Source: Ustilago trichophora
Taxonomy: Eukaryota; Basidiomycota; Ustilaginomycetes; Ustilaginales; Ustilaginaceae
Assembly (NCBI GenBank): GCA_900323505.1
Contig: OOIN01000027.1
Coordinates: forward strand, 618,141 to 682,140
Direction of reading: 5' to 3'
Length of the DNA stretch: 64,000 bases
The position numbers and the translations under genes were made by a program. Under the pieces are notes generated by a model. That model was not told the DNA's origin. It did not search any database and saw nothing but the letters and a program-made list of their open reading frames with translations. Positions 1 to 64,000 of the stretch are shown piece after piece (the first letter of the stretch is position 1; every line of letters begins with the position of its first letter).

Positions 1-1116
1 CAGTGATTGGATGCGAAACGTATGCACTCGAGGGAACGTGGACAGCTCGGTTAAATGCGAACGGATGGTCCATCCAAAAAGAATTGGTTTCGAGATGGAG
101 CGTGTAGTGGGCGTTCTTTAGCCTGTGTAGAGAGACTCTAGAGCCCACCTTTTTTCCTGCGATCGTCATCATCGACATCATCGCATTGCATTGCGGTCCA
201 ACGATCCCAAGCAGCGCACCGTTCCCATACTTGTCTGTGAGGCCGGACCATCCGATCGAAAATGCCAGAGCAAGAGATGGTCACAGGATGGCTCAAGTCG
301 ATCCAGAAATTGGAGAAAAAAGAGAGTTACTGTAGAGAGGCAAATTGATTCGTCAGGCCCTCAATTGGAAATTGGCTGCCCGCGAGGGGCCTCCGCGTTG
401 CTTCATCTGAGAAACGGATCCCCCGATTGAGCGCCTTCAGCGCAGATGTCCGATGCTCTTCTTCACCCGATCGTTTGGTGTGTGTCGTGTTGGTCGTGTC
501 ACAAGTCACACGACTCTTGCCAACACGATGCAGTCTGCTGCGAGGCAAAGTCAAAGCGGAAGTCGAAAGCGGAAGCGGAGTGGAAAGAAGAAGGAGGAGG
601 AGGTAAGTCAACCCGCGGTGTAGTGCGGTTTCGGTTTCAGGGAAGGCGCCTGAACTGGATTAGAATTTGAACCCGCGGAGAGTTTTCTGCTTTTGAAAAT
701 CCACTCGTTTTGAAGTCGCCTTTTGCTGTTCAAAAGCTTGAATTTATTCATTCTTTTCAACTCGAGACTGCAGCAAACAGTTCGAATTCCTTCCACCTTC
801 TGGGTGCCAGAGTGTCCAAGCGAGGCTCGTTTGGACGACACACTCCTTTTTTTTTTTGGTGAGATCTTCCGCATTGGTGCAGACCTGGCCGCATTGCAAC
901 ACCAAAACCTCATTCTCAAAGCGTAGCTTATTCCAGCAAACCTGAACATCCCAAAAAGTATAGCATACCAGCTGATCCTTGAGCATTGGCACTTGATGTG
1001 ATAGACAGAGACGAGACACAGGACTGTGTGGGCGTAGAGCAATTGAAAAATGGCCGAAATCAGACTCAGCAATGACGAATGGCCGGCGAAATCAGCTGTC
1101 GCGGTGGATTTTAGCT

Positions 1117-1440
1117 TTAGCACTTTCTGGTCGAGCAGCTGCCAGTCTTTGGTTGGTCAAACTTGGCAGAGTGATGTGCGGATACCAAGATCTCGACTCG
1201 TTGATGTGGCTTTACCGGCGTCTTGACCAAGGATGCGTGTGGGACATGATTATGCTCGGAAGGCACCTTTTTTGCGCTCGTGGCGCTCGTTGTCGATGGT
1301 CCAGCTCCCACAAGGAAGAGGCTTTGGTCTTCAAACAAGCTGCACATCTCGTCTGCGACATCGACAGAAAGCATGATAACGTAGTCGAGCTGCTCATCAG
1401 CAAGAGCGTGCTCCAAGGATGCACAGGCAGAGACTTTGGG
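1117..1440 (-). CDS. possible C-terminal exon of an unidentified gene
   Basis: A minus-strand open frame of about 100 codons ends in TAA at 1117. Its codon use looks coding (many C/G third positions), unlike the surrounding sequence. The predicted peptide has an acidic, leucine-containing stretch (ALADEQLDYVIMLSVDVADE) followed by a hydrophilic tail. I recognise no family. No convincing start codon or upstream exon is visible; the left limit of the exon is a guess and a splice acceptor near 1440-1460 would be needed. It could equally be a chance open frame. Confidence 0.22.
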   Translation of the reverse strand, partial: PKVSACASLEHALADEQLDYVIMLSVDVADEMCSLFEDQSLFLVGAGPSTTSATSAKKVPSEHNHVPHASLVKTPVKPHQRVEILVSAHHSAKFDQPKTGSCSTRKC

Positions 1441-1928
1441 GCCACACTGCACTGAACACAACAACCTTGATTCAAAGGCAAAAGTTATGGCCGACAAAAC
1501 GGTCCATCGATGATGCTTCCTCTTCTTTGTTCCTAAGTACACTTGTCATGCGCCGCGCTTGCGCCTGTGTGAGCATCTCAGGCAAAGCTCTCACGGCTCA
1601 GTAACAAGCACGAGCAGAGATCATGGTCCTCTACATATATGTTCTCTCGGCTACAGGTCCCCGGCGTGAGTAGACTACAGGGTTTGTTAAAGGAGGTGGT
1701 GCGCAAGCACCCAGAAACGAAAAATGATTTGAGCTGCTTGCCTGTTGTTCCTCGCTGGATCCAAGCCACTTTGCCGGACTGTGCCCTCTTCTGCCTCATA
1801 TGTTTTTCAGACATGGACCGTTGGTTCGGCGCTGCTGCCCAACCCTACGGATGAAGAACAGGAAGAAGAAAAAAAAATCAAAAAATTCGACCGCATCGCC
1901 GGCACATCCGAATGTGCGCTTTCTTCCT

Positions 1929-1938
1929 GTGTGTGTGT

Positions 1939-1970
<32 letters not shown>
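1929..1970. repeat. (TG)n-(CT)n microsatellite
   Basis: A TG run (about 1929-1942) passes directly into a CT run ending about 1970. It lies in the pyrimidine-rich region upstream of the phosphate transporter gene, about 130 bp before its TATA-like element. Confidence 0.95.
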
Positions 1971-1974
<4 letters not shown>

Positions 1975-2100
1975 GCTCTGGCGGTTAGCACCTCGTTTTC
2001 AGAAACCCTGCGCTCTGCCCTGTTCGCTCTCCTCCGGTACAGCCCGCCTGGCCTGCCTTTGGCTAGTTGCAGTAAAGCCTTGTCGATCCCTTTTGCGCCT

Positions 2101-2106
2101 TATAAG
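2101..2106 (+). promoter_or_regulatory. TATA-like element of the phosphate transporter gene
   Basis: TATAAG lies 200 nt upstream of the ATG at 2302. The sequence between is a C/T-rich leader typical of smut promoters. Assignment rests on motif and distance only. Confidence 0.45.
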
Positions 2107-2301
2107 GATCCTTCAGCTTGCTCGATTCCTTCCCTCGGTCGCTCAGTCGTCCGGTTCCTACAAGGTTCTCCCCTTCCGACCACTCACCTCACCTGACAAC
2201 GCTCGCTCGCCCTTCTATCGGCACAACCGAAGGTATTCTCTGCCTTCTCTTGCTGATCACCTCAAGGTCGACTCCGTTGCTCTCCTCTCCTCATCTTCAC
2301 C

Positions 2302-4296
2302 ATGACCGAGCCTCACACCGAAATGGCTTCGGTCTCTTCATCCAGCCAGGCTGCCCCTTCGCAGTCTTCCGGCTCGACTCCCAACGAGCACCACTCGAAC
2401 CTCAACGCTGCTCAGTCTAGCGTCCTCGACGAGACCCTTTTCCCCGCCGACTCCTACACCAGCGATACAAAGACCTACTGGGCCGATCTTCCTTTCTGGG
2501 AAAAGACAAAATGGGTCAACGCTCAGTCCAACGCCGAAGCCCGCCGCGAGCTTGGTGAGATCGGTGGCATGTTCAAGCGCGACCCTCTTTCGCCTCTCCG
2601 CGCCTACTACAACAACTATGTCATCACCGGTCTCGGTCTCTTTGTCGAAGGATACACCCTCTTCTCGGTCGGTAACCTCAAGCCTCTCTTCAAGGCCGTC
2701 TGGCCTCAGTGCTGGAAGACCCACCGCGTCTGCAACGAAAACTGGGATTCCGCCATCGACTATCTCGAAATCGTCGGTATCATTGTCGGTCAGATCCTCG
2801 TCGGTATCGAGGGTGACTGGATCGGCCGTCGCTTCGGTATGGTCCAGGATGCTCTCATCATGACTCTCGGTTCCGTCATGCTCACCGCCATGTGGGGTAC
2901 TAGCCTCAACGGCTGGGTCATTTGCTACGCCTGGTCTGTTTTCGTCTACGGTATTGGTGTCGGTGGTGAATACCCAATGACCTCTACGCGTGCCATGGAG
3001 GGAACCGGTTCTGGCCGTGCTGCAACCACGGGCGACCGAATGCACCGTGGTAGGAAGGTGGCTCTTTCCTTCCTGATGCAGGGTTGGGGTCAGCTCGCCA
3101 ACCAGGCCGTCCTCATCATTGGCTTGCTCATCTTCCACGGTTCCCTCGATGCACCTTACAGCGAGACCTCGACTCAGTGGACTTTCCGTGTTCAGTTTGG
3201 TATCATTGCCGTCTTCACCCTTTACCTCGCCTACATTCGATTCTACCGCATGAAGTACGCGCAGGACGAGGCGCTCCAGCAGGCCAAGAAGCGTCTCAAC
3301 ACTTCCGGTTACGATGTCAAGTCGCTCAAGCTCTCCCTCAGCCACTACTGGCACCGTCTCGTCGGAACCGCCGGTGGCTGGTTCGCCAACGACTTCTTCT
3401 TCTACGGTAACAAGATCTTCTCTGGTATTTTCATCAACATCATCACCGGAGGTAACAGCAACCTCGAGACCATCTGGACCTACAACCTCTACAACATTAT
3501 TGTCTCGCTCGTCGGATACTACCTCGCTGCCATTCTCATGGACCACAAGCAGTACGGCCGAAAGTGGATGCAGGCCAACGGTTTCGTTGCCGATTTCATT
3601 CTGTTTATCATCGGCGCTGCCATGTTCAACACGCTCACCAAGCCCGGTTCTGGTATCAAGGCGTTCCAGGCCATCTACTTCCTCTCGTCCTTCTTCAACC
3701 AGTTTGGTCCCAACTCGACCTCGTTTTTGCTCGCTGCCGAGGTTTTCCCTGCCTCGATTCGTGCCACTTCGCACGGTGTTTCGGCTGCCGTCGGCAAACT
3801 CGGTGCTCTCGCTCCCGCCATTCTGTACAACTACATCGACAACCACACCAAGTTCTGGGTTGTCTCGTGGTTCGGTCTGCTCGGCTGGATCTTGACCATG
3901 GTCTTCATTCCTGACACCACCGGTCTCGACCTTCGTGAGCAGGAGCGATACTGGGAGTGCGTCGTCCAGGGTCGCGAGCAGGATTACCACGGTGTTGCCA
4001 TCCACCCTCGCCACCTTTCGCTCTGGGAGCGTGTTGTGCTCAAGCGACACCGCCACTACGACCCTGAGCTCGACCGTCAGCAAAAGATGGCCGAACTCGA
4101 GGCTCTCTTCCACTCGAGCAAAGCCGAGAAGCTCGCCGACGGTGAACCTGTTGGTGATGATTTGATGGAGGCTGATCTCCAACTCTACTTCCAGTCGCTC
4201 GCCGACGGTCAGGGTGCCAACAAGAAGTTGCAGCCTACCCAGGATTCGAACGCCAAACACCCTTCCAAGCTCGCCGAGATTGAGAAGAGGTTGTGA
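2302..4296 (+). CDS. MFS phosphate:H+ symporter-like transporter
   Basis: A 664-residue plasma-membrane transporter of the major facilitator superfamily, closest in pattern to the Pho84/plant PHT1 phosphate:H+ symporters. After a Ser-rich, acidic cytosolic N-terminus (about 90 residues) come 12 predicted membrane helices in two blocks. Supporting motifs are the Gly-rich GVGGEYPMTS segment of helix 4, the FANDFFFYGNKIF stretch that opens the second half, and FGPNSTSFLLAAEVFPASIRATSHG, typical of phosphate members. The C-terminal tail of about 120 residues is hydrophilic. ATG 2302 sits in a good context (TTCACCATGA). The substrate could instead be a phosphodiester such as glycerophosphoinositol (Git1 relatives are close). 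A full-length open frame on the opposite strand is a codon-bias shadow. Confidence 0.88.
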   Translation: MTEPHTEMASVSSSSQAAPSQSSGSTPNEHHSNLNAAQSSVLDETLFPADSYTSDTKTYWADLPFWEKTKWVNAQSNAEARRELGEIGGMFKRDPLSPLRAYYNNYVITGLGLFVEGYTLFSVGNLKPLFKAVWPQCWKTHRVCNENWDSAIDYLEIVGIIVGQILVGIEGDWIGRRFGMVQDALIMTLGSVMLTAMWGTSLNGWVICYAWSVFVYGIGVGGEYPMTSTRAMEGTGSGRAATTGDRMHRGRKVALSFLMQGWGQLANQAVLIIGLLIFHGSLDAPYSETSTQWTFRVQFGIIAVFTLYLAYIRFYRMKYAQDEALQQAKKRLNTSGYDVKSLKLSLSHYWHRLVGTAGGWFANDFFFYGNKIFSGIFINIITGGNSNLETIWTYNLYNIIVSLVGYYLAAILMDHKQYGRKWMQANGFVADFILFIIGAAMFNTLTKPGSGIKAFQAIYFLSSFFNQFGPNSTSFLLAAEVFPASIRATSHGVSAAVGKLGALAPAILYNYIDNHTKFWVVSWFGLLGWILTMVFIPDTTGLDLREQERYWECVVQGREQDYHGVAIHPRHLSLWERVVLKRHRHYDPELDRQQKMAELEALFHSSKAEKLADGEPVGDDLMEADLQLYFQSLADGQGANKKLQPTQDSNAKHPSKLAEIEKRL

Positions 4297-5412
4297 GCAA
4301 AAGGCACGCTTTTGGATCCCCTTTCCCCACTCTGCATCTTTACTTGACTCTTTTATGTACATTTCATGTTTTGCGACTCACCATCATCATCATCATCACC
4401 ATTGGCATGCAACTTTAATAATTGGTTACCATTGCTTTCCATGCCTTTCAGTGAGGATTTTTCTTGTGTGGTTTCTGTGTGCTTTGTGAGCCTTGATTCC
4501 GAATGGACTTTGAGGAACAAACCCCTCCGTTCCTCAGAGTTGAAGGTGGACTGGTCTATTGCAAAAAGGGCAATATATACGCCAATCTGGCTGTGAATGG
4601 GTAACATTGAAACGACGCAGTAACCGAGTGGTAAAGTCTCTAAATTCTTCAAAAATTGAATGATTCTCTTTGGCAGGGGAGAGGAGTCGGGATCGTAAGT
4701 TCGACGCCTCTTCTGTGCTAAAATTGTACGTGTTGGGAAAAGTTTGGAAAAAGTTCAAAAAAAACCAAGGCGGGTTGGCTTGGACCGACGCATCTAGGCT
4801 CTAGGTTCAAGTATGCCAAATGACCTCCTGTAAAATCATTGCAATTTTCAAACAGCAACGTTAGACAGCAGCAAGTGGATTCCCTGGTAAGATCTTATAG
4901 TTGCACCGTTGCCACACTCACACATTCAGAGGAACAGCTTTCGAAGAACAGAAGATGCTCAATGAAAGCGCTTATACCAGGCAAAAGGGCGCTTGAGAGG
5001 GCGTAGTTTATTTTTTTGACCTTCTTTTCTTGGACATTTTTCAAATATATATATATACATATATTCTATCCACCTTCATGCCGAAACAAAAGTCATCGAA
5101 CATATGACACACAAGACCTCCATATGTACTGTACCTACAGTGGTTGACCAGCAAAAACACATCCCAACACCCTTCAAAACATTACATGTCCAAACTTCCA
5201 TGTCATCAGTAAGCAAAGAACAAATCCCAACTGATCGATCGAGTTTTAAAAATGCTCCTCTAACTTTATCCAATTTACAAGTATGGATGTTGACTTCCCT
5301 CACGACCTTGTTGGTTGTCAAGTTCAAGAACGATCCAGACAAACGCTCACGCACTCTATCTCACACACGACAGACAGCGAATAGAAATCAGAATAACATT
5401 GAATCTTCGCCT
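4297..5412. other. intergenic region, convergent 3' ends
   Basis: 1.1 kb between the convergent phosphate transporter and ubc2 genes. It holds a (TA)n tract at 5044-5065 and a TGTACTGTAC motif near 5126. A box-A/box-B-like pair at 4620-4720 was considered as a tRNA and rejected. No convincing coding region is seen. Confidence 0.6.
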
Positions 5413-8031
5413 TCAGGATGCGATGGTCGCAACCCCCATCCCCATCCCCGTCCCTGCACCTGCACCTGCACCTGAACCCGTATGATCCTGCCCCGCAGAT
5501 CCATCGTACATCGGCGAACCAGCAGCCACTTCAGCACCATTGTTGCCATTGCCAACGTTGCTGTTGTTGTTGCTGTGCGTAAATCTAGAATCCTGACTGG
5601 TGAAAGCAGAGAGAGCATTGGTAGAGAGAGATTTAGCCAGATTCGTTCCACCGCCACTTGCCCCGCCATTACCACCAGTCGAGGAGGATGAAGACAATTT
5701 GCCGATATACCAACTTGGTACCCATCCTCTCGCATGTCCATCACGTTCCTGAACGCAGTACGACCAGTGATTGTAGCGTTTAAACACGCGCAGACGTTCG
5801 TCTTTGCTCAGATCCAAATCGCCTTCTGCACTCTGATAGTCCATGAGCATGATCCCGGGCGTACTGGTGCTGGTGATGAGTGCGGGCGGGATAGAGGCTC
5901 GTTTGGCGTCCATCTTGGATCCTCCGCTACCGGTGATGGTCGAAAACGTAGGCGTGCTAGGATTGGAGATGGTGCTAGGACCCGATCTCATGTGTGACGA
6001 AACGACTTCGGCATCAACGATGCTTCCCAACGGTCGACTCGTTTCGAGCAGGCAACCAGCGGGTACCCATCCTGAAGCGTACTCTGCGCGGTAGTTGCTA
6101 TACGTAATACCGTCATCTTCGCCCGAACTCGTTTCGCTGGCAGGTACGCTATACACGACATCTCCCGCACCATCGCCTCTGGCATCCCGTTGCACAATCC
6201 ACCATCCTTTGGCCTTGTTGATGACGACAAAGGTGTCGCCTACGTTGACGTCGAATTCGTCGTCGCGTTCGGGCATGTATGGGTAGATGGCTACGGCGTA
6301 CGTCTTTGCCACCTTGTTGCGCTCGGGCAGGTCTGCTGCTGGGCCGACTTCGACGGGGTTGGAAGTGTTGGTCACCAGCGCACCGGGTGGTGGCGTGCCA
6401 GCGATGATGCGACGACGATCGGCCCGCGGTGCGGAACGCTTCTTGGCGGAAGCATTGCCTTCGCTCTCGCGCTCCTGCAGCTTGGATGCCGCTTTTGCCT
6501 CTGCGATGGCGATGGGCGATTTGACGTCGCGGATGTGCCGAAGCATAAACACGGGACTCTGCTCGTTCTCCTTGAGCTTCTGGAAGAGGAGGAGGGGCTT
6601 CTCGTCGTAGCTGAGACATCGCTCGGTCTTGCCATAACAGATAAAGAGGGCGTACTTGCGCCAGTCGTCGTTGATCTTGTACTTTTTGAGCGCCGCTGGC
6701 AATACTTTGTAGCAAGGATCGTCGAGGGTGACACGAAACGACTTGTACGGGTTGCTATCCGAAGAGGTGTTGTTGGCGGAGACTGCTGCAGAGGCAGAGG
6801 AGGACGAGCCGGTCGCCGTTTTGGCATTGGGTTCTGATGAAGTGGCGGCCGAGGTGTCCTTGCGATCGTCGCGCTCTGTTGCCGAACTGACTGCTGCGCT
6901 GCTGCTGCTAGCACTACCGGTGTTGATGGCGTTGTTGTTGTTGGCACCGTTGGTATTGATGCTGCTGCTAGCGAAAGGAGAAGTTGCACTGGTCGAGAGA
7001 GCATTGGTGGCGCCCAGAGAGCCTGCGCGGGGTCGAGAGGGACCGGGTGCGTCTGGTTGCGCAAGTGCATTTTGGTGAGCGAGTCGACGGGTTGGACTGA
7101 CCATGGAGGTGGCACCTGCGCTGGAAGGCTGCTGCTGTTGCTGCTGTGGCAATTGTTGAGGGAAGCCAGGCTGGGAACCAAGCGAGGTGGGCGTGGCTGA
7201 CGGTGTCGACTGCGTGGGCGAGAGATCAGTTGGTCCAACTGCAGCGGACGAGCTGGCGGCATACGGGTGCGCAGTGGTGGTGGGCGTCATTGGAGAGTTG
7301 GCGCCAACGCTGTCTGATCTGGAAGATGCCACGGTGGCTGGCTTGAAGCCGCTCATGGCATGGCCTGCTGGGTATGCGAAGCCAGAGCGAGATGGAGAGA
7401 CGAGGCCACCAAAGTTGCGAGACGTTGGCGATTCGAGCGGCAGGCTGGACGTAGCAGTAGAAGCAAGATCCGAGTTGGATGCATAGCCCGACATGGAAGT
7501 GGTGCTGCTCTCGGAAGAGTTGTGCGAATGGAGCGAATTGGACACGAGGGTGATGGGAGTGTCGATCGAGTGAGCCTTGACACCGACGTGCCTTGCTACG
7601 GAGGCCATGTCCTGTTGAAAGCGAGCGAGATAGTCTGCGAGTCGGAGAATCTGTGACTCCAAAAGACGAATGCGATCATCTCGTTGGCGAAGTGCACCGG
7701 CCATATGAGCTGTTGTGAGCGCATTGGTGGCATGCTCTTGAGCTTCGACGGCTTTGGGGATCCAATCGCCATCCTGGATAGGGATGTCGAACTGTTGTTT
7801 GAGACGGTAGATGGCGGACAGAAGAGCGAGACGCTGACCGATGGTCACGACGCCAATATCCTTGAGTGCCTCATCATCGAGCAGGACGAGGACATCGCCG
7901 GTGATGCCGTTGGACTTGAAGTCTCTGGCATACTTGGATAGACCAACGGTGGAAAGCCAGTCGACGACCTGCTGCTCTGACCACTTGTTGACGTGTACGG
8001 TCGGTGAAGACTTGGGGCTTTGTGAGGTCAT
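5413..8031 (-). CDS. ubc2: Ste50-like MAPK cascade adaptor (SAM-RA-SH3-SH3), Ubc2
   Basis: An 872-residue adaptor that in smut fungi links Ras and the pheromone/virulence MAP-kinase cascade. Domains in order: SAM at about 12-78 (KWSEQQVVDWLSTVGLSKYA), a short coiled region about 90-130, a long Ser/Thr/Gln/Asn-rich linker with a poly-Gln run, Ras-association domain at about 427-505 (FRVTLDDPCYKVLPAALKKY), and two SH3 domains at about 574-680 (AVAIYPYMPERDDEF, ending in GWVPAGC) and about 730-780 (MDYQSAEGDLDLSKDERL, ending in GWVPSW). SAM plus RA is shared with yeast Ste50. The C-terminal SH3 pair is the basidiomycete-specific extension known from U. maydis Ubc2, and the whole layout matches. 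The ATG at 8031 is the first in frame and leaves the SAM domain complete. Confidence 0.93.
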   Translation of the reverse strand: MTSQSPKSSPTVHVNKWSEQQVVDWLSTVGLSKYARDFKSNGITGDVLVLLDDEALKDIGVVTIGQRLALLSAIYRLKQQFDIPIQDGDWIPKAVEAQEHATNALTTAHMAGALRQRDDRIRLLESQILRLADYLARFQQDMASVARHVGVKAHSIDTPITLVSNSLHSHNSSESSTTSMSGYASNSDLASTATSSLPLESPTSRNFGGLVSPSRSGFAYPAGHAMSGFKPATVASSRSDSVGANSPMTPTTTAHPYAASSSAAVGPTDLSPTQSTPSATPTSLGSQPGFPQQLPQQQQQQPSSAGATSMVSPTRRLAHQNALAQPDAPGPSRPRAGSLGATNALSTSATSPFASSSINTNGANNNNAINTGSASSSSAAVSSATERDDRKDTSAATSSEPNAKTATGSSSSASAAVSANNTSSDSNPYKSFRVTLDDPCYKVLPAALKKYKINDDWRKYALFICYGKTERCLSYDEKPLLLFQKLKENEQSPVFMLRHIRDVKSPIAIAEAKAASKLQERESEGNASAKKRSAPRADRRRIIAGTPPPGALVTNTSNPVEVGPAADLPERNKVAKTYAVAIYPYMPERDDEFDVNVGDTFVVINKAKGWWIVQRDARGDGAGDVVYSVPASETSSGEDDGITYSNYRAEYASGWVPAGCLLETSRPLGSIVDAEVVSSHMRSGPSTISNPSTPTFSTITGSGGSKMDAKRASIPPALITSTSTPGIMLMDYQSAEGDLDLSKDERLRVFKRYNHWSYCVQERDGHARGWVPSWYIGKLSSSSSTGGNGGASGGGTNLAKSLSTNALSAFTSQDSRFTHSNNNSNVGNGNNGAEVAAGSPMYDGSAGQDHTGSGAGAGAGTGMGMGVATIAS

Positions 8032-8134
8032 GTTTGAGTAAGGCTCTGCCGAGATGCGTCGGCTCTGTATCGGCGAGGCCGAATCTGTTGGATCTGATCA
8101 ATGTGTTCCTCTGCGGGTGATTCAAGGAGATACG

Positions 8135-8590
8135 TCACTGACAATCAACTCCATCTTGTAGCGCATTCGACAGGCGTGTGAAGATGTACGTGATCAATTC
8201 GCAATGACTCCGAAAGGTGCTATTGCAGCCGAATGGAGCCAATAACGGTGATACACCGATCAGCACCGTTGACGAGTCAGATGTCGGAAGAGCCGAGCTG
8301 ATAGCCTTATTGTGCTGAATAGGTGTCTGACAGAGGCTTCCCGCACTGTCAAATAGAAACGCGAATGATGATGGTGATGAGGCAAGTCGATGTTCGTGAT
8401 CGAAATAAGGAGGATGATGATGATGGTGTTGATGATGTGGTGGCTCCAATGTGACCAGATGGATAGAATAGTAGTGTGTGATGTACACTGCGAGTGCGAG
8501 CGGACCAGCAATCCACGCTGCACCCTTGATTGATTGTTTCCATCCGAACAAAATGCAGCTTTCGCGCGGCTCGCGTAGGCCCATCATCAT
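8135..8590 (-). CDS. small open reading frame upstream of ubc2, unknown
   Basis: A 151-codon frame on the ubc2 strand, ending about 100 bp upstream of the ubc2 ATG. The predicted peptide has one hydrophobic stretch near residues 26-45 (AAWIAGPLALAVYITHYY) and a His-rich segment (HHQHHHHHPP). Codon use is not strongly coding. It could be part of the long ubc2 leader (an upstream ORF), a separate small gene, or chance. No family recognised. Confidence 0.2.
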   Translation of the reverse strand: MMMGLREPRESCILFGWKQSIKGAAWIAGPLALAVYITHYYSIHLVTLEPPHHQHHHHHPPYFDHEHRLASSPSSFAFLFDSAGSLCQTPIQHNKAISSALPTSDSSTVLIGVSPLLAPFGCNSTFRSHCELITYIFTRLSNALQDGVDCQ

Positions 8591-8933
8591 TACTGTACTC
8601 TGTCTCTCTCGCTCTCACAGTGTCAAACAAACTCAACTTGGGCCACCGCTTCATTTTCTACCAGGTGCTGCAAGGCTGCTGAAAATAACTTTGACTGAAT
8701 TGGGACGCGTTCTTCACACAGCTGTCCAGCTGCATTACCTCATTCTCAGCTGAAATCCAAACACGCGCTGTTCACGGAAATGCCGAGATACAGTAGCATC
8801 TCTCTGGCTGACAAGACCCTTCCTAGATAGACAGACTCTCTCACGCTCCACTCCTGACTTGGAGGATCTAGCCATCTGATTGATCAGAAGAAAGCGAGGA
8901 TTCATCTTCCATTTGATCGCTGTTGGAAGTCCG

Positions 8934-11900
8934 TTACAAAAGTTGTGGGTCGACCTGATCTTGAGATGGCGCGCCAGCCGCACTAGGACGACGACGCAGC
9001 TCCATCAGCGTCTCGTTGATGTAAGACGACAAAATGTCGTTCTGAGACGAGTGCTGCATCAAGTCGTCTTCGACACCTTCGACGGCATCCAGCAATCGGG
9101 TGGCTGCCTCAACGGCCCATTTTTCAGTAGTCTCGTAGTCTTCCCCTTCGGTACCCATCATGGACAAGCCGTTCGCTTCATGACTACCCTGCGCATCTCC
9201 TTCGCCCGCTTCGGGTTGTTTTGCACGATCCGACGAGCCAAAATTGGCAGGAAGCGGCAGTCCGAATTTCTCATCACCTTGACCTCGAATCGCTGCGGCA
9301 TCTTCTTCATCTTCGGCTTGCTCGTCTCGCTTAGAGCCCGCCTTCTGTAAGAGAGAAGCCGCTCGTCGTGTGAGCATACGCAGGATGAGAATCGAAGTGA
9401 AAGCTGGTCCTTGCGGCGAGAGGCTGTCGTCGTTGCCTGCTGATGGTGTGCGCGTCACGTCAAACGCGTACGAGCCGGGATTGTCGACCGTACCGTTCGA
9501 GGGAATTGCGCTCGTCGGCGCGACGTGCCCGTTGACAACACCGTTCGCTTGAATGCCGCCCCGGCCAGCCTTGTCCATAGTGAAAGCAACTTCCGCTCCA
9601 TCTGCGTCCCGCTTTCCCCGCAACATGCGTGCCCCGCTGGCTGCCTTGGCCGTGATAAGCTGGGCTGCTTCCCCGGTGTGAGTCGCACCCGAAACTACAC
9701 GCAAGTCGTCATCGACAACAATGTTGCGACGTCCCGATTTCGTCGAGGCCCGAGGGCTATCATCCGACTTGATGTGCGTGAGCACGTGGGCCAACAGCAC
9801 CTCCTTTTGCTCGTCTTCGGCTACCGCACCGCTGGCTCTGGCATGGAAGTTGCATCGTCTCCATCTGCAGCGACCATCTGCAGCAAAAGTGGCGTGCAGC
9901 TTGGCGTGGCTTCTCTGCGCCTCGAGCGAATTGGTCTCGGGTGCCGGACAGGTCGACCAGTGGCAGCGGAAAGGCTCGAGCAATTCGATATCTCTCTCCT
10001 TGATGCTAACGCCCCGAATCACGAATCGCTGCGGATTGCCGTCTTGCTTGGGCACAACCATTGCTGCTGCTTGCGGGAACACGTGGCTCACCGCCCGGAT
10101 GAGCTCAGCTGCCGGTTGCAATGGAACGCCGTCGGTCTGTTGGCCGAACTCCTCCTTGTAGGCAGTCCAAAACTCCATCTGAGTGACCTCGCTATCAGGG
10201 TCGCGTTGAAAGACCATCCTCATCCACGCGATGCCACGCTCAGGCTCCTTGAGGCCCAGCAGGCTCTTGCGCTCCGAGGGAGTGAGCTTCTTGCGTTTGG
10301 CACGCTCCTGTGGTGTCTCGTTGGCAATTCGGATTTGGAGCTCGCGCCTCTTGCGCAACGCCTCGATCTGACGGTTGGGCACGCTGGACAGCCATTCTTG
10401 AGGCACTCTGAGCGGGATCAGACGCTCCCACATGGTACGTCCGAGCTGCAGATTGCGCGAGAGTAGGCGGACGAGCGCGGCGGTCTTGGCTGTAGCGCGC
10501 GCACTCATAGCTCGAGCTGATTGCCAGCTCGTGCTGCCGTTCTGTTTGGAAACTTCTTTGGCAATAGGCGATCGTGATCGATGTGCTTCTGTGCTAAGAG
10601 CGGCGGCGATCCGGATGGCGTTGTTGCCAATGCAGACGAGCTGATACAGCAGATCGAGCGCAGCTTCGAGCAGCTCCGTATCTTGGGTCAAAGGAAGCAG
10701 CTCGACACATCGGTGCAAGAGACCTGGTGATTGCTGTCCGTCGGGGAGCGTGATTTCGACAAAGGCGGCTTCGTTGCGTTCGATGGCTGCCATGGTGGTG
10801 AGGCAACGTAATGAGCCGAGCAAGAAGGCGCGGTCGTTGGAATGAAGCGCCATGGAGAGAAGCGTGGCAAAGATGTCGTCGCCAGGAGACGATCCGTCCT
10901 CTTTCGCCGCTAAATTTGCTGGATCCGATGCTGTATCATGTCCGTTGGCGAGCACCATAGCTGATGCTGTGGATGCTGTGCTCGACGCTCGTCGTGTGAG
11001 AGTGACCTTAGCAGCTAGTGCCTCGAGAATGTCGAGGAAGTAAAGACGCAGCTCTGGGATGCCTTCGATCTCGAACCATCCATCTTCGTGTTCCGGTGCT
11101 GTTGACGTTTTGGTTTGCGAAAAGTCTGAACCGTTCGTCTGAATTGCCGTGACAGGGAGGCGAAGGACGTCACGAATCAAGGCAAAGATGCCCTTTGTCG
11201 AAGCTAGATTGCGCGCATTCGAGCTGTGAATGGTGAGATTTCGAAGAGCAAGTGTCGCTTCGAGAGCTCTGCGCATGAGCGCGGCATGGGAAGGATCGAG
11301 TGACGGGTTGAAGGTTTCAGTCAGAGTCGTCGCTGGTCCGAGCCGCTTGATGAGGGCTGCATGGGAGATGCTGTTCAAGGCCTTCTGATTTGTCGAGGTA
11401 CCCTGGTGGCCGGCGTCGCCTGGAGCTCCAATGCCAACGTCAGGAGTTTCGTTTGACTGTTCAAAGTACGAGGCAGCCCACTTTGCTGGAGGCTCGCCAG
11501 AGACAGCAGCATTGATTCTGCGCACGTACGAGAGCAAGGCATCGGCGAGGCCGGGAACGCTGTCCAGGGTGAAGTCGCGAGTCGCCTGATCGCGGTGGTT
11601 GGCGGTGAGCATGACGAGACGCGATAGGGCCCAATCGATCTGATTTGGAAGCCCAGACTTGAGAGAGAGAAGGATACGGTTGCTGGGGCCGGGCAAAAGA
11701 TAAGGTGCCTCGTAGCCGTCGCCGATCATCTTGAATCGTTTGAAGGACGCGGAAGGATCGCCAGCCATGTGAGGCGCTCTTATCGAACCGGCCCGCTGCT
11801 GAAGCACCGATGTTGCGGTATGGGGTCTTGCACCGCTGGATTGGTGGCGATTTGAAGGTGTCTGCGGAGCTTGCATGTGGCGAGCATGCGAAGGTAAAGA

Positions 11901-12101
11901 TGCGATGGGGCGCTGATGGCTGTGGAACGGCTGGTGTGGAGGAAAGCCAGGTTGTGGATGCGGATGTTGTGGGTATTGCGGCATAGACATACCAGGAGTC
12001 GGTTGTGATGGGACGAAAGGGAGGTTCTGACTACGGATGACGCCTGGGCTACCCGCCATGTAGGCGCCGCCGGCAGGCGATGGCTGATGTGGATACGACA
12101 T
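8934..12101 (-). CDS. rsc9: RSC/SWI-SNF chromatin remodelling subunit Rsc9-like
   Basis: A 1055-residue nuclear protein resembling Rsc9/ARID2-type subunits of the RSC (PBAF) nucleosome remodelling complex. The N-terminal 100 residues are Pro/His/Gln-rich. Residues about 130-560 are helical and repeat-like, starting with NRILLSLKSGLPNQIDWALS, a segment shared by Rsc9 homologues. An RFX-type DNA-binding region lies at about 625-705 (RMVFQRDPDSEVTQMEFWTAY). It is followed by a paired C2H2-like zinc region at about 710-765 (CHWSTCPAP, then CRWRRCNFHARA). The C-terminal third is acidic and low-complexity. The frame is open to a TTG at 12119, but the first ATG is at 12101 and is taken as the start. 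No introns seen. Confidence 0.8.
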   Translation of the reverse strand: MSYPHQPSPAGGAYMAGSPGVIRSQNLPFVPSQPTPGMSMPQYPQHPHPQPGFPPHQPFHSHQRPIASLPSHARHMQAPQTPSNRHQSSGARPHTATSVLQQRAGSIRAPHMAGDPSASFKRFKMIGDGYEAPYLLPGPSNRILLSLKSGLPNQIDWALSRLVMLTANHRDQATRDFTLDSVPGLADALLSYVRRINAAVSGEPPAKWAASYFEQSNETPDVGIGAPGDAGHQGTSTNQKALNSISHAALIKRLGPATTLTETFNPSLDPSHAALMRRALEATLALRNLTIHSSNARNLASTKGIFALIRDVLRLPVTAIQTNGSDFSQTKTSTAPEHEDGWFEIEGIPELRLYFLDILEALAAKVTLTRRASSTASTASAMVLANGHDTASDPANLAAKEDGSSPGDDIFATLLSMALHSNDRAFLLGSLRCLTTMAAIERNEAAFVEITLPDGQQSPGLLHRCVELLPLTQDTELLEAALDLLYQLVCIGNNAIRIAAALSTEAHRSRSPIAKEVSKQNGSTSWQSARAMSARATAKTAALVRLLSRNLQLGRTMWERLIPLRVPQEWLSSVPNRQIEALRKRRELQIRIANETPQERAKRKKLTPSERKSLLGLKEPERGIAWMRMVFQRDPDSEVTQMEFWTAYKEEFGQQTDGVPLQPAAELIRAVSHVFPQAAAMVVPKQDGNPQRFVIRGVSIKERDIELLEPFRCHWSTCPAPETNSLEAQRSHAKLHATFAADGRCRWRRCNFHARASGAVAEDEQKEVLLAHVLTHIKSDDSPRASTKSGRRNIVVDDDLRVVSGATHTGEAAQLITAKAASGARMLRGKRDADGAEVAFTMDKAGRGGIQANGVVNGHVAPTSAIPSNGTVDNPGSYAFDVTRTPSAGNDDSLSPQGPAFTSILILRMLTRRAASLLQKAGSKRDEQAEDEEDAAAIRGQGDEKFGLPLPANFGSSDRAKQPEAGEGDAQGSHEANGLSMMGTEGEDYETTEKWAVEAATRLLDAVEGVEDDLMQHSSQNDILSSYINETLMELRRRPSAAGAPSQDQVDPQLL

Positions 12102-13139
12102 GAGATGGAGGCTCGGCAAGAGAGCAAATGATGCCTGTATAGATGAAATGTGGGATGGAGGTGCTAGATCGGTCGAGCGCTCAGTGCGTTAACGGGATCG
12201 ACTGCATGAGCTGGGCTTTATCAGATCTGCCAAAGTTGCGTTGCAAAGTGATTAGCCTTGTTGCAGGGATGGCGGAGCGGAAGTTTGGGCTGGATCGTGA
12301 TGAGCCTGTGACACGAGATTGGTGTGGAAGCAGAGAAACACGAGCCGCGAATGTGTGCTAGACTGCGATGATGGAGACGAGTTGTTTTGTAAATCTGAAT
12401 CGAACGATAGCCCGGCAGTCCCGAAGCTGAATGAGACGCGAGCTGATATGCCTTTGTCGGGAGGAGGGTATACGTTTCGGATTGCCCCTTTGCAAGTGGA
12501 GACCGTGGGTAAAGACAGTGAAGGGTGACAAGTCGAGCAGAGATGGACGGTGCAGCACGTCGAATGCCGAGGCCAACGGAACAAACGGAAGAGCCGAACA
12601 AAGGCTGAGATGATGTGTGTCTTGTGATGTTGATGTTGATGGATGTTGATGCTGATGCTGATGGAAGGAAAGCGGTTGCAGATGTTGTGATGCTTTTGCA
12701 AGAGTTGATGCAATATCATCAAAAGGTGTGTTAGAAGTCACCACGCGCATTTCCAACCACATCTCTCGCTTCCATCTGCTGCCCAAAAAGAAAAAACAGT
12801 GCGGCGGCCCATCCGCGAAGCTCGATTTCTTCTCTCTCTCGTGTCGTGTCCAGCGTGATTTTTTTTAAAAAAGAAAAGGAAATCTCGATATAACAATGGA
12901 ATTTTGAATTTTCGGATCTGCCGAAAAGGGTCCTGCATCTTACAGTATGCATCATGTCGACTGAGCATTGGCGGTTATGCTCCTCTCCTCTGCCTCGTCA
13001 TCACATTCCGGACCATCCGAGCAAGGATCTCAGTTCGAATTGGAGCAGCGAGATCTACTACTCCTATCAAGAGATGAGGCGATGCTGCTTGGCACCACTG
13101 CGTTGGCAGAGGTGACATGGCATTAGCTTCTCCAACACC
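12102..13139. other. divergent promoter region
   Basis: About 1 kb between the oppositely oriented rsc9-like and TFIIB-like genes. It contains a GAT/GTT-type trinucleotide tract at 12625-12664 and an AT-rich patch at 12858-12915 next to a short GA run. Open frames here are low-complexity and not persuasive. Confidence 0.6.
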
Positions 13140-15170
13140 ATGTCACAGACCTGTCCCGACTGTGGATCGCGAGACAGTCTCAGCTTCATCGCCGAAGCGG
13201 GTCAACAGGTGTGCGCCAATTGCGGAACCATCGCACACGAACTTCAAGTCTACGAACCTACCACTTTCCACGAGCTTGCCTATGCTCTTGGCGCAACACC
13301 AGAACGTCGACACCGTTCATCAGATCTTCCAGGTCCAGTTGGGCCATCGGGACGTTACTTTTGGTCGAACGATCTTGAGGAATCCCGCCGTCTCAATCAA
13401 GTGCTGAGGAAGCCCGAGGTCGACACTCGCATCCAAGGCGCACTCTCCAAACTCGGCTATCCCGGCCTATTTGAACAAGTCGACTTTCTCTTCCAGCGCG
13501 CTCGCGACGAATCCTGGAAGACGCCCAAACCTGCTTCCGCCTCATCTTCGACTTTGGTGCCTGCTGACCTGGTCGTTCGTCGGGTTAGATGGGGCAATGA
13601 TTCGCTTCTTCTGGCCACAGCCTGCTGTTATGCTGTGTTGCGGCGAGAAGGGATTCGAATCGATCTACAGACAGTCTCGGATGCTGCACAACTTCCCTTT
13701 CTCAAGGTCAAGCGTGCCTTCAAGCTGCTGAAACTGGTTGTTGCCGACGCAGTCCGAGACATCAGGCTCGCCAATCCAGATCCGTACATTCATCGCATCG
13801 TGGCCTTCTTTCATCTTCTCCATTCTCGAACGGGCTCAGTGAAGGTCAGCGCCAAAGTTGCCAAGTTCCTTAACCCGCTGCGGAGTCCGTCGGCCAGCAC
13901 AACCTCGACTTCTAACGCAGATCCTGCTCGTATTCTCTCTGGTACCCCATTCGAAGCCGTCGAAGCCACCGCGCTCGACCTTTGCAAGTTGTGGTGGTCC
14001 GATCGACTCAGCTCCGCACAGTCTTCTTCTCAACTCGCTGCATTCGCCATCGTCATCTTGGCCATCGAGGCCCACGTCAAAGCGCCTGCACCGATCCTTG
14101 AGATCTTTCGCTATACTCATCAGGCCCTCGATTTTGATCCCAACATTGTTCGTTCCGGAAGCACTCTTGGACTGCAGCTTACTCCCGACGATCCTTGGAG
14201 CAAAAACGCCATCGAATACTACAAAGAGCTGTGCCAAGCAGTACGACTCGAAGCATCCAAGATTCCCTGGCTCGCCAATCTAACCCCCATCCCCAAACCG
14301 GGTCGGACCAAGAAATACTCACCGCTGCCGAGATCCGTTGACTCGAGCCTGGCCGGCATGACAGACTTGGCGCGTCGCGATCTGATTGTACACGCACTTG
14401 ATGTGCTCGACGTGTGGCAGAACATGGCATCAAAGGGTCACAAAGTCGCAAATGCCCAACCAGCCGGCTCCCATCTCACTCTGACAACAGCGTTGGGCGA
14501 AGAAGACGCTTCGTCTCGGTGCATCAAAGAACCTCAGGAAGGAGATGCATCGGAGCTTGAAGTCGATGCCGACGAATTCAATTGCTTTGGCTCCGGTGTT
14601 CAGCACCAGACTCGTCCTGGCTCGCCCGCGCAATCTCCTTTCGAAGATGAAGCTCTACTCGAAGAAGATGCAGGTGAAGAGGTGTGGCCGCGCATCCAAA
14701 CCCGACTGCAAGCTTCTGGCATCCTCGATGAATCTACCGATACTGCATGCGTTGGAAGCGGGCAACATCCGATTGATCTCCTAACCGACGATCAAGTCGA
14801 TCGAGTCCTCTTTGACACCGACGAGCTTGACTCCATCTTTCGAACGGATCCTGTTGAGCTTGCTGCTTTCGAGCGAGCCAAGGTGGCCGCTGGTGACTGG
14901 CCTGCCAAGTCGGAATACGAGCGCAACGCCGAGTTTGCCGCTTTCGCACAGAGCATGGTGCGCGAACAGTCACCCGCTACTGGCCAGAGAAAACGGAAGG
15001 ATCCTGCAGCCTCTTCTGACACAGACACGAGTCCGAATACGTCCAAACGCCTTCAGACTCGAAGGAAGCAGCACCAGCCACCATCCCCTTCAAAGAGCAA
15101 GACGCGCCCTCGTCTGCCATCCAAGCTTTCTCTCGAGGAACAGCTCGAAGAGTCGGACTGGAGTGATTGA
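13140..15170 (+). CDS. TFIIB/Brf-family zinc-ribbon transcription factor-like protein
   Basis: A 676-residue protein. The N-terminus has a TFIIB-type zinc ribbon, CPDCGS at residues 5-10 and CANCGT about 18 residues later. Two helical blocks follow (about 80-210 and 215-360) with the look of cyclin folds (RRVRWGNDSLLLATACCYAV; FLKVKRAFKLLKLVVADAV). The C-terminal 250 residues are acidic and basic low-complexity, ending in a cluster of acidic residues. This layout is that of general factors of the TFIIB, Brf1/Brf2 and Rrn7 group that load RNA polymerases at promoters. The long C-terminal tail favours a Brf-like (Pol III) role, but I do not see a clear Brf homology block, so subfamily is open. 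The start at 13140 has an ideal context (ACACCATGT). Confidence 0.65.
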   Translation: MSQTCPDCGSRDSLSFIAEAGQQVCANCGTIAHELQVYEPTTFHELAYALGATPERRHRSSDLPGPVGPSGRYFWSNDLEESRRLNQVLRKPEVDTRIQGALSKLGYPGLFEQVDFLFQRARDESWKTPKPASASSSTLVPADLVVRRVRWGNDSLLLATACCYAVLRREGIRIDLQTVSDAAQLPFLKVKRAFKLLKLVVADAVRDIRLANPDPYIHRIVAFFHLLHSRTGSVKVSAKVAKFLNPLRSPSASTTSTSNADPARILSGTPFEAVEATALDLCKLWWSDRLSSAQSSSQLAAFAIVILAIEAHVKAPAPILEIFRYTHQALDFDPNIVRSGSTLGLQLTPDDPWSKNAIEYYKELCQAVRLEASKIPWLANLTPIPKPGRTKKYSPLPRSVDSSLAGMTDLARRDLIVHALDVLDVWQNMASKGHKVANAQPAGSHLTLTTALGEEDASSRCIKEPQEGDASELEVDADEFNCFGSGVQHQTRPGSPAQSPFEDEALLEEDAGEEVWPRIQTRLQASGILDESTDTACVGSGQHPIDLLTDDQVDRVLFDTDELDSIFRTDPVELAAFERAKVAAGDWPAKSEYERNAEFAAFAQSMVREQSPATGQRKRKDPAASSDTDTSPNTSKRLQTRRKQHQPPSPSKSKTRPRLPSKLSLEEQLEESDWSD

Positions 15171-16243
15171 ACCAAATTCCCCTGTATTTCTTGCCCTTGA
15201 CGCACGAAGACACCCAGGAGACCACGTATGCATGCCTCCCTCCGTCTGCCATAACGATGCGCCAATCAAATACGAAGAATGAAGAAAGTTGAGATACGAC
15301 TGGACGCTGAGAGATGACTGTATGCATGCTTGCAAAATGCAGGATGGTTCTCGTCGTGTTTGGCTCTGAAAGGTGTTCTCGACTTTCTCAACGAGCCATT
15401 TCGATATCGAAAACTTTTTTTTTTCCGGCTCTACTTGTTTCTCTCACAGCTTTTCTGGAGCGGAGGCTAAGTCAGCGGAACAACAGCGAGAGTCTTGAAC
15501 GGAAAGAAGCCGAGAGCGGAACACACGGGCCCCAAAGGAAGAGATGAGCGGGCTGGTTGCTTGCCGATGCCCAGAGCTTGTTGAGGGTATCAGCGTCCAG
15601 CTTCCTTTCCACCGCGTGGCTGAGTCACGGACTCGCTTCCAATTCCTCTACACAGTCACTTGTGTGAACGCCTCTTTCTGACAGTCACATCTTCGCTCGC
15701 CAGTATGGAGAGAGAAGTGACCTTCAATTGTGCCTTCTTCACAGCGGTCCGTTATTGGGACAGCTTCGATGTACAGGACCCTGATCATCGAGAAGCCACA
15801 CGTGTCACACGACAGTCATTCTGAAGTTTCTTTTCTCAATGCTCGTCTCCGTTTGCCTTCCAGACCCTGTCTTGCTTCTTTCCCGACCAAAGACAAATGA
15901 GCCAGACGGTACAGGACGGGCAACCGAGTCTATTACAACTATGACTAAGCCGAGTGGTTTGGCTCTTCTTGGCTTGACTTGTGCGCGCGCGAGAGAGAGA
16001 GAGAGAGAGAGCCAGAACTCGAGTGCGTGTGCCTCGCAGACAGAGCGGAGTTGCGCGAGCCGCCTCGATACAGGGTCGACGTGGCTAGCATGATGGTTTC
16101 TGTCTGCTTTCACAACATAGCTACACTTCCGCACTCTGGAACTCTGCTCTCACTCGACTTTTCTGTCATCAACAAGCGAGCAAAGCTCAGCTGAGCCTGT
16201 TGGAGCTCAGTCATGGCTAAGTTGCAGCGACTGACATGTCAAG
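15171..16243. other. intergenic region with GA microsatellite
   Basis: About 1.1 kb without a convincing gene. It includes a short T-run near 15417 and a (GA)n tract at 15991-16011. It holds the 3' end of the TFIIB-like gene and the promoter of the dehydrogenase gene. Confidence 0.6.
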
Positions 16244-16250
16244 ATATATA
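16244..16250 (+). promoter_or_regulatory. TATA box of the dehydrogenase gene
   Basis: ATATATA immediately before a G-run, 142 nt upstream of the chosen ATG at 16392. Its position argues against using the earlier in-frame ATG at 16236, which would lie upstream of transcription. Confidence 0.55.
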
Positions 16251-16391
16251 GGGGGGCAAAGGCACCATCCTCACCTGAGAGCGTCCCTCTTCCGCATCGC
16301 ATCGCTTCGGATCTCTGATCTCTATCCCATCAGCTTTCACGCCATCTACCCCATCACGAATCCTTCGTATCTGATATCAACAACCATCACA

Positions 16392-17699
16392 ATGACTTCT
16401 TCTGCACCTGGAGAGCTCCCCACCGCTACCGCCCCTGGCTACAAGCCCGGAGAGACCGCCATGCACGCCCTCACCTGGCACGGCAAGCGCGACGTCCGCG
16501 TCTCTTCCGTCGACAAGCCCACCATCACCGACCCCACCGACATCATCGTCAAGACCACTGGCGCCACCATCTGTGGCAGTGACCTCCACCTCTATCATGG
16601 AGACATTCCCGACCTTGTACCAGGCGAGATCCTCGGCCACGAGGGTGTCGGCGAAGTTGACCAGGTCGGCGCTAAAGTCACCAAATTCAAGGTCGGCGAT
16701 CGTGTCGTAGCTTCCTTCTCAGTCGCTTGCGGTGGCTGTCAATACTGCAAGGATAAGCAATTCACCATGTGCGACTGCACCAACAAAAGCGCCAAGTTGG
16801 AGAAGCTCTATGGTCAGAGGATCGGCGGTATCATGGGGTACAGTCATAGCCTTGGGGCACTCGAAGGAGCCCAGGCCGAATACTTCCGCGTTCCTTTCGG
16901 CGATGTCAACTGCTTCCACCTGCCGGACGAAGTTCCCGACGAGAAAGCTCTGCTTCTTGCTGACGTTGCGCTCACCGCCTACCACAGCGTTGTCGACATT
17001 GACTTCAAGGAAGGCGAGACCGCCGCCATCTGGGGTGCTGGCCCCATCGGCCAACTCATCGCACAGTGGCTCACCAAGGTGTTTGGCGCCAAGAAGGTGA
17101 TTCTGATCGACAATGTCGCCCCTCGTCTGCAGTGGGTCAAGGACCGACTACCCGTCGAGGTCATCAACTTTGACCATACCGGCAAGGTGGCTGAGGAGGT
17201 GATGAACAAGGTGCCCGGAGGTGTCGACGTCTCCTTTGATGCGGCTGGATTCCGCTACGCCAAGTCCTTCCTGCATCGCGCCATGCAGACCCTTTCGCTC
17301 GAGACCGACACGCCCGAGACGCTCAACGAGGCCATCCGCGCCACGCGCAAGGGCGGACGCATCAGTGTCATTGCCGACTATGTCGGTGTCTGCGGTGGAT
17401 TCTTGATCGGAGCTGTGATGATGAAAGGTCTCACGCTCAAGGGTAACGGCCAGGCTCCCGTCCAGCGCTACATGGACAAGGTCATCTCCGAGTACATTGT
17501 GACTGGCAAGTTTGACCCTACGCTCATCCTCACGCACCGCTTTACGTTTGACGATGTTGCCAAGGCGTACAAGTCGTTTGACCAGAAGCGCATCGACGAG
17601 AGCAAGGGCATTCCCTATCTCAAGGCTTTTATCGAGACCAAGCACTCGAAGCCCCGAGCTCAAGGCACGCCTGAGCTTGGACCTGTCCCTGGCGCTTAG
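16392..17699 (+). CDS. zinc-dependent alcohol/formaldehyde dehydrogenase (MDR family)
   Basis: A 435-residue cytosolic enzyme of the medium-chain dehydrogenase family, closest in pattern to glutathione-independent formaldehyde dehydrogenases. It should oxidise an alcohol or aldehyde hydrate with NAD(P). The catalytic zinc site is seen as ICGSDLHLYHGD (about residues 60-72) and the GHEGVGEVD segment. The structural zinc site is the cysteine cluster ACGGCQYCKDKQFTMCDC (about 110-130). The Rossmann fingerprint is WGAGPIGQLIAQW (about 213-225). A long lobe with DAAGFRYAK and the RKGGRISVIADYVGVCGG loop is typical of the formaldehyde-dehydrogenase-like group. ATG 16392 (CACAATGA) is preferred over 16236 because of the TATA box at 16244. 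The exact substrate cannot be read from sequence. Confidence 0.87.
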   Translation: MTSSAPGELPTATAPGYKPGETAMHALTWHGKRDVRVSSVDKPTITDPTDIIVKTTGATICGSDLHLYHGDIPDLVPGEILGHEGVGEVDQVGAKVTKFKVGDRVVASFSVACGGCQYCKDKQFTMCDCTNKSAKLEKLYGQRIGGIMGYSHSLGALEGAQAEYFRVPFGDVNCFHLPDEVPDEKALLLADVALTAYHSVVDIDFKEGETAAIWGAGPIGQLIAQWLTKVFGAKKVILIDNVAPRLQWVKDRLPVEVINFDHTGKVAEEVMNKVPGGVDVSFDAAGFRYAKSFLHRAMQTLSLETDTPETLNEAIRATRKGGRISVIADYVGVCGGFLIGAVMMKGLTLKGNGQAPVQRYMDKVISEYIVTGKFDPTLILTHRFTFDDVAKAYKSFDQKRIDESKGIPYLKAFIETKHSKPRAQGTPELGPVPGA

Positions 17700-18211
17700 T
17701 TTTCATCGACCCGACTTCTTTTTTTTTTTGTCCCGGAGTTTGTAGTCTCGCACGCATGTTTGTCCTCTTGCATTGCATTCGAATTTGATGTTTCTTTTGG
17801 TTCCACATGTTGAGTCTCTCGTTGGTCATGTGGAAGTATTGCATGCGAGACCTGATGGCAGAGTGAAATCATGATGCTTGGGATTGACAGGCAGCGCTGA
17901 CTGAAGCTTCACATCATTGCATACAGTTCAGGGTCCTGTCAGTCAGCTCCTGTCGCTTTGCGCCAAACGCCTTGAGATTTTGTATTTTTATGGCCGTATT
18001 TTTTTGGTCGATTAAAGTGGAGGATCACTCATCGTTTGGTGGATTAGCCTTGGAGCGAAACAGAAGGATCAATTGCAATGCATCAGCTGTGGTGGTTGGG
18101 TGACGTTTACACAGCGGTGCAGGGAGAAGGATGCGTTTCTGTAGACGTGAAGGGGAGTCAAGCCTCAAGTTGGTACAGCTTGCTAGGCTGAAAGCAGCTG
18201 CTTCTCGCAGA
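17700..18211. other. intergenic region
   Basis: About 500 bp holding the dehydrogenase 3' end and the upstream region of the next small gene. No convincing open frame. Confidence 0.6.
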
Positions 18212-18217
18212 TATAAG
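18212..18217 (+). promoter_or_regulatory. TATA box of the small two-exon gene
   Basis: TATAAG 95 nt upstream of the ATG at 18312. It would place transcription start near 18240, downstream of an earlier in-frame ATG at 18231, supporting the later start. Confidence 0.5.
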
Positions 18218-18311
18218 AACCCAGCTTGTCATGCTCAACTTTTTCATCAACAACAACAACAACACCAACCTTCTAGACAACGTCGGGTTTTTTTTCAGCA
18301 CATTGTTCAGA

Positions 18312-18705
18312 ATGTCTAATCTCAACATGTCCTCAGGTCCTCAGCAGGAAGTTGCAGGCACTCTACCCAACAACTACTCTCTCGGTGGTGGAAATATGGA
18401 AGCCGATCCTAAGGTTCCCATCAACACGGTTCCTAACCCAGAGGCTGGTAGAGATGATGTAAACACCGGTGGTCGTGGTGGTGATGTACTTCGTCAGGAG
18501 GTACATGCTCATGTAAGTTATTCGTCCTTTCATTTCTCTTTCCTCTACCAGATAGAGGGAGAAAGAGTGCTAACCATCTTTTGACATTTTCGCTCAACAG
18601 GACATCGATCTACCCGAAAACAAACCTCACATGCATCCGGGGGCAAACGAAACCCACAAACAGGTCCATTCTTCCCAATCCGGTCCTGATAAACCTCGTG
18701 TCTAA
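18312..18705 (+). CDS. small hydrophilic protein, two exons, unknown function
   Basis: Exon 1 is 18312-18512 (67 codons). The intron is 18513-18600 (88 nt, GTAAGT donor, GCTAAC branch-like site near 18570, CAACAG acceptor). Exon 2 is 18601-18705, ending in TAA. The intron is phase 0 and splicing gives a 101-residue protein. It is rich in Asn, Gly, Pro, Asp and His with no hydrophobic core or membrane segment (NNYSLGGGNMEADPKVPIN, later ENKPHMHPGANE). This composition recalls small stress- or desiccation-induced fungal proteins, but I recognise no named family. A second Met (18327) and an upstream in-frame ATG (18231) are alternative starts. Confidence 0.6.
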
Positions 18706-18868
18706 TCCGCAAATAAACAACCACTCTGTCTCGTTTCAACATGCATATCAACAAGTGGCAACAAGTGTGGTCTATGTCTGCGATGTGTGGAAAGTGTATT
18801 GATATTGTGTATCGAGCGAATATTTATAGACTTTGCTGAGACATGAGGAAGACGATATATTTTTTTTT

Positions 18869-20188
18869 TTACAGTCGCCAACGCTTGCCCACTTCCAATC
18901 CGTCTTCTAGGTTCTGGGCGAGTTCTGGTTGGGCATCCGTATGAGCAGCACTCGTCTTGCCACTCTCTCGGGCTTCATCGGGCACATCTAAGCCTCTCCC
19001 GTTCGCATCTACCTCCATAAAGTTGGGCCTCAACCTCGTGATACTGACAAAACCGTTCATGATCGCCCACACATCTGTACCCTCTGGCAGCTTCCTAGGC
19101 CCGAGCAACGATGCCATGTTGGGAGCGAAATGCAACACGTTTTCCGGCTTCGGTGCTGTGGGAGGCTGTGGTGCCGGAGGTGCGGAATACTTTGTGATTG
19201 GATCGGCGGCGAACAAGGGGCCATAGCGGTTTTCCCAGATTCGAGTCCAGACCACTTCTGGTTTGCTGACGGTTTCACAGAGCGGTACGTTGATGCTGTA
19301 GCATCCGACGTCTGGTTCTTTGTCCCAGTTGATGTAGAGGCGCTGGATGAGGCTGGCCGAGAGTTTGTTGGCTTGGGAGGCGATGTTGCGCAGCTGTGCG
19401 GGATCCAGGCCGGAGTTGCGGGCTTTGGATCGGTCGGCAAAGGTGGGGGCGTTGGCGGTGAAATGGCCAAACGAGACGGCGATGCTGCGGACTCCGGCAA
19501 GGGATGCAGCCATCGCAGCGCCAACGGTACCGGAGGAGAGCGCGAAGGCGGTTCCTGTGTTACGGCCAAAGTTGGGGCCAGATACGACAAGGTCGAAGGG
19601 GGTCTTTGTGTCAGCTGGTGCCTCACGCTCTTCAGCAGTTTCGCCAAAGAAGGCGTTCTGGTTGAAGAGGCCTGCATTCGACGCGGTGGTGGGAGAGCCA
19701 TCGATGAGGATCCATTCGGCAATCTCGCCACGTTGGCGATTGATAGGTCGACGAGTGGCAGACCACGACTCTGCGGTACCGGGTTGCTTGCCGTCAAAGT
19801 TGTCTTTGAGAGGATAGTAGTACCATACGGCGACGGGTCCTTGCAGGGAGAACTGCATGGATCCCCACGACTTTTGGAAAGAAGGGAGGACGACGCTCAC
19901 ATCCCATCCGAGGGCAACGAGTTCTTCGTACAGTCCAAGAACGTGGGGTGAAGACGCAGAGGGTGGGCCATCGTCGTTGACCAGCAGCACCTTGGGTCTT
20001 GAATTGTTGGAGGGGGTGGTCATGTTGTGTGTATCGTTGTATGAGTTGTGGTGGGTGTCTGACAGTTCGGTGTCGATGTATATGCCTGGTCCAGAGGTGT
20101 GGCGCTGTTGATCGCGGTATAAGAGTACAGAGACGAGTAGAAGGAGCAACGAGGTGCAAAGCGTGTGCAACGAAGGGATCCGCAGCAT
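18869..20188 (-). CDS. SurE-type 5'/3'-nucleotidase or acid phosphatase, membrane-anchored
   Basis: A 439-residue metal-dependent phosphatase of the SurE family. A hydrophobic signal anchor at residues 7-24 (LHTLCTSLLLLLVSVLLY) precedes a Ser/Thr/Asn-rich stem. The catalytic domain starts near residue 62 with VLLVNDDGPPSASS, whose Asn-Asp-Asp triplet binds the metal. Further signatures are VVLPSFQKSWGSMQF and SGPNFGRNTGTAFALSSGTVG, with the conserved Asn. The frame is open to a TTG at 20275; the first ATG is 20188. A second in-frame ATG (MTTPSNNSRPK, about 20020) would give a cytosolic form without the anchor. Fungal relatives include phosphatases such as Yarrowia Pho2; the natural substrate is unknown. 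Confidence 0.82.
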   Translation of the reverse strand: MLRIPSLHTLCTSLLLLLVSVLLYRDQQRHTSGPGIYIDTELSDTHHNSYNDTHNMTTPSNNSRPKVLLVNDDGPPSASSPHVLGLYEELVALGWDVSVVLPSFQKSWGSMQFSLQGPVAVWYYYPLKDNFDGKQPGTAESWSATRRPINRQRGEIAEWILIDGSPTTASNAGLFNQNAFFGETAEEREAPADTKTPFDLVVSGPNFGRNTGTAFALSSGTVGAAMAASLAGVRSIAVSFGHFTANAPTFADRSKARNSGLDPAQLRNIASQANKLSASLIQRLYINWDKEPDVGCYSINVPLCETVSKPEVVWTRIWENRYGPLFAADPITKYSAPPAPQPPTAPKPENVLHFAPNMASLLGPRKLPEGTDVWAIMNGFVSITRLRPNFMEVDANGRGLDVPDEARESGKTSAAHTDAQPELAQNLEDGLEVGKRWRL

Positions 20189-20500
20189 CAACAGATGATT
20201 GGTTGGGGAAAAAGAAACAGGATGATGTTGGTCAAGCACAGATGACAAAACAGGCTTGTGCGCTTTCTTTGTCAATCACACATGGCATACACTAATGTCG
20301 GCCTTTCTCAGTTGCCGAACCCCGAATTGTCTTCTCAAAGATGTGAGATCGTGCTGTACAACAGATGGTGTGGAGGCGCAAATTTTGGCATTTTGATATT
20401 TCAAGCAGCAACGCACCTCCGCATCATCATCGCCTTTGTCGTCCAAACCGCTCGCTACCTTTAGCATCCATCGATCGAACAACACGAACTCCCAAGCGAC

Positions 20501-20511
20501 GCATAAAAAAG
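20501..20511 (+). promoter_or_regulatory. TATA-like A-rich element before the ATPase C-terminal fragment
   Basis: GCATAAAAAAG lies about 115 nt upstream of the ATG at 20624, which is the first ATG after it. This could let the detached ATPase fragment be transcribed on its own. Based on motif and spacing only. Confidence 0.3.
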
Positions 20512-20623
20512 GCTGCGCATATCCACAGCAGCGCAGTCCAAGCCCGCCAGCATCTCCTCCTCAGACGACGACGAATTCGAGCTGCAGCCTCTCTCCGGAG
20601 GCTCCGCCCTATCACCGGTCACC

Positions 20624-21244
20624 ATGACTACCACATACTCGCACGGTCACACTCCAATCCATCCTCGCGCGCCCACCGCCAACCTCGTCTCGGTCAAGGT
20701 GCTCGTCAGTCTCATCGGTCAGGTTGCCATTTGTGGCGCTTTTCAGGCGTGGGCTTTCTACTACGTTCGACGTCAACCATGGTACGAGCCCCCCGAGATC
20801 AACCCTGACGAGCTCAATGTCGTTAATCCGGAGAATTCGGCCGTGTTCCTCGTCTCCTCGTTCCAATACATCACAGGTGCCTTGGTATACAGCACAGGGT
20901 TCCCCTATCGTAAGCCTCTGTACACCAACGTGTGGCTGATGGCGACCGTCACGCTGCTGCTAGGTCTCTCTCTCTATGCCCTCTTCACACCATCCGGATT
21001 CATCTTTGACCTGCTCGGGCTGGTCGAGTTCCCGCGCTCATTCCACATCGCACTTTTCATCGCGGTAGTCCTCAACACGGTGCTCTGCTTTGTCTTCGAG
21101 TCGATCCTGTCCAAGTACGTCGTCAAGCTCGTCAAAGGCCTCCAGCGACTGGCACGCCGCTCGAGAAGGTCAAAGACGCGCAAACACGGAAGCAAGCTGT
21201 ACAAGGCTGTCGAAAGGAGCATGCAGCACGACGGAGATGCCTAG
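20624..21244 (+). pseudogene. detached C-terminal piece (M7-M10) of the P5B-type ATPase
   Basis: A 206-codon frame equivalent to the last quarter of P5B cation/polyamine ATPases (Ypk9/ATP13A2). It begins in the M6-M7 loop with HPRAPTANLVSVKVLVSLIG. Four membrane helices follow: M7 about 24-48, M8 about 82-102 (FLVSSFQYITGALVYSTG, a family hallmark), M9 about 110-130 and M10 about 145-165. A basic C-terminal tail closes it. It lacks all catalytic domains. Exactly this region is missing from the ATPase gene at 24224-28567, which lies on the opposite strand. The ATG at 20624 has a perfect context (GTCACCATGA), so the piece may still be translated as a four-helix protein, but the first dozen residues (MTTTYSHG) do not look like ATPase. 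Confidence 0.82.
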
Positions 21245-22104
21245 CTTTCTTTTCACTCATTCTCTTCTGCTGTATTTGTACGTTTTGCACCACCACACGT
21301 TGCTCTTGGCATATCGCAATTCCGATACCCTTGGTTTGCGTTCTCGGGTGCTAACGGAGCAAGAATAAGTCGTCTTTCTGCTTAAGAAAGTAGGACGGGT
21401 TAGTCATGGATTTGGATGTTCTCGAGATCCACGATCTTGTGCTCTCCCCCCTATACAAGTGACTTTGACAGGAACACGAACAAGACCGAGTTGTTGCGGA
21501 TCCTCAGCCAAGTAGGTGCGGTAATTTGGCTACTGTTAAACCGAGCAAAGTACCGTGTTCTGCAATTCTGCTCTCCTCCGCAGGAAAAAGGTCAAACGGA
21601 ATTGGCCGAGACTTTGTTTTGACATGTGATTTTTTCTGGTTTTGATTTTCTGGAACCCGCGGAACGTTGGAAAATTTTCCTTGTGGTGTCCAACTCCGCA
21701 ACCCGTCCTACCAACAAATCATAACGCCATTCGAGAGCACAATGTCGAGTGAAGCAACCAACCAGAAGTCAGGGTCGTGCGACCCTTCTAACCTTGGAAG
21801 GGCTGGAGCGCAAAGACCGCGTGGACATCTAGTGTGCTGATTCGGTTTCTGCTTTAGGCTCGAGTTTTCGTGCTCGCTTGTGCAATCGAACATGTTGGGA
21901 AAACCTCGACAATTTTTCCTCAACTAAGGCGCTACAGGAACTTAACGAGCGAAGCTTATCTTTAGCCCGGACAAGCGTTCCTGAGCCAGCTTCTGCAATC
22001 CTTAGCAACCTTTTGCGAGTCCGTCTTCCCCTACTTTGTGTGCAACGTGAGCATCGTCCAGGGGTTCCTTCCGTACAACATTCTCGGTCCTCCTCGCCTT
22101 CACC
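21245..22104. other. intergenic region
   Basis: About 860 bp upstream of the permease gene, with an AT-rich patch at 21590-21690 and a C/T-rich leader at 22020-22104. No convincing coding sequence. Confidence 0.6.
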
Positions 22105-23823
22105 ATGTCGCAAACTCAAGAGGCCGTTATCGGCACAGGCTCGTCAATGGAAGCTTCGCACAACAACAAGCTTCGATCCGAGGAAGATGGTGGCTCGATC
22201 GACAAGGCCTTCCACGCCACGTCGTCGGAAGATAACGCCAACGTAGGTGTCACCACCACCGAGCAGGTGCACCTCAAGCGAGGTTTGGAACAGCGTCATC
22301 TTTCAATGATTGCCTTGGCCGGTTCGATTGGTACGGGTCTCTTCCTTTCACTCGGCGGTTCAATTCAGACTGGTGGTCCTTTGGGTGCTTTGCTCGGCTA
22401 TGCCGTGGTTGGAGCCATCGTCTGCGCCGTGCAGTTCGCCTTGGGTGAGGTTTCGGCTCTCCTCCCTGTCACCGGATCCTTTGTTCGACATGCCGACTTC
22501 CTCATCGACCCCGCCTGGGGTTTTGCAGTGGGTTGGAACTTGGTATACGGCAACCTGCTCTCCATTCCCTCGGAGATCTCAGCCATCTGCGTCCTGTTTC
22601 AGTTCTGGACAGACATCAACTCTTCGCTCTGGATCATGATCTTCATCCTCCTGACTTTTGTCATTGGTGTTGCCTTTGTCCGCGCCTTTGGTGAGACCGA
22701 ATTCATCTTCGCCTCCCTCAAGCTTCTCACGGTCGTCTTTCTTATCATCTTTGGCCTCGTCGTTAACCTCGGCGGCATTCCTGGTGTCGAGCGTATCGGC
22801 TTCCGATACTGGGACAAGCCAGGCCCCTTTGTCGAGTACATCGGTAAGGGAGCATGGGGTAGATTCCTTGGATTTTGGTCGGTCATGGTCAATGCGGTCT
22901 TCAGCTTTGCTGGTGTTGAGAGTTTGGCTATGGCCGCTGCAGAGACGCGCAACCCCGGACGTGCGATCCCAAGAGCCTGTAAGAGGGTCTTTTTCCGCAT
23001 TGTTCTGTTCTACTTGCTTGCGGTTCTCGTTGTCGGCATGTTGGTGTCTTCCGATGATCCGCGTCTCGACGATGAATCCGGAACAGCGGCTCAATCGCCG
23101 TTCGTCATCGCCGTCTCTACTGCAGGATATTCAGCCGTGGGATCGGTCGTAAATGCAATCGTCATCACGTCGGCATGGTCATCTTCAAACCAAGCCCTCT
23201 TGGCAGGCACTCGTGTCCTCTACTCGCTCGCTCTCAAGCGTCAGGCACCGCGCTTCTTCCTTCGCACCACTTCGTGGGGAATTCCTATCTACGCCGTTCT
23301 CTTCTTTACAGCGTTCATGTTCCTCAGCTTCATGACGCTCTCCTCTGGCGCTCTGACCGTTTTCTATTGGTTCCTCAGCTTGACTTCGGCCGGAGTGCTC
23401 GTCTCGTGGTCGACGCTCCTTTTCAACCACATCAGACTCAAGACTGCGCTCAAGCGTCAAGGCATCCCCGCATCCGAACTTCCCTGGAACAACGGCTGGA
23501 CACTCTACTCGAGCTACGCAGCGCTCGTCATGTGCCTCATCATCCTCTTCACCGGTGGCTTCCGAGTCTTCACTACAGGCGGGTGGAACGCAAACAGCTT
23601 TGTCTCGAGCTACCTCGACATCCCGCTCGTCATCGCTTTCTTCTTGGGCTGGAAGTTTATCAAGAAGACCAAGTGGGTCAACCTCGAGGATCTGCCTCTG
23701 CGAGAGGCCATCGAAGAAGCCAAGCAGCGTGCCGAGCAAGCCAGGATCGAGCAGGAGGCAGAAGACGCTCTCAAGCAAGGCCAAAAGACTTGGCTCAAGT
23801 ACATCAGTTGGATCTGGGATTAA
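22105..23823 (+). CDS. amino-acid permease (AAT/Gap1-type, APC superfamily)
   Basis: A 572-residue proton-coupled amino-acid transporter of the fungal plasma membrane. After a hydrophilic N-terminus of about 60 residues, the first helix carries the family signature RHLSMIALAGSIGTGLFLSL, with the GSIGTG substrate-contact loop. Twelve membrane helices follow, including GVESLAMAAAETRNPGRAIP in the helix 5-6 region, characteristic of the YAT family. The C-terminal tail is charged and helical (EEAKQRAEQARIEQEAEDAL). The ATG lies in CACCATGTC. It is the only complete gene inside the segment that appears inverted relative to the split ATPase, so its promoter may have new neighbours. Specificity cannot be assigned. 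Confidence 0.9.
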   Translation: MSQTQEAVIGTGSSMEASHNNKLRSEEDGGSIDKAFHATSSEDNANVGVTTTEQVHLKRGLEQRHLSMIALAGSIGTGLFLSLGGSIQTGGPLGALLGYAVVGAIVCAVQFALGEVSALLPVTGSFVRHADFLIDPAWGFAVGWNLVYGNLLSIPSEISAICVLFQFWTDINSSLWIMIFILLTFVIGVAFVRAFGETEFIFASLKLLTVVFLIIFGLVVNLGGIPGVERIGFRYWDKPGPFVEYIGKGAWGRFLGFWSVMVNAVFSFAGVESLAMAAAETRNPGRAIPRACKRVFFRIVLFYLLAVLVVGMLVSSDDPRLDDESGTAAQSPFVIAVSTAGYSAVGSVVNAIVITSAWSSSNQALLAGTRVLYSLALKRQAPRFFLRTTSWGIPIYAVLFFTAFMFLSFMTLSSGALTVFYWFLSLTSAGVLVSWSTLLFNHIRLKTALKRQGIPASELPWNNGWTLYSSYAALVMCLIILFTGGFRVFTTGGWNANSFVSSYLDIPLVIAFFLGWKFIKKTKWVNLEDLPLREAIEEAKQRAEQARIEQEAEDALKQGQKTWLKYISWIWD

Positions 23824-24223
23824 AGGCGCTCCCTTCTCTTCCATATCTTGACAAAGCGTCAACCGCACATTATACCCCCGTTTCCCATCTCTTCGTTTCT
23901 TACCTTGCTTGTATTGTATCGCTATTTGTTCACGGGTCCTCGTCGATCAACGACATGGAGCTCGGCGTCAACCGCCAGCTCTGGTAACTTGTTCTGTCAT
24001 CTTGCACTATTTTGCCAAATCAAATGCCTTCCCAACCCTGTGCAAGAAAGTGCCTGCGCGAAAAGCACTGCAATCCTTGATCTTCTCGACCAGTTTCGTT
24101 GGCTCAAGATTCGTCTTCTCAACACCGACCGCCACGCGTTCACTTCAGCCACACTCTGCTTCCACTGCCACTGCTGTAAAATCTGCATTGATGATAATGT
24201 CGGTGGCGTGTTTCCTAGTGGAT
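23824..24223. other. intergenic sequence next to the right inversion breakpoint
   Basis: About 400 bp between the permease stop and the truncated ATPase stop. No gene is evident. A stretch around 24080-24220 gives a Ser/Thr-rich frame on the plus strand with coding-like look but no good start; it may be the remnant of a gene cut by the rearrangement. Confidence 0.45.
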
Positions 24224-27200
24224 CTACGGTGGACCCGTCCGAGCGGAGAAGACACTCAGAGCCAGAACACCAAAGTCTACCGCCAGGAACTGCAAGTCGC
24301 CCATGGAGCCGCCAAAGCTGTACAACGAACATACGGTCATGAACTGGATCATGGAAGTAAGGCAGATGTAGCTAAAGCAACCGAACGAGGTGACCAATGC
24401 CGCGCGTCCCTCCTTGATACAGTCAATTACGCAAGAGATATCGCCGCGATTAGAAGTGAAAGGCGCGGCGACGGAGGCTTCAGCTTCAGAGAGCGAGATG
24501 CCGATGTCAGCTGCTTTGAGAGCACCGCAGTCATTGGCACCGTCACCGCACATGCCGCAAGTGTATCCTGTTGCCTGTAGTCGCTCGATCAGCTCGTGCT
24601 TCTCGTCCGGCGACATTCGTGCAAAGATTGTGCCCTTGATCAGCATACGCCTGACCGTCTCGACGGGTGCATAGTCGATGAGCCACCTGAAGACGTCGCC
24701 CGTTAGTGCGAGCTGGTAATCGGCGAAATCAAACTCTTCAAGGTCCAGCACGTGTGGATCCACTTCCCTCGGTTGCAGATTGTATGGGTCTAGCTTGATA
24801 CGGTCATCGTCGACACTGGACCAGTCAATCACGGCTCTTGGGCTTCGTTGGTCGCCTTGAACAAAGCTTGGCATAAAGACGTGTGCGGATTGGCCAACCA
24901 TGCCACATTCTCGCGCAACGCTGATCGCCGTGCGCGGATTGTCGCCCGTGACCATCTTGGTGATGATGTTGGCGTTCTTGAGCACCTCGATCGCTGGGGC
25001 GGTACCTTCCTTGAGCTTGTTCTCGAAAATGATGAGTCCGAGGAAGCGGAGTCCGCTTTCGGCCTGCTCTCGTCGCATGCGCTGTGCTTTGATCCAGCTC
25101 ATACCTGCCATTGACTTGCCCGCGCAGGCGATAACACGGTACCCGTGCTTGGTATAGTACGAGAGGAGATCATCGTAGTCTGCAGGGAAGGTGTCCTTGT
25201 CGCAAATGTCGGCCATGACTTCAGGCGCACCCTTGACAAAGACCTCCATTGACTGCGACTTGAGACGCTTCACAATGACGCTCATTCGTCGAAGGGACGA
25301 GACGAATTCGAAAGTGCGCAGCACGCCCAGCTCGAGGAAGTGAGCGTGACGGCCGGACTTGATCGCATCCTCCACCTCAAAGGCTTGGCCGCCCGGAGGG
25401 CGCACCACGGTCTGAACAAGCGCCGGGGGCCTCTCGGTCAGCTTGGACTTGCCATTTTTAGCTGTACCTGTCTTCGTAGTTGCTTTAGCTGAGCGCTCCT
25501 TGCCCTCGTCGAGAGTCCAGCCAGTGTACTCGAACATCTTGACATCGAGCGGATCGCCAATGACTTCACCGTCGACCACCTTGAGCGAATGGCAGGTGGC
25601 CAAAGCGTAGAGCAGCGGCATCTTGCGCGCATCCGCATCGTTCTTGGCTCCTGCACCAACCGGCATTTCGTCGACTGTTTCGTGCAGCTCGCTAAATCTG
25701 CCCGCCTTGAGATCGATCGTTCGCGTTCCGAGCACGTCCAGACCGTCGGCAGTAAGAGTGCCTGTCTTGTCAAAGCAAAAGACATTGACCTTGCCTCCGA
25801 TGATGACGCGGTTTGGCGAGATACAATAGATGCCTTGCTTGCGCAGGCGATTGATGGCAAAGGAGATACCGATCGACATTGTGGCCGGCAGAGCAGGCGG
25901 GACAACAACGGTGATGAGATCGAGCGCACGAATGACGATCGTGGGCCAGGCAATGCCGATCTTGACAAAGTTGACAGCAGCAAAGGTGAAGCCGACACCG
26001 GCGGTCGCAGCAAGGAAGCCGATGAAGCGGAACGAATCGCGGTAGAACTTGAAGCCCATGGGCTTGGGGAAGAGCATGCTGCGGACCAAAGCACCTTTGG
26101 TGGTGTTGAAGCCAGTTCGGACGACCATGGCTCTGGCACCAGCCTCGTTCTTGTCGGTGGCACCACTTCCGCGAATGCGGATGATGCGTGTGCCAGAAAA
26201 GAGGAAGTGCTTGGCAAGGTCTGCGGTGACCTCGGTTCCAGCAGCGTGAAGACCGACCATGCTGGGCGTAGTGAGCGGCACCTTGCTGACGGGGACACTC
26301 TCACCCGTGAGCATACTTTCGTTGACGATGGCATCGCCGCTGAGTAGGACACTGTCAGCTGGGAAGAGCAGCAAACCAGGTTCAGCAACGTCATAGACAT
26401 CGCCGGGCACCAAATCGCTCGAGTCGAGGACCTGCCAGCTGCCTTCGCGCAACACCTTGACTTCGCAGGTGAAACGACTCATCTCGCGCATGCGATTGAC
26501 GGTCTGCCGAGTCTCGATGAGTGTAGTCAAGATGGAGAAAAGCGAGATGGCGGCAATGCAGAAGGCGTAGTAGTAGTAGTTGTCGAAGGACCAGAGAATG
26601 ATGGAGACAATCTGGAACATATAGAAGGGGTGGAGTACTTCGTCGACAAGCAACTGCCATGTGGACTTTGCTTGGATGTCGATGACGTTTTTGCCAAAGA
26701 CGGTGGTGCGGTCCTTCTCTGCGTCCCAGCTGATGCCGTCATTGATGGCGCTGAGCGAGGTCCAGAGCGGGTCACGCCAGTCTTTGACCATGCGGAGACG
26801 GCCTGTGGGCGGATGGAGCGCGAAGCGGGTGTAGCGGTAGTCGAAGAAGCTGAGATCCATGAGCTGTTCAGTCTGGACGCCAGAAAGCATTGGTAGGGCG
26901 CCTTTCATGGTAGGCGTATCGGCAGCGTTGCTGGTGCCATTGGCGGGCTGTCCGCCATTGATGATGCTGCTCTTGGCGGAAGCAGTCTTGGAGGGAGCAT
27001 TGCTCTTGTTGACCAGCTCGGGAGGAAGGTCGATTGTAGGTGCTGATTGGAACTCGGCCTGAGTGGAAGGCGGCTCACGCGATGAATGCGGGAAGACGGT
27101 GGCGAGTGGACGGGCAAATGGGATGGTGGTGAGTTTTTCCTTGTGGAGGTCGCCCCACTGGTTTTCGACCATGATGAATTCGGCGTTCTCAAAGTCGACC

Positions 27201-28567
27201 TCCTTGCAAACCCACTTGAGGCGGAAGCGAGGCAGCCAGCGGCCGATGAGATAGACGATGCCAAGGGTAAGGAAACAGATGACGGAGTAGATGATCTGGT
27301 TGGCAACGAGCGTGCGGTAGCCGGTGAAACGAATAAAAGTATCTTCTTCGGTGAGATAGACCTGCTGACGGCTCTTGGAAGACTTGTCGAGGAAACTGAG
27401 CTCTCGCTTTGCGGCAGCAGCACTGACGCCGTGGCCACGAATGTGGGAGCTGGAACGCAGCTCGGCTTCCGAGCGGCCGAAGGCTGAAGCGTCACCTGCC
27501 TCGAGATCGCGACCGCCGAGTTCAGCGTCCAGCTCGTCCTCTGGAGGATGATCGGTGGAAAAGCGCGTGTCTCCAAAGACGGGATCGACTGCACCACTGA
27601 GTGTGCCAAAAGCGGAAGGGAGAATGCCGTTGCGATTGGTGGAATCGTCGTCCGAAGAGTGGTAGGAATCGTCGTCGTCTTCATCGTCAAAGCCGTAGTC
27701 GTCATCGCTCCATCCTCTGCTGTCGTCGAGATCTTCATCTTCATTGTCGTCGTCGTTGCGACCTGCGTCGGATCTAGCTGCTCGCGACGAGACGACTGAG
27801 CCTGACGAGCGCCTGCGTGAGAGGAGAGGTCGAGAGAAGGAGCGGCGGCTGCGTGCATCGTCGTCATCATCGCCTCGATCGCCACGGATGGAAGCAAGGA
27901 TGGAGCCAAGCATACCTTTTGGCTGGCTCGAGCCGGTGAGATCGGCATCTTCGGGTACGCGCTTACGCCTTCCAAAGCGATAGGTGCTACCGCTACGCTG
28001 GCTAGCGGGCTTGCGACGACCAGCGACCGAGTCAGGAGAGACGCTACGCTCGCTTGATGTGGTGATGGCTTCACTTTGGGCAGATGCACTGGAGAGCTTG
28101 CGGGAGCGGCGTGGCGAGCGGCCCTCCATCGAGATACGACGACGAGAGCTTCGGGAAGCGCGACGGCCTAGCTCTGGCCTAGCCATCTCATGACGCATAC
28201 TACTGATAGAACTGGGCACGGCACCGGCACCAGGGCCGTCAAAGATGCTTGCATTTTCGTCATAGCTACCGACCTGACTGTCTCGTCGGCGTCTACGACC
28301 GATTTCTACACCAGCGCCGGATTCGTCGTTGGCAGCGAGATCGGCGTCGCGTTGAGACTGAGCCCATTCGAAAGCTTCTCGTGCTTCCTGATCGTCAAAG
28401 TAGGGTGACGAAGCAAATTCGGCGACGTCCGCTTCGACAGGTGCTTCCTCTGCTTGTTTGAGTTTGTTTGGCAGTTGGAAGGGAGCTTGGTATTCATCGG
28501 CGGCCACTTGGAATTGGTGAGATCTGGATGAGCTCTGACCTCGTTGCGTACGGTCTGGTTCCGACAT
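24224..28567 (-). pseudogene. ypk9: P5B-type ATPase (Ypk9/ATP13A2-like), truncated after M6
   Basis: A 1447-residue reading frame for a vacuolar P5B ATPase, a family that exports polyamines or cations from the vacuole or lysosome. The first 430 residues are Ser/Arg/Asp-rich and disordered. The P5 N-terminal domain follows (YLTEEDTFIRFTGYRTL). Then come the A domain (LTGESVPVSK), the P5B membrane signature PPALPATMSIG, the phosphorylation site DKTGTLT, and the hinge MVTGDNPRTA and GDGANDCGALKAADIG motifs. Helices M5 and M6 end at SARTGPP, immediately followed by TAG. M7-M10 are absent here; they lie at 20624-21244 in the opposite orientation. The catalytic part is otherwise uninterrupted. The start at 28567 (MSEPDRTQ) is chosen over an upstream in-frame ATG at 28837, whose extension does not look coding. 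Confidence 0.85.
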
Positions 28568-29152
28568 GGTTGTGGTCAGCTGCCCGCCTTTAGAGCTCAG
28601 CTCGGGAGCAGGCCGATGTCGAGTCGAATGGTTTGAGTGGATTGGTGAGGTGGACGGGTCTACTGAAGTCAGGTGTCGGAAAGAGATGCATAGAGGCGAG
28701 AGTGTCGAGGCTGTCAAGAGGCCGTGATTGCTCGGGATGGGCTTGCTCTTTTTGCTCGATCCGTGCGAATTTCTGCCTTGGCCCACACAGCTGCGGAGTG
28801 ACGAGATCATCAGCGCTGCCAAAAAGAAAAGAAACACTTGTGAAAATTTAGCTCGACTGTTAAAGCATCGGTATCGGCGATGCGCACCCTAACAGCGTAG
28901 ATTTATTCGCAGTGCCTCGACGATCCAAAGATGACCTGTACTCTGTCTTCCTCCATCTGAATCAGACAACCGGGAATCTCTTGAATTGGCAGCACCGAAG
29001 AACACATCACCCTTGGACGGCTTAAGCTCATTCCCTTCAGCGTCTCTACATTTTGATCCATTATTTGACCGAGCCTGATGTGCAACAATTGGCCGGCGTC
29101 GAACAAGATGAGGTTGGGGAGGATGTGGTCTTCCGAGGTTGAATTGGCCGGC

Positions 29153-29232
29153 GGATGAAGTGTTTATTCCCGGCATCAAGATGAGCCGGAAAGGATGAAG
29201 TGTTTATTCCCGGCATCAAGATGAGCCGGAAA
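29153..29232. repeat. tandem duplication, 2 x 40 bp
   Basis: Two perfect adjacent copies of a 40-bp unit beginning GGATGAAGTG and ending GAGCCGGAAA, at 29153-29192 and 29193-29232, followed by the first five bases of a third. Confidence 0.95.
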
Positions 29233-29687
29233 GGATGCTGATGGGATCAAATGGAGTTGAAGGCTACAGTATTCAGTACGACCAAAAAGGTAGGGCGGGG
29301 CTCGGTCGAAATTCGGAGTGCGATATGCAAGCGGTTGCAAGGCTTGGCAGCCCGCGGAGAACAGCACGGAGACAAGCGACTCTTTTGTACAGTACAGTAC
29401 GTACTTTTTGGACGCAACTCGACGTCGACAAGACATGCTTGACAGGTTGTTTGACATGCCATGTCATGACAGCTAACCGAGCAAGACACGGTACGGATTG
29501 GTGGGATCGAGTCATGTCGGTTCATTGACGCCGTCGGTGGTCAAGCGGTACATTTGGGACACCGCGATGCCCGAAGCTGGAAGACGAGGCTATGCATTGC
29601 ATCTCTAGTAGTAGTGTTCATGTTGGCTCTTTGAGCAACCCTCTGTGTGCAGTAGGGGATGCGAGGGTGGCTCGGCGACAAAACGGC

Positions 29688-29691
<4 letters not shown>

Positions 29692-29734
<43 letters not shown>
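29692..29734. repeat. (AG)n microsatellite
   Basis: About 21 uninterrupted AG dinucleotides in intergenic sequence. Confidence 0.97.
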
Positions 29735-29736
<2 letters not shown>

Positions 29737-30025
29737 AAAATTCACATGATGCTTGAGCAGAGCGGAGCTGCGAGGTACCGTGCTGCGCAATTTTTTGCTT
29801 TGCCTTTTCTGTTCAACCCCACGCTCGGCCTCAGCGGCCATTTTTGCCCCCGCGCCCAAGTCAGTAGAGTGTGCGTTTTGCGTGGCTTTCGGCAGGCTAC
29901 ACGCGAGCGACCGAGGCAAGGACCGACAATTTTGACAGGTGGGAAACCCGCACACACACTACTGTACTCTCTGATCCAAAGACGCCGGTTGTGTCCCCGC
30001 TGCTTTGACGGATTCCCACGCTTTG

Positions 30026-30032
30026 TATAAAG
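30026..30032 (+). promoter_or_regulatory. TATA box of the MFS permease gene
   Basis: TATAAAG 87 nt upstream of the ATG at 30113. It supports that start over an upstream in-frame ATG at 30005, which lies before the box. Confidence 0.6.
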
Positions 30033-30112
30033 CGAGGCGCATCGGACCAAGCCGACTCGTCAATCCTCGCCTTGGTCCGCCTCTCTTGAGACACATTTTT
30101 TACATCGCAATC

Positions 30113-31690
30113 ATGTCGCTACGAGACCCTTCGATTGACCTACAGTCCTCATCCGCACCACGCTCTCGTCCAGCTTCCGCCCTCCGTTCGCGTACCGGAG
30201 GTGTCGTTCGCCATGCTGTCAAGAGCATCGCGCATTTTGCTGGCCAGGGCGATCCAAACAGCAAGACCATGTTCCTAAAAGAGTGTTCGCTCTACACCTG
30301 CTTTCTCCTCGCCGGCTTCGTTGATGCAACACCTGGTGCGCTTCTTCCAGCGATTCGCGAGCACTGGCATCTCAGCTTCGTGCTGGTCTCTATGCTCTTC
30401 GTGGGAACCTTCGTCGGCTGCATCATTGCTGCTACTTTTGTCTCACCTGTCATGGACAAGTTCGGGTTCGGCAAGATGATCAGTGGAGCTGCTGCGCTCG
30501 GTCTCGTATTTCCCATCGTTTTCCTCACTATGCCTCCTTTCCCGGTACTCATCGTAGCCATGATCTTCTCGGGAATGTCTACCTCGACGCTCGATGCACT
30601 CGTCAACGTTTGGATCAGTCAACGACCCAAAGCGAACGTCAGACTGTCCTTGGCACACTTCTTATACGGCGTCGGCGCCCTCATCTCGCCTTTGGCCGCC
30701 ATCCCTTTCTTGCACTTTGGACGAAGCGGCGTCGGCTTCCAATATTTCTTTTGCGTCTCATTGGGCTTGGCCACTGTCGTCCTCACCCTCGTCTCTGTCG
30801 CCTTCCGCTTACAGAGGGATGAGCACATCGAAGGCCCTGCTGCCGACAATCGTGACTCGAACACCTCTATGGAGCTTCAAACCTTAGCCACGTCGACGGC
30901 ACAGGATGTCAAGGACAAGGACTCGACTCTACCAACCACACCAACGCCCGCAGCCGACAAAGCTCTCGACTTCATGCCCACTGCATCACAAGCATCTGGC
31001 TCCGAGATGCACCCGGTGCCTGCTCCGACCAACTCGCAAACTGGCCTCTACAAGCTCAAAGCGGTCGTCCGTCAAACCAAAGTGGTACTGCTCGCCTTGT
31101 TTGCTTTCACCTATGTTGGAAGCGAAGTTACGGTCGGTGGATGGACCAGCTCGTACCTCCAACTGGTCCGCAACCAGGAGGCTGACGCCAACGCACTCGT
31201 TTCTGGATTCTGGGCGGGTATCGCTTTTGGACGTGTCCTTCTGATTCCAGTCACCGCCTGGCTGGGCGATGAACTAGCCAATGTGGTCTACTTGCTCTGT
31301 GCTGTCGGACTCCAGCTTTTGGTGTGGCTGGTGCCCAACATTATCGCCAATGCTGTAGCGCTCGCCTTGCTGGGTGTCTTCATGGGACCGGCTTTTGTAT
31401 TGATGATTCGAGTATGTGAGCGTACGGTTCGACCAAGAGGTCATCTCACGGCGGCCATCAGCTTCATCTCATCCTTCTCAGCGGCAGGAATGGCGTTGAT
31501 CCCATTCCTGGTCGGCGTCATTTCACAGAAGGCGCCTCAAGGGATCAAGATTCTCCCGCCCATGCTAGTGGCCCTCCTCGCCGCCCAGGTGCTAATCTGG
31601 ATTGCCGTTAACAAGGACTACTTTGTCAGGCGCTTCATCAAGCGCGAAGGTGTTAGCGAGATCCAAGAAGATCTTGACCGACTAGACTAG
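30113..31690 (+). CDS. MFS permease, FHS/Bsc6-like
   Basis: A 525-residue membrane transporter of the major facilitator superfamily. The first membrane segment is SLYTCFLLAGFVDATPGALL, followed by IREHWHLSFVLVSMLFVGTF, a pattern seen in fucose-permease-like (FHS) and yeast Bsc6-like proteins. Six helices lead into a central hydrophilic loop of about 90 residues (Thr/Asp/Ser-rich), then six more, including VGGWTSSYLQLVRNQEADANALVSGFWAGIAFGR. The last helix is followed by a short acidic tail. The start at 30113 (CAATCATGTCG) is set by the TATA box. The substrate is not predictable. Confidence 0.8.
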   Translation: MSLRDPSIDLQSSSAPRSRPASALRSRTGGVVRHAVKSIAHFAGQGDPNSKTMFLKECSLYTCFLLAGFVDATPGALLPAIREHWHLSFVLVSMLFVGTFVGCIIAATFVSPVMDKFGFGKMISGAAALGLVFPIVFLTMPPFPVLIVAMIFSGMSTSTLDALVNVWISQRPKANVRLSLAHFLYGVGALISPLAAIPFLHFGRSGVGFQYFFCVSLGLATVVLTLVSVAFRLQRDEHIEGPAADNRDSNTSMELQTLATSTAQDVKDKDSTLPTTPTPAADKALDFMPTASQASGSEMHPVPAPTNSQTGLYKLKAVVRQTKVVLLALFAFTYVGSEVTVGGWTSSYLQLVRNQEADANALVSGFWAGIAFGRVLLIPVTAWLGDELANVVYLLCAVGLQLLVWLVPNIIANAVALALLGVFMGPAFVLMIRVCERTVRPRGHLTAAISFISSFSAAGMALIPFLVGVISQKAPQGIKILPPMLVALLAAQVLIWIAVNKDYFVRRFIKREGVSEIQEDLDRLD

Positions 31691-31940
31691 ATTCAAGCCT
31701 TGAGTGTACTGTATCTACATCTTCCGAATTGATGCAACCTCGTGATATTGATTCATCAAGGGCAGCAGCCACGTTGCAGCCGACAAATCCTATCCCCAGC
31801 TTAGAGCAGGACCCTGAGCGATTTTGCAACCAAATGAAATTTGTGATTTCCGCCGGACAGCACGCCACAGCCAAAAAGCCGAATTCGGCCAACGCTGCGT
31901 CGGTCCGAAATTTCCCATCGGCTTAGACTAGCTACGCTTG

Positions 31941-31947
31941 TTTCTTT

Positions 31948-32028
<81 letters not shown>

Positions 32029-32040
32029 CTTTCTTTTTTT
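31941..32040. repeat. ~100-bp poly-T tract
   Basis: Nearly uninterrupted thymines with a few cytosines, including one perfect T-run of over 60. It lies 258 bp upstream of the Ssu1/Mae1-like start. Length may be unreliable because homopolymers are hard to sequence. Confidence 0.95.
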
Positions 32041-32297
32041 GGTGGAGCCACGGCAGGTTGCCGAAGAAATGTCCGCTCTCATTATTGAATTGGTGCGTCG
32101 GCCAAGTCCTCGTGTATCCTCTGAGTCACAAGACAGCTCGTGCGACATCACTATGGTTGACCATCTACTCAGCTTTCTTCATCATCATTGACATCCTACA
32201 GCACCTTCGCCTCGCTCATGTTATAGTATCACGGCACTGGCACTTTGTGCCGAACGTTCCTCCTTCCTTTGATCAACCTTCGACAATATCATCCAGC

Positions 32298-33917
32298 ATG
32301 GCGGATCTCGAAAGAGGCTCCAGAGAGCCACCAGCACCCCCTGGACAGACAGCCGACATCTTCTACCCGACATTCCCACCCAACATGGATCCATCCTTAG
32401 CCACAGATCCCCCTTCACTCACTCACAACAAGGAGCACGAATCAGATGACCTCGCTTCTCAGCACCAGCACGAGCTTCGTAACACTGCCTCGACTGCTTC
32501 CAATGCTGCATCCACCACTCAAGCAAGCTCACCTTTGACTCTAACTCGCTCGCAGCGCTTTCGCTCCGAGCTTCGCCGCATCACTATGCACTTCACCCCA
32601 AGCTGGTTCAGTGTGACCATGGGCTTTGGTATCACCTCTATCTTGCTCCATCAGCTGCCCTACCAATTCAACGGACTCGGCATCATTTCAAACGTCATCT
32701 TTGGCTTCAACGTCTTGCTCTTCTTGCTCTTCCTCGGCATCAGCATAGCTAGATACGTCATCTGGCCACAGCTCTTCTGGATCATGCTCTTCCATCCAAC
32801 CCAGTCGCTCTTCTTGGGTACTTTTGCTATGGGCATGACAACCATCATTTCCATGTGCGCCATCTCTGCAGCGCCAGCCTGGGGCTCCGGTTTCGCCACC
32901 TTCACTTGGACTTTGTGGTGGATCAACGCCGTTTTGTCGCTTGCCATCTGCATCGGTCTGCCCTTCATCCAGTTCACCCGACATGTACAGTCACTCGACA
33001 AGATCACTGCCGTGTGGTTCTTGCCCGTAGTGACGACAATCGTATGCTCAGCTTCCGGCGGTCTCGTCGCCGACATTCTTCCGCCGTCGCCCGCCAAGCT
33101 GACGTTGATTGTTTGCTGGGTGCTTTGGGGAACCGGATTCGGCATGGCCTTTTTGCTCATGTCGCTATACTATGCTCGCCAAGCTATCTACAAGATCCCT
33201 CCGGCACAACTCATCGTCAGCACCTTCTTGCCACTCGGACCATGCGGTCAAGGCGCCTTTGCGCTTCTCCAACTTTCTTCGGTCCTCTACAAGCTCGCGC
33301 TTAACGACAACACAGCTTTGCCCAGTCCGAGCGCAACCGATGCCGAGACCGCCCGCATCATGGCTACCGCTATCTACGCTGTTTCTGTCCCTGTGGCGCT
33401 TGTCATCTGGGGCCTTGGATTGGTTTGGCTTGTCCTCGCCGTATCCAGCCTGGTTGATCTGTGGCTCGTTTCGAAGCTGACCTTCAATTTGGGTTGGTGG
33501 GGATTCACGTTCCCTCTTGGAGTCTTTGCAACGGCAGCGATCAAGTTTGGCTCGGTTCTCGACTCTGGTGCTTTCAGGGTGATTGGCACCGTGCTGGCGT
33601 TGATTGAGGTGATACTCTGGATCTTCATCACGACCATGACGTTGCGCAAGGCGATCAAAGGCCAGATCTTCTTCTCACCCTGCCTGGCAGAGATGTGCGA
33701 CGAGCAGGGTGAGCCGCCCAAGTACGTTCCGCCTGCGAGAAAGTACACATACGAGCCCAGACCGGTAGCCGCCTCGCTTGATGGCAATGATGGCACGACA
33801 TCGAGAAGCAGAAGCAGGCTCAGGGGCAGAAGCATGCTTAGAGGCAGAGTTGGCGCTGACGTGTCGCTCTCTCGAGCTAGACAATATCTCTACTCGACGG
33901 CTTCACCTTCTAGGTGA
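32298..33917 (+). CDS. TDT/SLAC1-family anion exporter (Ssu1 sulfite pump / Mae1-like)
   Basis: A 539-residue plasma-membrane protein of the tellurite-resistance/dicarboxylate transporter family. The hydrophilic N-terminus (about 95 residues) precedes ten predicted helices. The first contains HFTPSWFSVTMGFGITSILL, the standard opening of Ssu1 and Mae1 proteins. Other hallmarks are HPTQSLFLGTFAMGMTT (helix 3) and STFLPLGPCGQGAFALLQLS (helix 7). The tail is Arg/Ser-rich. Ssu1 members export sulfite and Mae1 members move malate; the pattern is nearer Ssu1 but specificity is inferred. The frame is open upstream through the poly-T tract, but the first plausible ATG is 32298 (CAGCATGGCG). Confidence 0.85.
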   Translation: MADLERGSREPPAPPGQTADIFYPTFPPNMDPSLATDPPSLTHNKEHESDDLASQHQHELRNTASTASNAASTTQASSPLTLTRSQRFRSELRRITMHFTPSWFSVTMGFGITSILLHQLPYQFNGLGIISNVIFGFNVLLFLLFLGISIARYVIWPQLFWIMLFHPTQSLFLGTFAMGMTTIISMCAISAAPAWGSGFATFTWTLWWINAVLSLAICIGLPFIQFTRHVQSLDKITAVWFLPVVTTIVCSASGGLVADILPPSPAKLTLIVCWVLWGTGFGMAFLLMSLYYARQAIYKIPPAQLIVSTFLPLGPCGQGAFALLQLSSVLYKLALNDNTALPSPSATDAETARIMATAIYAVSVPVALVIWGLGLVWLVLAVSSLVDLWLVSKLTFNLGWWGFTFPLGVFATAAIKFGSVLDSGAFRVIGTVLALIEVILWIFITTMTLRKAIKGQIFFSPCLAEMCDEQGEPPKYVPPARKYTYEPRPVAASLDGNDGTTSRSRSRLRGRSMLRGRVGADVSLSRARQYLYSTASPSR

Positions 33918-34152
33918 AGCTTCGATGAGTTTTAGAAGGTCGGCAGGCTTTGCTCGACTGTACATTCAATCACTCGATAGCATGCTCCATCTCTGTCACA
34001 ACCGAAATCGCTGAAATCCGGATTCACTTGGATGTAATTAGCAATTTATTCTCATTCATGATTGTCCAAAACAAATGCCAGTGCATGCGCGTGATGCGGC
34101 CCTCGACCAGATTCATTCGGTACCATCAGTGGTGAGGGATACTGTAGGTGGG

Positions 34153-37100
34153 TCAAGACATGTCTTCTTCGTCGTCGTTGTCGTCATGGCCGCTGTCATC
34201 GTTGTCCTCAGCGGTCTGTTGTTCCGTCGCGGCGGCCGCTGCCCAAGGAATCTTGGTGCGCGCACGCTTACGAGCCCGACTCGTACTACAATCCCACAAA
34301 TGAGCCGGTCCATCACCGTCAAGGATGCGCTCCAGTCGCTCGAACTCAGACTTTGCCACAGAATTTGAGCTGGTATTGAGGACCTTGTAGAGTTGCCGAC
34401 GAGAGCTCGACTCTTCCAAACTTGGCACAGTGCTGCCAAAGAGGAGTGGAAGCCGTTCCGCGGCTTCGCTTGACAGTTTGCGGATCAGGGGAAACACGTC
34501 GGGGCTGCGGCCACTGACTGTGAGATGCAGACGAGTCAATGGTGGCTGAAGCTTCTCCTTTTCGTTTGGTGCCAGCCACTCGAATCGATGTGGCAAGACC
34601 GTGGGCGAGCGCAGATCGACAAAGATCTCGAGGCACTCATTGTCAAACCCGAGACGCGGATCCAGACCCTTGGAGCTCTCGCCTTGTCGGAAGCTGGGTC
34701 CAAAGAATCGCGTTGCCGAGGTGTCACTCTCCTTGTTTTTCACCTGAACAGCAATATAGGAGACCCGTGCTGGTTCAAACCGGTCAGAAAGCGCAGGTGG
34801 ACCGACCGAGCGGTAGATGGGAATGATGATATCCCAAGCGGGCTGATTCTGTCGACCGTTGATCGCCGCTTGACGCCACCAGTACTCGGCCAATGCCGTA
34901 ATGTCGAGGCGCTTGGCATCATTGCTGAGCTCGTCCGAATAGATATACGCGCCTAGCCGCAAGAAATGGGTAAAGTTGATGTAGTAATTGGAAGCCCAGG
35001 CGCGCAGTTCTGGTTCGAGGTTTACCTTGCCAAACAGCTTGTCAAGCCACGACTGCAAAGGGATCGGATCGCACTTAGCTGAAAAAGCCTGCGCACTAGC
35101 TTCACCTTTGGCGCCTGGCCGCGTGGCACCGGTCGACTTGTGCATCTGCTCTTTTTTGGCTCGCTCCTCTGCGACCAGGTCAGCTGCCAAAGTGCACAGG
35201 AGCCGGAAACCTTCCTCACCCTCCTCTCCAAGCATCAGTCCGACGTGCATGGCATAGCACCTGCACCACCTGCGACCACTTGTCTGCGCACTTGATCAAA
35301 GTGCTTGAGGATGTCGAATTGCCGCGAAGCAGCGAAGCAACGGCAAGCGAGAGCGCAGGTTCCGAGACGGTGCAGGTGACGAAAAAGTTGACATTATCGT
35401 GCACCTTGCTGATGACACGCAGATGCTTGGATGCCTGTTCCTGCAAAAACAGCGTGGAACGGGTCTCGAGGTCTAGCTCACTGCTGTCGTCCGCTACTGG
35501 TGCGGATTGCTTCTTGGATGCAGAGCGAATGGCAAAGTTTGTGTTGGAGTCGATTTGCGGGCGCGGAACGACACGTGCACCCTGGTGACCCACGAAATGT
35601 AGCGGCAGACGCTGCTCAACAATCGCCATCAAGGCCTTGAAGGGGATTGAGTCCGCGTTTCTAAGATCGTGTTCGGTGGCTCGCGGCCATGCGTCAGGAA
35701 AATGTTGGTCGGCGAGCAACTTGGCCAGAATATTTTTGATGTTAGGGCGTGTGGGTTCGTCAACGGAACGATACAGATTGGTGCTCCACAGCGGACGTCC
35801 AAAGCAGCTGAGCATTTCCAGCAGTTGACCAAACGTGAGCCTGCCTTGGTAAAAATCGCCCCTGCACGATTCGATCCTGTGCTTGATGACGGCATCGAAG
35901 CCAAGCTTGACAAAAGGAGGAATGACTAGCAGATCATCTTGTGTATCCAGCCGAGCCGATGCCTTGCGGACCTGGATGCCTGCGAGCGGGGCCACTTGGG
36001 AGTCTGTGTCGATGAGCATGAGCCAGGTGGAAGCTGGTTGGGCTTCGCGCCAGAGCCGACGCAGAATTGGCAAGGTGTGGGCAATGGGCAAGATCTCGTC
36101 GATGGCCAGGAAAAAGAAGTGCGTCTTGAGGAGCTTGTCGGGCAACAGGCGCTCGAGACGCCTCAGAGGCGTTTGCATGTATCGGCGGGCATAATGCATG
36201 GCAATCGCTTGCTCCGTTAAGGGTCTAGCGGGCGATCCAGAAGTCAAAGCCGAGGTTGAGGTTGAAGCGGCCGCCGGCTCGGGCTGAACAGGTCCGTCAT
36301 CGATCTGCTTCCAATTGCTTTTGGCCAACTTGTCAATCTTGTCAAGCAGATGCGTACGAAACGCAGCGGGAGGGTTTGGCGACACTTTTTGGTCGTGGGT
36401 ATTTGTCTACAGTCGGTCATCGGTTCTTTCGAGAGATTTGTCGGCGCTGGTGGGGGATTCGAAGCCGAGTTGGGATTTGGGGCATTTGGCGCCGAGAGGT
36501 GCGACTTGATCAAAGCTATAGTTTTGGATAAAGTCTGGACCATCGTGGATGGCCAGGGCGAGCTGAAAGACGACAGTCTGCCAACACAAGTTGACGTCGT
36601 GGCCGCGTTTGACGGTGGGATGATAACGTTGCGAGTCGACATGTTTGAAACAGTTGCTGTCTCTCATGCGGTGGGTGAGGGCGGTTGCCAAGACGTCAAA
36701 GTAGGCGGCTAGCCAGCAGGCGACGCGCTTGTGAGCTTGTAATGAAGAGGCGTATTGTTTGGAGAGGAAGTCGTACACCGACTTGTCGTTTGGCGGGAAA
36801 GACACTTGGAGTTCGGTGCCGGGAGAACGGGTACAGACGAGAAAGCCAGGATGAGAAGCAGAGAGCTGCACAGCAAGCTTCGACTTGCCCGTACCGGAGG
36901 ATTGCAGGATTGGAAACGACTTGGAGTAGACAAGGTTGGGATGCTGGTCAATGTAGTTGTTGGCATTGACTATGTTTGCTTGAAGGACCGAGTCGAGATG
37001 TCCAAAGAAAGGAAGGGCAAAGTCGGATCGCACCTTGTCGCCGACGTAGTCGGCTGCTTGAGCCGGTGGCGTGGGCGGAGTCTGGACAAGCCGATCGTGC

Positions 37101-37582
37101 TGGGTCAGAGCCAAGTGCAGCAGGTCGAAGCAGAGCTGAACAAAGTCGGGCTGCTGGCTCTGGAGGTGTGTCTTGAGATAATCGAGCTGCTCGTCAATGG
37201 AATTGAGATACTTCTGCAATTCAGCGGTCGATTTGAGACGTTGAGCGTCGTACGTCGGCAGGTGAACAGCGAGCATTTGCGAAAGCAACGTCGAAGTGTG
37301 GATGTCGCTACGAGAGCATTGGCTGACATCATGTTGGTGGTCGCATTTGAGCTTGTTGGCCAAAGTGCCGAACAGGTCTAGGGTGTAGCCAGCGTAGAGG
37401 TCTCGCATTTCTAAGTCAGTTTCCGGATCAAACAAGCCCCGAAGAAAGCCTGTAACAACCTGACTTTTGCAACGCACGAGAATGCACTGTCGAGCCACAT
37501 CATCTATCTGACACGAGCAACAGTGGTCGCTTGCAGATATTGTTGCTGCTCGCGACGACTTTTGACCCGCAGACAAAGACAT
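34153..37582 (-). pseudogene. large P-loop NTPase with nuclease-like C-terminus, two lesions
   Basis: A gene of about 1140 codons on the minus strand, broken at two places. An in-frame TAG at 36407-36409 has open coding on both sides in the same frame. A single-base frameshift lies near 35255-35275. The total span (3430 nt) is one base more than a multiple of three, as expected for one inserted base. Visible features are a Walker A-like loop SSGTGKSKLAVQL (about residue 225; DNA 36880-36905), a Walker B strand HFFFLAIDEILP (about residue 490; DNA 36085-36125), and a late segment with WDIIIPIYRS and YIAVQVKNK (DNA about 34725-34850) that resembles a PD-(D/E)XK nuclease core. I relate it to the large basidiomycete family with [QE]SSGTGKS loops, which resembles the NTPase-plus-nuclease 'CR/RHS-type' proteins described in eukaryotes. 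The frame is open to TTG 37597; the first ATG is 37582. Confidence 0.65.
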
Positions 37583-38145
37583 GGTGTGCGTGCCCAAATG
37601 AGACGAGAACCGGAGTTGTGTGCCGGGGAAGAGATTTAGCGAAGATCAGAAACGTGGACACGTGGTGGCACAAGCGTACTAGCTGTCATTGCCTGCGTCA
37701 TATTTATCTGTCGTTGTCCTACAAAGATCCAGTGACGATAAGATGGTGGGTGGAATGGATGGGATGGATGGCATCGTTTGTGTTGTGGCGTTTTGGCTGA
37801 GCGAGGGTGTGCGCGTGTGCATGTACCTTGGATCTCGGATCTCGATAATGAATGGAGCGCTGCATAAGAGTCTCACGTCCATCAGAGTACAGTAGTATCA
37901 CCGACGATCTTCTGCTCGAGCAATTCAATTTGTCAGCATGCCAAGTGAAGATCTCTCTCGCTTCTCAGCAAAGGAGCTCGAGATGCTACTTGGGCAAACA
38001 TACGAATCACTAACTGAATGATAATCAATTGTTCCCGTCGAGTCCCAGCTGATCGAAGACATGTTACTGCTCTTCGTCTCGCAGAGATCATACAGATTCA
38101 CACGCATCAGTACAAGCCTGAGATTGGAAACATCGTATTTGGCTG
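37583..38145. other. intergenic region
   Basis: About 560 bp between two minus-strand genes: the promoter of the NTPase gene and the 3' end of ssl1. Contains a GTACAGTA motif near 37888. No gene recognised. Confidence 0.6.
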
Positions 38146-39630
38146 CTAACAGCAACCGGGACAGACATGCAACTGTTCATGAACAAATGCATCACACTCG
38201 AGACAGAAATCTTTTCCGCACCTTCCGCACCTATACCGTGAGCTAGCTGCCAATCCGGCCTCCTCTAGCGCCTTATTTGCAGCCGCACTTCTGTCGTTCT
38301 CTTGCGCGGGGAATGGTAAGTTGCACGAGAAACACGCCGCTGCCGAGAATTCGTGATTGACGCTTGCCCAAGACACAGCTTTCCAATTGGGAACCGGGAA
38401 GAGGTGGTGATACGATCGGGCCAGGTGGGTAGACATGACGATGGTGATTCCGCAGACTGGGCAATCTGTGGGGACGTCGCAGACTTTGACACCGCATCGA
38501 GGGCAGACGTAGCCAGAACCGCGAGAACGAGAGTGGCAAGCGCAGAGGGTTGGTGTGGCATGGGCAGGGAGCCGGAGAGGAAACGCCATCTGGAGTAGGT
38601 CTACGCCGTTTTGCACTTGTTCGTCCTCTTCTCCGTCCATGTTGATAGTGCGGCGTTTCTTGCGGGGAACACCTTCGACTGCAGGTGGCGGAACGAGCTC
38701 AAAGAGCGAATCGTGAAAATGGCCTTCGTTGAGTGCTACGCTGAATGTGCCGCCGGTCCGGGTGCAGACATCTTTAAACACTTTGACCTCGGCTGCGAGA
38801 TGCACGATTGAGACACGAATGTTGTCGTTGACCAGAGTGTTGATGGTATCGTGTATGTTGCCGGGATCGCACGTGGTCAGGCTACCAAAAATGGCCAGAA
38901 TCTCGCGTGAGTTGCTTGCTGGAAGATGAACCAAGCTACTTCTCGCCATTTCGAGCGCATTCTGCAAGGACGGTTCTCCTCTCGGCTCGAGACGGCGCTT
39001 GTTGCTGAGCGAGGCGGTGTGGTCAACAGTGTTTCCGCCCATCATAGCGAGGCGCTCGGCGATGCCCTCGCGCGTGCCGATGACAGAAAGCTGGCCGATG
39101 GGGTTTTGGTCAAAGTACTCGTTGACGAACTCACGCGCGTATTGGAGGGTCACGTCGAATCTATTGGGCCGCATATCCTTTTCAAGCATGCTGGCGGAAA
39201 GATCGATAAGTAGGACGAGATGACGAATGATGCCTCGTTGGACTGGTGCGACGTCTTTGAGCACTCGTCGGCGTTTGGAGCCTTCGATGATGGAGCGTAC
39301 TGCGGATTCGAGCGAGCCAGAGTCATCTTCAGCGACGGCATCCCACGATCGTTTGTACGTCGCTTCCCACGAATAGCCTTGATCCTTGGACTTTGACTTG
39401 GAGGCGGATGCAGTCTTGGATTTGGCTGCACCGCTTGAGGGGCCCGATTTGGCATTGGATGCGGAAGCAGCAGCAGAGGAGCGGGCAGCAACTCCGCCTC
39501 GAAGTGTGCCTAGCTTGGGCAGGGAAGGGGCAGAACGATACTCGTCGCCGCTATCATCATCATCTAGAAAGTCTTCGGCATCGTCCGCGCCGTCATCGAC
39601 GTATTCGTCGTCTGCTATGCGAGGAGGCAT
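38146..39630 (-). CDS. ssl1: TFIIH core subunit Ssl1 (p44)
   Basis: A 494-residue nuclear protein, the p44 subunit of TFIIH, which contacts and stimulates the Rad3/XPD helicase in transcription and nucleotide excision repair. An acidic, Ser/Ala-rich N-terminus (about 110 residues) precedes a von Willebrand A-like domain starting with IIRHLVLLIDLSASMLEKDM (about residues 130-330). Then come a C4 zinc module (CACHSR, CPRCGVKVCDVPTDCPVCG, about 362-395) and a C-terminal RING-like C4C4 module (CFSCNLPFPA, CGRCGKDFCLECD, HVCPGCC). Motif order and length match Ssl1 throughout. The ATG at 39630 is in a clean context and no introns are needed. Confidence 0.95.
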   Translation of the reverse strand: MPPRIADDEYVDDGADDAEDFLDDDDSGDEYRSAPSLPKLGTLRGGVAARSSAAASASNAKSGPSSGAAKSKTASASKSKSKDQGYSWEATYKRSWDAVAEDDSGSLESAVRSIIEGSKRRRVLKDVAPVQRGIIRHLVLLIDLSASMLEKDMRPNRFDVTLQYAREFVNEYFDQNPIGQLSVIGTREGIAERLAMMGGNTVDHTASLSNKRRLEPRGEPSLQNALEMARSSLVHLPASNSREILAIFGSLTTCDPGNIHDTINTLVNDNIRVSIVHLAAEVKVFKDVCTRTGGTFSVALNEGHFHDSLFELVPPPAVEGVPRKKRRTINMDGEEDEQVQNGVDLLQMAFPLRLPAHATPTLCACHSRSRGSGYVCPRCGVKVCDVPTDCPVCGITIVMSTHLARSYHHLFPVPNWKAVSWASVNHEFSAAACFSCNLPFPAQENDRSAAANKALEEAGLAASSRYRCGRCGKDFCLECDAFVHEQLHVCPGCC

Positions 39631-40225
39631 GGGGGCGCTCTACCAAAGGTCAAGGAGCGAGAGGTTCTTGTAGATATGGCCAAAGCTCTTATCGCCCTTC
39701 CTCTTTCCCGCTCTGCTGGATGCGAGATTATCAAGAGGCCGAGACTCGATGCCGGCGTCCGTGGGGCTGTTGATGCTTTATCAAGGAGGGTTGATGAGAA
39801 GGCGTCAAACGCTGGGTGGGTGTAGAGGAAAGGGATGTGTCACTTTTCAGTGTGGCCGAAGCGCTCTTCTCTCCTTTTCTGCTCGAAATGTGGAGTAACG
39901 CTGAGTCGATCGGTCTAACACACTAGAGCCATAAAAAAAATCAAGGTGGACACCAATTCGGGCGCAATTCGGGCGGTAGTGTGTCGCGCCTCTTTAGGAT
40001 GAGTGGATTCTCGAGTCGCGTCCTGCCAGACTCGTCCTGCCAGACTTGTCCTGCCAGACTTGGACAAGTCGGCATCTTTGCATCTTCTCATCTTTCAACC
40101 AACACCAACGAGATCTCTGTTCGCGCTCTCTATTAAGCAACACATCACACCTCTTGCAAGCAAGAAATTACTTGCAATCACAAAATCTATTCTCTGGCCT
40201 CTCCGACGATTACCACGCCACCACC
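39631..40225. other. divergent promoter region
   Basis: About 600 bp between ssl1 and the oppositely oriented gene at 40226. It has three close copies of a GTCCTGCCAGACT-type unit at 40020-40064. No gene recognised. Confidence 0.6.
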
Positions 40226-41848
40226 ATGAACATGCCCCCACCGCACGGCCACCCCAGCCATCCAGGTATGGGTGCTTCTTCCCCTTCTCCAGGCATGATG
40301 AACCACCCTCACCCCCACGCGCAACAGTTTATCCCACAGCATCCGCAACAGCAACAACAGCAGCAACAGCAGCAACATCACTATTTCGACTCTCCTACGC
40401 CTGCTTCTGCCCGTGGACGCAAGCGTAAGCTTACCGCACAGCATCCGCATCCTCACCCTCACCAGCAGCCACAGCACCTTGCCCGCCGACCGTCCATGCA
40501 CGCTCCCCCTCCGCATCCAGCTCATCCACAGCATCCACACCAAGGCTATCCCGGCCGTCCATCTCACGCACCTTTCCTGGGCCTCAATCTGCCACCCACC
40601 ATCGCAGACGAGATGCCAGAGTCGATCTTTGACGATCTCGACCGTCTCACTGCGCGCGACATTGCAGTCGCGAGATATGCGCGCAATCACGAACTGTTGA
40701 GCATGATTTTCGATGCGAGGCGAATCGATACACTGACGCCTGCGCCGAGTCCGTATGCTGATGTCAAGCAGCAGGATCTTAAGGAAAAGGTCAAGGCGAT
40801 TCAGGAGGACGTGGCACGGCTGGAGAAGGAGCACAGTGAGAAGCTGAGATTCTTGAAAGAGGATGCGAATGCAAAGAAGCCACATCGGACCAAAGGGAAG
40901 AGCGAAGACGGCGACTCTGGGGAGGTGCCGGTCTGGGCGGAGAACGCTTCACGGGGGAGGATCCTGGGCGTTGGCTTTGTGAGGGCCGAGACTCCAGAGC
41001 AGCTGCGTCCACCAAAGGCCGTCGCGGCAGATGCAACCAATGCGGACGATGCCATGATGGAGGCTGGTCCGCAAACCGCTGCCGATCTTGGTGATGCCGA
41101 GACAAAGGACAATACGAAGGTAGCGGAAGAGGAAGCGGCTCGCAGACAAGCTGAAAAGGAGGCCATCGCGAAGCTCAACCTTGAACTCGGAGTTACGAAG
41201 GCTGCGGCTGAACCCGAAGCAGCTTTAGCACCTGCACCAACTACGTCCACACCCACGCCGGTCCCGGCTGCTGCCGCCGAGACTAAAGCCAGTGGTGGTG
41301 TTGCTGCTGCTCCTGCTCCTGCCGCTACAAGCACTGAGGCTCAAGCTCAACCTCCCGCCGCCCTCGCCGTCGCCACCGCAACCGCTGCTGCCGAAGAACC
41401 CCCTACAGCTCCTGTTCTGGCACCTGCCGAGGTTCCAGCTCAAGCGTCTTCTGACAACGCTCTCACAACGACCGAAGTCTCAGCACCCGTTTCCGCAACT
41501 GATTCGAGCACAGCCGACGCAACCGCAGCGGCCGTTGGTGAAATTGTCACGGAAGCTACCGACGCCACCGAAGGTGCAGCTGCTGTTCCTGCTATCAGAT
41601 CCGAAGACGTACAAGCAGCCCCTGCCGAAGCAAGTGACATCACCATGGCTGACCCAGCCCCAGCCACTGACGAAGTTGCGCAGGCAATCTCCGCAGCTGT
41701 CGATGATCCTGCCGATGAGGCTCAAGCGCAAGAGGCTGTTGTTGCTGCTGTGGCAGGGTCAGCACCGGAAGCTGTTGTGCCAGCATCCACGGAAGAGACC
41801 GCAACGGAAATAGTTGAGGTCGAGGGCAAGAATACTGCGACCACCTGA
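40226..41848 (+). CDS. Pro/His/Gln- and Ala-rich protein with a conserved-looking helical core, unknown
   Basis: A 540-residue protein. Residues 1-115 are Pro/His/Gln-rich with a run of about ten Gln. A basic patch GRKRKL (about 60) could be a nuclear signal. Residues about 115-260 form a compact, charged block that looks conserved: DEMPESIFDDLDRLTARDIA, then VARYARNHELLSMIF, a coiled-coil-like stretch, and GRILGVGFVRAETPEQLRPP. The C-terminal 250 residues are Ala/Pro/Thr/Glu low-complexity. This layout suggests a nuclear or chromatin-associated factor, possibly a remodelling-complex accessory subunit, but I cannot name the family. ATG 40226 (CCACCATGA) is preferred to the in-frame upstream opening. 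Confidence 0.7.
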   Translation: MNMPPPHGHPSHPGMGASSPSPGMMNHPHPHAQQFIPQHPQQQQQQQQQQHHYFDSPTPASARGRKRKLTAQHPHPHPHQQPQHLARRPSMHAPPPHPAHPQHPHQGYPGRPSHAPFLGLNLPPTIADEMPESIFDDLDRLTARDIAVARYARNHELLSMIFDARRIDTLTPAPSPYADVKQQDLKEKVKAIQEDVARLEKEHSEKLRFLKEDANAKKPHRTKGKSEDGDSGEVPVWAENASRGRILGVGFVRAETPEQLRPPKAVAADATNADDAMMEAGPQTAADLGDAETKDNTKVAEEEAARRQAEKEAIAKLNLELGVTKAAAEPEAALAPAPTTSTPTPVPAAAAETKASGGVAAAPAPAATSTEAQAQPPAALAVATATAAAEEPPTAPVLAPAEVPAQASSDNALTTTEVSAPVSATDSSTADATAAAVGEIVTEATDATEGAAAVPAIRSEDVQAAPAEASDITMADPAPATDEVAQAISAAVDDPADEAQAQEAVVAAVAGSAPEAVVPASTEETATEIVEVEGKNTATT

Positions 41849-42018
41849 TTGGCGTTATATTTCTTTGGACTTGACTTTGTCTTTTGCTCTGTTCACATGT
41901 CGCAACACACATCATACCACGTACGCACACTCGTAGCCAGCGATCGAAAGGCAAAATACAAATGAACGAGAGCGAAAGAATGGAGATCATAGTTATGCAA
42001 GACAGGCGGATGAAGCTA

Positions 42019-43407
42019 TTAGGTGAACTTCTTGTAGTCATGAGTCTCGTAGCCCTTGAGCTTGTGCGTCCTCCTCTTTGGCGTCTGCTTGACCCTTGGT
42101 TCAACCACACCCCTCGCCTGCAACTTATTGTAGCGATCTCTGAACAAGTTACCCTCGGGCTTGAGCGTCCTGAGACTCTCACTGAGCTCGTCACCCGTCT
42201 GTACATCAATGTGCTGCTGTGGCACCTTGTGCTTGCCAAGCTTGATGCCTGAGAGACCTTGTTTGGCCATGACGGCTTCTTTCTGAAGACGACGTTCTTC
42301 TGCGGCTTGTGCACGAGCGGCGGCGAGGCGGGCTTGACGACGTTTGAGGGCGGGCAATTGGAGGATGGCTGCGGCTTCAATACGGGCTTGTTTGCGACGG
42401 GCAGCTTCGGCTTGTTGCATGCGTACACGTTTGGCCCGGGCTTTCTGCTGACGAGTTTTGCGCTTTAGTACACTAGACTGCTCTCCTTCGCCTTCGGATT
42501 CGTCTCCGCTACCTTGAGCATAGTCTGCATCTTGATTGGCGTCTTCGCCATCGGAGCCAATGCCGGGCATGTCAACGTCCATGCCCCGGTACCGCTTGAG
42601 ATCGTCATCCTTTTGAAGTCGGAGCTCTGCCTCACGAGCAACGATGGTGGCGAGTTTGGCCTGCCAGTTGTCGCGCTCAGCCTTGTCCATCTGCTCATTT
42701 GCTTCGAGTCGTGCCTCGATTTCGTATGCCTCTTGGATGAGGGCTTCGTGCGATTCGAGGTCGGGATTGTATGAGGATCCGGGGTGAGGCAGATCGATGG
42801 CGGGGAGAGAGGAGGCGATGTTGTTGTAGTCATCGCGACGGAGAGTCTTGGGGACGTGGATGAGGGGTTTGGCTACCTGGGCTGGAATCCATTCTTGCTC
42901 GTCTGTTGGTGCCCGAGACTTAGTCTTCGAGTCAAAAGAAGAGGAGGAGGCAGAGGAGCCCCAGACATCGTAGACGTTGCTCAGGTTCTTGCTGACAACG
43001 TCAGCGCTATTGTTGACAATGGCAGAAGCGTCTCCTTGGGTAGAGACCTGCTGACGACCAACCATCTTGCGCAGACGCTGTTCCATCTTCTTGTCGACAC
43101 CAGCGGCCTGCTTCTGCTTGCGGGCGGGCTCGAGCGCGGCGTGACCAAAGTTACGCTGAAGGATCTCAAGACTCTTGAGTGGACGCTTGGTGCGGGCCTG
43201 TTTGGCGAGAAGCGTTTCTTGTCCTGAACGGTCTTCGACAAAGAGGACGTCAGATGCAGTTTGGCGGAGTGGATCGCGCTGCTCTTCGAGGAAAGCCTCG
43301 GTGGCAGTGAGATCAATGTTCTTTCGCCATGCTTTTTTACCCTTGCGCGATGATTGGGTTGGTTGAGCGGGCTGGCCGATGCTCGACTTTGTGCGGGTGG
43401 GTGCCAT
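42019..43407 (-). CDS. nop53: 60S ribosome biogenesis factor Nop53
   Basis: A 462-residue nucleolar protein of the Nop53/GLTSCR2 family, needed for late 27S/7S pre-rRNA processing, where it recruits the Mtr4-exosome to pre-60S particles. Seen here are the N-terminal GKKAWRKNIDLTATEAFLEE, with the LTATEAFLEEQR signature near residues 25-45; a highly charged middle with a Lys/Arg/Gln-rich coiled region (KTRQQKARAKRVRMQQAEAA); and the family's C-terminal block with NLFRDRYNKLQARGVVEPR and RRTHKLKGYETHDYKKF at the very end. The start at 43407 (MAPTRTKSS) is the first ATG giving a typical N-terminus. The gene ends 170 bp from the convergent gene at 40226-41848. Confidence 0.93.
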   Translation of the reverse strand: MAPTRTKSSIGQPAQPTQSSRKGKKAWRKNIDLTATEAFLEEQRDPLRQTASDVLFVEDRSGQETLLAKQARTKRPLKSLEILQRNFGHAALEPARKQKQAAGVDKKMEQRLRKMVGRQQVSTQGDASAIVNNSADVVSKNLSNVYDVWGSSASSSSFDSKTKSRAPTDEQEWIPAQVAKPLIHVPKTLRRDDYNNIASSLPAIDLPHPGSSYNPDLESHEALIQEAYEIEARLEANEQMDKAERDNWQAKLATIVAREAELRLQKDDDLKRYRGMDVDMPGIGSDGEDANQDADYAQGSGDESEGEGEQSSVLKRKTRQQKARAKRVRMQQAEAARRKQARIEAAAILQLPALKRRQARLAAARAQAAEERRLQKEAVMAKQGLSGIKLGKHKVPQQHIDVQTGDELSESLRTLKPEGNLFRDRYNKLQARGVVEPRVKQTPKRRTHKLKGYETHDYKKFT

Positions 43408-43634
43408 CTCTGGAGGGTGTGGCTGAGAAAAGCTCACTATGGTTTGCTTAGAGCTTAAGAGAGCCCAGTCGGATGTTGCAGCTGGGAGCCTATCGATGAA
43501 AAGACGATAAGGATATGACTTCGGGTGATCCGGGTTAGGATGACAAAGACGAACAAGCCAAGAAGTGATGGTGAAGAGATAGCGTGGAGGGAGTGACAGA
43601 GAAAGAGACCCTGACGAGCTGTTGACCCACTGCC

Positions 43635-43671
<37 letters not shown>

Positions 43672-44024
43672 GTGCAGGGGCAGCAGCAAAGTGAGAAACG
43701 AAATTTCAAATCAAAATTTCCCGACAGATGCTCCTCCGTCTGCCGAGAAAAAGTCGCAAAGTAGTCCAAAGCCGTGAAAAAAAAAGAAAAAAAAAAAAAA
43801 AAAAAGAAAAGAGGTTGGAAACTTCTCAGTTGAAATGTGAAGCCAAGACGCTCTGCTGAGAAGGACACTACACAAGGCTTAGGCCACCTGAATCTCTCTG
43901 TTCAATCACACCTCGAACAGCGTCGCTTCTTTCCATCTATCATATCTTCTTCACCAGTATTATTTTGAAACAGCATCCACTTACACCACCACTGAAAAAC
44001 ACACCTAAAAAAGACATCATCACA
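43408..44024. promoter_or_regulatory. bidirectional promoter with two A-tracts
   Basis: 617 bp between the divergent nop53 and Yar1-like genes, both ribosome-related. It contains a pure run of 33 A at 43636-43668 and an interrupted A-tract at 43777-43810, plausible nucleosome-depleting elements. Confidence 0.5.
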
Positions 44025-44720
44025 ATGTCGGACAAAGCCGCCTCGCTCACCAGCGACCAGATTGACGACCTCCTTCTCTCGGCCCGTTACGGCGATCTCG
44101 AGGACCTTGAGTCTACCCTCTCCCCGCTCTTCTCCTCCACCTCCTCTCCCACGGAACTGTTGGCCAGCATCAAGAACGATGATAGCAACACCCTTCTCCA
44201 CTATGCTTCTGCCAACGGCCACCTCGATGTGGTCAACTACCTCTTGCCCCATGCCGATCTGCCTTCGCTGCTCGCACAAAACGTCTCGGGCAACACTCCA
44301 CTCCACTGGGCCGGCCTCAATGGCCATCTCGACACCGTCAAAGCGCTCGTTGCTCACATTGAAAAACTCGAAAAGGAGAACCCAGAGCAGGCAAAGAAAC
44401 TCAACCTCATCTTCCACCCCAAGTCGGACTCCACATCATCACAGCCCAAGGCAGACGCAGAGAGCGCACAGGCGCATACGGACAAGGAAGACGATGGATC
44501 ACAGAGGAAGCTCTGGGATGTCAGGAACAGCGCAGGAAGGGGCCCCATGAGCGAGGCACAGATGAGGGAACAAGAGGTCGTCGTCAAGTACTTGCTCGAG
44601 CGCATGATTGACGGGCCAGAGGGTTCCACCCTCCAGCCTGCCGAGCCTGTGCCACCAAAGCCAACCGCAGACACCGAGTCGGTCGAGGACAAGACCGCCA
44701 ACCTCAACTTGAACAACTAA
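44025..44720 (+). CDS. ankyrin-repeat protein, Yar1-like
   Basis: A 231-residue soluble protein with ankyrin repeats: about 45-80 (SNTLLHYASANGHLDVVNYL), about 85-115 (GNTPLHWAGLNGHLDTVKAL), and a later partial repeat after an insert (NSAGRGPMSEA). The last helix (EQEVVVKYLLERM) is followed by a Pro/Glu tail. Its size, N-terminal DDLLLSARYGDLEDLEST and repeat number fit Yar1, the dedicated chaperone that holds ribosomal protein Rps3 during nuclear import. The pairing with nop53 across a shared promoter fits a ribosome-assembly role, but this is inference. ATG 44025 (TCACAATGTC) is the start; upstream in-frame sequence has no good context. Confidence 0.75.
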   Translation: MSDKAASLTSDQIDDLLLSARYGDLEDLESTLSPLFSSTSSPTELLASIKNDDSNTLLHYASANGHLDVVNYLLPHADLPSLLAQNVSGNTPLHWAGLNGHLDTVKALVAHIEKLEKENPEQAKKLNLIFHPKSDSTSSQPKADAESAQAHTDKEDDGSQRKLWDVRNSAGRGPMSEAQMREQEVVVKYLLERMIDGPEGSTLQPAEPVPPKPTADTESVEDKTANLNLNN

Positions 44721-45192
44721 AGCAGCATTCATCCTTAGCAGAAAGAACAAAGCATTGATTTCTCTTGTAGTAACCCCCCTTTTAATTTGATCGTCCCAAA
44801 GACCGCGATCGGAGTACGGGTCGCACTTTGCACCTTTGTAATTTTATAGCACATATTCCACGCATCTCTTGCACTTCTCAACCTCGGCCCTGTTCAATTC
44901 GACATCTTCTCTCATCATCTGGAAACCACAACGAGACGACGACCGATATCACAAGTTTTCATCCACGCCCTCTACAGGACCAATCTCGGAAGCTTTGCTT
45001 GTATTACGAGCGCATGAGCTACATGGTCTACGTGCTCACTTGTGCAACAGAGAAGCCCAGTTAGGCTATGCTGCACCTATTGAACGAAAAGGTGGAAGAT
45101 GAATGGTAGTTCGGTCAAGGCACAGGTGGTCGTTGCTTTGTCCGATCCATGAATGATGGCTTAAAAATGTGGTTTCGGGTTTGATATTGCGT
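44721..45192. other. intergenic region, convergent 3' ends
   Basis: About 470 bp between the Yar1-like and ATP synthase subunit 4 genes. No coding sequence seen. Confidence 0.6.
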
Positions 45193-46627
45193 TTAGATGG
45201 CCTTGGACTTGACGAGGCTCTCGATCTCGGCAACGGCGTTGTCGAGGATCTGCTTTTGCAGCTTGTCGTCCTTGAGCGAGTCCTGAACCTTCTTGATCAC
45301 GCTAGCGGCGAGCTCGCGCTGCTCCTGCTCACGCTCGCTTGCCTCAAAGCGAACCCACGAGTCGAGCACCGACTTGACCTCGGCGGCGAGCGCCGTCTTC
45401 TGTCGCAGCTCGAAAACCTCCTTCTCGGTCTGGGCGGTCTCCTTGGCAACAGCGTACAGGGCTTGGGTGAGACCGACAACGTCCTTCTGCTGCTCTACCG
45501 AGTCGATACGAGCCTGAACAGCCTCGGTGTGCTTGGCGCGGGCGCCGTTTAGGATGTTGGAGATTTTCTGTTGTTGTCAATGGACGATGACGGAATGAAA
45601 AAGAGCGTCAGTGTTGGCTACAAGATGCTTAAAGTGAATCAAGAAGGAACGTTAGAACTTCAAAGATGGCAGCAGCAGCCAGCTTGAGGATGATTGCCAA
45701 ATTGTTGAAAAAATGAGGTGTAAGGTCGAGGCGAATTAGCGTGTGGTGATGAGCTTGGCTATGCTCATGGAGATGCCCGGTAGCCAAAATACTCGGTTTG
45801 AATGACCCTCCCGCTTTCCGGTCGAGTGCAATGTCCAGATACTGCGAATTGGCGTGGACAGCAATCGCATGTTTGCATGTAAAGACGAGAATGACGCGAT
45901 TGAGCAAAACACAAGCATGCCAACAATCCCAAGAGGTATTGATGGTGCCTCTCGGTGGTGGTAATAATCTGCCTGACGATCTTGCTATGCAGACCCATCT
46001 CCATTACTGTGACCCTTGCTCCACACAAGCTCTGTCGTCTTCCCCGTCGATGGGCATGGAGCCAGATACGCTGCGGGCGTCGATTTGAGCTGCAGTTGCA
46101 CCAGCCCCTGGGAGGATGATGCTACGTGTTTGCACTGCGATCTGAACCTGTGATATCGGTGTCGTTGTCCCAACGTGGAGTTGAAGTCCTTTCCGAATGG
46201 CTGGCTGCTATGTTGCTGCGATGCTGTTGCGGGCTGTTGCAGGCTGCTGCCAATCTGCTGGAGAAAGCGTGGTGATCCTTACCTCAATCTGAGAGTCAGC
46301 CCACTCCTTGTAGGGGCCGGTGATGGCACGGCCGACGAGAACGGCAAAGATGAGCGAACCGACGAGGATGACAGTCTCCTCGTTGGCAACATAGATCTCC
46401 TTGCTGATGGCGATGGCAGTAAGACCGGTTCCGAGAGTGACCCAACCGGTCTTGCTAACGAGCGAGTTGCCGGGCAAAGCGTCGAGGATCGAGCTGGCAC
46501 GGGCCTCGGGCGAAGGCTTGTCGCTGTAGAGTCGGATAGCGGCGACTGAGGTGGCGGCACGGGGAGCGACGGTGGGTCGCGCAAGGGCGAGGGTGGGAAC
46601 CCGACGGGCGGCGACACGGAACGACAT
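45193..46627 (-). CDS. atp4: mitochondrial ATP synthase subunit 4 (subunit b), two exons
   Basis: Exon 1 is 46283-46627 (115 codons) and exon 2 is 45193-45567 (124 codons plus TAA). They are separated by an unusually long intron, 45568-46282 (715 nt, GTAAGG donor, CAACAG acceptor, phase 0). The spliced protein is 239 residues. It is the peripheral-stalk b subunit of F1Fo ATP synthase in the inner mitochondrial membrane. It starts with an Arg/Ala-rich import presequence (MSFRVAARRVPTLALARP). Two membrane segments follow at about 62-78 (WVTLGTGLTAIAISKEIY) and 84-102 (TVILVGSLIFAVLVGRAI). Exon 2 encodes the long charged helix (ISNILNGARAKHTEAVQARI onward) that forms the stalk. Length and organisation are as expected for the family. 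Confidence 0.93.
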
Positions 46628-47450
46628 GGTGAGGATTGAGGGATTCGGTGTGGATGAAGAGAGGTGGTGGATGATCAAGAGATGATGGCGACCAAGCGTG
46701 GTTTGGGATTCGACAGTAGTCAACTCTCTCTGGAAGAAAGAGCTGCTCAACTTGGTCTCTCTGTCTCTCTGTCTCGCTCTCTCTCTCTCCGCTAGAGGTT
46801 CGCGATGGTGAGACTGGGCTTCCGCTTTCTGATTGCAAGCGACTCTCTTTTGCTCAACACTGACCAGCAAGCTCACACCTCTCTCTTTAGGTCTACAGTA
46901 GCTTCACTGTGCTGCTGTGCTGAATTTACCGCGTCAAACGTGCTCTTTTGCTGCCCTTCCTTTTGGATTCAAATTCAAGTCTTCCGGACGATTGATGGAT
47001 TCGGATTCGCAATTCAAAAAGCAATCGGGGGCAAATTTGTATTCAGAGAGTTTTGAAGGTTCGATTCCAAAATTTGAATTTTCGTCAACGACGATTTAAT
47101 TTGGACTTGGATTGTGTAGTCTCCTCTTCAAAAAGACCAAAAAGGTAGAAATCGATCACGAATTGGCTGGCGAGGCGTGCTTTGAGCCTGTTTTCTCCGT
47201 CTCAAGCGCCTTGATGTCAGACCGGAGCCGAATTGGCGCGATACGATATATCGATCGGGGTTTTTGTTGACCCAGAAAAGCAGGAATCGGAGATCCCGGC
47301 TCAGAAACAATTCCTGACCTTGGCATTCAACACTTGCAGGGAAGCCATGGTTAATTGATGCATTGACACAACGTCATTTCGGTTCAAGGATCTAAGGGGA
47401 CTGAGAATCTTATTACAGATGCATTGCTAAGAACGGAAGTAAGTGTTGTG
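46628..47450. other. intergenic region
   Basis: About 820 bp upstream of atp4 and downstream of the small gene at 47451. It has a CT-rich leader at 46740-46800 and an AT-rich stretch at 46960-47100 with repeated ATTC/AATTT words. A GGTTCGATTCC sequence near 47060 lacks any tRNA context. No gene recognised. Confidence 0.6.
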
Positions 47451-48017
47451 TCACAAGTTGATAACGTGGCTGCGAGCAGTAGCTTCCTGGTCAGCCTCGA
47501 GTCGCTGAGGCTCGGTCTGCGGGATGGGTTCGTTCAGCTGAGGCTGGCGAGTCTGGTCGATACCCCTGGGAGCAGCATCAAATCCTCCAGGATTGTCACG
47601 GAGGGCCTCAAACTTCTTGTCTTCAGGACTGCCAGTGCCCTCAAAGCGGATGCTCGATTTGCCAGTGCGCTGGCTTCGGTTGTCTCCTCCTTCCTCAGGA
47701 GGGATGTTCTGTGGGTTGGTGCCACCACCAGTCTGGCTGGTGCGACCGACGCTGACAGAGGCGCCAGGAAACTTGTCGAGACCTGACTCGTTGACACCGG
47801 ACTCTTCCAAAGTAACAGTGGTCTTGGGGTTGAAAGAATCCTTGAGGCGGCTGTCCAACTTGTGGTCAAGATCCCGGAACTGTGCATTGGGGGATGGAAA
47901 GGTTCAAAGCTGTCAGTTCTCATGCTCACAGATCGACCAAAGTCTCGCTGACCCCGGAGCACGTACCTGTTTGTCGATGATCTGCTGATCAGACTTTCCG
48001 GCGTAAGCTTCAGACAT
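47451..48017 (-). CDS. small hydrophilic protein, two exons, unknown function
   Basis: Exon 1 is 47967-48017 (17 codons, MSEAYAGKSDQQIIDKQ). The intron is 47880-47966 (87 nt, GTACGT donor, CACAG acceptor, phase 0). Exon 2 is 47451-47879, ending in TGA. The product is 159 residues, highly charged and Gly/Pro-rich with no membrane segment. Recognisable short blocks are LDKFPGASVSVGRTS, PEEGGDN and RFEGTGSPEDKKFEAL. The order 'G-A-x-V-x-V-G-R ... P-E-E-G-G ... F-E-G-x-G-x-P-E-D-K' recurs in small uncharacterised fungal proteins, as far as I recall. Function is unknown; intrinsic disorder is likely. Confidence 0.72.
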
Positions 48018-50042
48018 GTTGGCGATAGCTGTAAGATGGGGATTTGAATGAGAGATGGTCATTGTTGGGGTGTCGTAGTTGAGCTGGGAAGAGAGGATTC
48101 GGCTTCTTATACGATTTTGAGAGAGATGAATGGACCCAGCACGGCTTGGGTGGGCAGCCCACTCCTCGTAGGCAGCACGCCATGAACGTAGCAAACACTC
48201 GGCTGTGCTGTTGTGCCTCTTGTTCGATCGAGCGTACACTCAAGTCCAGCCTTGGACATCTTTCATGACTTCAACAGACAGGCAAGTGAGCTCATACCGC
48301 TTTGTTCTGTGAGCTCGACGCACAAATTTGACAAACGATCCAGCCACATACCGAGTCGGAAGTCAGAGTCAGTTGCGTCGTGCACGGCAACAGTATCCCG
48401 GTTTGTTTGAGCCCGTTCAGATCTTACGCTGAAGAGTAGATTGGCACCATCGCTGAACCTAGCAGAAGACAGCGGCAAAGTAGACAAGGCAGTGTGGTCT
48501 CGATAGATGATTCATATGCTCACTCATCTCGCGTGAACCTCAGCTATCAACATCAGCGAATTTTCCTTTTTGACATCTCTTGGACATGTGCTTCTCAATT
48601 ATTCTTCTTCCATGGTCGATGTGCATATCAGCTGTGGCAGATTCGTGTCACCTCTGTACAGTAGGGCTGCTTAGTGTTGCGGGCGGGGAGCACGCCAATC
48701 AAAGGAACCTGTCAACAATACGTTGAACAATGCCAGATAGAGATTGTCGGAAGCACGCAAGGACGGGTTGGACGGATTCAGGGTCCATCTTGTTGGTACA
48801 ATCCAGAGTAGTCAGCAGCAGGTGATTGATGTCAAGTCGCAGCTAAGAGGAAGCTATTCAAAGAGTCGCCGAAGATCTGCCAAGCCTGTATGGTACAGTA
48901 CATCCGTCTCTGATTCGATTTTTTTTCTCCCTGATCCAGACGAGATTCAAAGTCTAACAACTACTTTTTGTACGAAAATGCTTGATTTTCACGCCCAAAG
49001 ATGCTCGACAGAGTCGATTCAACACGAGGAGAGCGCCAGACCACCGGCTTTTTAGCAGCCCTTTCGAGCCGTAGTGTGTGTACTGTACTGTACAGTACGT
49101 ACTGTATACAGGTAAGTGTGTCTATGTGTGAATCCAGAACTAATTGACACAGCTGCTTCTCGAAGTCGCTTGCGCTGCTGGGCCGCGTATTGTCCGCTCG
49201 CGGACCGGGTCTTTCCTCTTTTTTTTTCTTTCTTTCTTTCTGGCTGCAGCATCAGCACCGAGCAACACACAATGTCTCCGGCCCCGCTTCCGCGCCCTTG
49301 TGACTCTGACACTGGCCGCTTTGGTTTCAAAATACTGTACTGTACTGTACTGTAGACCCGGTAATTCCCACTCTGCTCTGCTCTTTGGCCGCCTTCTTCC
49401 CTTTTGGTGTTTGCAGAGCTCGCATAATTGTCCAATCGACTCACTCACGAGCTTCCCCGCATCGTTGGCCGAATCCAAGCACCATCGTTGTCCTTGCTTT
49501 GCTGCTTACCTCTTGCCTCTTCGCTTCTTATCTCCCATCATCCTATCAGTCCAAAGCATCTGTTCAAGGCGAGCCTTTTCCTCTGAGCAAGGCATCGAAC
49601 ACTTTACACTCGTATCCGTGCAGAGCAAACGACATTCTCTGCATTCGAAATCGCTCTAAATTGCTTCGGACCATCCTTTGCATCCCCGTCATACAACACG
49701 CAAGCACTTGCACAAGTCAACCTGCCGTTTCGACCTTGGGCGTATATTCCAAGATCGACCCTCGTCTCTGATCACTCAAGCGTAGCCTTATTTGATCCTC
49801 TTGGCATCGGAGCGTAGCCGATTGGTATCAACGTTAAGCATCAGCTGTCGACCTCGCCATTCTACCCTGCAGGGAAAGGGAAAGAGACTGCGCGTCCTCA
49901 GACGCCATAACACTGCCGATTCTACGCCAGCGTTTCTGCTCCGTGAGCCAAATCAGGTCCATTATTCTGCCTATTCTGCACAGGCAGAAGCCAAGAGCCT
50001 TGATCCCTGCACAGCTGTGTTCAGCTACAGCATTCGTCCACC
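48018..50042. other. 2-kb intergenic region with palindromic TACTGTAC tracts
   Basis: No convincing gene. It holds TACAGTA-type motifs near 48655, 48892, 49081-49110 and 49333-49355. A long C/T-rich leader (about 49370-50042) probably includes the untranslated first exon of the kinase gene that follows. Confidence 0.55.
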
Positions 50043-51571
50043 ATGTAAGTTTTATCTCAGCGTCCATCGCGCTAGCGGACCGCATTCTGACTTCCCCCTT
50101 CTCTATGTCCATTCGTCTTTGAATCGCGCACAGGAGCTACAGCATTTCCCAAAAGCTATGGTCGCAACTCCATCACTTCGCCAGCTTCCCACAGACGGGC
50201 ATCTCGCTACGCCAGATGGTCCAGTTTGGCCGCAATCCAAATCCCGGTACGATTCTGCAAGCAGGCAGCTTCCTGGCCGAAGAGCTCCCCATCCGACTTG
50301 CGCACCGTGTCAAGGAACTCGACGAATTGCCGCATGACCTCTCCAAGATGCCCTCGATCGTCAAAGTCAAGAACTGGTACGCACAGTCCTTTGAGGAGCT
50401 CGTCAACTTCCCCAAGCCCCAGCTGTCTGACTCGGTGCAAAAGCTGCTGCAGACCGCCTCGAAGAACGCAGAACCCCTCCCCGAGTCGAAACCAAATCCC
50501 AGTCTGCTCGAGTCGGCAACTATCAGCGAGGGCGATGCCGGCCTTGCCAAGGCACTTGTCCCCAAGAACGCCAACGGAAAGAACGGCAACGGGTCAAGAT
50601 CACGCGCTCTTCTCGAACATCGCTACTACGCCAATTTGCCAGACCACCAATGGCCTAGCGAGATCGAGCAGTACAACGAAGATTTTACCAAAGCGCTAGA
50701 AAAAATCAAGAAGAGGCATGACGCCGTTGTCACCACCATCGCCCAAGGTGTGCTCGAGTACAAGCGTTCAAGAAAGCGAAACACGCTCCAAGCCGATGTA
50801 CAAGCCTTCCTGGATCGCTTCTATCTGTCTCGAATCGGCATACGTATCCTGATCGGACAGCACATTGCGCTCAGCCGCTCTTCGCAGCGCCCCTCTTCGA
50901 AACTCATTGGTAGCGGTGGCAGTACCAGCAGCAGCGGTGACTACTCGCTTTCCGACCAGATCGCCCGTGTCAAGGTGGATGGCAACCAGGAGCACGAGCA
51001 GTACGTCGGTATCATCTGCACCAACACCAACGTCGGCGCCATGGCTCACGAGGCCATCGAGAACGCCAGATTCGTCTGCGAAGAGCACTACGGTCTCTTC
51101 AAAGGTCCACCCGTCCAGCTCGTCTGTCCTCCGGATCTGACGTTCATGTACGTGCCAAGTCACTTGAACCACATGCTCTTTGAGCTTCTCAAGAACTCGC
51201 TCCGAGCTGTGGTGGAGCGCTACGGTGTCGACCAGGAGGATAACTTCCCGCCGATCAAAGTGATTGTGGTCGAAGGCAAGGAGGATATCACTATCAAGAT
51301 CAGTGACGAGGGCGGAGGAATCCCGAGGAGTGAGATGCCGCTGGTGTGGACCTACATGTACACCACCGCACAGTCCGAAGACCTGGATCCCGAGTTTAAC
51401 GCTTCCGACTTCAAAGCGCCGATGGCTGGATTCGGCTACGGTCTGCCGCTGGCAAGGCTGTACGCACGCTACTTTGGCGGAGATCTCAAGCTGATTTCGA
51501 TGGAAGGTTACGGCACGGACGTATACCTTCACTTGAATCGACTCTCGTCGAGCAGCGAGCCGCTGCCGTAG
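50043..51571 (+). CDS. pyruvate dehydrogenase kinase, start codon split by an intron
   Basis: A mitochondrial-type protein kinase that inactivates the pyruvate dehydrogenase E1-alpha subunit. The AT of the start codon is 50043-50044. The intron is 50045-50133 (89 nt, GTAAGT donor, CTGAC branch-like site near 50087, CACAG acceptor). The G of ATG opens exon 2 at 50134. Translation then reads SYSISQKLWSQLHHFASFPQ and joins LRQMVQFG, the invariant N-terminal block of these kinases; the protein is 479 residues. Later motifs are the ELPIRLAHRVKELDELPHDL block, the N box HMLFELLKNSLRAVVE, the G1 box KISDEGGGIPRS, and GFGYGLPLARLYARYFGGDL of the GHKL ATP-binding fold. Without the intron the conserved N-terminal block has no ATG. 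The stop is TAG at 51569, followed in frame by 131 open codons (see next entry). Confidence 0.88.
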
Positions 51572-51967
51572 GAATACCTCAGGTCTAAATACGGCTGGAA
51601 GCGCAACCGCACCATCAGCGAAATCGAAGCCAAGGAGCGCGATGCCCATTCTAAAGGCAGCCCGTCCACGTCGAAACAACAACCGTCGCTGCTAGAATTG
51701 CCGGCATTTCCGTTCCCGAATCTGCAACCGGACTCGCACTCGCCTTCGATGTCCCAGCCACTTCCTTCAAGCCGTTTTGGACCTGCCCCTCTTGCATCGA
51801 TCGGAGGGGGACTCGGATTTCTACTGGCACTCTTGCCGAAAAGCTGGCAGCGGAGATGGGCTCCGCACCAGCCATCCGACGCTGGTAGCACCAATAGTAC
51901 GACGCCGCCACCACCACCACCATCAACAACTGGAGATGACAAGGAACACGTCGGCCGGTCCATGTAA
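51572..51967 (+). other. in-frame 131-codon extension after the kinase TAG
   Basis: Directly after the TAG at 51569-51571, the same frame stays open to TAA at 51965-51967. Of the first 29 codons with a choice, 20 end in G or C, matching the kinase itself. The peptide begins EYLRSKYGWKRNRTISEIEA, continues through a Pro/Ser-rich part, a hydrophobic piece (LASIGGGLGFLLALLP), and ends in a Pro/Thr/Asp-rich tail. There is no early in-frame ATG, so it is not an independent gene. It could be a read-through extension, a C-terminal domain lost by nonsense mutation, or 3' UTR. Confidence 0.55.
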
Positions 51968-52868
51968 AAGTGTCTTGCAACATTGCGTACCAGTATCGCT
52001 ACTATGCCCTGAGGACGCAGTGCCTCAATGACACAGTTGCTTTGTCAGCCATGATGAGCAATGAACCAAATGTACAATAGTTTTACTTTCCGACGCTTTT
52101 GCAACGCCAGCTTTGACTCGTATCACCAATGTAGACCTCGGCATGAGCCGTATACTCGGCATTGCCAGTGGGCAGAAAGTGGAAGCGCCCAAAGAAGAAA
52201 TGCAACCATTGGTAAGAACTGCGTTGCGCCTCCCGCATATCCGAGGAAACCTAAAGAAGCATATGGCTGCAGCAAATTTTGCATTGGTAGCTCGATCCTA
52301 AGCCAGGCAAGGCTTGCAATGCTTGGGTCCTGTTTCCGTGGCAAGAGACGGGCCGGCGAAATGGGCACTTGTGATCGACGCTGCGTCTCTTCTTTTGCTT
52401 GGCTCGCTTGGATATGCGAACGGTTGAGTGAACGGCAATACCCGGATGTTGACAAGAGTTGCTTAGAGTACGTAGCCGAGTTGACTTCCGGTGTTGATAC
52501 CTCAGAGCTCAAGTAGATTGCAAGGCTAGACCCAAGTGCGATCGGCTACGAAGGACTAAGACCGACAATGACGATCGAGGCCAACAGAAAGGGACAACGA
52601 AAGAGAGATTGACGGGGAAGAGGTAGCGGCCTCTGCAAAAATTCACGCTTTGAATAGGAGGCGGAGCTCCGTTGACTTTGATTTTATCTCTCAAGAGCCG
52701 CGGTCTTGATGCCAGGCATGCACCAAAAATGAAAGCGGGGGCGGAACAAGATGAAGTTGGTTTTGATGAAAATGCTGTGGGTTGTCTGTAAACGGCGAGA
52801 TGAAGACAGGGGCTGAAGCGGAGCAATGCACAGCCGACTTGGTGCTGTTCCGACACGAGTTGTGCTGC

Positions 52869-52870
<2 letters not shown>

Positions 52871-52903
<33 letters not shown>
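52871..52903. repeat. (GT)n microsatellite
   Basis: About 16 uninterrupted GT dinucleotides; a shorter TG run follows after a CTGTA interruption. Confidence 0.97.
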
Positions 52904-52907
<4 letters not shown>

Positions 52908-53070
52908 ATGTGTGTGTCGCTTCTTCTAAGGCTGAGACAAAGCGGCGCTAATGCTCCAATCTCGATACTGCAGCCACTTGCTCGAGCTCGAATGAGGTGC
53001 GAGAATGTCGGCAAGTCCTAAGATTGCTTTGGCTTTGACATGTGCGAGGCAGGTTAGGTTAGGCAGGTAA

Positions 53071-53093
53071 GGCAGGCAGGCAGGCAGGCAGGC
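53071..53093. repeat. (GGCA)n microsatellite
   Basis: Just under six GGCA units, preceded by imperfect AGGTTAGGTTAGGCAGG sequence. Confidence 0.93.
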
Positions 53094-54675
53094 CTGGGCG
53101 AAGCACGTCGAATCATTTTGCACTTTTTGCTCGCTTCCGAATCGACTGATTTGCACAAGCAACACACGCACATAACTGCACGCACACACGCAGGCAGCAT
53201 TCAGGCCAGAGACGCGCGCACGCGTGTACTGTTAGGACGTGTGTTTGTCTGCCTAAACTCTTTTTCTTTTTCTTTTCGAGGCGGTGACGCTGCGACGACA
53301 GGGTTCAGGTGAAGAGTGGGGGAGTCGTCGGCGGTGGGAAGCAAAACGCGCTATCAAAGCGTCGGCACAGGACAGCGTATGTCGATGGCACAAGCGAAAA
53401 CACTGCTCACCTACCTGGTGCTGTAGTCTCTCTTGCTCTCTGTCTGCCCGCGCCCCGCGAGTCTTCCGAATAGCGTGAGGGCAGAGTGTACAGTAGAGAG
53501 TAAAAGACAGCGTCCATATTTGTAGCCGCTCTCCGCCGAAGACAGCCCGGTTTTGCTCATGTTTTGCACCTCTGCCCAGTTGCCTGAAAATCGAACGAGA
53601 GACAGATGCTGCTGCCCTGTCGCTGTATCTTGCGTTGGTCAGTCCGCACCGCTCAACTTCAACCAAGTAACAGGTTAGCGGCCCACAAGGCTCTTCAGAA
53701 AAAGCACCCTGAAGCTCAAGCTCTCTTGCCAACAAGCTGTCAAAGCCCCTTCTCCGCTCAAACAAAACTGTGCCTGCCCAACTGCCTGGCCTTTTGACTT
53801 TTTTTTCTTTTCTTGTTTTTTTTTTTTATAGTTCTCGGTCCTCTCGACTCGACTCGCGATATCGAGCCTGCTGCCCGTAGCGCTCTTCTGCATTGTCGGT
53901 CCGTCCGCTGCTCTCCCCCGCTAAACCTCTCATTCTTGAGTTTCTCCCCGAAACGTGATCGCTATCGTGCTCTCCTTGCCCTTCCCTCAGCTCGCCTTCC
54001 ACCACCATCTCTTGGCGTCCGGTCCTCGCTGCTTACCTTCCACCAACCTCGACACTCTCTGTACGCACACATCAGGACCGTGCTGCTGTCTCCAAGGACC
54101 CTTTCGTGCCCAACATTGCAGCATCAAGTCACTTGCCGCCCTCTTGGCCACATCGACATTTCATCGAACCATCTCGGATCTGGATCACGGAATGGACTGA
54201 CAAGCACCGTCGATCAACTTGACTTTGCTCCTCTACGGTTATTTCCTCTGTCCACATAGTCCAACTTGCCGCCTCGATCCTAGTCGACGACCGCTCTCCA
54301 CGCTCTTTTTCTCCCACTGTCCGCACCCTTCATACCATTCTTTGCTGCTACTTCAGTAGACTGCATCGTTTTTTGCCCACCACTCCGCACTCCACCTGCA
54401 TCACCGCTCCATCTACGCTTCAGCTTTGAGCTTATTGCGAAACTCGGTGGCTTATATCTGCTTCCTGGCAATTCATTGGGTACAGAGCTCGACTGCTTTA
54501 CAGTGACGGTGCTATCCAGCTACTCTCTACCATCAGATCGAAAGTTCTGTGTTTCGGCTGCAAAGTTACGACTCAGCACACCGCAAAGATCGACTGCAAC
54601 CCCCACCACGCCAGTACAACTCCTCATTTGGCGGCTCTGCTTTGGACAGCTTAGGCAAGCTTGACGACGACAAAG

Positions 54676-56802
54676 ATGAACGGCATCGAAAACGGTCAAA
54701 GCTTCGACCCGGCCTTTGATGCCTTTTTCCAAGCTCCTTCCTTCTCTTCGCCCAATCATCAACTTCATCATACCATCTCCGACTCGCCTTCGTCCTTGGC
54801 TCATCTTGGCAATGTCAGCGCAGCCGACTCTTCCCTCGGCGTCTATGGCAACGATGCCACGCAGATGCGACCCAGCTCGTCCGGCGGCAACCTTCATCTC
54901 AACATCTCTGGTCTCTCTGTAAAAGGAGAGGGCGAACAGCAGCAGCAGCGCCTCGGCAATTCACTCAACTTTGCCAACACCACCGCCTCCTCGCCCCAAT
55001 CCAACTTGGCTTCTCCAGCCGATGCCGGCGCCTCCTTCAACATGCCATCCTCGTCCACATCGCCGCTCTTGCATCCCGATGGCCCAAACAGCGCTGTTTC
55101 CGAACAGCATCTTGGCGCCCCCAATGCCTCCTCGCCGCTCCGAACAGAGTACGCCATCAACAACGAGACAGGAGGCATGACCGCCGCTATGCGCTCTTAT
55201 AGCTCCACCTCGATCAAGAGCGCCAACTCGCACACCGCTGACAGCCCCACCTCTGGCTTTAGCGGCATGGCCAATCAGAGCATGGGCGACGTCTCGGTGG
55301 ACGACCCCAACGTCACGAGCCAGTCCGAAGCCGATCTGGCCGCAGAAAAGCGGCAGAGCTCCAAGTTTGTCTACAAGCTCTTCCGCATGGTCAGCGACCC
55401 GGACTACCAGCACCTCATCAGCTGGAACCGCAATGGCACCAGTGTCATGGTCTGCAACTTTGACGAATTTGCCAAAGAGGTCCTCGGCAAGCACTTCAAG
55501 CACAGCAACTTTTCCAGCTTCATCCGTCAACTCAACATGTATGGCTTCTACAAGGTCAACAAGACACCGCGAGGCCATCGTCAGTCGGTCGATGCCCAGA
55601 TCTGGGAGTTCTCCCATCCCAAGTTCCTCAGAGGGCGTCCCGATCTGTTGGATGATATCCGCAGAAAAGCGCTCGATTCCGAGCACGCTCGTGTAGAAGC
55701 CCGCGACCTTCAGTACAGCGTCAGCGTCGGGCAGATGCAATTGCGACAACAGGTCGACGAGATGCAATTCAGATTGGAAGAACTCACCGAGCAGAACATG
55801 GCGCTCCGCACCTTCACCACCCAGCTCCGAGATGTGCTGGGGCTCGTGCTCGAGCACGTCAAGAAGACGAGTGGTGGCAATCTCGGCTTTGATGTACGCA
55901 TCCCAACGCTCGACCTTCCCTCGCCCATGCCACCTCAAGGTTTATGGACGCCACAGGGGCACGATGGTCCTCCCATATTTGTCACGGAGCCCGAGTTTGG
56001 CGCTGGTGTGGGGCCTAGCGGCCTGCGCATGGGCCCTAATTTGGGACCGGGCCCTGCACACGGACCTCAAGCCATGCACGGACCTCATCCTACGTATGGC
56101 GGAGCACCCGACGGATTTGGCATGGTAGGCACGCCCGTTTCTCGTCGCGTTTCATCGAGCTCGGCACACAGCGAAAGTATGCTCACGATGAACGGCTCAC
56201 CGCTGCATGGATCGATGCATGGCGAAGCCGTCATGATGGCGGCGGCATCCGGTATGCCGCAACGCTCCGCATCGTTCGGCGAGGGCCAAATGGCCCCTCC
56301 GCAATTCAACATTGGTCGAGGTGGCCCAGGAGTGAATCGACCCGGTCTGGCAGGGTTGGCGATCGACACTTCGGCAGCAGGCATGTTTGGACCTGGAGGC
56401 ATGCACCACGGCGTTAGCCCCACTTCTGCGGGCCTGTCTGCAAGCAATGCTGGGCTTGGCGTGATGAGCATGCCGCAGTCGCCGCTTACACCGCAGCATC
56501 AGGCTATGATGGCCGCCATCAATACGCCACTTCCACCCTCGCCCGCACCTGGAGCCTTGGCAGGCGGGCAATTCAATGGCTCACCATTTGTCGCCAACAA
56601 TGGATTCCCTGCGTACGGCAACAACCTGACTATGGCGGATCAGAGCTTTTTTGGACCAGACTCAGGCGGACCGAATGCCAAGGCGATGCGAACGCCCATG
56701 AAGCGTACTGCATCCAATTCGGGACCTAGCGCGCAAGGCACACCCGTGCTAATGCAGACATCGACCTCACCTGGTCTCGCCAAGCGCAAGTCGCCGGTGT
56801 AG
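54676..56802 (+). CDS. HSF-domain transcription factor
   Basis: A 708-residue nuclear DNA-binding protein. After 230 Ser/Asn-rich residues comes a full HSF-type winged helix at about 232-340: KFVYKLFRMVSDPDYQHLIS, then FDEFAKEVLGKHFKHSNFSS with the recognition helix FIRQLNMYGFYKV. A heptad-repeat coiled coil for oligomerisation follows at about 350-410 (LRQQVDEMQFRLEELTEQNM). The C-terminal 300 residues are Gly/Pro/Met-rich and low-complexity, as in activation regions. No response-regulator receiver domain is present, so it is not Skn7. Hsf1, Sfl1-like or another basidiomycete HSF are all possible. The first ATG is at 54676; the preceding in-frame TTG is ignored. Confidence 0.85.
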   Translation: MNGIENGQSFDPAFDAFFQAPSFSSPNHQLHHTISDSPSSLAHLGNVSAADSSLGVYGNDATQMRPSSSGGNLHLNISGLSVKGEGEQQQQRLGNSLNFANTTASSPQSNLASPADAGASFNMPSSSTSPLLHPDGPNSAVSEQHLGAPNASSPLRTEYAINNETGGMTAAMRSYSSTSIKSANSHTADSPTSGFSGMANQSMGDVSVDDPNVTSQSEADLAAEKRQSSKFVYKLFRMVSDPDYQHLISWNRNGTSVMVCNFDEFAKEVLGKHFKHSNFSSFIRQLNMYGFYKVNKTPRGHRQSVDAQIWEFSHPKFLRGRPDLLDDIRRKALDSEHARVEARDLQYSVSVGQMQLRQQVDEMQFRLEELTEQNMALRTFTTQLRDVLGLVLEHVKKTSGGNLGFDVRIPTLDLPSPMPPQGLWTPQGHDGPPIFVTEPEFGAGVGPSGLRMGPNLGPGPAHGPQAMHGPHPTYGGAPDGFGMVGTPVSRRVSSSSAHSESMLTMNGSPLHGSMHGEAVMMAAASGMPQRSASFGEGQMAPPQFNIGRGGPGVNRPGLAGLAIDTSAAGMFGPGGMHHGVSPTSAGLSASNAGLGVMSMPQSPLTPQHQAMMAAINTPLPPSPAPGALAGGQFNGSPFVANNGFPAYGNNLTMADQSFFGPDSGGPNAKAMRTPMKRTASNSGPSAQGTPVLMQTSTSPGLAKRKSPV

Positions 56803-57826
56803 GCTCAACCCAAAACAGGAGAACCCCCCTTTTGGTTCGCTTGGCCCTGCGGCATGAGCCTAGTAGCTCTTTGTCGTCTGGGCGGAGCAACATGATACCC
56901 GGGATTCTGGGCGTATAGCTTTGACAGCTGCGGCCGGCCCAATACCACGGCTTCGGCATCTCTAACTCTTCCCTTGTCTCCGCTCTGAAACCTTGTCTGT
57001 ATGCTTTCGAACGGAGGGCACACCCCACACTCTTTTGTTTCCCACTTGGACATGTCTGTTGGTGTATGGCACTGCCTCTGCAGGCAGATGTCCACTCAAG
57101 GACTGTCTGATCACGCTCGTTTGACTCTACCTGTGTTTTCGATATTCTGGATTGTCACTATTAGTGCTGAATGACCAGCCTTTGTTATAGTATCTCGTTT
57201 CCATGCAACGCTTTGGCTTTTCTGCTATGTGCTATTGTGGAAGGACTTGTGTGTCGGGGCCGGGCCAAGGACGGATGAGAAGCGTACAGTACAGCACAGA
57301 ACAGTAGGTCGCGTGAGGGCAGCTGCCATGCAGGTCGTGTCATTCTAAAAGATCCGAAGAAGAAGAACAGGCGGGCAAGCCTTGTTGCTCGAAACATCGG
57401 ATGCTCCGCCTCAGCCACGGGGAATGCGGCGAGCGAGCCGATTGCACATTTCTCAGCCGAAGCGAATCTGTGCATCGCCTTAGATTCTCTTGGAAAATGT
57501 GACAGCAGCAGCACGAGCTCTGGATTTTGAAAGAGCTCCAATTCAGGCATTTTTTTTTTCTTGGCCCGAGCTCTCTCTCACGTTGGCCGGCTATCAAGCC
57601 ACGCCAGGCTGGACCCTGACTCGTTTTTAGCTTTCCCTGTCAGAGCAGCTGAGCTGGAAAGGTCGACGCTATCCTGTTTCAAGCATTCCACATTGACACA
57701 GTGAGACCAAGCACAAAGCAACACAAGCAAGCATCTCTCACAACATCAATGCTAGCAAAGCTATAATCTCGGGCTTGCTGTAGGCTACCATCATACCTCC
57801 CCCACCAAAACTCCCCTAGGGCAACC
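56803..57826. other. intergenic region
   Basis: About 1 kb between two plus-strand genes, with a GTACAGTACAG motif at 57285-57297 and a T-run near 57550. No gene recognised. Confidence 0.6.
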
Positions 57827-60800
57827 ATGGTCGACCCGCGCAAGCTGCCACGCGCATCCTACGACTCGCAAGCAACTGCATCAGATGCCACTGTCGACGA
57901 CGAAAAGCTCGAGCGGTATCGCGATGACACCTCGCCCGACGTTTCGTCCATCTACCCTCCGAAGCGAACGTCTTCGCGCTACAATGCGCACGCAGATGAT
58001 CTCGAAGATGGACTCGGTGTGCGGCTGGACGATGATGAACAAGTCGGCCTGATGCAAGATGATCGAGATGGCAGAGCACGAAGAAGAAGAGAGCCCGCGT
58101 GGACAAGACTAGCAACAAGCAACAAGAGACCGAGCGTGTTTGCAGGCTGCTCGATCTTTATCGGAGTCGTGCTGGGTTTCATGCTGGCACTGCCTCTATT
58201 GCAGTGGTTATCGTCCAACACTACCGCCTCCCCCGCTTCATCCACTGCCTCGAGTGCCGTGAAATCCCCAGCCAACTCAGCATCCGCGCCTTCATCCGAA
58301 ACTGCTTCGTCTACGCCTAGCATCTGGAAGCAACCCTCTTCCCCAGACACCCTCGCCGGTCACTACGCCCTCGCTAACACCTCCACCTTCCAAGTCGATT
58401 TCCAAGACTCCGGCTGGAACACTTACGTCCAAGCCTCGCTCGGCACCGGCTTATCCGAAGCAGAGGTGTCTGGCTCTAAAACGCATGATGGCCATGATCT
58501 CATGCCGCTTGACATGGACACCGTCTTCGGCGGCACGCTCGCCCCTCAAACCAGTGACCTTACGTGGAGCGAGGAGGATCCTGACGAGGGCGTCTTCTCT
58601 CACGTCGATTGGGCAAAGCGCGACATTTGGCTCGAAGATGTCACACACGCAAGACATCACAAGACGGGCACGGGCAAGGTGGCACCATTCGGAGGCAAAG
58701 TGCTGGTCGTCGAAGGCAAGAACGTGCTCGATGGCAAAGGCAGGATGCTCGATTGGACCACTTTCAAATTCTCTCCGGATCTCCGCTGGGTCCTTTTCTT
58801 CAGCAGCGAGACTGGACAATGGCGATACAGCAAAAAGAGTCATCTGTGGCTGCACAATATTGCCACCAAAAAGACGACCTCGCTCGGGTCTGGACCTGAG
58901 GAACCGCCCAAAGTATCGTTTGCAGCTTGGGCGCCGAATAAGCCGGCTACCAACACGCAGAATCCGCCTAGTATCGCATTCGTCGAAGACAACAACCTCT
59001 ATTTCATTCCACGCGCCGGCGATGACCCGGTCAAAGTGACCGACGATGGAGCGACGACCATCTTCAACGCCGTCCCAGACTGGGTATACGAGGAAGAAGT
59101 GTACGGAAGCGATTCAGTCATGTGGTTTTCTCCGGGCGGTTCGAAACTTGTTTATCTGCGATTGGATGAAACAACGGTGCCAGTGTACGAATTCCCCGTA
59201 TACAACCCGGATCCGTACCGAGCAGGCTTCACGGCACCGTATCAGAAGATGACCAAGATGAAATATCCCAAGCCCGGCTTCCCAAATCCAATCGTAAGCG
59301 TCAAGATGATCGACTTGGACGAGATCAGGGAGGCGACCCGCAAGGGAGTCACTGTTCGGCCGACGCAGTACACGCTGCACAGCCCCATGTCGAACAAGGG
59401 CAAGGCGGATAACGAGATAGACAGGCTGCTCTCCACCGATGCTGGGGTGAAGGAGAGGCTGGTGACCGAGGTCAAGTGGGTTTCGGATAACGAGCTCTTG
59501 GTACGCGAGACAGACCGCTACAGCGACGTTATGCGCATCGTCAACTTCGACCTATCCAACAAAGCAAGGGTCAACGCCGCGGGTGTGGATGTTGTTGGTC
59601 AAGTTGTACGTAGGCAAGACGCGCGTGCGGACAAGAGCGGGTGGATTCGCGCCGCACAGACCATTGAACCGCTCTCGCATCACAACCTCTCGGTCGGCTC
59701 CACCGCCTATCTCGATATTGTCGTTTCGCAAGCAGGCTATCGACATCTCGCTTACTACGATTCAGCTACATCAGACAAGCCGATCTTTCTCACGAGCGGC
59801 AAGTGGGAAATCGCAGACCTGAAACACGTTGATGCCAAGCGTGGCCGAGCGTACTTTGTCGCAGCAAGACCAACGCCAGCATTGCGCAACGTCTACTTTG
59901 TCGAGCTCCCCGATTGGAAGAAGGTTCCTTCTCGTGGTCCATCCACCCCTGCTACCTACACCGTCAAGGAGCCTGTGGCGTTGACAGACGTCTCCAAGCC
60001 AGGCAGCTACGACGTCAGCTTTGATCCCAAAGGAGCCTACTATGTACTTAACTACCAAGGTCCCGATGTGCCCTACCAAAAAGTGGTTGGTGTCGACGAT
60101 CCCAACTTCGAGCTTATGCTCGAAGAGAACAAGATGCTTCGTCAGCTATCTTCGCAGTATGTCAAGCCATCCAACACCTTCTACCAGCTTGTTCTCAACG
60201 CTACCATGCCAGACGGCAGCAAAGCGGTGGCGAGCGTCAAGGAGATCCGGCCGCACGACTTTGATCCTTCTGGCGCTACAAAGTATCCTGTACTCGTGCG
60301 GGTCTACGGCGGACCTGATTCGCAGCTCGTCGATGCCCGATGGAACCGTGCTGATTGGCACCAATACGTCGCGTCTACTCTCGGATACATTGTCGTCGTA
60401 GTTGATGGCCGGGGAACTGGTTTCAAGGGCCAAGCTTACCGTGCCTCGGTCGCAGGCAATCTCGGCGACCTCGAGGCGAAGGACGTCAATGAAGCCTCCA
60501 AGTTGATCTCCACACTGCCTTATGTCGACGAGACACGAATTGGTCTCTGGGGATGGAGCTACGGTGGCTTTTTGACAGGCAAAAGTGTAGAGCTTGATCA
60601 AAACATCTTCTCCCTAGCGGTATCGGTTGCTCCAGTCACCAAGTGGGAGTTCTACGACTCGGTTTATACCGAACGCTACATGAAGAGCCCAGCCACCAAC
60701 GCAAGGGGATACGATACGGCCTCGATCCACGTCAACTCTGCCTTCTCCAAGACAAAGTACCTCCTCATGCAGGGCAGTGCAGATGACAACGTCCACTACA

Positions 60801-61051
60801 GCAATTCTGCCCACCTGCTAGACCTTCTCACCAAGGCCAAAGTGAGAGGATTCAGATTCAGAATGTTTACCGACAGTGCACACAACATTAGCACAAGAGG
60901 GGCGTATCGGGAGCTGTTTGAGGAGATGACTGCGTTCTTGCGCGACATCTGGGGACCGGGAGGTAAGAGAGAACCAGCAAAAGATGTTAAGAAGGGGAAA
61001 AACAGACCTTCCCTGCACAACTCCGTGGAGCGGTCTAGGGAGGAGCAGTAG
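57827..61051 (+). CDS. dipeptidyl aminopeptidase B/Ste13-like (S9B, DPP IV family)
   Basis: A 1074-residue type II membrane serine peptidase that removes X-Pro/X-Ala dipeptides, located in the vacuole or Golgi in fungi. The cytosolic N-terminus (about 105 residues, acidic) is followed by one anchor helix at about 106-128 (VFAGCSIFIGVVLGFMLALP) and a Ser/Thr-rich stalk. The beta-propeller domain spans about 190-740, with DNNLYFIPRAGDDP and YLRLDETTVPVYEFPVYNPD typical of the family. The C-terminal alpha/beta-hydrolase domain has the nucleophile motif GLWGWSYGGFLTGK, the acid in LLMQGSADDNVHYSNS and the His in FTDSAHNIS. A short basic tail ends the protein. The ATG context (GCAACCATGG) is strong. 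It could serve mating-pheromone maturation (Ste13) or vacuolar turnover (Dap2). Confidence 0.93.
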   Translation: MVDPRKLPRASYDSQATASDATVDDEKLERYRDDTSPDVSSIYPPKRTSSRYNAHADDLEDGLGVRLDDDEQVGLMQDDRDGRARRRREPAWTRLATSNKRPSVFAGCSIFIGVVLGFMLALPLLQWLSSNTTASPASSTASSAVKSPANSASAPSSETASSTPSIWKQPSSPDTLAGHYALANTSTFQVDFQDSGWNTYVQASLGTGLSEAEVSGSKTHDGHDLMPLDMDTVFGGTLAPQTSDLTWSEEDPDEGVFSHVDWAKRDIWLEDVTHARHHKTGTGKVAPFGGKVLVVEGKNVLDGKGRMLDWTTFKFSPDLRWVLFFSSETGQWRYSKKSHLWLHNIATKKTTSLGSGPEEPPKVSFAAWAPNKPATNTQNPPSIAFVEDNNLYFIPRAGDDPVKVTDDGATTIFNAVPDWVYEEEVYGSDSVMWFSPGGSKLVYLRLDETTVPVYEFPVYNPDPYRAGFTAPYQKMTKMKYPKPGFPNPIVSVKMIDLDEIREATRKGVTVRPTQYTLHSPMSNKGKADNEIDRLLSTDAGVKERLVTEVKWVSDNELLVRETDRYSDVMRIVNFDLSNKARVNAAGVDVVGQVVRRQDARADKSGWIRAAQTIEPLSHHNLSVGSTAYLDIVVSQAGYRHLAYYDSATSDKPIFLTSGKWEIADLKHVDAKRGRAYFVAARPTPALRNVYFVELPDWKKVPSRGPSTPATYTVKEPVALTDVSKPGSYDVSFDPKGAYYVLNYQGPDVPYQKVVGVDDPNFELMLEENKMLRQLSSQYVKPSNTFYQLVLNATMPDGSKAVASVKEIRPHDFDPSGATKYPVLVRVYGGPDSQLVDARWNRADWHQYVASTLGYIVVVVDGRGTGFKGQAYRASVAGNLGDLEAKDVNEASKLISTLPYVDETRIGLWGWSYGGFLTGKSVELDQNIFSLAVSVAPVTKWEFYDSVYTERYMKSPATNARGYDTASIHVNSAFSKTKYLLMQGSADDNVHYSNSAHLLDLLTKAKVRGFRFRMFTDSAHNISTRGAYRELFEEMTAFLRDIWGPGGKREPAKDVKKGKNRPSLHNSVERSREEQ

Positions 61052-61576
61052 AACGAGAATTTGAGGTAGTGTTGCATTTCCTCCTTGATAGCGGGTGTGC
61101 GTGTTGATTGAATCGTGCGAAGTTTGCCGCATTATCGTTGAAGGACCATGATATCGCGACGTCATGAGAGGCGGCCTAGGATCTGTGCGACAAGCAGAAC
61201 AAAGCTACGCCGGAATTCCTATCAAAGCACGAAGCTGACTCGGTCTGCCAAGAAACAAAAATGCAGACCCACGTGTCCGATTTGGTCTAAACGCCGGGGA
61301 AGCGGGCGCGTCTCCTTTTGGTCTGGCTCGGATGCTGGTACGAGGATCGACGTGGAGCTTTTCGTTGTGAGACTCTCTCTAAATACCAAAGCTTTTCCTG
61401 CACTTTACGTGTTGAGAAGACGATGTGGTTTGAGGCTTGACATCCGGGGAAAGTGTCGGTCAATCAACCGGTATTGGGGTGGAGGTCCGAGCGTCACAAC
61501 TCTTCCTTAAAATGGCGACGGCATCGTTTCCTTCTGCACCACATCATACGCAGCAACAACAAATACTTCCTGCATC
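61052..61576. other. intergenic region
   Basis: About 525 bp between the peptidase and DUF1349 genes; no coding sequence seen. Confidence 0.6.
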
Positions 61577-62407
61577 ATGTCCCAAAACGATGCCGAGTGG
61601 TCGTTCTACGACCCCAATTCTACTTCTTCGCACACCGTATCCGCTGTCAAGGGAACCTCAACTTACTCGATTTCGATCAACTCTGGAGCCAAAACCGACT
61701 GGTGGACCACGGCACCTGGATCTCAACCCGAGTCTTCCGCACACCGTTCGTCCGGACCTGTAGTGTATCAAACTCTTCGCTTGGCTCCTGATCAAGACTG
61801 GAAGCTGTCCGGCGTCGTCATCCAGGAAGGGACTGAGAGGTTTCAACAAACAACGCTCTTTGTCAAGCGCGTCAATCCCAACGAAACCCCAAACGGTCAA
61901 GGTCAAGTTTGGCTCAAGTCAGGAATCGAAAACGAAGGCGGAAGAAAGTACGTCGGGTAAGTAATCACCTCGAATTCACCATCCCTTGCGCGCATCAGAT
62001 GTATCTCAAGTAAATGCTGACTCAACTTTCTTCCTTGATCATGTTACTTGTGACACAGCGTGGTAGCCACAAACCCTTTCTCAGATTGGAACGTCTCCCC
62101 TCTACCCTCTCACACCAAAACCTCGGTTCACATTGAAATCGAAAAAGTAGGCCCAGACATGCACGTCTACTACTCGTATCCTGCTCAGACCAGCGCGAAA
62201 AACGAACGTTTCTTGTTGCGAGAGAAGAAAGGCTTTGCTCTTCCCCTCGCCCAAGGCAAAGAGGAAGAATGGTGGATCGGCGCCATGGTTTGCGGGCCTC
62301 TAGCCGATGGCACAAAGGGTAGCGTGGACCAGTGGAAGTTCGAGGTTCTCGATGCAAGTCGCTCGCAGGAGCACTCAGGTCTTGCATACTCTATCTTCCA
62401 CTCTTAG
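61577..62407 (+). CDS. DUF1349-type concanavalin-like protein, two exons
   Basis: Exon 1 is 61577-61956. The intron is 61957-62058 (102 nt, GTAAGT donor, CTGAC branch-like site near 62021, CACAG acceptor). Exon 2 is 62059-62407, ending in TAG. The glycine codon GG|C spans the junction. The product is 242 residues, soluble, with no signal peptide. The sequence AKTDWWTTAP near the start, VWLKSGIENEGGRKYVG at the junction and the NPFSDWN block after it follow the DUF1349 pattern, a beta-sandwich related to the xylosidase C-terminal lectin-like domain. Function in fungi is unknown. It is the last apparently intact gene before the telomere. Confidence 0.8.
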
Positions 62408-62416
62408 GTTCACCAT

Positions 62417-63112
62417 ATGACACTCAAGCGAATCAGTGTTGAGCACAGCTGCCACAACAGCCCGGAAACGATTGCAGCCCGCCAACAGTATGCTCACCGC
62501 TTTCGCTTGGAAGGAAAGACACACTCCGATGTCACCTTTTTTGATGAGGCAGGCTTCCATCTTCACATGACCCGGTCTCGAGGTCGTGCAGTTGCTGGTC
62601 AGCGTGCTCGACAGCAGCACCGCCCGCACAACACGGAGCGCAATGTCTCGTTGCTTGGTGCCGCTTATTGCACAGGCATATGTGCGCATCGTACCATCAC
62701 AGGTGCCTGGAACACCGCAAAGCTCATCGACCTTTTTAACAAGGAGATCTTCCCCCGACTTGATGGCCCTGGCCAGCATGCAACATTTGTCATGGACAAT
62801 GCTCGCTTCCCCACATGCGGCTTCCTGGCCCTTGTTGCTGAGCATGGCCATCAAGTTGACTTCCTTCCGTCCTACTCGCCATGGCTTAACATCGCGGAGA
62901 ACGTCTTTGCCAAGGTCAAACCTGTTGTCACTCACCAGGAGCTTGTTAACCACAATGGTCTTTTCAACGTCATCAATGCCACCATCAACACAGTCACAGG
63001 CTGTAACGGCTGGATCCACAAAGCCACATGCTGGTTAGCAGTTGCTGAGGCCGGCCATCCTCTTGGTCGTGATCACAATGCTGCCACGGCCATTCAGCGA
63101 TTCAATGTCTAG
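62417..63112 (+). mobile_element. transposase remnant, Tc1/IS630-like DDE domain
   Basis: A 231-codon frame for the catalytic half of a DDE transposase. The three acidic residues are visible: the first Asp in FFDEAGFHLHMTRSRGRA, the second in FVMDNARFPT, and the Glu in SPWLNIAENVFAKVK, 34 residues after the second Asp, as in Tc1/mariner-IS630 elements. The DNA-binding N-terminal domain (about 100 residues in complete elements) is missing and no terminal inverted repeats are evident. The catalytic frame itself is uninterrupted. It begins 10 bp after the DUF1349 stop and in the same frame. Probably a subtelomeric relic; domestication cannot be excluded. Confidence 0.8.
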
Positions 63113-63728
63113 TTTCTGTTGTACTTGCAGTCTCACTCTTGCGCAATGGTATTCGGTCCGGTCAGTCATGCTGCTATCGAAAGGACACAAGCTATTGGTC
63201 TTGAAAGGTTGAGCTATCGAGTTACAATGGCATCACTGTCAATCAGCTAAGCAGCTGTTGATCATCGGTCTTGAAGATCCTTGCTACCTATCGATCAACC
63301 TGTTGATCAACGTGGCACAGCTACCGATCTTGATTCGAAAAAGGTGTAAATTTTCTTTGGCAGGCCCAGCTTTGCTTCTTTGTGCGTTTTTCGGATCTCG
63401 GAAGCTCAGATCGCGCACGTGCACTATCAGCACTTGCACGCACGGGGTTATATGACTGACTGGTCCTAGGCAAAAAACTATATGCAATTTTCTTGTTCTG
63501 GGAACATCAGTTGGGGTGTTTAGATGTATATTAGTTACAAACATTGTTAAAGTTTAACGATTAACGTAACTTTCCGAGCCGTCAAAGTTTTCAGTCGAGA
63601 TGTTGAAACTACTAATCAACTTGGCTGCAGATGGTGTGAGGGCATGCATTGGGGTCCAAAGAGGTGGGCATGGACAGGGAAAGAGGTTTATGTTTCACGT
63701 TTGGTGCTGTACGCCATCATTCAAGGTT
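63113..63728. other. subtelomeric non-coding sequence
   Basis: About 600 bp of lower-GC sequence with imperfectly repeated words (GGTCTTGAA near 63198 and 63266; GATCAAC near 63293 and 63303). No gene recognised. Confidence 0.55.
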
Positions 63729-63729
63729 T

Positions 63730-63806
63730 AACCTTGTCAACCTGGAGTCCAACCTCCTTAACATAGGCTGGAACCTCCATAACCTCTGTAACATTGAGCT
63801 CAACCT
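63730..63806. repeat. degenerate AACCT-containing tract before the telomere
   Basis: Six AACCT words (at about 63730, 63739, 63751, 63772, 63781 and 63802) in 77 bp. They resemble the opposite strand of a degenerate telomere repeat and so point the other way from the terminal array. Confidence 0.6.
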
Positions 63807-64000
63807 TAGGGTTAGGGTTAGGGTTAGGGTTAGGGTTAGGGTTAGGGTTAGGGTTAGGGTTAGGGTTAGGGTTAGGGTTAGGGTTAGGGTTAGGGTTAGG
63901 GTTAGGGTTAGGGTTAGGGTTAGGTTAGGGTTAGGGTTAGGGTTAGGGTTAGGGTTAGGGTTAGGGTTAGGGTTAGGGTTAGGGTTAGGGGTTAGGGTTA
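63806..64000 (+). repeat. telomere, (TTAGGG)n
   Basis: 195 bp of TTAGGG, about 32 units, running to the window edge with the G-rich strand 3' outward, marking a right chromosome end. Two irregular units are present: a TTAGG near 63920 and an extra G (TTAGGGG) near 63990. Confidence 0.98.

What the first reader, a model, noticed from the sequence alone, without database searches (positions are those of the whole stretch)
20600..24240. P5B ATPase gene split by an apparent inversion
The ATPase on the minus strand (24224-28567) stops right after helix M6 at SARTGPP*. The missing M7-M10 part lies 3 kb away on the plus strand (20624-21244). Inverting roughly 20640-24235 would bring the two pieces together in frame order and orientation, giving a protein of about 1650 residues, normal for the family. 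Both break regions share a short imperfect ACGG(G)TC(C)AC sequence (20643-20650; 24229-24238 on the minus strand). An essential-looking transporter is thus disrupted, with the amino-acid permease gene carried inside the inverted piece.
Basis: partly seen in the sequence, partly recalled or inferred. Interest (0 to 1): 0.75.

Follow-up and report, generated by a model that had tools for sequence, protein, structure and literature searches.

The report
Polyamine pump split into two genes
In smut fungi a membrane pump that other fungi make from one gene appears to be made from two separate, well-kept genes, and the pump's binding pocket changed along with the split; this is an old, lasting rearrangement, not a broken gene or a sequencing mistake.

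Summary
In detail: a P5B (ATP13A2/Ypk9-type) ATPase is encoded as two pieces on opposite strands, M1-M6 with all catalytic domains (24224-28567, minus) and M7-M10 (20624-21244, plus). "Disrupted by an inversion in this isolate" is not supported. The other subgenome, about 10% diverged here, has the same arrangement. The 19 closest head homologues listed (Ustilaginales, Urocystidales) lack M7-M10; the next 101 continue into it (91 nearly whole). Intact Violaceomyces is sister to the split clade, so one ancient gene fission is the simplest reading. Between the subgenomes dN/dS is 0.016 (head core) and 0.021 (tail). The cut lies in the cytosolic M6-M7 loop, between transport core and support domain. 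It goes with a burst of change in the M5-M6 hairpin: the spermine-contacting Tyr is Thr in 19/19 split and Tyr in 101/101 intact proteins, and M6 is one residue shorter. Most likely the two products assemble into a two-chain P5B pump with an altered pocket; separate translation, assembly and substrate are inferred. The shared "ACGG(G)TC(C)AC" is chance. My searches of an open-licence library found no report of a naturally split P-type ATPase.

The parts
24224..28567 (-). Head gene: P5B ATPase piece with N-terminal P5 domain, M1-M6 and A, N and P domains, 1447 aa, ending SARTGPP*
   Evidence: TIGR01657 952 bits (cut-off 618), PF12409 3.4e-27, CtYpk9 316-1200; homoeologue 98% identical
24224..24412 (-). 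Remodelled M5-M6 hairpin and conserved new C-terminus; Thr1404 (codon 24356-24358) stands where CtYpk9 has the spermine-contacting Tyr1157
   Evidence: these 62 residues are identical in both subgenomes although 14 bases differ, 13 at third codon positions
25757..25771 (-). DKTGT phosphorylation motif (Asp at residue 933)
   Evidence: Asp in 19/19 split and 101/101 intact proteins
20624..21244 (+). Tail gene: M7-M10 support-domain piece, 206 aa, own ATG
20507..20623 (+). In-frame stretch 5' of the tail ATG encoding ...ASISSSDDDEFELQPLSGG..., resembling P0129; no in-frame ATG; role not assigned
22105..23823 (+). Amino acid permease gene lying between the two pieces here and in C29; by locus tags apparently not between them in U. 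loliicola

Best explanation
An ancient fission of the single P5B-ATPase gene, after the Violaceomyces line separated and before the Thecaphora (Urocystidales) and Ustilaginales lines diverged, left two genes: a head with the catalytic domains and M1-M6, and a tail with the support domain M7-M10. Each is translated on its own and both products are kept by selection. The cut is in the cytosolic M6-M7 loop, so both new ends stay cytosolic and the tail can insert as an independent four-helix unit. Most likely the two chains assemble in the membrane into a two-subunit P5B pump of the endolysosomal/vacuolar type. Around the fission the M5-M6 hairpin and, less strongly, M7-M10 changed rapidly (spermine-contact Tyr to Thr, M6 shortened by one residue), so the pocket and the contacts between core and support domain were probably re-tuned. 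Shown by computation: the split, its distribution and place on the tree, purifying selection, intact catalytic motifs, the pocket change. Inferred: separate translation, assembly, location, and the effect on substrate.
For: Complementary coverage of one family. Of the 120 best head homologues listed (6893 found, only the 7980 candidates sharing most words scored), the closest 19 have no match to the tail profile and end SARTGPP (17), SARTGPY (1) or SARTGPA (1); the other 101 match it, 91 nearly whole and 10 in part. 26 tail proteins that I assign to the split group were found; 22 of them hold the IHP motif after a new N-terminal stretch that starts with Met (9-20 residues before IHP in 19, 46, 48 and 91 in three); four gene models start elsewhere. 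Tree without M5-M6 columns (55 proteins): split clade 99.9/100, split clade plus Violaceomyces 99.8/100. Homoeologues: head core dN/dS 0.016, tail 0.021, permease 0.046 at dS 0.32-0.41. TGES, PPALP, DKTGT, GDGAND positions and three of four spermine-contact positions are kept in 19/19; the Tyr is Thr in 19/19 and Tyr in 101/101 (contacts from PMC8233418, section read). Fixed replacements concentrate in M5-M6: 8 of 32 conserved positions against 4 of 334 elsewhere, p 5.5e-7. The M5-M6 stem branch is about 30-80 times longer than for the rest of the head, relative to background, and M5 alone, aligned without gaps, gives the same; these are short segments without error bars. Precedent: split-Doa10, whose two chains assemble (PMC3464245, abstract and introduction).
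Against: No RNA, protein or interaction data. The tail evolves faster relative to the head than in intact genes: subtree ratio 2.82 against 2.02 and 1.90, stem 0.513 against 0.104, which also fits a looser or changed role. The M5-M6 change is large for a pump that works as before. The head model was too poor to use (pLDDT 52.8). Violaceomyces, still in one chain through M7, already shares the M5 Lys-to-Ser change and has a different replacement at the M5 Ala, so some change preceded the fission. A passage of PMC10082790 lists the human polyamine Site1 as W251, D254, D463, Q944, F963 and D967, without the Tyr, so the weight of the Tyr rests on the Ypk9 structure; the M5 Gln is kept in 19/19.
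Confidence: 0.72

Rival explanations
1. The head works alone as an M1-M6 pump, and the tail has taken up a separate role, for example as a regulator or a partner of another protein.
For: M5-M6 and the tail both accelerated on the stem, and the tail/head rate ratio stays raised inside the clade (2.82 against about 2.0). P1B ATPases work without M7-M10 (recalled, from no call).
Confidence: 0.18
2. The two transcripts are trans-spliced so that one full-length protein is made.
For: It would explain why both halves are kept, and no transcript data exist here to exclude it. AG dinucleotides lie upstream of the tail ATG, the nearest at 20599.
Against: The stop and SARTGPP end are kept in 17 of 19 protein clusters, with only synonymous changes in ARTGPP between subgenomes, and the GT of the window's GGGTCC is absent in the homoeologue (GGCCCG). 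22 of 26 tail models have their own Met before IHP, and no AG lies between the window's tail ATG and IHP.
Confidence: 0.04
3. An assembly error or a recent, damaging inversion in this isolate.
For: The pieces are on opposite strands and their ends fit in order.
Against: Same arrangement in a homoeologous contig at about 90% nucleotide identity, the same split in the 19 closest homologues, and dN/dS near 0.02 for both pieces.
Confidence: 0.01

Closest known systems
P5B ATPases ATP13A2 (human) and Ypk9 (Chaetomium)
   Same: Same domains and motifs (TGES, PPALP, DKTGT, GDGAND), TIGR01657, three of four spermine-contact residues of CtYpk9; the two pieces together cover the family profile except positions 906-919.
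   Different: Two genes instead of one; spermine-contact Tyr is Thr; M6 is one residue shorter; new C-terminus after M6 and new N-terminus before M7.
Split-Doa10 of Kluyveromyces (PMC3464245; abstract, introduction and passages seen)
   Same: Nuclear gene of a polytopic membrane protein split in a cytosolic loop at the base of a clade, both parts kept; there the two chains were shown to assemble.
   Different: There the parts stay in line, separated by a 508-bp sequence with a promoter; here they lie on opposite strands, and by locus tags up to 12 genes apart in relatives. The protein family and the accompanying pocket change differ; assembly is untested here.
Artificially split sarcoplasmic reticulum ATPase
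   Same: A P-type ATPase whose separate fragments can assemble (a statement in the introduction of PMC3464245; the original work was not read).
   Different: Artificial, not natural; another P-type family.

Membership tests
P5B ATPase | Family profile TIGR01657 above cut-off and N-terminal PF12409 domain | tested here: met
   Head alone 952 bits, cut-off 618; PF12409 3.4e-27. The tail alone, 75.5 bits, is below the whole-protein cut-off
P5B ATPase | Catalytic motifs TGES, DKTGT, GDGAND and the PPALP signature of M4 | tested here: met
   The tested residue of each is kept in 19/19 split heads
P5B ATPase | Four spermine-contact residues (D630, Y1157, D1177, D1184 of CtYpk9) | tested here: not met
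   Three kept in 19/19; the Tyr is Thr in 19/19; contacts from PMC8233418
P5B ATPase | Core helices M1-M10 in one chain | tested here: not met
   M1-M6 and M7-M10 are on separate genes
P5B ATPase | Polyamine-stimulated ATPase or transport | not testable with these tools
   Needs biochemistry
Naturally split membrane protein | Intact ancestral form and single origin of the split | tested here: met
   101/101 other listed homologues continue into the tail (91 nearly whole); split clade 99.9/100 with Violaceomyces as sister, whose record ends within the tail
Naturally split membrane protein | Both parts kept by selection | tested here: met
   dN/dS 0.016 (head core) and 0.021 (tail) between the two subgenomes
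Naturally split membrane protein | Both parts expressed and physically associated | not testable with these tools
   No RNA or protein data; the tail is annotated as its own gene in 11 named relatives

The most novel reading that the evidence does not exclude
A natural two-subunit P-type ATPase: in the smut lineage the M7-M10 support domain of the P5B pump became a separate, independently expressed subunit, and this went together with rebuilding of the M5-M6 transport hairpin (Tyr to Thr in the pocket, shortened M6), giving a pump of changed substrate or changed regulation, possibly switchable by supply of the support subunit.
Probability: 0.5. Interest if true: 0.82.

Novelty: new variant of a known kind. 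Interest (0 to 1): 0.7.

Why it matters
P-type ATPases are known as engines whose catalytic part is a single chain, and whether the M7-M10 support domain must be covalently joined to the transport core has, to my knowledge, been tested only with artificial fragments. A fission kept across two orders of smut fungi, with a matching burst in the transport hairpin, would be a natural experiment on how the two parts communicate, on what the conserved pocket tyrosine does, and on how gene fission can create a subunit. It also warns annotators: several smut tails are named hypothetical or uncharacterized proteins, so the pump can be mistaken for a truncated one.

Tried and rejected
Shared breakpoint motif as inversion scar: rejected, 8 matches against 7.1 expected, 43 matches with up to one mismatch against 48.8 expected, not kept in the homoeologue. 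Second complete P5B: none found; after the homoeologue the best-scoring matches, on C1/C2, are 33% identical and none of the listed ones exceeds 38% (that C1/C2 are P5A is my inference). Structure of the head: pLDDT 52.8, not used, no fold search run on it. Inversion as mechanism: kept open. The M6 replacements depend on how the one-residue deletion is aligned; one search uses another alignment, and one search uses M5 without the gap. Matched-distance comparison: tail/head ratios by distance bin 3.99, 2.79, 2.53 and 1.95 in split pairs (5, 17, 11 and 2 pairs) against 2.33, 2.06, 2.04 and 1.90 in intact pairs, so the acceleration inside the clade is moderate and vanishes in the last bin. Rows dropped: only 9 split species with paired pieces (of 19 heads and 26 tails) and 91 of 100 intact proteins entered; 9 split and 26 intact entered. 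Papers PMC8564547 and PMC10082790 were searched for pocket residues: no hit in the first, two passages in the second. Literature on a split P-type ATPase or this gene: (search listings with starts of abstracts) showed none; reviews PMC10654040 and PMC5837089 were searched by passages only. The library is open-licence PMC only.
Full report
What is there. The minus-strand ORF 24224-28567 encodes 1447 residues and stops after SARTGPP; the plus-strand ORF at 20624-21244 encodes 206 residues beginning MTTTYSHGHTPIHP. They cover complementary parts of the P5B family: TIGR01657 positions 3-905 and 920-1054 of 1055, and CtYpk9 residues 316-1200 and 1199-1383. The tail model (pLDDT 76.8) aligns best with P5 ATPases over their last helices; the first 29 rows of the list are all P5 ATPases, though rmsd is high where the long C-terminal helix is included. 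A permease gene lies between the pieces, and a SurE-domain gene lies left of the tail.

Not an assembly error, not a recent break. The window is part of contig C26 of a 38.8-Mb, 45-contig genome. Contig C29 carries the same order and orientation, tail 613113-613727 (+) and head 616694-621043 (-), with the permease between them, and aligns to the window at 90% nucleotide identity over these genes, lower in most other stretches compared. The genome is Ustilago trichophora by inference: the permease of a 659,599-base contig, the length of C29, is listed under that species. No other complete P5B gene was found; after the homoeologue the best-scoring matches are 33% identical.

Distribution. Of the 120 best head homologues listed (of 6893 at E <= 1e-50), the closest 19, the window's own included, have no match to the tail profile and end in SARTGPP (17), SARTGPY or SARTGPA (one each); the other 101 match the tail profile, 91 nearly whole and 10 in part. 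Named split species include Sporisorium reilianum and scitamineum, Ustilago hordei and loliicola, Pseudozyma hubeiensis and flocculosa, Kalmanozyma, Melanopsichium, Testicularia and Thecaphora frezii (names completed partly from locus tags). The tail search returned 37 proteins; I assign P0121-P0146 and the fragment P0150 to the split group, including UMAG_05267 of Mycosarcoma (Ustilago) maydis. Thecaphora is in Urocystidales, Testicularia and P. flocculosa in Ustilaginales, Violaceomyces in Violaceomycetales, all Ustilaginomycetes. In a tree made without the M5-M6 columns (55 proteins) the 19 split heads form one clade (99.9/100) with Violaceomyces as sister (99.8/100). The Violaceomyces record is partial: its chain runs on through M6 into the tail (profile positions 15-79) and ends there. 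One fission, shared by two orders, is the simplest reading.

Linkage. Locus tags are consecutive in U. loliicola (002430/002431) and P. hubeiensis (005570/005571), 6 apart in P. flocculosa and 12 apart in T. frezii. In U. loliicola the permease bears tag 002428, so it is apparently not between the pieces, whereas in both U. trichophora contigs it is. The permease inside an inverted piece is therefore probably not a fixed part of the arrangement. Opposite strands and linkage fit an inversion, but strand and order in the relatives were not seen, and duplication with complementary loss remains possible.

Selection. Between the two subgenomes dN/dS is 0.034 for the whole head, 0.016 for residues 401-1447, 0.021 for the tail and 0.046 for the permease, at dS 0.32-0.41. 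The last 62 head residues are identical although 14 bases differ, 13 of them at third codon positions; the codons of ARTGPP differ only synonymously. In 22 of 26 tail models a Met-initiated stretch, 9-20 residues long in 19 of them and 46, 48 and 91 in three, precedes IHP; four models start elsewhere. These facts point to two separately translated, useful proteins. They speak against trans-splicing but do not exclude it without RNA data.

The pocket changed with the split. In CtYpk9, D630, Y1157, D1177 and D1184 contact spermine (PMC8233418, section read). By alignment these are D883, T1404, D1424 and D1431 here. The three Asp are kept in 19/19 split and 101/101 intact proteins; the Tyr is Thr in 19/19 split and Tyr in 101/101 intact. 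For human ATP13A2 a passage of PMC10082790 names other Site1 residues and not this Tyr. From the M6 Asp to the RT motif there are 11 residues in 19/19 split proteins and 12 in the 100 intact ones that could be parsed (one was not). Positions conserved in at least 95% of intact proteins are replaced by another fixed residue in 8 of 32 cases in M5-M6 and 4 of 334 elsewhere (Fisher p 5.5e-7); with an alignment of 9 split and 91 intact proteins the counts were 10 of 38 and 2 of 326. On a fixed tree the stem branch of the split clade, per thousand of the background length, is 607 for M5-M6 against 19 for M1-M4, 7.6 for the N/P region, 54 for the tail helices and 26 for the tail's C-terminus; M5 alone, which aligns without gaps, gives 589. 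These are 49- and 31-column segments without error bars. Inside the split clade M5-M6 also changes about ten times faster than the rest of the head relative to background, yet it is identical between the two subgenomes. The Tyr change and the shortening fall on the same branch as the fission, while the Lys-to-Ser change at 1399 is already present in Violaceomyces.

Relative rate of the tail. On the fixed tree the tail/head length ratio is 2.82 in the split clade, 2.02 in intact Ustilaginomycotina and 1.90 in other Basidiomycota; the stem is 0.513 for the tail and 0.104 for the head. The tail thus had a burst around the fission and remains moderately faster, though strongly constrained. This fits co-adaptation of two chains and also fits a partly changed role.

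How it most likely works. In P-type ATPases M1-M6 with the A, N and P domains form the transport core and M7-M10 the support domain (general knowledge). The cut is in the cytosolic loop between them, so neither piece needs a new topology. Fragments of an artificially split sarcoplasmic reticulum ATPase, and the two natural pieces of Doa10 in Kluyveromyces, assemble into functional proteins (PMC3464245, introduction and abstract). I therefore expect a two-chain P5B pump in an endolysosomal or vacuolar membrane, with polyamine or a related cation as cargo and a re-tuned pocket. Assembly, location and cargo are inferred.

Novelty. Searches of the open-licence PMC library (listings) showed no report of a natural split in a P-type ATPase or of this gene. 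The kind, a naturally split membrane protein, is known. I rate it a new variant of a known kind.

Noticed in passing
G000 contigs C26 and C29 (window and L013-L015): The 38.8-Mb genome holds two gene sets that differ by about 10% in the DNA of these genes and more elsewhere, and many other P-type ATPase matches also come in contig pairs. U. trichophora NBRC 100157 is listed at 20.7 Mb (PMC8951962, passages), so this assembly looks like a hybrid or a mixture of two related smuts. A listing search for this showed no paper naming it.
   Followed up: partly
20507-20623 (+): Upstream of the tail ATG an in-frame stretch encodes ASISSSDDDEFELQPLSGG, close to ASISASNEIELQPLSRG of P0129. The two gaps between the subgenomes there are three bases long, yet there is no in-frame ATG and the peptides differ at several places. 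A 5' exon, a non-AUG start or a conserved leader are possible.
   Followed up: partly
P0020 (Violaceomyces palustris): The sister lineage already has Ser for the M5 Lys, as in the split group, and Ser at the M5 Ala where the split group has Cys, but keeps the Tyr; so some M5 change preceded the fission.
   Followed up: yes
P0004 and P0149: P5B proteins filed under the plants Cichorium endivia and Adiantum nelumboides resemble those of smuts and related fungi (P0004 lies inside the split clade) and are probably fungal contaminants.
   Followed up: no
18869-20275 (-): A SurE-domain (PF01975) ORF runs divergently from the tail gene, with about 350 bases between them; the tail may use a shared promoter region.
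   Followed up: no
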